Part shown: one piece after another, positions 1 to 64,000 of the stretch | Layout: every line of letters begins with the position of its first letter | Numbering within the stretch: position 1 is the stretch's first letter | Assembly (NCBI RefSeq): GCF_028858725.1 | Contig: NC_084761.1 | Span: 33,510,501 to 33,574,500 of the forward strand | Direction: 5' to 3' | Source of the DNA: Colius striatus | Taxonomy: Eukaryota > Chordata > Aves > Coliiformes > Coliidae | Length of the DNA: 64,000 nt | Notes under the pieces: generated by a model | Told to the model about the DNA's origin: nothing | Databases searched by the model: none | The model's input: the letters and a program-made list of their open reading frames with translations, nothing else | Made by a program: the position numbers and the translations under genes

Positions 1-1446
1 AATAAAGCTACAGATAAGCTGTCCTTTCAAAAATCTAGAACACACATAATCTGAAGCAGTCCACTTTTCACGTTTTCCAGGGCTAAAGGCTTTTTTACAA
101 CTACTTAACCTCTTCTCATGATTTACATAAAAGTTTTACATGCCCCCATCTAATTCCAAGGGAATTTCCTTTTCCTTCTATACAGGAGTAAAGTAGCAAT
201 CTTTTTCTTTTCTTTTTAAAAATTGAATAACAAATCTGTATTTCTGTACTATGAAGTGAATAATCTAGCTGATTGAAATGGCTCAAAATGACTCCTTAGG
301 AAATTCTGTACCTGCTCTTGTTTTTTTTTTAAGAAATGTCGCCTTTTTACAAAATGGTCCTCCAGATTAAAGTAGCATTGCTGCAGTGGTTTTGGACATT
401 GATTTACAATAGAGCTGTATATTGTTTGAAAGGAGGAGGTCTGGAGGGCAGTACTCAGAACAAAGCTACTGTGGCTTTTATAAAGTCAATAACATGTTGC
501 AAAAAGCCCTGTGCTACAGAACAGCTCTGCTTCCCTAATGGGAAACCCAGTGCCTTCTATCTTGTACCTTAATGTACCTGATATTTGAACTTCTCTCTCC
601 ACACCATAATCATGAAAGTGGTTTAAGCCAACACTTATTACTTTGTAGTTGATTAGCAAGGAGTACATGGGAACAGTCAGCTGCCATGGCCAAGCCATGG
701 GAAGACAATCATTCCAAAGCATCTCCTCACAGTTCAGCTAGTCAAGCCAGCAAGGAAGGACACTCGGAAGTTGATGTTCTGCACAGGATTTGCCTCCAAC
801 TGCTTTAAACTCAATTTCCCATTTCCCTTTTAAACTCCACACCAGATTACAACTGGAAATAGGAGATCTAAATCTATTCATTGTACAAATAGACCTTAAA
901 CCAGTCCAGTCCTCCTGCTCATAGAAACCTGCACTGGCAGAACACACTAAGGAGGTAAAATGGTAGACTTAAGGCATCAATACCCTATTCCTATCCACCA
1001 CTGCCTTCTTCTTGGCTTCCACACAGAGCACCATTCCACAGTGGCCTTATCACATTAACAGAATATACACAACTATGGAGAGGATTTTGGGTGGAATGAA
1101 GGATCTTCACCAATCTAGTGAAGGGAACAGAGAGAATAGAAGTTTTGTTTGTTCTATGCTGTACCTGGAAGCAGTCAGTAACTCAGGAGAAGCCAGTCCA
1201 GGGCCTTTGTCCAGCAGCTGCCTCTGTCTTTAACTTCCCATCTCTCTCGCTGTGCCACTGTTTATGAAATTGTAATGATAGTAGTAAAACAAACACAAAT
1301 AAATAATGGATGGATGAATACATCTTGGAATGAATAAATCATGGGAGTCATGCTGACTTTTAAGAGTAAGAGTGGTAGTTCATGCTTGAGAGGGACTGTA
1401 ATGGGGGATTTCTCCTGGATCCACCAGTATTTGCACTGTGGTGCTG
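1..1446. other. intergenic DNA, no gene seen
   Basis: AT-rich single-copy-looking sequence. Short open frames occur on both strands but none resembles a known protein, none has splice signals that would chain it to another, and all are of the length expected by chance. No repeat family is recognised here. Confidence 0.6.
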
Positions 1447-1808
1447 CAGGCTGGTTTGACATGACAGCCGTTTGTGGTAAGGAGGAAGGGAGTGTAAAGA
1501 TAGCTCCTGTAAGAAGTTGCTTGAAATTCTCCCCAGCTCTGAGCCAGACCCACTTCTGGGGCTGAGCCTATTAGACGTCTCCATGATCACTTTTTAAGAA
1601 GAAGCCGGAAGAGGAGGCTTCTTCCTGTTTTTTTTCCTTCTGCTGCCCCCTCTTCTTTTCCAGCTGGTGGTGGTGCAAGGAGTGGAAAGAGAGAGAGAAG
1701 AGACCATGTGGACTCCAAGGTCAGTGATGGAAGAGGAGATGTGCTGGAGCAGAGACTCCCTTGAATGCTGTGGAGAGGACTGGTGAAGCACAGATTTGTT
1801 TGCATTTC

Positions 1809-1955
1809 ATTAAAGGCCCCACATCAGGAGTGGTAACTGATTTTGCTAAAGACTGCAAATCAGGGGCAGTGACTGACTTTGTTAAAGACCCTGCATCAGG
1901 GGCAGTGATTGTCTTCAATAAAGACCCCATGCTAGGGGCAGTGACTTTGGCCAGA
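1809..1955 (+). repeat. 36-bp tandem repeat inside LTR copy A
   Basis: Four units spaced exactly 36 bp apart; the shared core ATCAGGGGCAGTGA-type sequence starts near 1823, 1859, 1895 and 1931. Units differ at several positions, so the array is old relative to its own expansion. The same block is present in copy B at about 56260-56410 in reverse. Because 36 is a multiple of three, the array keeps any open frame open. Confidence 0.85.
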
Positions 1956-1959
1956 GGCC

Positions 1960-2262
1960 GTGTCCCGTGTGAGGGACCCCCTATTCACAGGAGCTGTAGC
2001 TGTGGGGAAGAACCCATACCAAAGAAACTCATTAAAATTATGCCCAGAAGAGGCCATGTCCTGAGGGAGGGACCCTGTATCTGCAGAAGCTGTAACCATG
2101 GCGAAGAGCTCACACCAGAGATATTCACTAAGGACTGTGTCCCGTGTGAGAGACACTGTATCAGCAGAAGCCGCAGTTGCTGGGAAGAACCCACACCAGA
2201 GAAGTTCGTTAAGAACTGTGTCCTGTGGGAAGGACCCTGTATCGGAACAGGGGAAGAATGCC
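1960..2262 (+). repeat. 81- to 96-bp tandem repeat inside LTR copy A
   Basis: Four units begin with GTGTCCCGTG-like sequence at 1960, 2056, 2137 and 2218, giving periods of 96, 81 and 81 bp. Each continues with AGGGACCCTGTAT, a GCAGAAGC-like block and GGGAAGAACCCACACC. All periods are multiples of three, like the neighbouring 36-bp array. Copy B carries the same array at about 55960-56240 in reverse. Confidence 0.8.
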
Positions 2263-2737
2263 AGGAGTCGTCCTCCTCTGAGAAGGGAGAAGCGGCAGAG
2301 CCCATCTGTGAGAGACTGACCACATCCCCCATTCCCTACTCCCCTAAGCCATTTGAGGTGGGAGGAGGTAGAGATATTGAGAGCAGTAAGCTGGGCCCAG
2401 GAAAAAAGGAGGGATGGGGGAGGGCGATCTTTAAGTGCTGGCTGTTTCTCAATCATCTTCCTCTCTTTTTGCTTTTGTTCTGTTCTGTTTCTTGTAGGTA
2501 GTAGAATAAACTTCCCTACTTTCCTCTCTTGAGTCTAGTGCTGGAGTCTGTTTTGCCCGGAACTGTAATTGGCAGAGAGCCCTCCCTGCTCTTGTCTTAA
2601 TCCAAAACAACCTTGGTTATCTTTTTCCTCCTATTTCACTGGGGTCTCTGCCATCCTAATGAGGGTGGGGGTGAATGGGGGGCATAGAGTGAAAGACTGT
2701 CGTGGCGCTTATGTGCTAGCTGGGCCAAAACATGACA

Positions 2738-5700
2738 AGGCCCAGGAGCAGGGTCTGCTGGGAGGGAGCAGCCCACATGAGAGGTAGTCTCCTACATCTA
2801 TGACCCTCTTGGGAGGCAGGACCCTTGACTGGAGGAAAATACCCATTTCAAGGGAAAACATACCCAAACCAAAACAGTAATCTGGATTAGTCCAATGTAT
2901 CCCTTCATTAACTGTTGGCATCCAGAGCGAGTTGAGCAAGGTCTGTGAAATCAGTACCTCTCCAGCCTCCCCAGCAGCCCTTCTCTCAACCATATGCTAA
3001 GCCGTGCAAATGAATTGCTTTGCTCCCTTTGTCCCTATGGGGCTTTCCACATCTTTTCTTGTAGCTGAAGGGAAAAAAAGTGAAGATTCCCTGCTAATGT
3101 AAAGTGTCATAGCTCCACAGGCTTCAGTTTTTTCCAGTAGAGGATCAGATGTTGATACAGCAGTGCTAGAGCAATAGGATTAGATTTATTCCCTATTTGG
3201 AGATGGCAGAAACTGTTAGAGAGTCTCTGATAAGGGTGCTGAATGAATGCTCTGGGCCATCTTTTTTTTGTCTCAAAATGAGAATGAGTCTGAACCAGTT
3301 TCTGATTCAGAGTGCAATCAGATCCGAACCCCAACAACTTCACTTACAGTTGCACCTTTACCAGGAGGACCTGCAACATTAAATGGTTCAAATTCCACCT
3401 GTGGCAGAAAGACCAGTGCAGAAGGAGATTGATAGCTACAAATAGCTAATTGCTATAGACAGCAAATAGCTAATTGCTCCGCAGCATATGTGAGGAGGGC
3501 ACTGGGACTGTCTAAAGAGAGAAAAATCTCAGGGTCTTTCCTGAGAGGCACTGCAGGTATCTGTGGTGCTGAGATACGCCACCACCTCCTATTGCCGGGA
3601 GCAACAGAACCATCCTGTTGTTTAGGGAAGATGTTCCGTGACCTCATTCTTGTCAAATATGATTCTGTCATATAAAAAAAGATTGAACAAATTGCCATCA
3701 GTAGACATTCAATTAAAAAGACAGACTTTTTAGATCTTGGCAGAGTCTAAATGAGTCAGTAGTGGACTAAATCAGATTGAGCACACCAGTAGGTACTCGC
3801 TTTCACTGTAGTTCAGAAGCAAGTCTGTCAGGTGGAACCAGCAAAATATTGCATAATCCCTTATTGTACCCAATCTTTCACAGAAATTCTGGTTGCTCTC
3901 AAGGAAATAGATTACCTGAGTATTCAATGCACTCTCAATTTTTTCCATTTTACTACATTTACTAAATTTTTGCTAAAAAATTAGGAAGCACCTTAACAAA
4001 GCATGTTTGTCTGCTTATGCTCCCTTCAACAAGAAAAAAATCTATTCTAATTCAAATTAATATAGATACTAAAATATATAATAACTTTTAATTGCAGATG
4101 CTTCAGTTAACTAGTTCTATAGTATATATACACACACATCATATATAGTACATATTATATATAACAGAGCATATTATCTATAACAGATCTTTTAGTATGT
4201 TGTAGTATAGTACAGCATATACACTCTATAATATATAAATACAGTCTATGTGGTATATAATATATGTAAAATATTGTATCTATACATAAAATTATTTAGA
4301 ATTACATTTTCTGAAAATATAATGCTTTGAAATTATTTGTATGTAGTGCTTGTTAAGATGATTCATTATTTAAGTCAATAAAGTTACTTTGCAAAACACA
4401 AACATGCAGCATTGTGCTTTCTGCAGAATCGTAAAAGAATCATTGATCTTTCAAAGCAGATCTATCAAACCAGTCACAGAAATCTCTCTAAGGTATGCAA
4501 TAAAATATAAAAGAAAACAATCCAAAATTGGTGAAGTTGTAATATTAAATATTAAATTTATGGTAAAGGAACTCAACCTAAAAATATTGACAAAATTGCT
4601 GGTACAATTTAAGGAGATTTAGCCAAAAGGTAATTACTAAAACAGGACACCAAAGTAAAAGCGTATTTCAAGAAAAAGTGTTACTCTTTATATTCAATCT
4701 CAGATTCTAAGGCCTTCATAATTGCCAGAGGTTATTGTGTTTTGTTATTGCCCGATAAGAAACATTTAATTACCTTGGTGATAATTTTGCACAAAATGCT
4801 CTAGAAATGCAAACTGAATGAATCATCGTTAACTCAGAGTGTAAAATATCTGTCTCCAAAAAGTGTATTGCTTTAAAATAAAAAAGGAAGTTGAAGGTCT
4901 CTTTCAAAGTCAGACTAAGAAACTTTTCAATAAGTCAACAGCAGTTAAAGCTCAACTTAACAATAGACAGGCAACTTTCATTTTACATAATAAGAAAAAC
5001 CTGCAACAGGTTTTGTATCCCACTGTGATGTATGTTGTTCCTTTTGTGATTGCTCCAGTTTTACAGAGAAAATATGCTGCAAAACTAAGTCTAACCTAAG
5101 GACTTGGATGTGCCTCCCACAGTTGCTCATGCCCCAGCCACATCCTGATTCTTATTTGTTGGATCCTGCCTCTATGAAGCCCTAGATCCCTTGCTGTGTG
5201 CAAAGTTTGAGGGAAGTGAATTTAGGCACCTGAGCCAGAAGAAGGAACTATTGTAACTGCTGAATTTTAGCTATGTCCCTAATTTAGGCACCTGAGCAAT
5301 CAGGATTTCTCAATGTGCATAATTCTTTGCAATCTTCATAAAGCTGAGGCTTCTGTCACAAGATCTTGACGCATGTACCAGGTTTAGGCTGTAGTCTGTG
5401 CAGATATGCTATGGTGCATTAACTATGGACGCTATCTTTTCTTGCTTCCTTTTAAGCTCCCTTGCACCCAACCCACAGGCCGAAACCTATCTTTTCGTTA
5501 CATTTTTTTTGTATATTAGTTTGGTTTATGTGGAAACTGTCCTTCAAGCTATGCAATATGTACTTATGCATGTACTTTTATTTCATTCCTTCAATACTGT
5601 TTTAACATCCTGGCCACATTTAATCTAATGTGAATAAGGAATCCCCAAAATCATTTAGTTTCTACAAGTTTTGTCGATACAAACAGGCAAGTAAAAAGGA

Positions 5701-5942
5701 AACCCTACTCAAGAAAACCTACTGTTGCACTGAGGGAAAGGCAGCAACATGCTCTCACACATTATTGGACAATGAAGAATCTATGCGGGGAACGGGGGCT
5801 AAAGAGACATTTTTGAATAACACTACAGTGGGGAAAACATCCAACTAAATTTACACCTTCTAAAGTCCATGCTAAAATCCACTGATTATAACTGAAACAT
5901 AGACTTCAATAGTTTCTGTTCTTAGAGAAGTCATAGCATAAG
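2738..5942. other. intergenic DNA, no gene seen
   Basis: No recognisable coding exon. It includes an AT-rich TA-repeat stretch (annotated separately) and two short copies of a TTTAGGCACCTGAGC motif about 66 bp apart near 5221 and 5283. That motif may be a remnant of an old interspersed repeat, but I cannot assign a family. Confidence 0.55.
4070..4290. repeat. AT-rich degenerate (TA)n low-complexity tract
   Basis: Long runs of TATATA-like sequence interrupted by short unique pieces, including ATATATACACACACATC and repeated ATATTATATATA segments. This is a decayed dinucleotide microsatellite. No function is apparent. Confidence 0.75.
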
Positions 5943-6215
5943 AGAATCACAGAATGGTAGGGGTTGGAAGGGACCTTTGGAGATCATCTAGTCCAATCCC
6001 CCTGCAGAAGCAGGTCCACATAGATCAGGTCACACAGGAATGTGTCCAGGAAGGTTTTGAAGACCTCCAGAGGAGACTCCACACCCTCCCTGGGCACCCT
6101 GTGCCAGGGCTCTGTTACCCTCACAGTAAAACAGTTTTTCCTTATATTTAAATGGAATTTCTTGTGTACCAGCTTCTTCCCATTACACATTGTCTCATCT
6201 TGACTCCTACTTCAT
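5943..6215 (-). mobile_element. CR1 LINE fragment, 5'-truncated
   Basis: Reverse complement of the CR1 3' end. The AATCACAGAATGGTAG tail side is on the left, followed by the diagnostic GTTGGAAGGGACC, GATCATCTAGTCCAA, AGATCAGGTCACAC, and the block corresponding to tgtgccagggctctgt. Similarity fades after about 6200. It is a dead retroposon remnant with no reverse transcriptase left. Confidence 0.9.
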
Positions 6216-6730
6216 CTTCTCCCTCTGTGCCCCATAAGGGTTTCCAGAGCAGAGTCAAAAACTGTAAAATTGTTTAATAGAGGGTAGTTTTATTCTACAA
6301 ATATACTCTACATTTATGTAACCAAATAGCTCTCTCATGAGATTTGTCCTCTTTGTTAGATCTAGGTGTTTCCTTACAAATAAATGACAAACTATTACAT
6401 GAGAATTAAAGGAGCAGACACTGATCAGAACTGCAATGGTCTCAATATCTTATCCATGTTCCTATGATGTCCATATTTACCAAAATAACTTTTAGTTTAT
6501 AGCCCTTTCTACTATGTCATCATATTCAAAGCAGAAAAGGCAAACTATTTTTTTTCATTCTTAACAGAAGTGCCTCCATTCTCTGTAGTATCTGTCATTG
6601 ATCTTTGACTTCGAACTCCAAAAGGTTTACCTCTTAGCTGCTTGTAGAACTCTACAGTGAATTAAAGGAATAATTCCGTCTTGAGAAAACCTGATGGACA
6701 TTAAACTACTCAGTACATTGCAAGACACTT
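6216..6730. other. spacer between two CR1 fragments
   Basis: AT-rich sequence with no open frame of note, no splice-bounded exon and no recognised repeat. Confidence 0.5.
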
Positions 6731-6893
6731 CATAGAATCATAGAATGGTAGGGTTGGAAGGGACCTTTAGAGATCATCTGGTCCAACCTCCCTGCAGAAG
6801 CAGGGTCACCTAGATCAGGTCACATAGGAACATGTCCAGGTGGGTCTTGAAGACCTCCAAGGAAGGAGACTCCACAACCCCTCTGGGCAGCTT
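6731..6893 (-). mobile_element. CR1 LINE fragment, 5'-truncated
   Basis: Starts with the CR1 3' tail in reverse (TCATAGAATCATAGAATGGTA) and runs through GTTGGAAGGGACC, the CTGCAGAAGCAGG block and the GAAGACCTCCAAGGAAGGAG block. It stops at GGGCAGC. Close to the family consensus, so younger than the copy at 32495. Confidence 0.92.
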
Positions 6894-8120
6894 AGTTTCT
6901 CCTAAGTTTCTTGCTTAGTTTCTCCTGGCAGCTTCTTTGGCAAAAAGAAGGTGAATTTCAAGAAGGTAAAAAGTGATTTAAATTTGCCAGTCTTTTTAAT
7001 GAGAATTAAGAACAGACAACCACAGTGCTATTTTAGCTTTAAGTCTTCAAGGCTCATGTCTTTAGCATCATAGAAATCCTCAACTAAATTAGTTTTTTAA
7101 AGTTCTGACTTTAAGGTCCAAAATTCACCCAATGCAGATTCACAGTGTATACGACTTCCTTGCATGCTTTACATGTTAGTAAGAAAACAACAGTGTTTGT
7201 AAGATTTCTGAAAATCATTTATTTTTTAAAAGAGAAAAAAAATCTTTAGTAGATGTTCTGTAATAACTTCAATATTTTTTAAAATATCCAAATAGGTTAC
7301 CTTTTACCATAAAAAGAACTCATCAAAACCAGCTTCACATTAATCTCCAATGCAATTCTGGTTATTTCAGTTGAATTGCATCAGACAGAACCGGGCTCTT
7401 AGTATTCTGCAGTTTCTAGGTTCTTAAATCCAAAAACACTACATAAGGCTAGATCTATAAAAAAATATGTTCCTTGTACTTCTGCACAGTACATTTTAGT
7501 TTCAAAAAAGGAATAAAGTAAAATTCTTTATAAATATTATTCAATATGTAACTTATTGGTCTGAGAATAATACTCCTCAAATTTCTTACTAAGAAGATGA
7601 CATAATCTGACTTCTAGTAAAATAATTAATCAAAAGGTGATTTCCACTTAGGATGGCTGTTACTTCTGATATATTTGCTATGTTAGGTTTAAAATATTGG
7701 AAGATTTTTCCTGGGCAGATCTGATGACTCAAGGACTGATTATCAAATAGCAGAGAAACAGTAAATTTTAACATGATAATAACCTGCTTCCCTGCCAAAA
7801 AAACCCCACAGCAAACCAAGCCCCCCAAAAAAACCAAAAAAAACCCCAAAATATTTCAGATTTTTCTGACTTTACTCAAATGGTTTAGAGAGAAGGTAAG
7901 TATTAAACAAAAATTTAAGGAGAACAGGTCTGGTATACTGTTACACCAACAAGGACTTTAGGGGGGGAAAAAAAATCAGCTTATTTCTTTATTTACGATG
8001 TACATTCCAGATCGGAGTCTACCTGGTCTAGAAGTGTTTTGTTTGTTTCACTCAAAGGCACTAGAGTCTTCTTCTCAGCTAAAATTAAGAAGCTAGATCA
8101 TTTTCTTTTGGGAATAAACA
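6894..8120. other. intergenic DNA with an A/C-rich low-complexity patch
   Basis: No gene seen. Near 7795-7850 there is an A-rich patch with runs of C (AAAACCCC-type), which accounts for the short lysine/proline-rich open frames on both strands there. Confidence 0.5.
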
Positions 8121-8546
8121 TGTCCCTGGCGTCATGTTGCCGATACTGGCAACATCACCAGGCCGCCTGTATGGATCACTCAGCCCATCGACCACTGAGG
8201 GGACAAGATCACTGCATACTCAGTATGGATGATGCTTTATTCCAGCTTTATTGCTTGCACCATGCTCTTTTATCTGCTAACACAAGCATCTCCTTTCACT
8301 CCACCCTGTGCCCACCTCTTCTGTACTCTCCATCTCTCCTGTTACTGCCCGAGATCTTCCAGGCACCTACAACATTGGCATTTGGTGGATGGGGGAGGAG
8401 GTGGGGCACAGAGCAACAGTACACTGCTTCTGCTCTGTCTGAGGCGGATACCTTGCCATCACACCAGCTGGCAGCAACGCCAAAGAGGAACATCACATTT
8501 TCTTTTGCTGTGCATCATTTGTTACTTGACATGCTTCCTTTAAGAG
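8121..8546 (-). mobile_element. possible solo LTR of a short-R endogenous retrovirus (candidate)
   Basis: On the minus strand a TATA-like ATAAAAG (about 8268-8274) is followed within some 20 bp by AATAAA (about 8249), with a second AATAAA (about 8237). Then comes a GC-richer stretch ending in GCCAGGGACA at 8121. A TATA box that close to the polyadenylation signal resembles the compact U3-R-U5 layout known from alpharetrovirus-like LTRs. The region is also locally richer in GC than its flanks. The right (U3) boundary is a guess, no target duplication was found, and there is no second copy in the window. It could instead be ordinary unique sequence. Confidence 0.35.
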
Positions 8547-8554
8547 CAACTTAG

Positions 8555-11395
8555 GATTTAAGACACAAATACGAGGGTTTACCCATGTTTGCTGCAGTGT
8601 CTGGAGTACAAAAATGGTAGCTCACACATGAGGATTGTTTAATGATGCATCCAAATCTTTTAAAAACAGAAGCAAGATTGGCGGCCAAGTGTGAGTGATT
8701 TTGGGTTGGGGTATAGGCAGATGAACCAGAGCAACAAGATTATTCATCTTGTCTGAAACCTACCTTCTTCCTCACTTGTATGTTGATTCCTGCCTGAGAT
8801 ATTTCTAAACTAAAGAAGCTACAACATGTGCATTTGCACCCCACATCATGCAAGCTGTCTTCACTTATTGTCAGATTTTCTAGAGACCATTCAGCCTGAG
8901 TATGCATTTCAGTTAGACCTGCCATTAATGCAGACAGAGAATGAACTTACAATGGTATCTGGCATGGTAGAAAGTAGACTCTGTGATAATGCATCTCACA
9001 CTTCAGACACTTTAGATTCCTCCGAGACAGCTGCAACAACTTTGAGTGATTACTGTATCATCAAGCTGTGCATCATAGGTGAATTGGAAAGTTTGCTAAT
9101 GTAATAGTCATATTGGGGCTACAAAGAATAGCACTGCTTCTTTGCACCGTTTTACTTCAGTTGCTCTACCCTTACTTTCACAAAGTAGAGAAAACCCACT
9201 GGTATCCAACAGTTGAAACAAAATGTCATACTTGTTGGTCTATTCTGAGATCTACACAGAAATGGTTTCTAAAATTGGTTACAGATTTTAGGAGTCTTTT
9301 ATCCTTTAAAGTCATTGAACCAAATCTTTCCTTCCTTATTCACACTGATTAAATAGATCAAATGCCCATCAAATTAAGCAGGAATTAAATATGAGTTTCT
9401 CTTCATCAAAGAAGGAAAAGACAATAGGACTGTCCTCAATGGTAATTTAAAACACAGGTAAAACTAAGATGTTTTCCTTAAGGGATTTTCTTTCTGTATT
9501 AAGAAGGCAAACTCTTTAACAAGTTCTGACATGTATGTTAGTGCCAGATGCCTGCACAGCTGGCATACTTGCCAATCAGATGCTTTTCTTGCACTAGGTT
9601 CAGTTTATAAGAAAAGAAAATGTGTACTTTCAGGATTGAGATTTTGAGGTGCAAAGGACCAAGGAATGATGGTGACCACCTCGAAGGATGGTTTCAACAC
9701 TTCTCTATGGCAAGTAGCTTTCCACTTACTGGAGTTCAATTATTGTAAGAGAGTACAAGTTCTTCCAGCCAGCACAGCACAGCAGTGCTAAATGCTATTT
9801 TCTAGCAAGTCAGGAGCCACAGGGTTTGTTTTGTCTGTTCTGACAATAGTCATCACCAACTAAACTTAAATGCAATCAAATTTGACCAGTATGCAAGAAG
9901 AGAGCATAAGTGTGTGTGATTCAGATATGTCTTTATTTAGATTCACCTCTACTACAAAAGTGATTACCTGAGCATGAAACAGATCATTTTCTGGGCTCTG
10001 CAAGCTAAAATGAATATCCCAGAGACTGGAAAATGTACATCATATTGAAAAATAATTAAATTACGAGACCACACAGTAGTAATGCATCATTTATTTTAAT
10101 GTTTAAAAACCTGATTGAAGGAAAAGGGCACACATCTAAATATCTAGTAGACTCTTACTGTAGACTCATGTCATTACTTGAAGCTGTGAATTCTTAGATG
10201 TCTTTTGTGAAGGACAAAACCTCTGAACATCTGAAGGCACCAAACCCCTTCCATTGTAGGAAAGAAAGACATATCTGAAGAAGATTGTCATGTCAAATGT
10301 GGCTGATAATGTGTTAAATATGCATGGCAAGTTGGACAAAAAAAGTGAAAATGGATATTATGGTTAGCAAGATGTTAAGATTTGTGGTAGATATTTTCCA
10401 CTGTTGGAAATAAGAAATAATAATAAAAAAAAGAATGATCTCTTCTACTACGTAATGGAATATCCCTTTTGCAGTAACACTTCTTGCTTGCAGACATCAT
10501 GCTACAACATAAAACTGTTTGCCTCAAGGGTAGATCAAAGGATGCTGGCCACAGAAATTGCTAGGGAATGTGAGACAGAGTAGAGAGGTTTCTCTTCCAA
10601 AGCTATTTTCACTAAAATGACACCACTGGGCATATGTAGCCAGCCTACTTAGCCCAGGCTTGCACTTTTTCCTAGCAGTTCGGTTCATGCAACAACCGAT
10701 AAGAATAAAATCTTAGGTGGGAGGTCAGTACTGGGGTTTGTTTCTAGCAGCACTTGCAAAACCAGGTGGTTCTTTGGATGTGTGTGGTCAAGGCAGGGGT
10801 CAGAGCCCACCGCAGGCAGCAGAGAAGCCCTGGGGAATGTGCCTGCCTCACCAAGCAGCATGTTTCACACATGAGGAAAGCTGTTTCTTTGTCTCTGCCT
10901 CCTGAAGTCACACATATGTAAAAGAACCAGGCTGTAATTGTAATCTATTACATCTGTCAAAACATCTGGGGAATTGAATCTGGGATCCCTCCTGTATATC
11001 ATAGCAGGAACTTCGTGCATCTCTTCTTGAAGTGTTTAAAACTATAATCAAAACTCTGGCCTTCTTCATCTGCTTTGGGCTTCCGCAAAGAACAGACACT
11101 GAAAACACAAACCAGCTTCTCTAGAGAAGAATCTCACCACAGGCAGCCTTCAGTAGGCATAAAGGTACTGTAACTTACCTACAGCACAATATCTGTACTG
11201 AAGGCAGCAAAAGTGGGACGGGGCTGTGCTGCACACCAGGAGAACCTCACTGGCACTAGATATGAGCAGAACTGTTTCTGTTTTCTATTTAAAACTAGTC
11301 CTGCATCCTGTGGACAGTAAGAATGATGCTAAGTCAGAAAAAAAAACAGTGCTGCCTAGTTTTCTACATTCACTTTTGTATGTCATTGTTACAAT
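8555..11395. other. intergenic DNA, no gene seen
   Basis: AT-rich, no recognisable exon, repeat family or RNA gene. Open frames of 60-90 codons occur on both strands without similarity to known proteins. Confidence 0.55.
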
Positions 11396-11550
11396 CAGAG
11401 AATCCTAGAATGGTAGAGTTTAGAAGGGACCTCTAGAGGTCATCTAGTCCAACCCCCCTGCTCAAGCAGGTCCACCTAGATCAGGTCACACGGGAACGTG
11501 TCCAGATGGGTTTCGAAAACCTACAGAGAAGCAGACTCTACAACTTTGCT
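11396..11550 (-). mobile_element. CR1 LINE fragment, 5'-truncated
   Basis: Reverse-oriented CR1 3' end: AGAGAATCCTAGAATGGTAG, then AGAAGGGACC, GGTCATCTAGTCCAACCCCC, AGGTCCACCTAGATCAGGTC and the AACCTACAGAG block. Mutated relative to the younger copies. It lies about 250 bp left of the telomeric insert but is not part of it. Confidence 0.9.
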
Positions 11551-11803
11551 ATGGGTAATTATATAGAAATTTAATTATTATAGTAATTTCTTAACAATAA
11601 AAACATTTTATTATAATTGTTTGTTGGTTGGGTTTGTTCTTTATTTAATTGGAGAAAGTGTTTCTCTACATGTCCTTTATTGGTCATTTTTATGGTCAGG
11701 ACTGTTTAAAAAGTGAGAAAGGCATTCAAACAGGGCTTCTATTTAATGCTTCATCCATTTTCTATCTAAAGTAATAATAAAGATTTTGAGTGGCAAAATA
11801 TAA

Positions 11804-11853
11804 AATACATTCACATATGCAAACATAAATAATTTCAGTAACCATATAACTCT
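11804..11853 (+). repeat. left copy of 50-bp direct repeat flanking the telomeric insert
   Basis: Starts AATACATTCACATATGC and ends CATATAACTCT. It is identical to 15515-15564 at 49 of 50 positions; the single difference is T at 11839 against C at 15550. It lies immediately outside the first degenerate telomeric repeat. The pair has the layout of a target-site duplication but is far longer than those left by LTR elements or typical LINE insertions. Confidence 0.93.
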
Positions 11854-12025
11854 AATCCTAACCACTAACCCTAACCCTAACCCTAACCCTAACCCTAACC
11901 CTAACCCTAATGGACTAACCCTAACCCTAACACTAACCCTAAACGTAACTCTAAACCCTAACCCTTATGACCCTAACCCTAATCCTAATGACCCTAACCC
12001 TGACCCTAATCCTAACCCTAATAAC
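11854..12025 (-). repeat. interstitial telomeric repeat array, (CCCTAA)n on plus strand
   Basis: Seven uninterrupted CCCTAA copies at 11869-11910, with degenerate copies on both sides (CACTAA, CCTAAT, TGACCCTAA, AAACGTAACT). The G-rich TTAGGG strand is the minus strand, so the array sits at the 3' end of whatever the insert carries on that strand, as at a natural chromosome end. Variant repeats concentrate towards the body of the insert (right side), the arrangement usual in proximal vertebrate telomeres. Further isolated telomeric motifs occur at about 12180-12195 and 13320-13335. Confidence 0.95.
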
Positions 12026-12324
12026 CTTCTCCCACAGCCTTGATGCTACACAGCTCTGTCTGAGGCCAAAGCATCAGGCTTCAAAGTAATAACTGACACA
12101 CTGCTTCACATCAACCCCCGTAACCCTTGGCTTTGCTTTGATTCTGAGAAACTTGACATAAGCGCTCTCCCCGGGAATCCCTAACCCTAACCCCAGCCCC
12201 ACAGCACTACCCAAAGCCCCACAGCACTACCCAAAGCCAAAGCCCCAGTCACTACACAAAATCTCTAAAAGCCAAAACCCCAAAGCCCAGGCACTACACA
12301 AAACCCCTCCCTGTAACTCCTAAC

Positions 12325-12528
12325 CTTGTCCGCTCCTCCCGGCCCCGTCATGGCATTATCCCAGTACTTAACTTGAAGAGCCACAGGTCCGATTCCAAGA
12401 GTTGTGTCGGGTGCTGCTGCAATGCGCTGCTCCCACGCTGTGTCCACACAACGGCAGCACCAAGGCGCTCTGCTTGCCCCTTGTGTCGTTATTTGGAGCA
12501 CAGCTTCAGTCTCTGTCTCTGGAAACAG
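12325..12528 (-). pseudogene. exon-like open block, unit 1 of insert
   Basis: On the minus strand, a GTTTCCAG acceptor precedes base 12528 and a GTTAGG donor-like site follows base 12325. The 204 bp stay open in one frame that continues beyond both boundaries (12265-12663). The predicted peptide begins ETETEAVLQITTQG and resembles the opposite block in unit 2 only weakly. No known protein family is recognised. The donor overlaps a TTAGG motif, so it may be fortuitous. Confidence 0.35.
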
Positions 12529-13920
12529 AACAAAACAAGTCACCCAGATGCAAAGCCCAGTCACTAAGCAAAACCCCAAAAAGCTCACTTGCTGTACAAA
12601 GCCCCAGCTCCTCAGGAGCCAAAGCCCCAGCTCCTCAGGAGCCAAAAGCAAACTGACATACACTCAGTGCTCTTCAATCTGTCCTTGACTCTACACCCCC
12701 AGGCAGAGCGGTTCTAAGGCAAACACACACATATAAACACCGACACCGCACAGAACATGGACAACACAACACAGAAGTGAGAAGACTCGGCGACACAATG
12801 CCTGGACTGGAGATTCCCTAAAGTAAAAACCTATAGGGCTGTGACAAAGAAGCGAGGCTCCACGGCAAGCACACAAAGGGGCAAAGGGAACAGCCCGGGA
12901 TGAGAAGTTACTGTCGAGACCGGGATGATGGATGCGCAAGAAGCCTGACTGCGAGTCCCAGAGAATGCAGTGATGAAGGGAGTGAGACTGAATCTCAGAA
13001 CAGGGATACCTACTGAGAGGAGCTGCTGACGCAGCCTGGAACACCATACCGAAGGAAACGACTGACAGAGAACTTCAAGATGTGAAGCCGATCCACAGCT
13101 TACATTTCTTATGCAAGAAAAGAGGTGCCTGACCGACACGGAATCATGACATTTGTTCTTCGAGACCTCGGGGAAGGTGCCCGAGTCACGTGTCATGGTC
13201 CTCATGTGCAAAGAAGACTTCGAGATTCAAGGACATCCTGAGATGGAAAGGACAGACAACACGACACTCCACACAGAAGCTGGAACTGCCCTGCCTGGTA
13301 CATCCTGGCTGCCTCTTAAAACCTAACCCTAACTCTTTCCTTGCCTAAAGGAGAGAGTTTCCAAACAACCTCTCTCCACTGCTACCCTTAAAACCCCATC
13401 CTGCAATTCTCAACGTCATCTCCTCCTCCTTGCCCCTCCCCGATCCTTTTGCTCAATTTAACTTGCATGATGCTCTTAAGTCTGTCTCTGTGGCAATTAC
13501 ATCGCTAACTGAGGCCTTTCTTTGGGTGCCACGTTACTCTTGGGTGTCGGCAACCTGATCAAAAGAAACCCCACGAATGGGACAAATGGTGAGCATCGCA
13601 TCAGCCTACATTGACCACCACTGTGACAACCACCCCCTCCAAAGGCAGAGGTGTTTCGCTCACCCTGCTCCTTCTGGAGTCCTTGTCATCCAGCTGTTGT
13701 CATCCCTTAGGCACCACAAACCCACAGGGATCCCCATCTCTGGCTCCTTTACCTTGGCCTCTAGCCCTCCACCTGGCTGATGTGGTCCTGCTGTATCAGG
13801 CTGAAGTTCCTCCTGTGAGACACAAACAAGGGAATCTGGTAAATTCATCACCCATGACCCCTGAAAACAGCTGCTTTAGCCCCTGGTCTCTGCTCACCTG
13901 GCTGAATCCTCTCCAGTGCC
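12365..13920 (-). repeat. tandem unit 1 of the subtelomeric insert
   Basis: Aligns to 13950-15480 with an offset drifting from about 1577 bp (CACAGCTT at 12499 and 14076) through 1546 (TGAGAAGTT at 12901 and 14447) and 1524 (AACTTCAAGA at 13071 and 14595) to about 1502 (GCACC at 13711 and 15213). The drift shows many small indels, so the duplication is old. Splice-like signals are weaker here than in unit 2; for example the block opposite 15029-15056 has lost its donor. Confidence 0.75.
13773..13812 (-). pseudogene. exon-like block, 40 bp, unit 1 of insert
   Basis: Minus strand: GTTTGTGTCTCACAG acceptor before base 13812, then 40 bp that can read EELQPDTAGPHQP, then a GTGGAG donor-like site. 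Function unknown; could be part of a non-coding RNA. Confidence 0.4.
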
Positions 13921-13949
13921 GATGACCTGGCTCCATCATGCCTTCGAAC
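13898..13949 (-). pseudogene. exon-like block, 52 bp, between units of insert
   Basis: Minus strand: GTTCTGTTTTGAAG acceptor-like tract before base 13949, 52 bp ending in CAGCCAG, then GTGAGC donor. The end CAGCCAG is shared with the block at 13773-13812, suggesting the two arose from one exon. Confidence 0.42.
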
Positions 13950-13992
13950 CTTCAAAACAGAACGCAAAACACAGCATCATGTAGCGGTACAT

Positions 13993-14096
13993 CTACTCAT
14001 CGCACTCTTCCCTCTCCCTCCACATCATCGCTAATCTCTCAGCAATCCGGTCCATCCCCGGGTTGCTTTCTGGGGCACAGCTTGTCTCCTCTGTGT
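13993..14096 (-). pseudogene. exon-like open block ending in a stop, unit 2 of insert
   Basis: Minus strand: TTTTTCTCTCTGTCTTCACAG acceptor before base 14096. After two bases a frame stays open for 33 codons, reads TEETSCAPESNPGMDRIAER and on to MWREREECDE, then TAG at 13993-13995. It may be a terminal coding exon, or the GTAGAT at that point may be a donor. No known family is recognised. Confidence 0.42.
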
Positions 14097-15028
14097 CTGT
14101 GAAGACAGAGAGAAAAACAAATCACCCAGAGGCACAACCACAGACAAACAGTTCCAGAGCTCAACACTCTACAAAGTTGTTCAGAATTCAACTCCAGCCT
14201 GTCGTTGCAGCAAATCCCTAATGCTGGGCGTCACATCCCCCAGGCAGAGCAGCTCTGAGCCCGACACCCATGTGCTGAGACCGACACCACGGGGAACGTG
14301 GACGCTGACATACAATAGGAGGCAAGTCCCAGCAAGAGAACGCCGGACCGGAAACGCCATTGAGCAAAAAGGCCCGTGGGGCTGTGATGCTGAAGCCAGG
14401 GGACTCTGGGGCAGCCCCACACAGGGGCAAAGGTAACAGTCCGGGATGAGAAGTTCCTGTCCAGACAGATAATGGATGCATAAGAAGTCTGGCTTCAAGG
14501 CTGAGAAAGTCACAGATGAAGGGAACTAGACTCTGCCTGGAAAAGGATGACTCGAGAGCGCAGTGGCTGATGTCTTGGAACAGGACCAATAGAAAACTTC
14601 AAGATGTGAAACCAATCCACAGTTTCCGATGCCAGAAAAGCGGCGGCCGATTGCCACCAGAGTGGTGAGGACTGCAATATGAGACCGTAGGGATGACGCC
14701 TGAGTCGCGTGCCGTGCTCCTTGAGCACAAACAGGATTTCAGGACCTGAGGAAGTTCCAAGACACAGAAAACAGACTACAGGACAACACACACACAGAAG
14801 CTGCAGCCACCCTGCCCAGCCTATGTTAACTGTCTCCTAAAAGCTCACCCTAAGCCTTCCCTTTCCCAAAGCAGATGGTTCTCAAAGAGCCTCTCTCCTC
14901 TGCTCCCATAGAACCCCCACCTTACGATGCCCTACGCTGTCTGCCCCTCGCCTCCCCCTCCCTGATCCCGTCCCTCAACTTAACTCTCGTATAGTCTGAA
15001 GCCCATCTCCACTAAAACCGGGGTCCAC

Positions 15029-15056
15029 CTGCAGGCGCCACGCTTCTCTTGGGCAT
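15029..15056 (-). pseudogene. exon-like block, 28 bp, unit 2 of insert
   Basis: Minus strand: TTTTTATCTCTTTGCAG acceptor, 28 bp, then GTGGAC donor-like site. It is preserved as similarity in unit 1 (around 13540) but there the flanking splice dinucleotides are gone. Confidence 0.38.
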
Positions 15057-15170
15057 CTGCAAAGAGATAAAAAGAAATCCTACAAATGATGCAAGTGGTG
15101 AGCATTGGAGTGACAGATGTCAACCTCTGCTCTGACAGCCACCCCCGATAGCCTGAGAGGTTCCACTCAC

Positions 15171-15216
15171 CTGTTCATTCCAGAGTTCAACGCTGCTGCT
15201 GTCGTCCCTTAGGCAC
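15171..15216 (-). pseudogene. exon-like block, 46 bp, unit 2 of insert
   Basis: Minus strand: TTCTGTCTTTGAATCTCAG acceptor, 46 bp, GTGAGT donor (consensus). Only one frame is open and reads CLRDDSSSVELWNEQ after one base. The matching unit 1 block (13664-13713) reads CLRDDNSWMTRTPEGA, so the first five residues are shared although DNA around them has diverged. Confidence 0.5.
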
Positions 15217-15300
15217 CTGAGATTCAAAGACAGAAAATAATCGTGGAGCTTCTCCAAATGCATTGCCCCCGACACCCTCCTCGCTACCAGCCTGGCTCAC

Positions 15301-15332
15301 CTCGAATGCTGCAGAGGCTGTCCTCACGGCCC
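15301..15332 (-). pseudogene. exon-like block, 32 bp, unit 2 of insert
   Basis: Minus strand: TTTTTCTTGTTTTTCAG acceptor, 32 bp, GTGAGC donor. Reading frames open in this block do not join in phase with the blocks on either side, which argues for a non-coding or decayed transcript. Confidence 0.45.
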
Positions 15333-15409
15333 CTGAAAAACAAGAAAAACACTTCACTGCCTTGCAGCAGGAGAGTTTTAAACACCATCAGGGATGACAT
15401 CTGCCTCAC

Positions 15410-15465
15410 CTTTTCAGCCTCCTCCTCGGTGTGTGGCTTCACCCCTCTGAGGCATCTTATAGCAT
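15410..15465 (-). pseudogene. exon-like block, 56 bp, right end of insert
   Basis: Minus strand: TTTGTGTTTTTTGCAG acceptor, 56 bp, GTGAGG donor. The only open frame reads AIRCLRGVKPHTEEEAEK after two bases. It shares the CLR start with the block at 15171-15216, hinting at an exon family. Upstream of it the insert ends in AT-rich intron-like sequence cut off by the 50-bp repeat. Confidence 0.5.
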
Positions 15466-15514
15466 CTGCAAAAAACACAAATAAGAAACTAAAACATATA
15501 ATGAGATAATACAT

Positions 15515-15564
15515 AATACATTCACATATGCAAACATAAATAATTTCAGCAACCATATAACTCT
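15515..15564 (+). repeat. right copy of 50-bp direct repeat flanking the telomeric insert
   Basis: Matches 11804-11853 at 49 of 50 positions. To its right the sequence returns to ordinary AT-rich intergenic DNA. Removing 11854-15564 would restore a continuous AT-rich stretch, as expected for an empty site. Confidence 0.93.
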
Positions 15565-18500
15565 TTTACTATTTTTCATTACTCTACTGGTAAAAATAAT
15601 GCTGAAAATTTATTACAAGAATCCATATGAAAGTAGTAACATAAAGTAAAATGATCATAAAACCAATCATATATTTTATAGGAAATAGGAGGATGAAATC
15701 ACTTCATGTGAGGTTTCTCTGCTGCAAAGCAATTTATCATTTAAGAAAAGATAACTTTCTGCTGTGCTTAAGCATTTAATGTGTTCAACTTCTTGAGACC
15801 CATGCAGGAATGGGAATAGTGTTTTTTTATTTTCAATTTCAAAAAGGTTTACTCATCACTGGTCATGCTAGCAGAACTGTTCAGTGCCAGTGGTAGAGCA
15901 ATTTGCCTGTTCTGGTAAGTTTGCAAGAGTTATCACTTTCGGTTTACATTCTGAAATTTCAGGCATTTTGCACACATCTTCCTTTAGCTTTAAAAGATCT
16001 TAGTTTCCTAATCCCCTAGAACTACTTCATTGGCCTCAGTTTTGGGATGTGGTCAAATTTAATGCATAAATACCACAATTTTAGGAAAATAAACCCAAAT
16101 TTTATGGTACACTGCTTTAGAGAGACTTACAGTTAATTCAACTGAGGTAATATTAAGAATGAGCTTGGAGATCATACACTTCACAAAACACCACTGTGTG
16201 ACATAGGCTCCTTTTATTTACCCTTTATAACCCTTGATTTGTAGCGTTATTTTATTTGCATTATGGGAAAGTTCCATGAACATCTCTGGGCAGTAAGTTC
16301 AAATTAGATCAGCCATGTTATTCCAGTTTATTTCCCCTATTTTATTACAGGATACTAAGCAATGCAAACGTTCTTACTTAACAGCCCTATGTTTCATCTT
16401 GTAACTCCGTTCTAAAAATATGGTTGCAATCTGAAGAGGAATTCTCCTGTAGCCATCCACATAAGCTCCATGTGTTGCATCTTCAGAGGACACTACACCC
16501 TTCTGAGTAATTTTTATGCAATATAGTTGAAGATAATTTTTTATATTCAAGCTCTACTCTCATAATGGTATGTGTTGGTATCTGAAAAATGCATATAACT
16601 ATTCATCTTGGCAAGCTAATAAGGTGCAGAACTAAAACCTTCTAGATTTTTTTAATGTTACGGTATTTAGTGGACTATGGTTCTGTTTATTACCAAGCTA
16701 GTTGTACAGTATTCTCTACAATTAGAAAATAGCTTAGTCATAAACAGCACTGCAGAAGATCCAGTCTACACTTCCCTTTTTAAAGTCACAGTCAGTGACA
16801 AAATAGAAGGAAGGACTTGTCACTTGAGTTCAGTAGTCTTAGACTGCTGTAGAACAGTTGGTATGACCTGTTACTGGGATGGGGAGAGGAGGAGTGCACA
16901 CAGAAGGAAATAAAGTGAGATCCAAAACCTTTCACTTCTCATCAAAAAGAAGTAACTGTTGTTCACATAAAAGTGTACTGCTTTAAGGATAGGAATATCA
17001 GTCCCAAGGAAATTGTAAAAATATCAGGCTAGAGCACACCTTCTTTGAAGTTCAACATTTACAGAACGTGTTTTCTCCCTTCACTAATTTTCTTAGCTCT
17101 TGGCTGTCTTCCCAGGCAGCAGTTTCTCAGGCTACTGTGTTGTGATCTAAATGCTAGGCCAGGTTGTAAGCTAACTTCAAATGCCTAGTAAAAAACAGAG
17201 CTTTAAAGTCAGCATTTCCTACCTATTAAGTGTACTGTTTCTCCTAAACAATTTGTGAATTTGCTCATAGCAGTCACCCTGTTTCCCTGTGCAATTACTT
17301 GATTAGCATTCTGACAACAGATCTATGTATAGTACTGAAATCTTTCACTTCTCACCAAACTCCCTGTCTGAAATTTTGCTCCCTTAACAACTGTTGGTTC
17401 AAAACCTATGCTTCCATTTTTTTCTTCCTCCTGAACCATCACATCTGATAACCTGAACAAAATTTCTTCCAGACCCTCCCAGGAGAGTTTAAGCAAATAT
17501 CTGCTTGTATTTTTTTTTTTCTTTTTTTCCGTAAGATATAGTCATAACACTGTTAGTGACCTGGTTAAACCATCATATTTCTGGACTTATTCCATTGCCT
17601 TTCATCTGCATTTACTCCTTTATTACTGAGCTGAAATCCAGCTCAGTGGAGCTACATATGTGGAGGATTTGATCCTTGTAAAATCCTATAACGTTGTTCA
17701 ACAGCTATCACACAAATAGGAATGAAAACATAATCCTGAGCTAAAATCTAAGAAATTGACAATAATTTTTAGCATCATGCCATGGAGCAGGAAAAGGATT
17801 TCATTATAGTAGCTGGGCCAACTGTCAAAATGATAGGATGCACTTGATTCTGAGCTTTGGTTTCACATAGTAATCAAGTGTATTATCATAACAACTGCTA
17901 GTCTGTCCCCTTTTCAGGTCTAGCATACTGATGGAGCAAAAAGAGAGAATGTATTTGACTCTCTGGTATAAACAAATCAAACAACAGATACCTCTGCAAA
18001 GATTTGTAAGCCACATTGCTTCACCTTCCTCAGCAGAGAGACTACAACTCCGAAAAGAGATCAAAGGATTTGGTGGAAGGTTCAAAGGGAAAAGATCATT
18101 ATTTTATCTATTTATTGATTTTCCTTGTAATCCTTTTTTTTTCTTTGTTTTTATTTCCATCTGTCTTATCTCCCTATCAATGACTTTGTTTTGGAAATAT
18201 GGCCTTCTGTGGAGATCTTAAGTGAAGGACAAAACCTGACAAATCAGAGGTCAAAACCCATTCAGCTCTCCTCTTATCAGCTCATCTGTCTGGCACCAAA
18301 AATATTACTCCCATAGTATTTGAGAGTCTAAATTTTGTGTCTTCCAGCAGTTTCTGGGGCACTTGTGTTTTGGACGGTTGTCAATACTTGCTCCTCTCTC
18401 AGGCAACTGAAAGCATGGCAATCCCCAGGCCTTGAAGATAGGGACGTATCTTCAATTTCATCTACAAAACTTAAAGTGGTAGGTGAGTTCCCAAATCACT

Positions 18501-21500
18501 GCTGCAGGGAGTTCACAGTAGCACCAGGTAAAAGGCATGGGAAACTAATGACAGTACAAACTAGGGAGAGCAATTAGATATTAGAGGAAAGAAATATCAG
18601 GCATTTGTAAATATAGGTAAAAATTGGATGTAGGACCAGAATCCCTTAGCCACCCTGAAAGTTACATCTCTACCTGTAAACAACAAACCAGCTCTTAACA
18701 AGATAAGAGCTAAAAGCTGAGAGCATACTGATGATAGACTATTTTGATCTTGTAAAGCAGATTCCTGAATACTGAAAACAAAACACAAGGTCTGAACTCC
18801 TCGATCAGGAACTACTGGTGTTAGAATATGTAAGAGGAGATTAAATTGCCACAAAGCAGCAAGAGAAAGCTTTTTCCTCCTTTTAAAAAATCCATGTAAT
18901 ACTACAATGTAGAGAAAAAGAAGGAAAAAAATCTATCTGGCATAACAGTCTGAGCACTGGATGTTTAAGGACAGCTCTGGGTGAAGAACAGTCTGCCTTA
19001 TATCCATCTTCCTGCAGGTCGTAAGCCCGGACCTCAAGGCAAAGCTTGCAGGGATGCTGGAGGGACCTCAGGGAAAGCAGCTGGGCAGAATCCTTTCCTG
19101 GCAATTAGAGGAGGAAGCATGAAGGACACTCTCTGAGCAGCAGGCTTCCAAGAAATGGGAAAATCTGAAGTTTCAGGTGACTTACGTGGTGTTCAGGGTG
19201 GGATGGGAAACCACTTCCTTAATGGAGCTCCATCAGCCCAAATGGAGCTCTCCAAAAATAGAATAAGGAGGATTTGGGGTAAATTTCTCCCATATGTTTA
19301 GGCCAGTCCCAGCCTGCCTACTTGTTTCCAGCTGATGAGATGCATTCCAGCTCCACCTTGGAAGCCACAGTTCTATGTTATTGTGCAGGCCCAGGCTAGG
19401 TGGCTGGTCTGTGGGACAACACAGAGTTCCTTGTGGCAGTAGTTGCTGGTCCTCCCAAGGCTGCTGTCTCAGTGGTGTCTTTGTTTTGATGGTTTTCTGA
19501 ACTAGTTTCCTTTTGGTTAGGCTGGCGTAGGGTTCAACACTGAGGGGGAGTCAAATCTGTATTAAACTGTGGCTGTGAAAAAAAAGGAAAGCAACAGCAA
19601 AGAGGAAGCAGACAAAATGCCACAGTCTCTGCCACTTCCAGAAAACAAACAAGCAATATATCTCTTTGTACTAATGTTAACTGGTGCAGAGCAAATACCA
19701 AAAGCTATTAATCTGAATGGTGTCTTTTAATATTCTCTTTCCAGTATCAATAAAAAGAGTAGAGCAATGGTGACCTAGATCTTTCACGAGTTTCTTCATA
19801 CAGACTACAGTGAATGAAACAGATTTCATTTCCATAAGATCTCTCTTAAGATTTCAGATAATACAAGCCCTCATCATTCTGTGTTTGTATTTATTTTTCC
19901 ATGTTCTCTAAAATTTTGGGGATAGAAACCTGCTACTTGGCACATATCTCCTCCTACAATGTGCTCTGCACAAGACGATTTCAGTAATTAATATGAAAAA
20001 GGTCCCTCTGCTTAATGGTTGCTCGGCCTCATGTTAACTATGTAAAACATATAAGCTCACCACAGAAAGTGAAATCTGGCCAGAAATAGGTTAGCCCTCC
20101 CCGAATTACGAGCAATTTTTCTCTACAGTCACTTTCTTAAGAGCAGCAAGAGGTTCAAATGAAAGTCTTGCCATTTAACAGAGAGGAAAAAAAAGCATTT
20201 ATCTGCCATTGCCACAGAATGGACACTTGAGAACCAAACTGAAGTGGACCAAGATGCTAAATACACAGATAATCTTGGTAGCCTACTATTTATTCTCCTT
20301 CCTAAAATTAACTGCTAAGAATATTATTATGTTCTAGGTACACTACCAGTTGCAGGAGAAATATTGTTGCCCGTGAGCTATAAAAACCAGATTTTTATGC
20401 TTCATAGAGGAAGTAAATGCTACTGACTAATGTTTCAACCAAGCAGAGCTAAATGAGTCAGCATGTTAGAGTGATGGAGCTCTACTCTGCATCATCCCAT
20501 GCTTGAGGATGCTTGGTGCAAGGTTGGAAGTAGGCAGAAGCTCCTCATTTCTTGCCTATGTGCAAGGGAGGCAGACCCATGGCCTGCTTAGGAGCTATTC
20601 CTTATAAAAACACCTCTATAAACTAGCAGAGAGTATTTGGTCATGACAATCTATGCTTCATCATAATGTGGAAATTAGTGTAGTAGAGAGAGTTCTAAGA
20701 AAAATAAAAACACATATTATAAATCATACTTAGAATTTTTGGAGGGAAAAAAAATGCTCAAAAACTAGTTCTTACTGTTTATATCCCAAAAAGTTCAAAT
20801 TAGTTGGTTTCCCTGAAGGCGATTTAAGTAGAAAGGGCAAGGATTCAATAAACATTGTGACTGAACTGCCCTTTAATGTCTCAGAGATGGTGACTGAGTA
20901 CAAAGGCACTTTGAAAGGACTGTCCAGAGGAAGTGAATATTGTCAGTGCATCTGCTGAATACGTTCCATAGATAAAGGATTTCAGTCTCGATGCCCGCTA
21001 CCAGCATCTTTCATTAACTTTGGTGAAGAACTGAATACAATGTTTATGAATCTGAAAAAAAAAAAAGCATGGAAATATATACTATATTATACTATATATA
21101 CTAATATTGCCTATTGATGTTGTCAGGCACTATGGTCCCAATTTTCAGTGCCTGAACGTGTAATTTCCTACTGTTTCATTCTTTCTTCTTAGGCCACCCG
21201 TCACACATTTGCGAATCATCTCTTTGAGTAGTTTTTAAATTGTCCTAGCATAATTGCAACCAAGAGCATTTCAGGAACAAGAACAGGCACACCCTGGTAG
21301 ACTTAGCTGTGCCATCATACACCTAGCTGCATTCCTGGACACCTAGAAGTGGCAGTGAAGCTACTATACCTGTCCTACATCACAGAGAAATCTCTTGGAG
21401 CCACTCATGCCCATTGTGTGGGATCTAGCAGGCAAATACAATAACTTCACAGCTTTATTTCAATAAAACAACCCTAAACTGATCACCTTTTTGCCCCTCT

Positions 21501-24500
21501 TGCTTATCTTCTCTGTTTAATTAAAAAGTCAGGGCCACCCTCACAGTATTGTCAGGGTCAGCCAGAACTGATGAGCTGTGAAGGCAGGGGTATAGGTACA
21601 TTCTGCACCCTGGTGCTAGAGAGTACGGGGACAAGCCAGTGGAGGAGAGAGGGCTCAAATTTGACCTAGGAGTTAGCTGGGGAAGACCAGTTGCTTTGGC
21701 TCTTCTATAAGAAATTACTAACACCTGAAATATTTTAGTTTGCTGCTGTGAAAAGGAGGATGTACCCCAGAGCACCCGCTGCATCAGGAAATGCCTGACA
21801 TGAGACTGTTTTTCCAGCAGACCCTAGAAGCAAGTTTGATTTTATGAGCTCATCTCAAAAATTAATAAGATAAAGATAATACTTAAGTTTCTCATTATAT
21901 GCTTATTCACAAATATTAGCATACCTTTATAGGTTTATCAAAGTTGTCAGATTATAAATGGATAAAATGCTACAAGTTGGGCAAGGAAAGCCTGACCTGA
22001 GACGATATGAGCTATATTACGACCAGCTTATAAACAACCCTTCTGAAGTGCATCATCCAGTTTCAAATGTCAGAGGCATCCTCTGAAAGTGCCAAGCCAA
22101 ACTCTCATATGATCTTTACCCACTTTGCTCATGGAAAGCCTTTATATCAGCAGGTAAAGCAGATCACACATACTTCTACATTTAAAAAAGAAGTAAATGC
22201 CAGCAACAATTCAGCCAATGCTCCCAGCCGAGCCATTGCCACCCAAAAGGTCACACTGTTCTGTCATTTTACTCTCCACCTTTGCACAGTGAGAAGAGTA
22301 GTAACTGGCAAGAGTCATGGTGGTGCTCTTTGTGATATAATTAGAACAGGAAAGAGGTTCTGAAGCTACTAATTTGATTTAGGCTGATAACTGAGGTCAA
22401 CTTTTCACCAGAATCTCTGTCAATCAGGTGAAGATGGTGCTGTATCTCCAATCTTCATCCATTTAGCTCTCCAAACTCACAGAATTTTTGATCCTGGCTG
22501 TCTGCCTACTGAATAAGAAGCCAACAGCTTCAAAATCAGTGTTTCCCCTGCCCTTGTACTTTTTGTACTGGTTAGTCCACAAACCTTAAAACCTTGAATA
22601 CCAAAGAAAAAAAACAACCCCATTCTGAATCAGACAAAGGTGGAATGGGGAATGAAAACCACATTTTACATAATCCTGTCAGTGTTTACAGGGCTCTTTT
22701 TAAATTTACACTTCCTGATTACAGTAACCTCTGTAATAACTTAGATTCCACTTCCAATTTCAGAAGCAATGAGACACCTCAAAAGAAAAAGAAGTTTCGG
22801 GAAGTGATTCAGAATTTGGTATTATCACTGGTATCTGTTCAGGCTTGTTCTTTCAGCTATATGTTTGGTTTTCCAGTCTAGCATATAAGTGTCTGCTAAG
22901 TACCACATCACTTTACCAGTAGGACTGGAAAACACAAGGGAAGGGAGAGGGGTGGGTTCATAGTGCTGGAGCTCTAAACAGTAACAGGAAAGACTATTTT
23001 ACACCTACAACTTTCTGCATTGTGTGTACTGCCCAGCTCAGAAGATATGATCCAGATGATTGTCCTCACATTCAAACAGTAAACTGATAGATTTCTAAAC
23101 GTGTTTTTAGGGTAATTTCCCCCTCTTTTTAATTTTTAATCCTTTTTTTAAACCTCCTGGTTCTCTGGCTATGTTAGATGTCTGCCAGCCCCACTAGAAT
23201 TCTTGACATGTTTCTCCAGAATGAGCTTGATCTTATACTGAACAAAAAAGCTTCAGAGACTAAATATAAGGTCTTCCTTACCAGTTCCATGTTTATTTTG
23301 CTGCAAGCTACATCTGATCACAAAACTGACACCACCCTCACTTCACAGGAATTTTTCTTATTTAGAAAAAAAAAAGTGAAACAACACAGAGAAATCAAGT
23401 CACAACAGATACCAACTGCACAATGTTCTCTCTCTGTCAGTAATGAATCACTTCCTCAGTGCTGTGAGAAAAGGGCATCAAGTTGTTGAGGTGCTTCATT
23501 TCAAAAGAAACTAAGAGACATGAGGCCATGATATACTTGCTTGAGAGGACCCAGCAAAACAAAAGATGCAGAAATTTGTATGGATAATTACTGGGTTTTT
23601 TATAGCTTTTAGTTTTTTGACCTATAGAATCTAGGACATTTTGGAGGTCAAAAATTAAACCTCGAATAACGGAGGGAAAATCAACTATTCCATCTTCCAA
23701 AAGATCATCCCATATGACCTGCAGATTGCTGCACACCTCAGAAACCCTGCAGAGCCACACACAAGGGCTTTACTTTCACCCTAGTCCACCTCTTTGTGAC
23801 TGCCTCAGCATACAGGTACTGATAAGGAAGTTCCTCAAAGCCACTTGTTTGGACCCATGCCCCACAAATTGTACTCACAGCAGGATCCTCTGGCCCTGAT
23901 GGGTCAGATAGTAACCAGAGGAAGAGAAAAGATCTGTCTCTAGGTCTTGAACCAACTACTATTCATTATTTGTCAGAGATTCTATTAAGTGTAAGAAACC
24001 TAAAACAGGTTCACTGAAGGGACTGTAGCCAGTGGGCCTACTCTGCCACAGCAGAAGTGGCTGTGACACTCTTCACCTCTGTCTTGCATCATGATGCAGT
24101 AAGACCATGAACTGCTGGATTTTACAGTGTTTCAAACAGGTAGTGGCTACAATATGACAGAAGATTAATTGTGCCACACCTGTAGCTTGTACCTAGTTCT
24201 GCAAGCAGCCTTTTCTTACAGTAGCTAAAGCAATGACTCCTTCAGCATAGATGTCAGTGGGATGGAGATTAGACTCTGTTTGCAACTTTTGGATTTTTCA
24301 TGCTGAAATAGGCCACGTACAGGCAGTGTTGTCATTTTTTATTAATCACAGGTAATATAATTCTGGTCACTGCTATAGGCTGTTTTGTCACTATATATAA
24401 TCTTGCAACTTTCACACAATTTTTGCAAAGCAAAATGAGAATGAGGAACTAATCCCCCTCAAAATGTCTTACAGCTTTGAGGAAAAGAGCTTTATCTATG

Positions 24501-27500
24501 TGGCTAGAGGCTAATTGTTCAAGTCCCAGCTGTTCTGCCAACTGTGGTTAATATTTTTCTGCCCTTCACAACCCAAGACGTTATATTCAACTGTACAGTA
24601 ACTATTATTTCTCATTTCTGCAGAAAAAGAAAATCTAGAAGTGATTTGGACAGCACTGAAACTAGGATTGACAGGCCAGTAAGGGTTCTTGAACACACTA
24701 AGAAGTCAAATCAGATGCTTCTGGAATAATTTGCTTCCTATTATACTGAATATGATTTCAAAATTTGTGTGAATATATCTTTTCTTGCTGTACATTTGTT
24801 ACTTGACTAAAAGCATCCATCGCTGCAAGGATGAGCTGTGGTAGCCTCCGTGCTTCACTGGTACTGTGCCTTTCAGGCTGCAGCATGCACTCCAGTGGTG
24901 GAAGGCTGACCCCCTGAAACCAGTATACAAACTGGCATACAGACTGGTGCTACTGCCAAGGGTGGCACCTGACAAAAATGAAGAAATTACATGGAGCACC
25001 CTTTGTCCTAGGCAGCTTCACTTGTATTCCCAGAAACAAGGTGACTGGGTCTGTGCAAAATTCAGAGGGATTAGGACTTAATATAATAAGCTTCTTCCCT
25101 GCACACAAAGTGTGGCAAATGAACGATACAGCCTGTCACCTCTTGATACCAAATGAAATCCTGCCTGGCTCAAGCAGGGATTAAGATTTATTCCCAGCTA
25201 ATTGATGTTTGGAGTCACCGCACTAGATTAATTAGTCTCAGCTCCAGCTTCTGCTTCATATATTTGCCTGCATAGCTTTGAGATATTTTTTTAGGTCAGG
25301 CACAAACTCTTGCTGTGTGTTTGTGCTATGCCAAGCATGAGCGTGCAGAGCCCCCAGAAAAATCCCGGTAGTAAACCCGTCATGGGAGGCTGCAACCGAT
25401 TCAGTCTGAATTTGGAAAGACTGGCAAAATTGCAATAATCCTCAAGGGCCAGGCTGGTGGGACTGCACAGAGCAGCAGACAAGCAAAAGAGGACAAGGAT
25501 TAATATCATCTGTGGGCTTTGGTCTAATTTTGGGATAGGTGATGTTTTGCCGCTGCTGGTGTAAAATAGCGAGTTGCCATGATCAAGAATGTCCTTTTTT
25601 TCCAAATCACAACAAACCCAAATGCAACCAGAACTGTAAACTGTAGAAAAGGAAATAAATTCAAAGAAGTATCTCAGAGAATCTCAGTAGCTCTTGTGCC
25701 TACTCATTTCCATACTTGTTCTTCCTTAAGTGAGAGTATGTGATGGTGACCAGAAAATGAACTGGTTTCATCCTAAGCTGAGAGAAAAATGCACATTATT
25801 GCAATTTTTTTCAATTAATCAAAATTTTTGTAACACAAGGTCACAGCCCAAAGGTTGATAAACCCGAACTGTTTCTGCCCTGTTAATTTATGCAAAGATA
25901 TTTCAAACAAGAGCAAAACCCAAGACACTTCATTCTGCAGCTGTTCAACAAGACATTTAAGTGTTTTCCAAAAGAATTCTTCTCACTTTAAAATAAATTT
26001 TATTCGAAGTGAAAGATATAATGGAAAGGAGAGAAGAACTATCAGACAGAAATTTGTTTCATTTCAATAAAACAGTTTTTATTAGCTTTAAGTACACGTG
26101 CTGCTTCAAAATTATCCAGAGAAAAATGGTGAAAGTCAGAAGAATTGAATTACATTAGAATAAAATTCCAGTTAAAGAAGGACAACGGGCAATTCTTTCT
26201 GATTTAGAACTAGGAGTGCATTAGTACTATTTTTCCCTTTGGGGGACTGTTTACCCTCAACCAAAACAACCCTGTCTCAGTTTACGAGAAATTCAGGATG
26301 AGCAGCTATAACAAACTGCCAATTGCAATTCAGTTGGGATTTTATCCTACTCCAAAGAACAGCCTCCATAAAATTTTTACATTAGAAAATACATCCTGTT
26401 ACTGTACTTCAGGGTTTCATATTATTCCAGCCATTTCTTCCATTACCAGCCCTCAGTTCACCAATTCTGCCTCAGCAGTCTGCAAGTCTCTCTCAGAACA
26501 TAGCCATGTTGTATTTAAAGTGTTTCCAGAGCAAAAACGATGTTCTTTTGGGCCCTGGATGGAATCTGTAAAGTGTTTTTCCCTGCACATTCCCACATTA
26601 TGGACATTACTCATACCTGTTCCTACCATTTACTATGGTAGAGGAAGCCAGTTTTGATGATAAAGACAATCTGTACCACCTGAAGTCATCTTTCCACCTC
26701 CTCAGAAGATCACTGTTTTCACAAGTCACACTTGAGTTGTGTCATTGGAGATACTCTTTGTATTCACAAAGATTATGTTTATCCATTTCCTAAGCGCACG
26801 TTGGCAACTTCATCTCCCTCTGCAACTCCAAAAAATGGGGCTGTGGGCACATATCTGTAATGCCTGTGCTGCAATCCTACAGTCATCACACAAAGGTGGT
26901 CACAGTAGCAGCAGCCAGTTATGCGAAGGAGGGTTGCTAGGGAAGTACTTGGGAAGATTCTAGCTGTCTAAATAGGAAGCAGGAAAATATATCTGTAGGC
27001 AACTGGAGAGAAGATAGACTGTATGGGTCATCAACTAAGAATTACTGGTAGAGTCTAAAAACTAATAATAAGTTTTATCCAATAATACTTGAAAGTTTAC
27101 AGACTACCTCTTAAAACTTTTATTTTTAGAATCACTGTTGCACTACACGCAAAAACATAAGGACAGAAAGAAAAAGTGAGTCTTCACTGCAGTCTCTTAC
27201 CCCTTGAAATCTATGGGGGAAAGCGTAAATATTTCTGTTTCCATCCTTCTGAGAAGGCCGAGAAAAGGTGAAAGGGATGTTTGTAAGGAGACTGCATTCT
27301 TGCTCCAGTAGCAGTTTTCCTAACAGCTAATGCATAATACAAAGTTTATCCTGACAAGTCGTTTGAATATTGCTCTCTGAAAGCATGAAGTACTGTAGTT
27401 AAACCTACAGCACTGATAACATTGCTGTGTGCAGTGGAGCCAATTGCCAGCTGCCAAAAGCTCTTCCAGGAGGTGCTCCTTCAGAGTATTTGTAAACACC

Positions 27501-28375
27501 TACACACACCACTGAAGAGGATTACAGAGTTTTCTGAAAGGGAAAATAAAATGCCTATAAAAAGAAGCATTTTCCTATTAGATATGCTTTTTTCCTTCTG
27601 GGGTTTTCACTTCTGGATAGCAGAAATAGAAACATGCAAATGTACTTTCTTGATTAATTGACTTGCGCCTGCCGGCAGATAAACGCTGCTTATTTCACCC
27701 ATCTATTCTATAATCTGTTACGATTAGTGTAGCTATGTTCCATATGATTTAAGGAAATTTCAATACATTTCCTTATACCAAATTGTTGTATTTCACATTT
27801 TTCTGGTAAAACAGCAACACGAGACATTGACTAATAAGCATTTTATAATCCTCAGATGCATTTAGTAAATCATTCTTCTACTATAGATTTTCATCAGACA
27901 TGCAAATGGAAAGAACAAGGGATTCTGCACATAACTTTTGTAGTAAAATCATCCAAATGCCTATCATTTAAAATGTTTATATAATACTAATACAATGTTT
28001 GATCGTGCAAGATGAGGAAAAAATAAGTTGGCACCAAATTAAAAAAACCCAGAAGGTCATAAAAATGAGCCGTCATATACAAAAACCTAACCACATCACA
28101 CAAAAATGATTGTGGTGATAAAAAAGAGGCATTGCAGATTATTTGTTCCATCTGTATGTTATTTGTCACTAAGCAATTTATCAACATCATATGGTAATAT
28201 CAAACTGTTACAGGATTCTGACTTAACTCTGCCAGATATTTATAGTACCAGAACAAAAAGTAACCACAACTTTGCCACTGGGCCAGGTAATAATGGCTTG
28301 GAGGCTTCTCATGTAAGGTCTGAATTTTCCTGTCAGAGAAGAGTTTACTGTGAGTAAGGTACTTTCCAATTGTAA
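15565..28375. other. long intergenic stretch, no gene or young repeat seen
   Basis: Nearly 13 kb without CR1, LTR or coding exon that I can recognise. Short T- and A-runs are present. The open frames (60-107 codons) have no recognisable similarity and lack consistent coding bias. About 27640-27960 is a possible conserved non-coding element (see findings). Confidence 0.5.
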
Positions 28376-28684
28376 CGGTTGGGACATCCCTTTTTTCTAT
28401 AGTAGCTACAACAGCACAAGGGGTAATAGAATGAAGCTGGAATACAAAAAGTTCCACTTAAATATAAGAAAAACTATTTCACTGTGAGGGTGAGGGAGCA
28501 GTGGCACAGGCTGCCCAGAGGGGTTGTGGAGTCTCCTTCCTTGGAGGTCTTCAAGACCCACCTGGACACCTTGCTATGCGACCTGATCTAGGTGAACCTG
28601 CTTCTGCAGGGGGGTTGGACTAGATAATCTCTAAAGGTCCCTTCCAACCCCTACCATTCTATGATTCTATGATTCTATGATTCT
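28376..28684 (+). mobile_element. CR1 LINE fragment, plus orientation
   Basis: Runs from CGGTTGGGACATCCC through GGATGAAGCTGGAA-like sequence, GTGGCACAGGCTGCCCAGAG, TTGTGGAGTCTCCTTCCTTG, the CCTGATCTAGGTGAACCTGC block and GGTCCCTTCCAACCCCTACC. It ends in three ATTCTATG tail repeats at 28662-28684. It is one of only two plus-strand CR1 copies here and aligns with 60240-60528. Confidence 0.95.
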
Positions 28685-31600
28685 AATGAGGTACATTGTA
28701 TCTCGATTTGATAAATAAGAGGGCTTTTTTACGGGGAAAAAAACCAACCAAAACCAACAGAATCTTATGTTTAAAAAAAAAAAAAAAAATAATTTTCTTT
28801 CTGTACAGCTTCCCATCCCTATCTTGTGTTCTGTCATCTGGGAACCTTGCTGTTATAGAGCATCACCTCAAGGCCCAAGTTAGTAGGAACCCTTTGAAAT
28901 GATACACTGAAAGTGAAGTACATCAGCATCTAGCTATCCTGTGGTGTAAAGGAGGCCCTCAAGACAGGTTCAACTTGGTAATTATCCACAAGAGCCTCTA
29001 AGACGTGTTCAGCTCCAGCTGATTTCAATAGGAAGCCAGTTTATTGTCTCAAAAACATTTTTATGAAATATATTTAGTTTATAAATGAAATATGTTTCTC
29101 CTCCTCTATCTCCCCTTCTCTCCTGCCACCTGAATTACAGACCCTTTGGACAGGATTATGAAACTGCAGCTAGGTTATCTTCCTCTTATGCACTATGACC
29201 TGTACATGGGGTTTTAAGACCAAGCTACATTTCATAGAAAGCTAACTGAATTGGGTGAAACAGGTGTGCTGCACTTTTTCCTATTGAGCTTTAAATAATA
29301 TGTCATTTGCATCTTAGAAACAGATGATGACATAAGCAGCATCTGATCTGATTTCCTTTTAAAGGAAGATACCATACCAACTAATCCATGTATTTATAAA
29401 AATGCACGTGTTACCTTTTTATTTCATTCAGCACTCACTTGCAGGGATATGCTAAAGGATATTCATTTCTTATACCAAATTTACAAAACCCAGTATCTTT
29501 GGGTTGTTATCACCAAGAACCACAGAAACATGAGTTCTTTCCCACTATAAAAATATGTCTACTTTGCCAGTGATAAACAATTGCTCAGTTCTCTGAAAAC
29601 GTGACTACAGAAATAGTTCTTATTTCAGCAACAAATCCATTCCTGAAGTGGGATCAGAGTTACATCTGCTGAATTTTAGCGATAAAAAAGAGTTTTCTTC
29701 ATGTCAGTCTCTGGAGCTGTAGCAGGTAAGAGCACATGCTCTGGAATCCAAGGACAGAAGTCTGACATATTGTTAAATGCAAAACTTACTAAAGACTGTA
29801 AGCGCCCAAGAGCCTGGCGCTCCCAGTGCATGTCAGCAGTCGTGTAGGCTGCTCAGCAGTGCAGGAGCATCACTCCTTAGGGACTTTACCTCTTGGGCTA
29901 TCATTTGCTATCAAGCAGAGATATATGCAGTAGAGACTTTGTTAATGAGATGAGTAGCTTTGCTACTTCTCCACAAAGAATCAGGATGAAAGCATGCTTA
30001 TTTACCTTTGATTTGATGTATTATTTTCCTGGGTGTCAGGCATAGCTGATATTTAAACACAGCTGCTCCTGTAGATGCAAAGATAGGAACTAAGGCCCCA
30101 GCACTATATACACAAGAATTTTAGTAGCTTCTAAAAAAGCTATGTAAGAACTTCACTGAATAAGCTAAGAATTACAGTAGAGGACTTCAGGGTCTTCATC
30201 AGGGAGAGAGGAGAGAGACCTCTTTAGCAAGAGGAAATTCTGGAGTTGAGTAGCTGTAGCAGCTCTTCACTTAACAGCTTCTTAGCCTCCAAAATTCCTT
30301 TAATTAACAGCCTCGGAGAGAAAGAAGTTACAGATCTACAGTCAATCTTCCTGCTTCTAGGCTCCAATCCATTTATTCTCCTATCAGCTAGTTTGTCAGG
30401 TGAGAGAAAATATTTGTCATTATGTGTAAAATCTGTGTCCTCCTATACTCCAAAGAACTCTCAATGTCTTTGATGGGACCAGGGTTAAGTTTTGACCATA
30501 AATGTCAGTATCTGATCTTAGGAAGATCAAAGCCAACAACTCAGCTTCGAAAACTTAATAATTAGGGCTGCTCTTGACTCATTTTTGAGTTGATATGAGA
30601 TGGTCATCAATACCCTTACTCAAATAAAAATGGAGCCTCAGTTCCTGCACAAAATCAAAATAAATGTTTCTATATGACACTCAGGGCCTTTCCTCTGTTG
30701 TTTGTCCAGTCCAGCTCAGCCCAGCTGGAAGTCCTGGCTGGGGAGTATTGCTCTGGTGCATCCTTGACCTCCCACAGGAAAATCAATGGCACAGAGGTCT
30801 CGATGAGCATCCATCTTCCTTTCAGAAACTCTTCTGCCTGTAACAGTATCACCCCAAGGAATTAAAAGGACAGCTCAGTTTCACTGTCTCTACAGAGATG
30901 GTGGTATTTATTGGTTTAACCCCTAAACCATAAACACAGTCACAGGACCATAAATGTAAATATCTGCTGGAAATACTACACTAGGGTTTCTATTTAGTAA
31001 CTGTTATTTGGCCGTCTTCAATTAAGTAGATTAAAATTACTTCTCAGTAGTTATTTTCCATTGCTTTTGCTGCCTTCATCCCTCATTCAAGATCAGAGAA
31101 AGAGTAACTGCATTGATGGCAATGCTTTCATAGTTTGTATGGCACAGAAAGTTTTCATATAAGAAAGAAAGGAAATATACATGAATGACATAGTGAAGGC
31201 ACAAGGGAAAGAGGAAAGTAATTTAGCAGAACATTTCAAATGTTTTAATAAATCATACACTTACACTGAAATGTCACTTTAGTGAGTTTCCCTTATGCTG
31301 ATCGCTGAATGACAATATATTCTCTATGTGTATAGGAAAGGCTGTAATGCGCTGCTATGTTTGCACAGCATCTCTGAGGAAAAATACTGATTGGAGCATA
31401 AGCAATTTCAATTTTTACTACTACAGGTCTTTTCAAATAGCCTCTTAGTTCCGTATAAGAGTGTTGGAGAAAGGAAAATGAAATGTTAAAATGAACAATA
31501 TAAGCCAGAGATCTCAGAGTTCCTAAAAATATGAAATCTAGAAAAAAATGTATTCCTATTATGTTGAAAATGGAACAACTTTATGCTCTGCTGATTTTTT

Positions 31601-32494
31601 AATGCAGTAGATCTTGGAGAGATGTATGATGACGCCATGCAGAGATGCAAGACAATATTTTTTGAAGTGGAAGAATCAGATAAATCATGAATCACCAGTG
31701 TCACTGCTAAATCTGCGCATGTTCTCATCACTATATTTAGATCACTGACCACCATCCTACCATCTTTGCCCAAGGATTTTAAGTACTGTTTTCAAAGACT
31801 CATAAACAAATAAGACGATCAAACATAAGAAATCAGCACAATCCCCACAGTACTTTCTGACTTTCTCTTCTGCTCTGAGTTGCAACTTTCCACTTAAAGC
31901 ATTATTCCATCCCAAAAGTTAAGAGTTTTAAGTCTGAAACTATTTGCAGATTCAGTTACAAAATACTGTTTCAATAGACAGATGTAAAAATCAATAGAAA
32001 TTAATATAAAATGTCAAGGATAAGCCAGCTACCAAAGATACTGACAACTCCATCTAGTTTTCCTTCCAGAGGAAAAAAATCAACTATGCCAAAAGCAGAT
32101 CTTGTAACCAGCACAGTTCACGTTGTTTTACAGATAACTCTCTTCAGAAGATAGACTCTAAATTATCTATCTTTATGCATGTTCCTGATACATTTCAAGA
32201 CTACAGATCTAGCTCTTAATGGTGTTAAATTCAAAGAGATTCAAGAAAAAAACATGCTAAGAAGAGCAAATACTTAAACAAAACCTTTTTATTAAAAATG
32301 TGCTGTCATTGTACTACTACAAACACTGTGTATCTCAGTCACCTGGACATAGCATCATTTTCCCAGGCCTTCTGTAATAGCCCACAACAAATAAAAACAT
32401 AAGAAAAATGTTTACAGCAAAACTAGCACTGTCTTTTCGCCTTCACTCACCCAATTTCTGCCTTCTCATCCCAACTGATCAGATGTTTTATAAC
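28685..32494. other. intergenic DNA, no gene seen
   Basis: Contains a 17-bp A-run near 28773 just after the CR1 copy and otherwise unremarkable AT-rich sequence. No exon, RNA gene or repeat family recognised. Confidence 0.5.
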
Positions 32495-32735
32495 CACAGG
32501 ATCGGAATGATGTAGGTTAGAAGGGACCTCTGGAGGTCATTTGGTCCGCTGCAATAAGCAATATGAACTTAAAAATCAGATCCAGCTTCAAAATTAGACC
32601 AAGAGCCACGTCTACTCTCCACAGTGTTGTTAGAGATTTTACAGCCTTCCTGGGAAGCCTGATTCAGTCATTGCCCAACCTCATCTTTTTCCTTGAGTCT
32701 ATCTGGAACTTCCCTTGTTGTAACTTGTGCCTTCC
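32495..32735 (-). mobile_element. old, diverged CR1 fragment
   Basis: GATCGGAATGATGTAGGTTAG, AGAAGGGACCTCTGGAGGTCA and TTTGGTCC match the reverse CR1 3' end with many changes. Further right, GCCCAACCTCATCTTTTTCC and CTTCCCTTGTTGTAACTTG match more 5' CR1 sequence. The middle is eroded. Clearly older than the copies at 6731 or 41148. Confidence 0.65.
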
Positions 32736-35700
32736 TTGAGTCCACACACTATTTTGGCTCCCTTAAATAAGGATTGTGCCAAACACTGGGTACAAAACAG
32801 AACCAAAATATGTTTTTCAAGTACATTATCTTAAGGGCTTTAAGTCACCAGAAGCTTTGCATGATTGCATACTGGTGATTTTGATCAGCTTTCTGCAAGA
32901 CACACGCCAGGTTGGCAGGGAAAAAAGTTTTCATTCCTAATAGTGAGATCTACATCATTTATTCTGCATGTTTTAGCAAAGAGAAGATTAATATATCTTA
33001 ATCAGTTATCTTAATCAGTCTGAAGTCCCTGGAAAGAAGTTCTTGAAAGAAGCTAATGCCTCTCTCAGAAAACCAGGAGAAAAGAGTCGAGAGTTGCTAG
33101 GTTATTTTCTGCATAAAGCTCATATAGCCCAAGGGAGAATATGGAATGGCAACAAAAAGAAATGGCTGTTTTTAAAAGAACATGTTGCTGAAACAGTATT
33201 TTGTATAACTGAGATTATAGTTAAAAGTGAGTAAGCGTACATTTCAAATGTTAGTGTGGCAAAGAAGCACTTAGATAGTGAAGTGAAGGAGACGGGAAAA
33301 ACTCAAGAAAACATGGAACATGTGGTATGTTACTTCACTGATCTCTGACATTTGTCACCTGGTTTACACAGCAGCATGAATGACAGATGAAGTGGTATGA
33401 ATGATAGACGAATGAGAGTTGTCCTCTACATTATTTTTTTTTTTGTACTGAATGTTTGGGTTGCTGGTTCTGTAAGGGAAAAAAAATAGGTATTGAAAGT
33501 TCAATGTAACAGTTTAGATTAGCCATTGCATCTTGTAAAATAATTAGCCTGGAAGTGAAAAATCATGCTCAAGAATGTGCTAAATGGAGCAATCATCCAG
33601 CAAAGTGAACAGGGGAAGATTTTGCAGCTACAGTGGAAGAATCATTGAAACATCCATCTGTCCAGTACATATACGCAATAAAGAAGGAGGCAAATGAAAT
33701 ACTATGCTTCTACATGTTCTGCTGAGAGATCAGAATAAAAACAAGGGCGGTTATAGGATGTACTGTGTAAGTCCACTGCTTGCTGTGTGGGTCACCGTAC
33801 CTTTTGAGAGCCACTAAAGCAATAAAAATAATACCAGGTCTCAATACCATAAGGCAGTTTCTGTGGAGCTGGAGATACACTTGTATGAAAAAAAACCAAA
33901 AACCTCAGCGTGGCCTAACAGAACTGAAAATTGTGAAAAGGACTAGTAAAACTGATAGAAATAAAGTTTTCGTGCTAGCAAGACATTTACAAGCTAGGGG
34001 AGATAGCTCCAGGTAGTCTACTCATTGACTAATGAACTCAGATAGTCATTCTCTTCAAAGACCAGCAGTCATACAGAATAAATTACCAAGTAGCCAAAAC
34101 AAACATAAAATGAATTCAGTAAGTGCAAGTGATGGTTTGTTTATTTGAGTGAGAAGACAGAAAATAAACCTAATAAAAAAGTAATCTGCACATGCAGATC
34201 TCTGATTGTAGCTAATAACATCCTGGGGCAGCACTGAAAATGCTAAATTTCATAGTTATGAAATAGTTGACAAGCTGATTAGTGGGAGACAAAGGTGATA
34301 TTTAAACAAAGAAAGGCTTATTTATTTCTGATCCACCTCTCCTCAGTTTCATCTCAAGCCCACTCAGCAAACAGTCTTTCTTGCAAGTGGCTCCTTCATC
34401 TAATGTTCTGCATTGCCAAGAGAAAGGTCCTGTCCCTTCAGGATCACACAAGACTGCTCTCCTCTCCACTCTGTGGTGTAGACCGAAGTACAGCTTGCAG
34501 GGACAGCTGGCAGGAGATTTTCTACAAATGCACTCCCCCTGATCTGTACCAATGTAATGCTTGTGCAAATGTGGATGTACATACAGCCCCATCTACTGAT
34601 ATGAGTATTCCCCAGATAACGGGATGACTCTGCCTGGGTTTAAGCAAAGATTTCTGTACCATTAGAAGACATTCAACGACAGGAGCACAAGAATCGGAGA
34701 CATGATACTAAGAAGCCTGAAAACCTGCAGCTTGGGTTTACACAACTGAATAAAAGAGGGTGCTCAGAACTTCTTCAGAAGCAACGTGACTTAAACTTCT
34801 GAGTAGCCCTAATCACAGGCAAAAATCCATCTGTTAGCACTCTCTCAAAGTCACACCAGGGATGAATTTGATTCCTAGTGGAATGGCAGCATAATCAAAT
34901 GACTTTAAGGGAAAGGGTTTTAATTAAATAACACTTAATTATAGTTATATTATTTTAATTGTATTACTGTATTTTTGTTATGTATTACTCAGTCTTCATT
35001 CAGTGTTATTACGGTAATATTCCCTAAGTTATGTAAGATTTTATTAGCACTTTGTCTTATTTGACAGCTTTATTCGTGCACCAACTCGAGAGATTTTATA
35101 ATTATACTTTCCATTACTAATATATTCCTATATGAACACCAGAGTAAGGCATTATAACAATTTAATGGAAGGAAAAGGAACCTAATTTCTTTTTACACTA
35201 CAGAGGTGGTTCTGCTTCCAGCAAATGTGGAGAATATCAAAGCTCAGTACCTCATACAGAAATAAGGAAAACTTTTTCAGTGGTCTGCTATATCCCACAT
35301 TTCAGACTAATTTCAAGAGAGGAGGAACAATTTTCTGTGATTTTGATGACAATGCTAAGGTTCAGCAGTATTCCCCAGGGAATGATATTCAGCTTCCCTG
35401 TGGAGCTACTGCAAACTCCCGGGTTCTCCTGTCAACTGAGGGAAACCTGTCTGCATCCTTCTCTAACCCCCACTCTCAGAATAAGGCTCACATATGGTGT
35501 CTGATATGGGGAACTGCTATTTTGGCACCATACATTCAAGCTGGCAGATGATAACTTCACAATAAAAACGCCTGTATCTTCGAACCTTCTGTGCTGAAAC
35601 ATTAATCCAAGGAGATGGCAGCACCCTACAAGCAAGCAGCCAGGTAGATGAACAAACCAAGGTACTGCTGAAGATAGACTGCTGAGAAGTGAAAGTTTAC

Positions 35701-38700
35701 AGTTTTCCCCAGGTGCAAAAACATGAACACCTATACATAGACACTGAAGTGGAGGGAGAAGACGTTGTGTGCTTTAGCTTTGACTATGATGGTTCTTTTA
35801 CCAACTTCCCTCAGCAGAGAGGTACAGCTAGACCCTATGCTGGGAAACTCCAGATGCTGCGAGGACACTCCCTCATTTCTCCATCTTTGCAGAGAACAAA
35901 CTGTCTCACAAATACTCAGAGACCATCCACAGAGTCTTAGGGACTCATTTATCCCACAATGCACTCTAGAAGCTCAAGTTCAGACTGTTAAAGTCTTGGA
36001 TGATATTTTCCTTTTTTTTTTTTAGGATTTTCGTCTGTTCTTTAGGAAACAAAGTCTTACCTAAAAGATTCTCTCCTCCTTTATCTTACGGCGATATTTT
36101 ACCCTTCTACAAGGAAATAATCATCCCCTTTGTACAGTTTATTTTTTAACTGGGGAAACACAACAGAAACTTCTTTATCTCCTTCACCTTCCTGTTTTGT
36201 CTTTCCTGGTCATGCACTTTGGCTTGACAGGCTGATATTTAGACCCCTACAGAGGTCTCCTGGACCCTGTCAAGTAGATGAGTCTCCTGGAAAACCCCTC
36301 CAGTGGTCACTCAGAGTAGATTAAACCATTTGGAGCTTCCCCCCATTAATTCCAATATTATCTCTCCTGTGGCTTCTAGGTCACACTTTTTGCTCCCAAT
36401 TTTTCACCACACTTTCATGATGAGCTTGTTTTACTCAGGGAAGTCAGACAGTTCCCAGCTAGAACTGGATTTCACGCACCAAAACATGTCAAGGTGCATC
36501 AGTTATATTAACAGTCAGGCTGAGTAAGCAGGTTGTTTTGAGTTTCTCCTGGGATTAAAAAAAAGACATGAGTATATCTTTCAGTGATGGATATTTGTTT
36601 TTTAAACATCACTGTGATTTCCAAGCCTTTATTTTCCAGGTGGCTCCTTGTGAGTGTAGCAAGGGCTGTGTGCTCCCTTAGGAATGGGAGCTGGGAGCAA
36701 TGTGGGCTACTCACGAGTTCCATCAGGGCAAGATTTATCAGCCAGGGCCCATCCCACTAACCCAGCTGGGAGCAGGGCAGCTGTGGGGGTCTGAAGACAA
36801 GCACAGTTGAGGTGTTGATGGGGCTGACCTTTCTGTGAAACACCCCATCTTTCTCAGTCTGCCACTGCTCCTGTGGAGGCTGACAGGAGACAGACAAGCT
36901 GACTGAGATAGACAAAAGTGGAAACAGACTGCCCTCAGCTCCTCACAGTCGTGGCACATCCAGGTCTCCTGTGCCAGCTCACATTTTGTTATACTGTCTG
37001 TGGACAGTCTGCAGAGGGGAAGAAGGAGAGAAAGACAAACCTCTCTTGGGGAAATGAGGTATGGTGAATCCTCACTCCAGACAAACTGGGATGAGAAAAG
37101 GCTCAGTTTGACAAATGAAATGTCATCAGTGCTTCAGATGAGCACATTCATCAGCAGAGGTGTGTTTCTGCCAGCTGCTTGTAAACCAGACTTTGGGGGA
37201 AAGCAAGGGGAACCAAATTAAAATAGTGGGTTTTCCATAGCTTTGAAATGTCAGCAACATGTATATGTCTGACTGTAGGACTGGCTATGCGGCTGACTGT
37301 CTTAAAAACCAGCATCATGGTACCTCTCATTTTGCAACTTTAAAACATGTGACCAAGCTTACTGCACCCATGTCAAAAACAGCACGTTTTGGACAACGTT
37401 ATCTTCCTGAAAAAAACTGAGACAGAATATCATAGATACCCTGACCTCAGCCACACTGGGGAGGGATTGTGTGTAAGCACTTGTAGCATCAGAATGAGAG
37501 AAGCATCACAAACTGAAAAACCTCGCAGCTGTACAGATATCAGGAAAAAAAAAGTATGTCATTAAGTAACAAGTTGATACACTTCATTAGCTAATGTCTA
37601 ATTTTATTCCTTCTCAGACAGACAAGTACCTGCATTAACCTAAAAGCTTAATTAACACATTAAATGCTGTAAATAACACACTAATATTTATTTACAACCC
37701 ATGGCGATATGACATTATTTTTAAATGGCAGTGGCTTTTCTGCTAAAACCGTTATGCCTATTACAATTTCTAATTCTCACACTACATTGATTTAAATTAT
37801 TATGAGTCTCAAAAACTTGTGAAATTAACTGGAGGAATTCTCAGCATCAAAAACGTGGTTTACATGTCTAGACAAATCTGATTATTATCGTGCCTTTCAG
37901 AAATATGTTATATATTCCCAGCACGTCACATTTTACGTAGCATTACCGTTAAATGGGGTCTAGCTTTAGATGACAAATCAGAGAATAATGGTTAGGATTA
38001 ATCTGGTAATTTATTTCAGTTTTAAGAGATTCATTATGTTAATGACAAGCAAAATAAGGTATTTGGACAACAGCACTAGAGAGTTCTGAATGTAAAAATC
38101 TTCATTTTACATTAAAAGTATTTCTAAGAAGTATTTTCAGTATCATAAATAAGTCAGGTAAAATAAAAACCTAATAAAAAAGTTTAAAAATAAAAATGAA
38201 AGCAAAAGTTTTCACTGCATGGAGTTTGCTGAATTGATAGCAGATTATTTTGAGATTAAATGGAACTCCTACTTAGCTGAGAGTTGTTAGGGGCATAGAA
38301 TTCATAGCAAAGGTGCAGACACAATCTGCAGAACTAAAAATTTTTCACACTAATGGAGAAGCCTGTGGACATCAAAGGAAAAGGTGGATCTAATTCTGCT
38401 TCATTGAGATGGTAGGAATTTTGCCAGTGATTAGTGTGAACAAGTCAAACCTTACTAAATACAAGTAGATAAAAGCTCAGGTTTATCACTTGCTGCTTCC
38501 TTAGTTTGCATCTAAAGGTAGGAACGATGTATTCTTTCTGTCTTACTCAAAAGGTAAAGATGGTTTCACAGTTATTGGCATACTTGTTTGGGGCCTGGTG
38601 AGAAAGCAGCTTATCGCTGTGCTCCAGATCCAGAAGTGGGATTATAGAGCTCACTTAAGAAACGCATTAATTTAATACAGTTGAAACTGGGAAAGGCACA

Positions 38701-39652
38701 GCAGCCACTCAGAGCAGTGGGCAGGTTGCAACAGGCAGTTTGAGACCTGTTATTGTACCCAATCACCTCAGACTGGGATCCAGTTGTGTTAGCTACTGCA
38801 AGCTCCTGCCAGTAGGACTGTCTCATTATCTAGAAAAACGTGGTATACAAAGCCATGCTAGAAGCATCAGACTACATAATTCTCAGTTTCCTGTGAAAAA
38901 GTAAGTTTTAGAGGGTTTAAATATTCTGTTAGTGGTTACACAAGATAAGAATTGATCATATATTTCTAGTGAGCTCCTGCCCGACGTCACCCAGCATGCC
39001 GAGAAAACAATGTAAACCAACAGCTGGGATGCCAACACTTTACCCGTGAGACCTCTGAGGTACAATGCAAAGTGCTCTGCAATTAGTAATACTTCCAAAT
39101 GTTCTGCAATATCATGCCCATCAACTTGTGTTGGTCAATGCCATTCAGAGATGTATGGGCATGAGAGCAATTATGCTGCACATAAAAGCAGTTGTGCTAT
39201 TACACATGCCTTAAGCTTTGTGCTGTCTCAGTTTTAATTAATACTTACCAACACTTTGCAAGGACAGAAGTAAGGCTGCTCTTCTTTTGAAGCCCTTCTT
39301 TCTGTAAATCTTTTCTGTCCCAGTTCAGATAATCAACATTTTTACGACGCTTTTTCATATAAGACTGTCACTATTCCTTAGATGTGTCACTATCTACCAA
39401 TTACCATTTTCTACTGCTCCCAACACTTCTTTTTCATTAGCACTTCAAAATATTCTCACGTTCTACAATATCCCATTAAACTGGAATCCTGATTAATTCT
39501 ATTGTGCTAGCAAGGGTACAGTGTGCTGGCACTGTAATGTTTATCTTTTTCCTATTTTAACTATCCAAATGATGCAAAAATCAGTTCCATTTCATTCTTT
39601 CCAGATCCTATTTACATACCTATTTATATTTACTTCCAATGCTACACTATTC
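32736..39652. other. intergenic DNA, no gene seen
   Basis: No coding exon or recognisable repeat. Two AT-rich stretches, about 34890-35120 and 37560-38060, keep isolated CpGs and TAATTA-type motifs and may be conserved non-coding DNA (see findings). Confidence 0.5.
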
Positions 39653-39657
39653 CACTG
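39653..39657 (+). repeat. target-site duplication, left (CACTG)
   Basis: Five bases CACTG directly before the LTR terminus TGTGGTGGG; the same five bases follow the other terminus at 40729-40733. Confidence 0.88.
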
Positions 39658-40728
39658 TGTGGTGGGTTGGCCTGGCTCGACATCACATGCCCAGCAAAAC
39701 TGCTCTATCACTCCTCCTCCTCAGCTTGACAGGGGAGAGAAAAATATAATGAAAAGCTCATAGACACGGACCGGGAGATCACTCAGCAATTACTGTCATG
39801 GGCAAAACAGGCATGAATTGAAGAAATTAGTTTAACTTATTATCAATCAAATCAGAGTACAATAATGAGAAATGAAACCAAATCTTAAAAAGAGCTTCCT
39901 GTCACCCTTTGCTTGTTCTTAGGCTTAACTTTACCCCTGATTTTCTCTTTCTCTTCTCCCATCAGCAATGCAGGGGGATGGAGAATGGGGGCTGTGGTCA
40001 GTTCACCACACGTTGTCTGTGCTGCTCTTTCCTCCTCAGGGGAATCATCACATTCTTCCCCTACTCCAGCATGGGGTCCCTCCCATGGGAGAGTCCTCTA
40101 TGAACTTCTCCAATGCGAGTTCTTCCCACAGGCTGCTGTTTTTCAGGAGTTGCTCCAGTATAGGTCCCTTCCACAAGGTGCAGTCCTTCAGGAACAGACT
40201 GCTCCAGCTTCGTTCCCCACAGGGTCACAAGTCTTGACAGCAAGCATGCCCCAGCCTGGGCTCCTCTCTCTCCACAGGTCCACAGGTCCCTCCAGAAGTC
40301 TGCTCCAGCACGGGTATCACAGGGGGTCACAGCCTCCTTTGGGCATCCAGCTGCTCCAGCATGAATCTCCACAAGCTGAAGGGGCAGGGCCTTTGCCTCA
40401 CCATGGGCTGCACCACAGGCTGCAGGGAAATCTCTGCTCCAGCCCCTGGAGCACCTCCTTCCCTCACCTTCTTCACTGATGTTGGTGTCTGCAGAGTTGT
40501 TGCTCTCACATATTTCCACTCCTCTCCCCAGATGAAGTTGCTGTAGCAGGGGTTTTTTTCCTGCTTAAATATGTTAACACAGAGGCACTACCACCACTGC
40601 AGCAGGTCTGTGTTGGAGCAGCTGGCATTGGCTCTATCAGATATTGGGGAAGCTTCTGGCAGCTTCTCATAGAAGAATGCTTCTGCAGGACTCCCACTAC
40701 CAAAACCTTGCCATGCAAACCCAATACA
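39658..40728 (-). mobile_element. solo LTR of an endogenous retrovirus (family 2)
   Basis: A 1,071-bp element beginning TGTGGTGGGTTGGCC and ending AAACCCAATACA on the plus strand, flanked by the 5-bp duplication CACTG. It matches a solo-LTR type I know to be widespread in birds. Like that family it probably reads on the minus strand, starting TGTATTGGGTTTGC. The interior has degenerate tandem units around GCTCCAGCATGGGTCCC-type sequence (about 40060-40370). Several open frames (up to 188 codons) run through it on both strands and come from the GC-rich repeats, not from a viral gene. No gag, pol or env is present. A 5-bp duplication is usual for ERVL-type and some gammaretrovirus-like elements. 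Confidence 0.9.
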
Positions 40729-40733
40729 CACTG
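40729..40733 (+). repeat. target-site duplication, right (CACTG)
   Basis: Directly follows AATACA at the LTR terminus and equals 39653-39657. Confidence 0.88.
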
Positions 40734-41048
40734 CAATGAAACGGCTTTTCATGGCATGTCCTCTGGAATTGTACTGTCAGGATATAAGCCTGCAAAACTA
40801 TGAACAAGAGTTTGGTGATCATCACATTCTGAAGCTCTTCTTGCACAGTAGTGGCAAACAGTCCCTGTGTGGGTACAGTTTCCTACAGATGTGTTGCCAG
40901 ATGTTCATGTAATATTCACTTACTTTTTCTCTGCTGTATACAATTGGTGCATTATTAGGTTTTCATTGCTCGAAATGTTAGCTGTGAAGCAAACTATGCC
41001 CTAGTACATGCTGTAAAAGTACAAAATGAAAAGAATAGTCCAATTCTT
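40734..41048. other. spacer between LTR and CR1
   Basis: AT-rich unique-looking sequence. Nothing recognised. Confidence 0.5.
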
Positions 41049-41108
41049 AGAATCATAGAATGGGAGGGGTTGGAAGGGACCTATAGAGATTATCTAATCC
41101 AATCCCCA
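41049..41108 (-). mobile_element. very short CR1 3' end
   Basis: AGAATCATAGAATGGGAGG, GGTTGGAAGGGACC, GATTATCTAATCCAATCCCC: only the last 60 bp of a reverse-oriented CR1. It is separated by about 40 bp from a second, longer copy in the same orientation, so the pair could be two insertions or an internal duplication. Confidence 0.85.
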
Positions 41109-41147
41109 TTCTTGATCACTGTCAGTGTAACTATGATCCAAGAGAAC

Positions 41148-41362
41148 CACAGAATCATAGAATGGTAGGGTTGGAAGGGACCTCCAGAGATCATCTAGTC
41201 CAACCCCCTGCAGAAGCAGGTCAATCTAGATCAGGTCACATAGAAACATGTCCAGGCGGGCCTTGAAGACCTCCAAGGAAGAAGACTCCACAACCCTTCT
41301 GGGCAGCCTGTGCCACTGCTCCGTCACCCTCACAGTGAAATAGTTTTTTCTTATATTTAAAG
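41148..41362 (-). mobile_element. CR1 LINE fragment, 5'-truncated
   Basis: Reverse CR1 3' end close to consensus: AATCATAGAATGGTAGGG, GTTGGAAGGGACC, CTGCAGAAGCAGG, GTGTCCAGG-like block, GAAGACCTCCAAGGAAG, CTGGGCAGCCTGTGCC and TCACCCTCACAGTGAAA, fading at ATATTTAAAG. Confidence 0.95.
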
Positions 41363-41450
41363 AGAAGAGATAGCAAATAGATGGAGCATGGAGATAATGT
41401 CAGGGCAATCAGGGCCAGTAAAATAAGGAAAGATCACAGAAAGCAATGAA

Positions 41451-41545
41451 GCACCATGACAGTCTCTCACTTGGTGCTCCCCATCCACCCCCACCCAGGA
41501 GGCTCCAGAGAGATAGGAGGAAAAAAGAAAGCCAAGGTTGTTTGC
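41451..41545 (-). mobile_element. remnant of family 1 LTR (3' end only)
   Basis: GCACCATGACAGTCTCTCAC, CCCCATCCACCCCCACCC, AGATAGGAGGAAAAA and GCCAAGGTTGTTTGC match, in order, the sequence just inside the 3' terminus of copies A (about 2605-2710 reversed) and B (about 55510-55600). The terminal TGTCATG and everything further inside are missing, so this is a heavily deleted relic. Confidence 0.65.
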
Positions 41546-44500
41546 TCTATCAAGCTAGTTTTCTTCTTTAGGCATCATAACAAAAGGTAGTTTGACAGAG
41601 TGTCACGAAAAGAGAATGAGGTAGTTTTACAGACACTTAGGAGGGTATGTGAGATGAGCGTTATCAGAAGAAGTGTTGAGGTGTTTACATTTTCAAAAGC
41701 ACCAAAGGAATTTTAGAATGTGCACCCTATTGGCTCTTAGTAAGGCTGATACTCATAAAGCACTTTGAAAGTGCAGGGTGTAATTTCTTGTCCTCTGGAT
41801 CCGCTCTTAAAATACAGATAAATTACAATATAGAAAAAAATCAAATTGCTTTACCAGATAATGTCAAGTGTAATTCTCTGAGAGTCCCAGGGGCTGTAAA
41901 GTCATTTTGCGGCCTTTGATGAATCATTTAAACTGTCTACAGCTATGTCTATTTTGCAAGCATGTTGGGGCCCATAAGTAATCTTTGCAAGGGTCGTACG
42001 AGACGGTAGGAAAGACAAACTTTAAATGGCCAAGCATTAAAGGCTTTTTACTTTAAAGTATGTTTGGAGTAATGCTTTAAAGTAAGACTTACAAGTACCC
42101 AAGAGAACACATTCAGGCAAGGATGTCTGGTTCGGCAGCACTGCTTGAGCACAGGTGTGACACCTGCCTTTACCATCTCTTTATCACAGTGAGTTGCAGG
42201 TCAAGAGGATGTCCATTGGCATGGCTCAGTTTTGAAGGTGACCTGTCTAATATTGATAGGAAACAAGAATCTGAGTGTCCTATGCAATCAGACATTTTCC
42301 TCAGAGGCAGAAGTTTTTTGGCAATCCCTTCCAACTTGACTTCATCTACTCTAAGAGGGAGATACTTGTCCAGAGCTAGTAGTACACATGCACAGCAGGT
42401 AAGTACCCTTAGCAAAATCAGAAAGCAAGCATGAGGTAGGGAGCTGTTTCTCTGACAATATGTAGTGTAAGAAACAACATGAGATAAAAATCCTTGTCAG
42501 AATTGAAGTTCTGTGGTGAGTGGCTGGACTCGAAGGTGACCGGCCTGAAGGGATGACGAGGGTAGCAGGTAGCTTCAAATCCAACCCACGGGACCAAGCC
42601 AGATCTCTGTGAAAAACTGAAATGACAACTCTTTTCATAAGGAAAAAAAAAAGTTCCATGTGTTTCTAAGGCATCTGATTTACATTAAGCTAAATGAGCA
42701 TTAAGAAACTAAAAGCAATTTATAGTCACTTAAATAACAAGTAATTTTCCTCTCTGTTATCCAAATTTTCCAACAGTAGTTAATGACACTATAAACCTTC
42801 TCTGATTCTCTCACTGCCTTTAAATCACTCTAGAAAAAAGAAGATATTCAAACACAGGTAATACCTATAGGAAAAAAAAGTATTCATCTTCTTTTCATTT
42901 GTTTAAGTTCTATATCAAGCTGTTGGTATATACCATGTAAAGTTTAAAAAGATGGGGCTGGATCTGCCTCGTTCTTTTAAAATGTTTTGAGACACCAGTA
43001 TTGAAGTTTTGTTTTTTCATACTGTAGATACTGGAGAATTTAGTTTTCACTGAAGAAAAATATTTATTTTTCTAGATGTATTTATGCTTTGCATAGAATG
43101 AACTTTTACTTTAAATCGATCCTCTTTCAGATGAATGAGATAATTGAAGTCAGGGCAGAAAAGTCCATAGTACACCCTGACACAAGATTCAACATAAATA
43201 AGCTCTACAAGCTTAGTATATTTGTCTAATCATACGTTATTTATAACACTGAACATTTGCTTCTACACTGTGCTGTTCAAAGCACTTTCTTTCCAACCAA
43301 TTTCAATGCATAGAGAGCATCAGAAAAAGAATACATTTCCCTCTGATTAAAAGAAATCTGATACCAAAACTGGAACTGATTGAGACTGTGCCCAACTGTT
43401 CAGAGAACCAATTATTTTACACATTAACCTAAGCTCTCAATAACAGCTACTGTAAGCGAAGAACATGTCAGATCCTGGTTTAAGATGAAGATAAAATACC
43501 ACCACTATTGAATTATCACAGGCTCCATCTGTGCTGAAATTTAAAATGGAATTCAAATAAAAATGTGTTTACACTATTTCACATTTCAGAGTACACATCC
43601 AATCCTGCCTTGTTTTTCTGTACCCCACAATTCCTTTTTTCATGGATCTTCAGTAAGCTTGAGGTACAGAAAATATTCTTAGTGTTCCAAATTTTTACTG
43701 AAGAACTCAGCTATTCAAACCAAAAACTGTTTACAATTACTTTTGTTGTTACAGATTTGAATTAGTTCATGCAACACCACATAAAATGTCAAAATATGGA
43801 TGGGCTGGCTTATTTTGGAAGATTATCACAGATTCCAAACCAAAATAATCAGAATAAATATATTACTTTGTTGGTAAGAAGTCTTCCAGGGATTTGAATA
43901 TTGGGGCTGAATTAAAAAAACAAAAATCCCCACAACCTAATAGGTAAATGAAATAGCAGCTGTGCAAACTCTTCCCAAAAAAATCACTAACTGCACTGAG
44001 ATTTCTGGCAGAAGATAGAAACTAATTGTACATTCTGATTACTAGTGTGACTACACTGTGTCTTAGGGCTAAATTACTCCTTGTGATTTGCTCACTTGAG
44101 TATGAAATCTTTAAAGATGCCTGTACAAGACCAAAATAATGCAATTCTAATTTTGTCCCTTCATTTTGGAGGATCTGTGTTAGTGGTTCTGCATCTGACT
44201 TCTGTTTCATTAAGCATGCTTTTATATTTGCATAAAATACTCTTTATTTTCTATGCATTGTTACTGTCCAGAGCTCCTGTGTTCCTCCTTCCACCGTACA
44301 TTGATGGCTGAACTTAGTGTAGACCATGTGTATGATCTCTGTAGTGTTTCAGGATTCCTTGAGCTGAAAGTCTTTGCTTACTGTTGCGAGAAAACAAGGC
44401 AGATGCGGTCACTTCCTTGTGCCTGCCCTCCTCTTGCTCATCATTAGCATCAAAGGGCTGACTTCACTTGTATTTGACAGGAGGTAGAGATTTCAGAGAT

Positions 44501-47500
44501 GTAGTGCTTCAGCACTGCAGGTGGGCTCTGAAAGCTGATCTGACCTGATCAAACAGCCTTTCTTTGGGCAATGAAGAACTCATCGATCTGACAACAAAGC
44601 ATAGTGCAGACACACTTAAACTGGTGGCAACTGAACTCCAGTTGTTAGAAACAGCACCAACCCAGCTGTGCCCTTAAGAAGGTAAAGCTTTCAGTGTTTA
44701 TTATTGGAGGCATAGTACAGACATACCTGCTCAGGCTGAGATTATGCTGGGTATTTCCACCATGCAATGTAGGTTAGGTGCAGTCAGAATGACAACTGAG
44801 GATGAAAGGGACCTCCATCAGCCATTTTTGACACAGAATGTTTACTGAATAATTTAGAGTATTGTGAGCATAACCAAGGAAATATTGAGTTGGGACTCAG
44901 CAGCACTGAAACTCTTAAAAATGAAACATAAATAAATTAAACAATGACTTGCTTAATAACTGTAAGCAACTAGCTGCCGGGAAAGAGTCAAGAGTCAGAA
45001 GGAAGCTAATAGTGAAACTGTAGACATTTGAAGTTTGCCCTAAGGTGCAAGCAGCATGTTTTTAAGCAGAGACCAAAACAGAAATTCTAAGAGAAATCTG
45101 ACTGATTTACAACTGATGAACTCATCTTGGATTTTGGATGGCTTAAGTAGAGAAAGAAAAATCATGGTTATGACCTGGGACAAAATCATCAGACCCTGTG
45201 AAAACCAATGCTTAATCTTAGGCAAAATAATCAGAACAAAGGAAGTCATACAGTCCTTGAAATCCATAAAATTTATGAAGCCTGACCAGAAGTAATGACA
45301 GCACTATGGAAGTAAAAGAAAATTTAGACTGTATGTATGCTATTAAAAAAAAAAAAAACCAAAAAAAACCACAAACCACAACAAAACCAAAACCCCAAAA
45401 ACAAACCCTTCCAAACAATTAAGAGAAGCAAGAAGACCTCAGAGTTTAAAAATGATGCACAGATCTTACATGCTGTAACAAAAAATGCAAAAGCAAAAGA
45501 AGACAAAAACCAAGATGCAAGACACAGTGAATTACTTCCTTTGGGAGGAGTCTACACGTGTCAGTAGAGCAGAAACGTCCCAGGCAACGATGACCAGTTG
45601 AGCATTACAGTACTCCCACTGCAAACAATGAGACTTCTTCTGTGCCACATTATCAGTCATGTATGGAAATATTTTGCTTTGCTAGCTCTGGGCAAAGGAT
45701 TTCATACAAGACAAAATGCTGGGTTAGTGAAAAAAGCACTATAAATGTAAGGTAACAACTCGAAAAGGTACTAAAAAAAACCTGATTCATTGCAGGATGT
45801 ATACATCTTTTGATACTGGCTAATCACCAAGCTCTAATAAGGTGAAGCACCTCTTGGAAGGTACATACCAATCAAGCCATGGTTGTATCTCTCAGGGATA
45901 AACATTTTGTTCTGTGAAACTTAATTTCCTACTTTTTTTTTCTGGATTCCCCACATATTTTTCAATTTGTTTTTAATGATAATGTGCATTTAGTCCTCCG
46001 TTATTCCTTCAAATGTCATCCATAAAATATATATCCAGAAGATCTGATAGCATGAACATCGTTGACATTTGGTCTTGGACAAATTACATTCTTTTATGGT
46101 ATCCTTTAAAATACACATGGATAATATATGAAGGAGACAGCAGAAACCATAAGTTTGAAAGGTGATTTGCACTCCTTATATGAAGAAGAGGCAATAAGAG
46201 ATTTATGATACAATTTACTCCTTCATTAAGCAGCAGACATTCTAAGTGTCAGCCAATGGCTGTAAGGATTTCAGTATTGGTTCTGCCTCTCGTCTCATTA
46301 AAAACTAATAAAAGAAACAGCAGTCTAACTTAAGCTAAACATGCTGCTTTTCCACATGAGGTACGGTGTCATATTTTTACAAATTAGGATATATGTCTGT
46401 TAGGATGCATGTGCAACTACTGAACATTTCACTAACATTTCAGAAATATCACAGTGAAAAGTCTGTTAAGCCAGTCCTGCATAATATGAGGTGAAGTACA
46501 ATGCTTCACATTTTCTTCACCTACTGAATCTTTTGTTTCTAGAGAAAGGTGTGATATTTGACACATCTTTGGGGGCAGATTCAATGGAGTATCCATTGTT
46601 CTCTGCCATAGCCTTACAGCTGACTTCCATAGACCATATTCTGTCTAACTTCTGAGTCACAGATGACCTTGCAGGCAATCTAGTTTTATTACTTTCTGTC
46701 AGATATCTGGGCTGATGTATAACACTATTTCTATAAACAGTCTATTTCCTCAGCAGGTATCTGAATTTTATCAAATGTATCATTTATCAAAGGAAGCTCT
46801 TCATATAGGCACAGTTTTTCTTGTTTTAAGAGCAGAAAACCATTGATTTTTTTTTTCACAAAAGTAATATGTATCATTGCACATAAATTCCTACATAATG
46901 CCACATTTTCATATGAACACACTCAAGTTGCATTTGTTTTGCAAATGTATGCATGCAAAATAGGCATTTGCACAGGCAAAATAGATAAAGGATTAAACAA
47001 ATTCAAGGCAGTTTGGCATAACTTAGTCTGATTCTCCATTTTTAAATATCTAGCCTTACAAATCCTAAACGTAATGCAGTTTATGTTGACTTTAAAATCT
47101 GGGACATTTACTGTGAACATTTTGTGCAGTGAAAGAAAAGGAAGAGAATGAAGGCCCTAAAAGTTCATATTTTAGACTCAAGGCTTTAAAAACCTATGCA
47201 CATCTTACTGGTGAAATAGAAGCTGTTTGCATATATACTGCCTCTGGGTAGCTGCTGTCAATGTCTAGGTACCTTAAATCTTCCTAACCTCCTTCAGAAC
47301 TTCACTGATGTCATTCTAAATTTCACAAAGACGTAACTGAGAACAACCCAGAAGAGTCTAATGCACAACTAAGTTTCCAATTGCCCAGATATCAACCTAA
47401 TCACCGTTGCTTCACTATACCGAGTACATTCATTTTTTTTAGTGTGCAATGAGACAGACATCAGTGTGCATAGTATAATTAGTAACAAGCCATTTCATTT

Positions 47501-49254
47501 ATTCATGTAACAGAGATTTGAGAGAAAGATATTGTACAAAGATTTTACAGTTATCCTTTTGAGTAAAAGGACACTATACAAAATACACTCGTAGGGAACC
47601 AGCTGAACCCCTCACTGAGACAGTAAAGAAGGCAGATGTATCTAGCAAAGAAGACTGAGTCTAAACATGGTATTTCAGTCAAAGCAAATCTGAACCAAGT
47701 CGAACTACAGAGATGTTTCTTATTCCTGGAAATTTCCAGTGGCAGATACAATCCATCAGTTTATCTCACTGCCTTTTAAGACCTCAGCTGTCTGGCCCCA
47801 CAGTCTACACTTTATGTCTTTTAATATCCAGGCAGATTATTGCCACATGGATGCTGGGGAGCTACCTAGATCTCTCACCATTGCTGGACTGCAGCCTTTA
47901 ATGACAGTTTTTAATAGTCAGTTACTTGGCTGAAGCTATAGACACCCCTTGTTTTCAAGGTGATTACTACATGTCTTCTGAATATCACGTGCAATCTCTG
48001 CAACATCTTCCTCTTAAAACAAAGGAAAACTAATACAGAATTAGTAATAAACTCACATTCATTGAATTGCTCCTTGACGCAACAAATATATATCTATCTT
48101 ATATATGCAAAACGGAATCATGACAGATTGTACCCGCAGGAGACAAAACAGCTCTTCCAAATCAAAGCTTCTCTTCTCAAAAATAAATAATTGGATTGTG
48201 ATAACAGGTTTCAGTAAGACACCAGGGCCACATGCTGTGCTGTCTTGATTTTCGGATAAATAAACCTATGCCCTGTTGTTTATCAGATGAATAAACCTTT
48301 GGGACATGTGACAGTACACAACTAGAACATGATGACTCAACATTCAGGCATTTTTAATCAACACTTCAAATATTAAAGTACTTAATTAATACTTGGTAAA
48401 CATTATCTAATTGAACCTTACAGTGCTCTCAAGCATCTAGCTACTACTATTTATACTTGATGGATACTGACCCTGCAGTTAAATAAGTGCTTGCAGCTAA
48501 CAGTGGAGTTGATATTGGAGCCATGATTAGCACTCAGAAGCTCCTGACTCATGGTGCAGTTTCATGTTATGGTGAAACTGATCCAGGAGTGAGCTGTGAC
48601 TGAAAAGTGAGCCCTGCTCGTCATCTCCCCCCAGCTCCTGTTGCCTGTCTTGCACTAGATTTAGCAGCCATGCAACCACACAGCCAAGCCACATGACACT
48701 CCAAGTCAGATGCCCTGGACCTACTGCAAATAATATGCATATCCAACATCTCAGGGAGACTGAATGCACTTTACACACAATGTCGGTATCTCTGTATATC
48801 AGCAGGAAGTCCAGCATGTTCGACTTGTTTATGTGGGCAGCACAAGGAATAGGTAGATGTTGCATCTAGAACCTCACCAGCCCTTACGATGCCCCCTCTT
48901 ACCTATAAAATGTTCTGCTAGAAAACAGCCATCTCATGCATATGGTACAAAATGTCTATATGCTGACAAGCTTACCTCTAATTCAGGGTTCTTAGTAAAA
49001 TGTTACCTTTCTGCCTTAATCTTTAAGATTTTTGAGCTGTTAAGGAGGTGTCACCATGGTTAACCGGCTGCTGCTATTTGTGCTGTTTCACAGTAAGAGT
49101 AATTATTGTTCAGATTTACCCAGAACATTTGTTTCTGATGAAACATGACTAGGTTTTTTTCTTACTTTTTCAGAGACAATATTTTAAGATTTATTTTACT
49201 CACTGAAGAATTCACTTATTTTTCATTTTGTCATAACTTAGTAATACATTTATA
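41546..49254. other. intergenic DNA, no gene seen
   Basis: AT-rich, with an A-rich (AAAC)n-like tract at about 45343-45412 that generates lysine/asparagine-rich open frames. No exon or RNA gene recognised. Confidence 0.5.
45343..45412 (+). repeat. A-rich AAAC-type low-complexity tract
   Basis: A twelve-base A-run followed by irregular CCAAAAA and CAAAACC units. Simple repeat; no tail-associated retroposon body was recognised next to it. Confidence 0.8.
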
Positions 49255-49329
49255 TAGAATCATAGAATCATAGAATGGTAGAGGTTGGAAGGGACCTTTA
49301 GAGATCATCTAGTCCAACCCCCCTGCAGA
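49255..49329 (-). mobile_element. very short CR1 3' end
   Basis: Two tail units (AGAATCATAGAATCATAG), then GGTAGAGGTTGGAAGGGACC and GATCATCTAGTCCAACCCCC, ending at CTGCAGA. Extreme 5' truncation, near-consensus sequence. Confidence 0.93.
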
Positions 49330-51589
49330 TAGGAGTTATATTTCACTGAAAAACAGAGGAACTGTGTTTCAGAATTTAGCTCATAAATACATATTGATAA
49401 ATGCATATCTAAGAGTAAGGTTGCAATTAAGATCATCCCCACATCTCAGGTTATTCTTAGGTCTGAGGTCATAAGTATAATCAATGACCAAACTAATCAT
49501 CGTTAACTCTTAACCACTTGGTTTTCATTACTTGGTTCTATTACTTGAACTAAGTTCATTAAATAAGGAGTAGACATGCTGGATGCAATTAAGAATACTC
49601 TTTCCAAGCTCCTATGACAGAAGTACCTTACCCTTCCTTACAGCTATAAAACTCCAACTATCACTTTTAGTTTCTCTCAGGACTACAAGTTTTGAGACTT
49701 CTGGCTTTTTCTGAGAAATTAGCTCATCTATGCAGCAACTGCTGTGACCAGGCTGCTAGGCAGAATGATCCCAGACTGTTGGGAAGACTGTACTTAAACA
49801 GGCACTGCTTCCCCTCCCATCCACAATGCTAGGTAAACAAAGGACAAAGCACTGAAAACCTGCTTAGGCCTTTGAACTCCTAGCTCACAGGAGCCCCTGA
49901 TACTGCTAATCTGCAGCCGATCAGGCTTTCTGAATTACCTGTATCTTCACAGGCCTGCAAGTTCTATGTCTGAAGGTCTTCAAATGACCATTCCAGCTCT
50001 TTCACATTTGCTTCTCAGCTACTCATGGTAACTGCTCCTCTCATCATCCCTGTTTTTCCTACTCTGTCATATGCCTCGTGACCCTGCCATACCACCTGCT
50101 TTTCTCCATTTCTCCTCTTTTTTCTCTTTCTCATACACCCTCCCATATCTGAGGAACTTTGCATCTTCTGAAACCTCCAAACTTTCGTCCTCTATCCATT
50201 CTCTACATGATCCCTTCTCCAGATAAGGTCTCACTTTACCCATTTCCATATCCATGCCTCTGGCATCTTGTTTTCAGTCCTCCCTCTTACTTTCAGAACT
50301 CTGGTTGGGCTGCTGAGTGGACTTCTCTGCCCTCCACGCTTCAGAATATGCCATGAACAGTGCTAGGGAAAAAAAAACAAAAAACAAAAAACAGAGAGTT
50401 TGTATTAGTGAACTTGAGAAAACTAAAACACTCCCAGTACAGCTCACAAAAGGCAGTGTTTAACTCCACAGGTATACAAGCTACATAATCTAGCATCTTC
50501 TTCGAGGTTAATTTTTTAATGGATACTAACGACAAAGTCCTTTTAAAAAAAAAAAAAAAAAGTTCTTTTAGGTATCATTTCAATACAGTACACTTTACAA
50601 AGATAATTCAGGTAATTACGATATTGGTGGCAATAGTCTATGACCTTTGTAAAGGTCTCAGAAAAGCCCTTTGTCAATACAATTTACACAGGAACATAAT
50701 GACTCAGCAATTGCAGTTTATTTTGTGCACAGAGATTTCTAGAACTAGACTTTACATCTGTGAGGAGCAAACTGAAAACTGCATCATGGAAGAACAAAGT
50801 TATCTGAGCATTTGAAATATTTTATAAACAGTGGCCTCAATTTTCAAGGTGACTCTGAACCTCTTTTTCTTTTCAACAGATGTATTATCTTACAGCTGTC
50901 CTTGTAGGGATTGTGGGTCTTTTTTGTTAGCCTTAACAGTACCCACTGGTATCCCAAACTCCAGCTCAGATTCCGCTTCTGTTACACATCAAATATTCCC
51001 AGGGATTAATGAGGCCCATTCTCCATACATTCCTGAACATGAATTACAGGTATTAGTCAACCACATAGAATGAAGGTGTTTGTATTGAGAAACAGAGAAC
51101 CAAAGATAGGACTTTGCCAGCACATCCAGCTTACGTGACCAGTGAGCTGGCCTAAAGGATTTTGACTACGGAAGTGGAGTTTGCTTTCTAGTTTGTTTAC
51201 TGACGATGATGGTTTTAATTCCACTCTGGGACCTTTTGTGTTACCTAAGTTCTCAAGAGATACTCAGTCCTTGGAAATTGCAGAAATATTTTTTTTTCTC
51301 TCACACTGGAAACATCTTCTGGTATGACAATGCAAAGTTAACATTTGAGTGTCGGAAACTGGATCCAAACTGAGTCCAAAGGAGGGACAAGCAGGCTTAA
51401 ATAAGGATGGGAACACTCTTGACTGTACTTTGTTAAACCGCTGTTAATCAGCAAAGCCTTTTCTGCGTAAGTGCTGCTGGTTACAAGGGCACTTACAGGC
51501 GAGAATTAGTGCCAAACGAAGCAGTAAACGCTAGTTGCAGAAGACGGGCTATGCACGTAGACTGAAAGCAGGACCGGTCCGGCCTCACC
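49330..51589. other. intergenic DNA upstream of USP38, no gene seen
   Basis: Moves from AT-rich to GC-rich towards the promoter. No exon recognised. Distal enhancers could lie here, but none can be named from sequence alone. Confidence 0.5.
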
Positions 51590-51858
51590 ACACACACCAG
51601 ACCAGAACCCCCACAAGCGGGGGTACGCCCGCGACTGCAGGCTGAGCAGCAGGAGGCCGCTGCGACCACACGTGCAGGGGCTAAAACCTGAACAGCGCAC
51701 GCTGTCTTTAAACCGTGCGGCTCCTTGAACCCTTCCCCGCTGAGGGAAGTGCTGCGACCGGCCGCCTTCCCCGCCGCGGCCGCCCCTCCTTCGCCCCCAC
51801 GGGCCGGCGGCGCAGCGGGCGGGCCGCTGCCACAGGGTGGCTCTGCCTCTGCCGCCAG

Positions 51859-51868
51859 GCGCACGCGC
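51859..51868 (+). promoter_or_regulatory. NRF1-type site
   Basis: GCGCACGCGC is a perfect palindromic NRF1 consensus (GCGCANGCGC) about 320 bp upstream of the start codon, in the densest part of the CpG island. Such sites are common in TATA-less housekeeping promoters. Binding is inferred. Confidence 0.6.
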
Positions 51869-51892
51869 GGCCGCCGCCTGCCCCAGCGCCCC

Positions 51893-51924
51893 GACTTCCT
51901 GTTTGCGCCGCTCCTCTTCCGGGT
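51893..51924 (-). promoter_or_regulatory. two ETS/GABP-type sites
   Basis: ACTTCCTG at 51894-51901 and CTTCCGGGT at 51916-51924 each carry the ETS core (GGAA on the minus strand). Closely spaced ETS pairs are typical of GABP-driven CpG-island promoters near the start of transcription. Confidence 0.5.
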
Positions 51925-52187
51925 CGGCGCGGGAGCGCTCGGCGGTTGCTGCTGTGCCTGCGGCGCTGCCTTAGCCGGGGGTGGGGAAGCGGGGCCGCCG
52001 CCGCCGAGGTGAGGGGCGGGTGGGCGGGAAGGAGGGACGCAAGAGCGGCGGCCCCCGCCGCCGGGGCGGCATAGCGCGGCGGGGTGGGGGGAGGGCCGTG
52101 GGGAGGCGGCGGCGGCGGCCGCCTCCGCCGAGGCCTGGGCCGGCCCGCCGCCGCCGCCACTTGGCTGATGCGTCCGGAGCGGCCGCC

Positions 52188-52872
52188 ATGGACAAGATCC
52201 TGGAAGGGCTGGTGAGCTCGTCTCACCCGCTGCCGCTGAAGCGGGTGATCGTGCGGCGCGTGGTGGAGTCGGCGGAGACGCCACTGAGCCAGGCGCAGTG
52301 CCGCGCCATGTTCGCCCTCAGCACCCGACTGGTGCTGCAGGGCCCTGACCCCTTCCAGCGGCAGGTGGGGCGGCAGGTGCTGGAGGCCTACGGCCGCTAC
52401 CACCGCGCCGAGTTCGAGGCCTTCTTCAACCGCGGGCTCGTCCTCGGCCTTCTGCAGCGCGGCTACGGCGAGCTGAGCAACCGCGACCCCGCCATCCTCG
52501 ACTACATCCAGTCCGGGCTGCGCCTTATTATGAGCTGCCCCTCAGTGCTGGAGCTCTTCGAGCTGCTGCAGGTGGAAGCGCTGCGGCTGGTGTGCGAGCG
52601 GCCCGCGCCGCCGCTCTGCGCCCGCCTCTGCCAGCTGCTGAGCGACTTCCCGCAGTGCTTGCCCCGCGGCAGGAAGCTCTCACTTGCCTTCTGCCAGCAG
52701 CTGGTCCGCAGCATCGCCCACTTCCAGAGCCAGGGCAGCCGGGAGGCCGAGCTGCGCCTCTACGTCTCGCAGGTGACGCAGGTCAGCGGGCTCCTGCGCA
52801 GCGTCTGGAAGGCTGAGCCCGACACGCTGCTGCCCTCCCTGCAGGAGCTCTTCGCCATCATCTCCGCCGCCG
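52188..52872 (+). CDS. USP38: USP38 coding exon 1
   Basis: 685 coding bases, residues 1-228 plus one base. Start ATG at 52188-52190. Donor G|GTGAGC at 52873. Extremely GC-rich third positions compared with exons 2-5, because it lies inside the CpG island. Confidence 0.96.
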
Positions 52873-55800
52873 GTGAGCGCGGCTGAGGGCTGGGGGCGGT
52901 TGGGCAGGAAGAATGTAGATTAACGAGAATACTGGAGGGGAGCAGTTGGATTGGCCACAGAAAGGCAAAGTCCTACCGCTAGCTTGAGTCGTTTTGCAGA
53001 CATTGCCCAGGAGCCGGTACTTCCTTGCCTGGGTGCTAAAATGCAGTTTCTTGCTGCTCCCCCCACCTCGCTATTACTCCTTCCAAAAGGATACCTGAGG
53101 TCTTGGAACTATGTACCCCACACAATGGGGATGTACACAAGTAATGTGTAAAACTTAGGTGGTGTAGGAAGGATTTAGTGGCTGAATAATGTAGATGTGA
53201 TTGTAAATAGGTCCTTTTTTTTACCTTAGAATGCTCACATTGGAAAGTGCCTCTGCTGTTCAGGCACCTGGGAAACTTAACATTTTAACTTTGTGTTTTT
53301 CTGTAACTAGTGTGGTTAGCAGACATTTGTTGCAATAGGAAATGACTAATAGCAGCTGTGTTGTATCACTAACATGATTTCAAAATGTATGGTACTTTTT
53401 TTTTGGAAAAAGAACCGCTTTTCTTTTCCATTGAGGATGGAGGAGGAATTTGGCAGGTTGTTGCTTTACTGGGTGAATAGGAGATGAGCAAATGGAGTTT
53501 GTAATTCAGCACTATTCGTTGTCCTTAGTCCACTGAAGTTTTTGAGTTTTGTTTTGGTGATGATAGTGTTAGATGTAGGGTAGATGTATTGTCTCAGGAC
53601 TTTACAACTATGGTGAAGTTGTAGAAGAGAAGATAAAGCATATTTTTTTTCCTGTGGCTTTTTCTTTTTACTTTCTTATCTTATTTCGTGTTCAACTATT
53701 ACAGATACTTCGTTTGAACCTTCTGTTGCACTGGCAAGCCTTGTGCAGCACATACCGTTGCAGATGATTACAGTACTCATCAGGAGCCTTACTACAGATC
53801 CAAATGTGAAAGATGCAAGTATGACTCAAGCTCTGTGCAGGTATTGTATTTCATTGTAAAGCGGTGAAAAGTCTCTTCTTACTGCCTTGTTTTGAAGTTA
53901 CCTGTCACTTAGGTGCCATTAAAAAAAAAAAACAAACGGACAACAAACCAACAACCAGAAGTATCATACACTACCCAACCCTCTTTTAAGTGGTGTTATA
54001 AGTTATGCTGTTTAACACGTTAAGGTCATATATAAAATATGGATGTTGCTGGCATGATTTCAGTTGGAGATTGTTACTTTCATTGCTAATATAGTTTCTT
54101 TTTCATGCTTTGCTAGTGTGGGTGAAGAAGAGGGTTAAATAGGGGAAGTCAGCTGTGTTCCTTTTAGGTAACATCTTATGTTTAAGTCTTTATGTTTAAC
54201 CTTATGAGAGATGGCATAAATAGGAAACTTCACAGGTTTACAGTCAAGTGGAGAAACAAGGCCTTGTTTTGTGAAAATCAATCTTTCTACTTTTTCAAGG
54301 AGCAGAGTGGTTCTCACGTAACTATCTCACCCATTGTCTCCTCTGGAGGGAGGAGACGATTAGAAATGAGCTTTACTGCTTAGTTTTGAGGGATTTTTTT
54401 TTGCTTAGTTACCTTTATAACTTTTTAGTAGGATTTACAGGGAGGAGCCTCTATTTCCATCTTCACTCAAGCCTCCAGAGGCTTGTAGGGTGCTCTTTGA
54501 ATCATAGAAGAAAAGAAATGGTGTAAAACCAATTTCATTTTGTGCTTCTTGTCACTAATTTAAACATGAGTAAACACTGAGATGGGTAGTGCTGTTAACA
54601 CTGTGATGCAGATGACGGCTTCAGTTAATATTTTCAGATACGTGACAAGTAATGATGCAGAAGACGACAGTGGGAGAAAGATGAGGACCTTGAAGTTCTT
54701 GGAATTGTTTTTCAAAGCGTATGGAAAAAGCTGTTATTGAGTTACTGAAGGGTAGAAAAAGTGAGTGAAGGAGCTAAACAGGAGACTGTTAAAAAAATTG
54801 TATTGTTAAAAAACCCAAAACTTTTTTAGAAGGCTTTCAACTATAAGAATTTAATATTTGCTGTGTTATTTTTTTTAACTGCCTTCATTTGAGTGTAGTG
54901 TAGTAGTTGCATATCCTAGTGAAATACTGAGTTTTTTTCACACCAAAAACATTCCTTGTGTTTTCATTCAATTGAGGAGCCGTGTTTCATTTGAAAACAT
55001 AGTTGATGAGAAGAAGCAGCATTACTGTTGTAATTTTTCGTAAGACACATTGCTTAGGGACTTTAAAAGAATCCACTTGACTGAACAGATTTTGTCAAAG
55101 CAGTATGCCCAATCTAAAATTCAAAGCTGACTAGTGCGTAAGGATTTCTGTATGTGGATAATTTGCCAGTAATGTGCTCCTGGTTATTTTTGATGTTAAT
55201 GTATTTCTAACATTTATGTTGTGTTACCTGCTTCAGCACAATATGATTGCATCATTGTAGCTTTAGAATGGCTTCTATGTATGCTTCTGCTTTGGGAAGT
55301 AATGCAGTGCTGCATTTCCATTATTATCAAATAAGTGCTTTTAATACTAGCTATGTGGTGAATTTTTTCCTCTTATTTTTGAAAGAGCAGTGCCACCTTA
55401 CCTGTCTTGTATGTTCTTTGAAGAAATACTTGATTTTAAGAACCTCTAGTTATGTTCCATGAGACTAACTTTTTAGGTACTGTCATGCTTTGGCCCAGCT
55501 AGCACAGCAGCACCACGACAGTGTCTTACTCTGTGCCCCCCATTCACCTCCACCCTTGTTAAGACCCCAGTGAAATGGGAGTAAAAAGATAAGCAAGATT
55601 GTTGTGTATTAAAGCAAGAGCACAGAGGGCTTGCTGACAGTTACGGTTCTGGGCAAAACAGACTCCAGTACTCGACTTAGAGAAGAAAGTACAAAAGTTT
55701 ATTCTACAAGAAACAGAATGGAATAAAAGCAAAAAGGGAATAGGATGATGAGAAAATTACAACCAACACTTAAGTCTCCCTCCCCCATCCCTCTTTTCTT

Positions 55801-58800
55801 CCCGGGCCCAGCTCAGTGCTCCTGATATCTTTACCTCCTCCCCTCTCAGTGGCTCAGAGGAGCAGGAATTGGAGGATGTGGTCAGTCTCTCATAGATGGG
55901 ATCTGCCACTTCTCTCTGCTCAGATGAGGATGGCTCCTGGCATTCGTTCCCTGCTGCGATACGGGGTGCCTCCCCCGGGACACAGTATTTAACAACTGTC
56001 TCTGGTGTGGGTTACTCCCAACAGCTGTGGCTTCTGCCAATACAGGGTCCCTCACATGGGATGCAGTCCTTGGTGAATCTCTGGCATGGACTCTTCGCCA
56101 CGGTTGCAGTTTCTGCAGTTACAGGGTCCCTCTCTCGGGACGAGGCCTCTTCTGGGCATAAGTTTAATGAGCTTCTTTGTCATGGGTTCCTTCCCACAGT
56201 TACAGCTGTGGAAACTGGGTCCCTTCCTCAGGACATGGCCTCTTCAGGCCATAGTCACTGTCCCTGGCTTGGGGCCTCTAATGAAGTGAATCACTGCCCC
56301 TGGTCCGGGGTCAGCTTTAGTAACATGAGTCTCTGCCCCTGATACAGAATCATTATCAAAATGAATCTCTACCACTGATGCGAGGTCTTTAAAGAAATTA
56401 AAATAAATCTCAGCTTCACCATTCCTCTCTGTAGAATGCAGGGGAGTCTCTGCTCCAGCACACCTCTCTTTCATCACTGACCTTGGAGTCCGCATGGTTG
56501 TATCTTACTGTTCCTACTCATTGCACCACCACCAGCCAGAGAAGAAGGAGGCAGAAGAAGGAAGAAACGGGAAGAAGAAGGAGGAAGAAGCCTCCTCTTC
56601 CAGCCTCTTCTTAAAAAGTGATCATGGAGGTGTCTAATTGGCTCAGCCCCAGCAGTGGGTCTGGCTCAGCTGGGGAGAGTTTCAAACAACTACTTACAGG
56701 AGCCCCTTCTGCCTTACCAGAAAAAGCTGTCATGTCAAACCATGACAGGTACCTTGTTTTTGTTTGTAGATACTCTCATCTAGTTTATTTTTGTACCTCT
56801 GGTAACTCTTGGCTGTAATTGCTCTCTTCTGGCTTAGAGGTATAGTTGTCAATAAGATGATGCAGATGGAATGTCTGGAGTGCCAAGTGACCATGTTGTC
56901 ATCAGGCTTGCATTGTTCCCAGGAGATGCAGAACTCCAGGCACAGCAAGACTTCCTGACGAGAGTCAATAGAGCTTTGTTAGCTGTAAATTAGAGACCTT
57001 GTTACTCACTTCCTAAGAGTAACTTTAATGACACTACAGAGTCTGTCTAAAGTGGAGCACAGATTAGTAAATAAACTGTTATTAGAAGACTAGTAAATTT
57101 ATTTTTTTCAGTGAGGGGAGGTGTTAGGCACAGGTTCATATAAGAAAGAGTGCTTGCTTTTTGGTGTCATAGTGCAGTTTTAATTGGCTCACCTGTCTCA
57201 TGAAGCTTTACTTGAAGCGTGAGGAAAAGCACAAAATTACTCAGTCTCTTTTGAGATACATGACCACTTGAAGATCTCAAGTCAAGGGATCTCAAAATAA
57301 CTTGACTACCTATACTCAATATCCTGACAAGTGTAATGTTTGTTCGCACTTTAATACAATTAAGTTTGTTGAGAGAAACTGAAAATTTTGCTAAAAAGAA
57401 ACTCCAGACATGATCAGGTCCTTGGGCTTGTTGCTAAAAGTGTAAAATACTGTGATGGGTTAAAGTTTTGGGAGGAGATGCCTCATAGTCTAAAAATCTT
57501 CTGTTGTTGCTCATTTTGTTTTGATGTTGTTTTTGTTTTAATCTGAGGGGATTTTTACTGGAGCTGCCAGATTCAGTCTGATGCAGCTAAGACGATATTT
57601 TTGTGAAAAAAGTTACTATATGAGGTTGCACAGATAATTTTTTATTTTTTTTTTCTATCCAGAGATATCTGAAATACTGTCCTTGTTAGGCAGATATATG
57701 GATAGCAGACCTAATTTTAGCATAGTAGGAGGCAGAAGATCTTCTTGAGGCCTTAGAGGTTCTCTTAATCTGATCAAACATGAAAAGGTCCTCTGTGGTT
57801 TTATTCACAATCATCATATCTCATATTAGTATACCTCCCTGTGTAATAACATTGCAGTCATTGATTGCAACAAAGCAGAAGCCAAGTAAATGCAATGCAG
57901 AGAGGATTTACTGACCAAAGTGTCCTACTTTTCACCTGCCAAGTCTCAGATTTTATGCGTTTTAGGGTGTTCTCATGCATGTCTTCAAATTTATTTGTTT
58001 CCTTTTCTGGCTTGTTTCTGCTCTTATGAGCGTTGACTCCACTTCTAAGAGCAGAAATAGATTTTAAGGGATGGGAATTCTGTCTGTATCATTACACAAA
58101 GAATGAAGCTTCCCTTTAGAAGGTTAATCGTAGTGAAAGGATAGCGATTGTCCTATTAGTAATGATGTTGAATGGTTTAGTAGTTATACTGACAGGGGTG
58201 ACACAGAATGGCCTGTCCTATAACTAGAGCAATGGAATGAACATGGAGCCCCAGCTCCCACTCAAAAGCCATGTTTTCCACTTGGAATTTGAGAGTCAAT
58301 GTGCTTGAAAGTGCACATAATATGAAGATGGTAATCAGATATTTTTTTAACAGTAGTGCCAGTGTAGGGCTCTACAGAATATTTGTCTAAAAAGTTAAGA
58401 AATCAAAATATATTATCATAAATTATCTGTTGCAGGTAGTTGTGTCACTGCTGAAGAACAGCGGGTCTACATATTGCTATAGGGAATGGGTTTGAAGGCA
58501 ATGGGACTGTGAGGTCTGGGGCCCATTGTAGTTTAAGGTGGTTTTTTTAGGTTTTTTATGTGTGGGATTTTTTTCAGGTAAAACCAGGTTTGGACTAGTT
58601 TCTTTGATTTCCCCATTTGAGGAAGTATATGGAAAGGATGCTCAGAATAAACATGTTGGAGCTTTGTGTCAATTCAGAGGAATGATTGTGATGTTGCCAT
58701 GTTTTTTTCCTCAAGTTTTTTTGGTAGTAATATAAAAGAAACCCCTTAAGATCTGTACTTGATGGTTAAAAAGTCAGTCCTTATTTTAAAAGTTATTCCT

Positions 58801-61800
58801 TATTTTAGAGAAGCCTCTCAACATTATATATGCAGATGGTGCATAATTCTAAGGTACATAAATATTAGAATGTGTACTATACATTTTTTCAGATCCAATT
58901 TATAAACTTTATGTAAATTTGTGGTTGGTTGTGGTAATACCAAATTCCCAGAATGCATGTCTGGTATTGCAAAAGACTACATTTTCCTTTTTAGTTGAGT
59001 ATCTGAGGACTGAAACACTCATTTCAGACTGTTTGAAGCTCTTACAGTCTCCAGGAAGAACACAGGGGCTGATAGCTTTGTTCAGACTGACAGTCATTAA
59101 CTATGCCTGTTCAGTGATAGTGACTGTATTACACTGGTTACTTGTACCTATTCAGTTCTGTATTAGAATTTAACCTCTTAAAATAATTAATCTTTATGAG
59201 GAACTGTTTCAGAAAAGAATAAAATAAATACCCATCTAACATCCTGTTTTCATTAAATTCTAGAATAGAATCATAGCTTAGTTACATAGATTGGGTGGCA
59301 CTTTTGGAAGGTACCTCATCCAGTCCTGGTGGAAGCAGGACCAGCTTCCAAGTCACACATTGTTGCTCAAAACCTTGTCCAGTCAAGTTAAGAGCTTTCT
59401 GGAAGAATGGAGGTGCTTCACCTGTATTTGTTTCAATGTCAGACTGCCCTCGTGGTCAAAATTTTTTCCTTACACTTAGTGGTGCCTCATGTGGTTTGAA
59501 GAAGGGGATCTTGTGGACCGTTAATGAAAATCCAAAACATTGTCAAGTAAAATCTCGTAAGATCAAAGCCTAAATGTCATGATTTAGCTGGTACTGCCTT
59601 TCGATATTGTCTGTGTCTTAGAATTGGATTGACTAATCTCCCCGTCTGCTTTAAGTATCAGTGTAAATTCTCTGTTAATTTAGAATACCCTTTTCCATTG
59701 TTGATATTTCATTATATTTTCTAGGTAAGTCCCTTCACTTTTTCCTTAGCTGTAGTGAAGTTCTTCCTTTTCAGATACATGTAGGCACCAGGCTGCTGAT
59801 AGCTATTATAAGATCCTTACATCACATACAGGAGTGTATTTTGAATTACTAAATGTTACCTTTTTAACTGAAGAGTATTTGAGTTGGCTTCCAGGAACGT
59901 AGTTCTAAATTTAAAATACTTCCTATTAAAATTTTAACTTAGCCCAAACCAGACCAAACCCAACTAATAAAAGGTATTAGGAGGGGAGGTTTCCAGGTGC
60001 AGGCATGTCTTCACCTTTAGTAGTAAGGTTTTGCAAGAAAATAGAAAGGTTAGCTTAAGGTGTATAAAAGCTGGATCCATATTCTTAAATAGCAAGCAAC
60101 AAAAATATACACAGTATGTAATTGTATATGCTTATGTATTTGGGGGGGGATAATTAATGTGTGAACTGGGACTGTTTAGGCTAGAAAAAGAGGAGACTGA
60201 GGGGGAATCTTAATACTTACAAATATCTAAATGATGGGTGTCAGGAGGTTGGGACATCCCTTTTTTATATTGTGTCTAGCAACAGGACAAGGGGTAATGG
60301 GATGAAGCTGGAACACAAAAAGTTCCATTTAATTTTACTGTGTGGGTGAGGAAGCCCTGGCACAGGCTGCCCAGAGAGGTTGTGGAGTCTCCATGCTTGG
60401 AGGTCTTCAAGACCCGCCTGGGCATGTTCCCATGTGACCTGATCTAGGTGGACCTGCTTCTGCAAGGGAATCAGACTAGATGATCTCTGGAGATCCCTTC
60501 CAACCCTACCATTATATGATTTTATGAAGTCTATAATTAATAATGAACTATTTAAATTACTTAGGGAATTAAAAATTATTACATGACTGACATTCCTTCA
60601 TTACTTCCTGTGAGACTGTGTAAGTGTGTAACTACCTGGATAATATATAGAATTTCATTGTTGAGATGAAAATTAGTGATGTATTGTTGTGTTTGGGTTG
60701 TTTTTTAATCTTTCAGAATGATTGACTGGTTGTCCTGGCCTTTGGCTCAGCATGTGGAGACATGGGTGATTGCACTGCTGAAAGGACTGGCTGCAGTCCA
60801 GAAATTTACCATCCTCATTGATGTCACTCTGCTTAAGATTGAATTGGTATGTTGGAAAAGTACATACAAAAGTGAAGGATAGAGAAAGGGATTTGTGACA
60901 GCTCTGCAATTTCATAGCATCATTTGTATTGCAACCGATACTACCTTATTCTGCAAAGATGATGTAAATGTATCTGTAGCTATGGTTATGAGTTTGGACA
61001 TCTGTTGACATGTTTTCTGAAATTTCACTTTCTAGATCTACTGAAATAAATGTGGGTTTTTTTCAGGTCTTTAATCGACTTTGGTTTCCTCTAGTGAGGC
61101 CTGGTGCCCTTGCTGTCCTTTCCCACATGTTACTTAGTTTTCAGCATTCTCCGGAAGCTTTTCATTTGGTAAGTGACAAAATAAATGATTTTCAGATATT
61201 TGAAATGTCATTAATATGTGATTTCTATTGTGGGTATAAATAGTTACAGAATTGATGTGCTCGGATTTCTTCTTTGTTTCAAGGTTCCACAATCAGATTT
61301 CTGGTTCACAGAGCTCTAGACCTTTGAAATTCCAGGTTTAACCTCTTAATCTGTGACTAGAAATGAATGTTCTTATTGCTGGTATGTTTGTCTTTCTGCT
61401 CTGTTTTGATATACATTTGGACACACTGAAGAACACTGGTTTTAATAGCCCCTCTTCAAAATACAATTTACCAGTTGAAGTGGTATGATGATGCCTGTTC
61501 ATGTTAGTACAGCAAGAGTATGTATGGTGCTTTCCCCGTTCTCATATGCAGTGTTTAGCTTAAAGTTTGAGTGAAATATAGGCCTTTCAGACTTCACCCT
61601 AGTAACGACTTGACACCCTGTTTCTCTAAGGCACCTCCAAGTCTCTTAGGCAGGAAGGGATCGCAAACTCTTTGATTAGCATCAGAGTAATTGCCTTATG
61701 CCTGTCACACTTTTTTTTTTTTACTGATACAGGTCTGAAGTTTCTCTCTTCTCCTTCCACTGCCATAATCTTGGCTTAAGATAGAAACTTGAGTCACAAA

Positions 61801-63440
61801 TAAGAGCCAAGTAGCCTTGGAATATGCTCAAGATGTTATCTTGCTTTTCTTTTGGTTCCTGAGAGAGATAAAACATTTCTAAGAAAAATGTAAAATGTGA
61901 GACAACTTATTCTAGAAATAGGTGTGTGCTTTAACAAGGAAAATTTCTACCGTAGGCTACATGCAGTACTACATAAATGTCTTGTCTTCAGGACTTAGAG
62001 TAACCATTTTCTTTCCGTTTTAAACAACCTTCTTCACTACCATTTTTTGAGCTGCTGCTGTCATTTAGTATCCTATAATATTTCCCTGCACTTAAATAAC
62101 TAACTTACTTTCAGATCACTTATTATAAAAAAGTATAATAGTTAAATACACATTTGATAGATGCACTGCAAGATAAATTATATTTAAGTTACATTCCCAT
62201 TCCCTATGCTTGAAAAGTGTGAGCATAAATGACTTAGGTTTTTTTGTAGAAGAAAAACACTGTCTTGCACTTATGATCTAGAACTTACCGTGGTGTGTTC
62301 TATAGAATTCTTAAGATCTGCCTATTTATACAATTTTAATGTGACCACAAACCAGGAGTCATACTTCTGTATGTATTCAAAGTGTAACTTTCAGTATTGT
62401 GCGTCGTACTCTAAATAAGAGTTTTGGCTTTCAATTTAAAAGAACTGACAACCTATACTTTTTCTGTCCTTCTCATGTGCTTTTTCTGTGCAAACTCCTC
62501 GGAGCCACTTCATACAAATCTCATCCTTGGAGCTCAGTAGTTACTTTGTTATTATTGTGTACCAACATTGGTAAAATGAAAGAAGGAAACTTCACTGCAA
62601 CTTTCACTATTGTCTCTGTAGTACATTGAACACTTAGTTGTTGTGATTTTGTGGGTATCTTGTTTACCAAAAGATTAGAGTTTATTTCTCAGAGATGTAA
62701 AAATGTTAATTATGCTTTGAGAAGCTCTTGTTTTAGCACTTGGAGTATGATTGTCTTCGTTTATTGAGCCTAACTCCCTCACTAGATGGAGCTGTGAGAC
62801 AGTTTCCATCTTGTAAACTGAAATAGCATGAGTATATTCATGGACTTCAGGTCCCAAGCATTAGATTCTGTTTAAGGGAAATCGACAGGTTTGTTTAAAA
62901 AACCATATCCATTAAATTAGAACACGATGCTGCACTGCTAGTGGTGTTTCAAAAGCAAAATGTTTGCTATTCATGTCCGTAGTGAGTACTTTTGGACATT
63001 TGGCCCCTTAAAATGTTAAAAAACATTTTATAAGTTTCTGAAGCTCCTAAACTTGATATGTGAGCTAAAGAGAGCACTGAATAATTAGTTGTACTGTTGG
63101 AAGATTGTCACAAGTCAAGAATAATGCATGTTCATAGAGTCCTATTCTCAAGCGAGAACTGGTTGAGAAACTAAGGTCCCCTGTCATTTGGCATGTGTCA
63201 AGTTGTTTGTAGAACAGAAAAACTCCAAAAACTTAATTAACACTCTTGTTGGGGGGATTTGGGTTTTTTTTCCCTATTCAGATTGTCCCACATGTGGTCA
63301 GTTTGGTCCACTTCTTCAGAAGAGATGGCTTACCTTCCAGTACAGCCTTTTTGATGCAGTTGACGGAGTTGATACACTGTATGATGTATCATTATTCAGG
63401 ATTTCCAGAGCTGTATGAACCCATTCTGGAAGCTGTGAAG
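52188..63440 (+). CDS. USP38: USP38, ubiquitin carboxyl-terminal hydrolase 38 (N-terminal 404 residues; gene continues past window)
   Basis: Join of 52188-52872, 53705-53840, 60717-60846, 61067-61168 and 63282-63440: 1,212 coding bases, 404 codons with no stop, intron phases 1, 2, 0, 0 and 0. The protein starts MDKILEGLVSSSHPLPLKRV and follows vertebrate USP38 closely, including DPFQRQVG, LIMSCPSVLELF, QHIPLQMITVLIRSLTTDPN, MIDWLSWPLAQH and IHCMMYHYSGFPELYEPILE. Human USP38 has 1,042 residues. The part here is the helical N-terminal region; the USP protease domain with its catalytic Cys and His boxes starts at about residue 445, beyond the right edge. In mammals the enzyme removes ubiquitin chains from substrates such as TBK1 (damping interferon signalling) and the chromatin enzymes LSD1 and KDM5B. 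The start has a full Kozak context, GCCGCCATGG; the frame is open upstream but only through GC-rich leader. Nothing suggests inactivation. Confidence 0.97.
52873..53704 (+). other. USP38: USP38 intron 1
   Basis: 832 bp, phase 1. Begins GTGAGC and ends TTCAACTATTACAG. GC falls quickly after the first 100 bp, marking the island edge. No repeat recognised. Confidence 0.93.
53705..53840 (+). CDS. USP38: USP38 coding exon 2
   Basis: 136 bp, starting with the last two bases of an Asp codon and reading TSFEPSVALASLVQHIPLQ onward to ASMTQALC. Donor CAG|GTATTG. It matches the conserved segment of vertebrate USP38 that follows the exon 1 product directly. Confidence 0.96.
53841..55475 (+). other. USP38: USP38 intron 2, left part
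   Basis: Intron 2 (53841-60716, 6,876 bp, phase 2) begins GTATTG. This part is AT-rich with a short A-run near 53920 and no recognised element. Confidence 0.85.
55476..55480 (+). repeat. target-site duplication, left (GGTAC)
   Basis: GGTAC directly before the LTR terminus TGTCATG, repeated at 56748-56752. Confidence 0.92.
55481..56747 (-). mobile_element. solo LTR of an endogenous retrovirus (family 1, copy B), antisense in USP38 intron 2
   Basis: 1,267 bp with perfect 7-bp inverted termini TGTCATG and CATGACA and a 5-bp target duplication GGTAC. Its own AATAAA lies on the minus strand (55698-55703), so the LTR reads against USP38. Directly inside its 5' end, the terminal TGTCATG is followed by GTTTGA and CATGACA, so the end can fold into a hairpin with a 7-bp stem. 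The interior repeats the 36-bp and 81-bp-type arrays of copy A. No viral genes remain. Antisense orientation is what is usually tolerated in introns, since it avoids premature polyadenylation of the host transcript. Confidence 0.94.
56748..56752 (+). repeat. target-site duplication, right (GGTAC)
   Basis: Follows CATGACA at the LTR terminus and equals 55476-55480. Confidence 0.92.
56753..59260 (+). other. USP38: USP38 intron 2, middle part
   Basis: AT-rich intronic sequence without a recognised element. A 65-codon frame near 58538 is T-rich and looks like chance. Confidence 0.7.
59261..59477 (-). mobile_element. old CR1 fragment in USP38 intron 2
   Basis: TAGAATAGAATCATAG-type tail on the left, then GGAAGGTACCTCATCCAGTCC, GGAAGCAGGACCAGC, CACACATTGTTGCTCAAAAC and CCTTGTCCAGTC. 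The order matches an older, diverged CR1 subfamily on the minus strand, ending near TTTTTTCCTTACAC. Confidence 0.7.
60163..60528 (+). mobile_element. CR1 LINE fragment, plus orientation, in USP38 intron 2
   Basis: The longest CR1 piece here. It starts with CTGGGACTGTTTAGGCTAG and AAGAGGAGACTGAGGGGG, continues through GTTGGGACATCCC, GGTAATGGGATGAAGCTGG, GGCACAGGCTGCCCAGAG and CCTGATCTAGGTGGACCTGC, and ends with a decayed ATTATATGATTTTATG tail. It ends 188 bp before exon 3, clear of the acceptor. Confidence 0.93.
60717..60846 (+). CDS. USP38: USP38 coding exon 3
   Basis: 130 bp. Acceptor TTTTTTAATCTTTCAG; completes an Arg codon and reads MIDWLSWPLAQHVETWVIAL and on to TILIDVTLLKIEL. Donor TTG|GTATGT. 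Near-identical to vertebrate USP38. Confidence 0.97.
60847..61066 (+). other. USP38: USP38 intron 3
   Basis: 220 bp, phase 0, GTATGT to TTTTTTTCAG. No element seen. Confidence 0.93.
61067..61168 (+). CDS. USP38: USP38 coding exon 4
   Basis: 102 bp, 34 codons exactly, reading VFNRLWFPLVRPGALAVLSH and on to HSPEAFHL. Donor TTG|GTAAGT (consensus). Flanked by phase 0 introns, so skipping it would keep the frame. Confidence 0.97.
61169..63281 (+). other. USP38: USP38 intron 4
   Basis: 2,113 bp, phase 0, GTAAGT to TTTTTCCCTATTCAG. Contains a T-run near 61711. No repeat family or nested gene recognised. Confidence 0.88.
63282..63440 (+). CDS. USP38: USP38 coding exon 5
   Basis: 159 bp, 53 codons, starting IVPHVVSLVHFFRRDGLPSS and ending YEPILEAVK. 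Donor AAG|GTATAT. Small changes from the mammalian protein (FFRRDG for SFKNDG) but no gap. Confidence 0.97.
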
Positions 63441-64000
63441 GTATATTAGGAATTCTTCAGAGCATGGAATGTTTTTGTTTTGTTTTCTCAACTATGAAAC
63501 CTGTAATTCCATAGTTGTAGATTCTTTACAAATTGGCTAGGAGAAACAGCTAACCACATAATCTCACGTCAGTTCTCTTTTTTTAAATATGTTGGTATAA
63601 AGTGTCCTGAGTGGCCCATGTGATTATAGAAGGCTCTTCAGAGAAGCCTAAAATGAGATCCTTTATTAAGAGTACAATCTAATTTCTTAAGCCTCATTTA
63701 ACTATTAATATGTGTTCTTGAGGTGTGTTCTAGACATTTCATTTCAACCCAAACCGGAAACTAACTCTTCAAACTGACACGTAGAGCACTGATAGTGTTG
63801 AAGTATGTTCCAAGTAGTATTTGACATGGTGATTTAATCTTTAGCTAGCTCCAAAACATGATTAATTAAGCACTACATTTTAATACTGCAGTCACTATTG
63901 TATGCCTCCCAAAGGATGCTGGTTTATGCTCTTTCAAAGCGAAATTTGTCTTTTCTAGTTAAATATTTAAGTGCATGATGCACCTAAAAGAGAAAATAAA
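63441..64000 (+). other. USP38: start of USP38 intron 5 (window edge)
   Basis: Phase 0 intron beginning GTATAT. No further exon before the window ends, so at least the protease-domain exons lie to the right. Confidence 0.88.

Follow-up and report, generated by a model that had tools for sequence, protein, structure and literature searches.

A subtelomeric sequence with a telomeric tail inserted between 50-bp direct repeats within a chromosome of Colius striatus

The window, meaning the whole stretch of 64,000 nucleotides that we analysed (NC_084761.1, positions 33,510,501 to 33,574,500), contains an insert of 3,661 bp (11854-15514) bracketed by a 50-bp direct repeat and located about 40 kb upstream of USP38. 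Its two copies (11804-11853 and 15515-15564) are identical at 49 of 50 positions, the sole mismatch being a T at 11839 in the left copy and a C in the right copy. When the right copy together with its flank (window 15490-15600) was used as query against the 1.21-Gb assembly, exactly two matches were obtained, which correspond to both sides of the insert. Therefore, at the sensitivity of the search tool used, the repeat is unique to this locus and is neither a chance similarity nor a dispersed repeat. The original prediction had described such a repeat around a 3.66-kb segment that starts with (CCCTAA)n and continues into GC- and CpG-rich DNA unlike its flanks. Both descriptions were confirmed, as the insert body has 52% GC and an observed/expected CpG ratio of 0.41 compared with 0.13-0.14 in the flanks, which are AT-rich on each side. 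The locus is composed as follows:

11804-11853, no strand: left-hand copy of the duplicated target (50 bp), matching 15515-15564 at 49/50 positions; no further match in the genome
11847-11853, plus strand: target end TAACTCT, putative priming site, one mismatch from telomeric TAACCCT
11854-12024, minus strand: telomeric tail of (TTAGGG)n, which has a pure stretch near the target and variants on the body side
12024-12025, minus strand: junction J3, where 2.9-4.1 kb of subtelomere including the GACCTTTTGACC minisatellite are missing
12025-12181, minus strand: block C, subtelomeric sequence from the telomere-proximal side (157 bp), with relatives 88-94% identical
12181-12205, minus strand: junction J2, with a loss of 0.84-1.34 kb as measured from the closest B-type unit
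12230-13715, minus strand: block B, a subtelomeric unit that appears to combine two sister units as a mosaic
13715-13716, minus strand: junction J1, where 294-295 bp are missing at an array unit boundary
13716-15508, minus strand: block A, one monomer of a subtelomeric tandem array without 4 bp of the unit boundary
15508-15514, minus strand: short filler at the 5' junction, which, by eye, repeats ATGTATT of the target
15515-15564, no strand: right-hand copy of the duplicated target (50 bp)

The data support an insertion with a 50-bp target duplication which carried chromosome-end sequence into the interior of another chromosome. The event had also been called fairly recent. The retained CpG excess agrees with this, but the mismatch argument is weak: the rate of 1/50 has a 95% confidence interval of 0.05-10.6%, which is too wide for dating. 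Comparison of ten translated frames of the insert with Pfam gave one sub-threshold match to Bap31 (E 0.0005; 20.4 bits against a cut-off of 22.7 bits), which we took as chance; it partly spans duplicated target sequence. The window had no Rfam match at the gathering threshold, a search that very short fragments would escape.

The origin of the body was supported by its relatives in the same assembly, which lie at contig ends, as the original prediction had suggested. Of 40 scored places with block C (insert included), 38 lie no more than 320 kb from a contig end, 25 of them within 20 kb, and the two interior places are the insert locus itself and a block on C7. Reading onward from block C, 7/7 contig ends reached TTAGGG arrays; an eighth, C33, runs into N. 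Block A is 86.6-90.3% identical to 19 of the 20 array units compared and 81.5% identical to the remaining one, a divergence (9.7-18.5%) that reflects the diversity of the family as much as age. Moreover, blocks A, B, C and the telomere match a chromosome end in order and orientation, and by simple arithmetic 2 of the 384 ways in which four pieces could be joined at random would be co-linear. Alignment of the two internal units of about 1.5 kb gave only 65.6% identity over 1,032 bases, and units of these kinds also succeed one another at contig ends. Therefore these units predate the insertion, in line with the earlier claim. Judged from these comparisons, a subtelomeric, chromosome-end origin of the insert body is supported.

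The tail comprises about 170 bp of (CCCTAA)n at the start of the insert with 16 perfect hexamers. Three variant repeats, GGGTCATTAGG, GGGTCATAAGG and GGGTCAGGG, occur once each, all on the body side; GGGTCATTAGG was also found in the proximal telomere of 3/7 ends (C7, C25 and C11) and GGGTCAGGG, by eye, in that of C13. Since these variants are common to natural proximal telomeres, the tail was probably not freshly made by telomerase, and its sequence looks like natural proximal telomere. At the 3' end of the insert the telomeric repeat directly abuts the duplication and there is no poly(A). The last target nucleotides, TAACTCT, are in register with the telomeric TAACCCT; heptamers this close to it number 132 of 16384, or 0.7% when weighted by local composition.

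The three segments missing from the insert are present elsewhere. The J3 segment was found in 7/7 ends read from block C into the telomere, the J2 segment in 6/6 loci examined and the J1 segment in 6/6 loci examined base by base. J2 sits in a variable minisatellite and holds a short telomeric filler and, by eye, a 6-bp GGGGCT microhomology, while J1 is without microhomology. Genome-wide searches with J1, J2 and J3 gave a single match each, at the insert locus, so that these junctions, like the duplication, occur only once in the assembly. As chromosome-end order is kept, three segments are missing and the junctions are unique, the insert does not belong to a family of mobile elements, nor is it an unbroken fragment. 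Hence the captured chromosome-end fragment of the original prediction holds with regard to its origin, given the location of 38/40 block C places, but not as a continuous piece. The interior block on C7, considered as a possible second member, proved to be continuous over about 12 kb and differently bounded; it keeps all three segments and has a degenerate telomere of only about 100 bp. With its right boundary left unfixed, 200 bp of its left flank compared with the right part of the 16 kb read gave at best 15 bp at 93%. In terms of array register, the start of the insert and J1's left edge coincide to within 4 bp.

Taken together, we lean towards a staggered break that was repaired by synthesis primed on the telomeric G-strand and copying inward with three skips. 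The break would have left about 50 nt between the nicks, and the exposed 3' end of the plus strand (...TAACTCT) would have annealed to the G-rich telomeric strand (AGGGTTA) with one mismatch or a wobble. Copying would then have proceeded inward through some 170 bp of proximal telomere, blocks C and B and a single array monomer (A), with three parts of the template skipped on the way. The new strand would have been joined to the other side via the small filler, and filling of both overhangs would have produced the 50-bp duplication, with which staggered overhangs of 50 nt are compatible. We infer the break, the priming and the reading of the losses as template skips, the alternatives being that an unsampled source already lacked the segments or that they were deleted later. 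The GGGGCT and telomeric filler at J2 as well as the ATGTATT copy at the 5' junction are as expected of switching or microhomology-using polymerases. The subtelomeric body, the telomere-like target end, the co-linear blocks, the natural tail variants and the unique duplication count for templated repair, as does the presence of the missing segments at 6/6 (J1, J2) and 7/7 (J3) loci and in the C7 block; against it count J1, which is without microhomology, and gapped ends that could hide a source. The 4-bp agreement in register is not explained by this model.

The template could have been DNA or TERRA-type RNA. Tentatively, we consider a germline insertion reverse-transcribed from such an RNA that reads from the array into the telomere; this is a sub-case of templated repair and shares part of its probability. 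The UUAGGG 3' tail would anneal to the target end at the staggered break, and reverse transcription would jump or read a processed template. The polarity is right for this, with the subtelomere 5', the telomere 3' and the tail on the priming side. Moreover, with about 170 nt the tail is similar in length to TERRA tracts, for which the available excerpts give mean pure-tract lengths of 222 and 284 (PMC12242772) and a cited length of about 200 nt (PMC3928237), whereas telomeric DNA at C34 measures at least 5.2 kb. However, the excerpts of PMC3928237 also describe telomeric RNA whose repeats have a median length of about 1.3 kb. The continuous C7 block likewise has a telomere of merely about 100 bp, which weakens the argument from tail length, and the insert lacks poly(A). 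In those copies for which the end of block C was read, GT directly follows the left edge of J3, and a pyrimidine-rich, AG-depleted minisatellite stops at the first telomeric TTAG in 7/7 ends. The depletion (1-11 AG per kb compared with 19-22 expected) is driven by a single repeated unit and is therefore not independent evidence of splicing. On a donor weight table, the J3 donor scores -1.8 bits, and the insert retains 11 donor-like sites that score above 7 bits. We rejected J1-J3 as removed introns, as J1 is not GT-AG, the J3 donor is very weak and J2 appears to fit a 6-bp microhomology deletion better than splicing. Thus the evidence for a retrocopy of a spliced transcript with GT-AG introns removed mostly failed.

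A less likely alternative is ligation into the staggered break of a DNA fragment whose source end was already without the three segments, or which lost them after insertion. Subtelomeric regions are prone to rapid rearrangement, J2 is placed in a variable minisatellite and has 6 bp of microhomology, and some chromosome ends are unassembled; since ends such as C14s and C33 are assembly gaps, a source end without these segments is possible. Such a ligation needs three separate losses, however, and J1, J2 and J3 were found nowhere else in the assembly. Far less probable is an interstitial telomeric sequence made by telomerase at a break, with subtelomeric DNA added, although a telomere-like target end and target duplication are known from such loci (excerpts of PMC2246262 and PMC7215372). 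The tail variants common to natural proximal telomeres, the attached subtelomere of about 3.5 kb and the lack of a telomerase RNA family match argue against it; telomerase alone cannot make an insert of proximal telomere and rearranged subtelomere. An assembly artefact or a relic of chromosome fusion is hardly credible, because a misjoin is not expected to give a unique 50-bp duplication with AT-rich flanks on both sides and a fusion would leave no target duplication. Least probable is the mobile unit with a telomeric tail that had also been proposed, which would account for a target duplication and a terminal simple repeat, but no second copy with these boundaries was found among the scored candidates, and the sole other interior relative listed (C7) is continuous and has other boundaries.

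Telomerase or fusions are the usual explanations for telomeric sequences at interstitial sites. The footprint described here differs in that proximal telomere and rearranged subtelomere lie in chromosome-end order within a clean 50-bp duplication. The locus thus offers a concrete case in which to test whether break repair can copy the ends of chromosomes, and possibly RNA made from them, into internal sites, and a search for proximal telomere variants and subtelomere blocks between unique direct repeats could reveal more. If true, the TERRA-type reading would represent the in vivo event of this kind that PMC7215372, in the text available, postulates as a possibility. In the parts of the open-licence literature searched, we found no TERRA-templated or subtelomere-plus-telomere germline insertion.

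Among known systems, the short interstitial telomeric sequences at double-strand breaks described by Nergadze and colleagues (PMC2246262, PMC7215372) resemble the locus in their repeats at a break, their register and an occasional target duplication, which alone, according to the excerpts, was present at 3/66 loci in horse, 6/130 in rodents and 4/25 in primates. They differ from the insert, in which about 3.5 kb of rearranged subtelomere adjoins a natural-looking proximal telomere. TERC-ITS, presented in the excerpts of PMC8537989 as telomeric repeats flanked by copies of telomerase RNA, likewise join a telomeric repeat to a second templated sequence, but here that sequence is subtelomere. TERRA, including the spliced HAC-telRNA (PMC3928237, in part), is similar in transcript polarity and in its shorter reported tract lengths, whereas splicing is not supported for the insert. 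Templated sequence insertion polymorphisms are also inserted copies of a distant locus; in the available text of PMC5110952, class 1 has target duplication and class 2 has microhomology and non-templated additions, and telomere sequence is reported in three insertions from a cut-site experiment but in none of the polymorphisms. With regard to the LINE-type class 1, the insert has the duplication of at least 5 bp (50 bp) but not the poly(A). Compared with both classes as described there, it mixes their features, combining a long duplication without poly(A) with filler and microhomology.

The 50-bp direct repeat at 11804-11853 and 15515-15564 differs at 1 position between its copies and was found at just these two sites of the assembly in a whole-genome search, which bears out the original prediction of a direct repeat bracketing an insert. 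The enclosed DNA comprises 3,661 bp and is read here on the minus strand.

Parts of the insert, 5' to 3' on the minus strand
5' end of the insert, minus strand: short filler
15508-13716, minus strand: block A, subtelomeric
13715 to about 12230, minus strand: block B, subtelomeric
12181-12025, minus strand: block C, subtelomeric
12024-11854, minus strand: TTAGGG repeats of about 170 bp (the tail), followed by the second repeat copy

The window corresponds to 33510501-33574500 of contig C4 in the 1.21-Gb assembly, and since C4 measures 99.9 Mb the locus lies tens of megabases from either contig end. The expected proximity of USP38 agrees with a frame at 51975-52886, which we take to hold the apparent start of this gene. 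A CR1-end-like sequence at 11400-11540 and a (ATTCTATG)n run at 28656-28685, of the type typical of CR1 tails, agree with an avian source.

Large parts of the insert had matches at contig ends elsewhere in the assembly (21 scored among 160 first-look candidates). A-type and B-type units were present in all 17 fetched stretches and block C in 14, farther toward the contig end than the A and B units; it was not found within the fetched stretches of the ends C39e, C48e and C19e. Reading onward at the C7 and C34 ends led into long TTAGGG arrays. Among 40 scored of 50 candidate places for block C (this locus counted; counts are lower bounds), 25 had a contig end no more than 20 kb away, 13 had one at 20-320 kb, and two were interior, namely this locus and C7:40.62 Mb. 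With 38 of 40 places within 320 kb of contig ends, the predicted chromosome-end-like nature of the body is supported. Block B gave the same two interior places, and for its remaining rows the distance to a contig end was at most about 370 kb (40 scored of 179 candidates, again lower bounds). Block A diverged by 9.7-13.4% from 19 of 20 array units, the nearest being that of C34, and by 18.5% from one; the units diverged among themselves by 0.2-21.6%.

Some ends contain gaps (5,000 N in C14s, 82 N each in C17e and C19e, 2,100 N in C33). The 13 deep-set block C places sit 30-310 kb inside the ends of C15, C16, C17, C18, C23, C32, C7 and C8, and C32 carries recurring subtelomeric blocks in both orientations. 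This suggests stacked or duplicated chromosome ends, or end pieces scaffolded in. Besides, exon-like pieces with strong donor sites occur on the telomere-ward strand at 15297-15466 and 13663-13875 (minus) and in homologous array units; one frame gave a below-threshold Bap31 match.

Compared with chromosome ends, the insert lacks a segment at each of its internal junctions. At J1 (A/B), 294-295 bp are missing at an array unit boundary, whose motif occurred 36 times across 18 loci; base-by-base examination found the segment kept in 6/6 loci. The same six loci keep the segment lost at J2 (B/C), 842-1,336 bp as judged from the nearest B-type unit, and all seven ends crossed keep the 2.9-4.1 kb between block C and telomere that are lost at J3 (C/tail). 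The insert-type J1 and J2 (up to three mismatches) and J3 (exact pattern, gap 0-10) each occurred once in the assembly, here. The interior block at C7:40.62 Mb (within C7:40616001-40632000) is a control, showing that an interior chromosome-end copy need not drop these segments: it is continuous over about 12 kb and carries all three. A degenerate CCCTAA stretch of about 100 bp closes it off, beside ordinary AT-rich sequence; no convincing duplication was found there and its right boundary was not fixed. Its origin may be an old fusion, a translocation or an insertion.

The insert tail carries two variant kinds toward the body and a pure run toward the target, as in a natural proximal telomere. 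GGGTCATTAGG was found in the proximal telomere of 3/7 ends (C7, C25, C11) and GGGTCAGGG in that of C13; neither was found in the stretches examined at C23, C8 (about 50 bp of telomere only) and C34. Judged by this resemblance, copying or excision from a natural telomere is a likelier source of the tail than telomerase synthesis at the break site. In 7/7 ends, C7 and C34 included, a (GACCTTTTGACC)n-type minisatellite directly precedes the telomere. Its last kilobase holds 1-11 AG versus 19-22 expected, the next AG being the telomere's first TTAG, a context resembling an oversized 3' splice acceptor.

The age given in the original prediction, fairly recent, was upheld in part. CpG o/e in the insert (0.41) equals the lowest value among four subtelomeric stretches (0.41-0.58), exceeds that of the flanks (0.13-0.14) and fits an insertion that is not very old. 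The single mismatch between the 50-bp copies (2%) has a wide 95% CI of 0.05-10.6%.

At the left target end, TAACTCT has one mismatch to telomeric TAACCCT; equally close heptamers make up 0.7-0.8%. The target's ATGTATT is repeated at the 5' junction. At J2, inspection by eye revealed a GGGGCT common to the minisatellite in which J2 lies and the sequence preceding block C, together with GGGTTAGGGTTA-like filler, while J1 showed no microhomology. Block A corresponds to one array monomer minus 4 bp (1,793 bp here; array monomers 1,774-1,788 bp), so that the 5' end of the insert (15508) and the left edge of J1 (13716) share the same array register, 4 bp apart, with an estimated chance of about 1%. 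Opening a circular monomer at a single position would yield this, but we have no firm explanation.

We propose that at a staggered break repair synthesis would have copied a chromosome end inward, starting from the telomere. The co-linear order with skips, the telomere-like priming, filler, microhomology and target duplication all fit this model. A telomeric RNA (TERRA-type) transcript as template is a possibility we consider real though not the favoured one. The insert's polarity and tail length fit TERRA as described in PMC12242772 and PMC3928237, the latter also including longer telomeric RNA tracts, and according to PMC4301066 other avian subtelomeric repeats are transcribed on oocyte lampbrush chromosomes. 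However, splicing is unsupported, the insert is without poly(A), and the telomeric stub of the C7 interior block is equally short. TERRA-templated insertion was put forward as a hypothesis in PMC7215372. For repair synthesis at a staggered break, similar cases were described: PMC7215372 and PMC2246262 report telomeric repeats inserted at breaks, where nucleotides in register with the repeat occur and some loci carry duplications, and PMC5110952 reports two classes of templated insertions.
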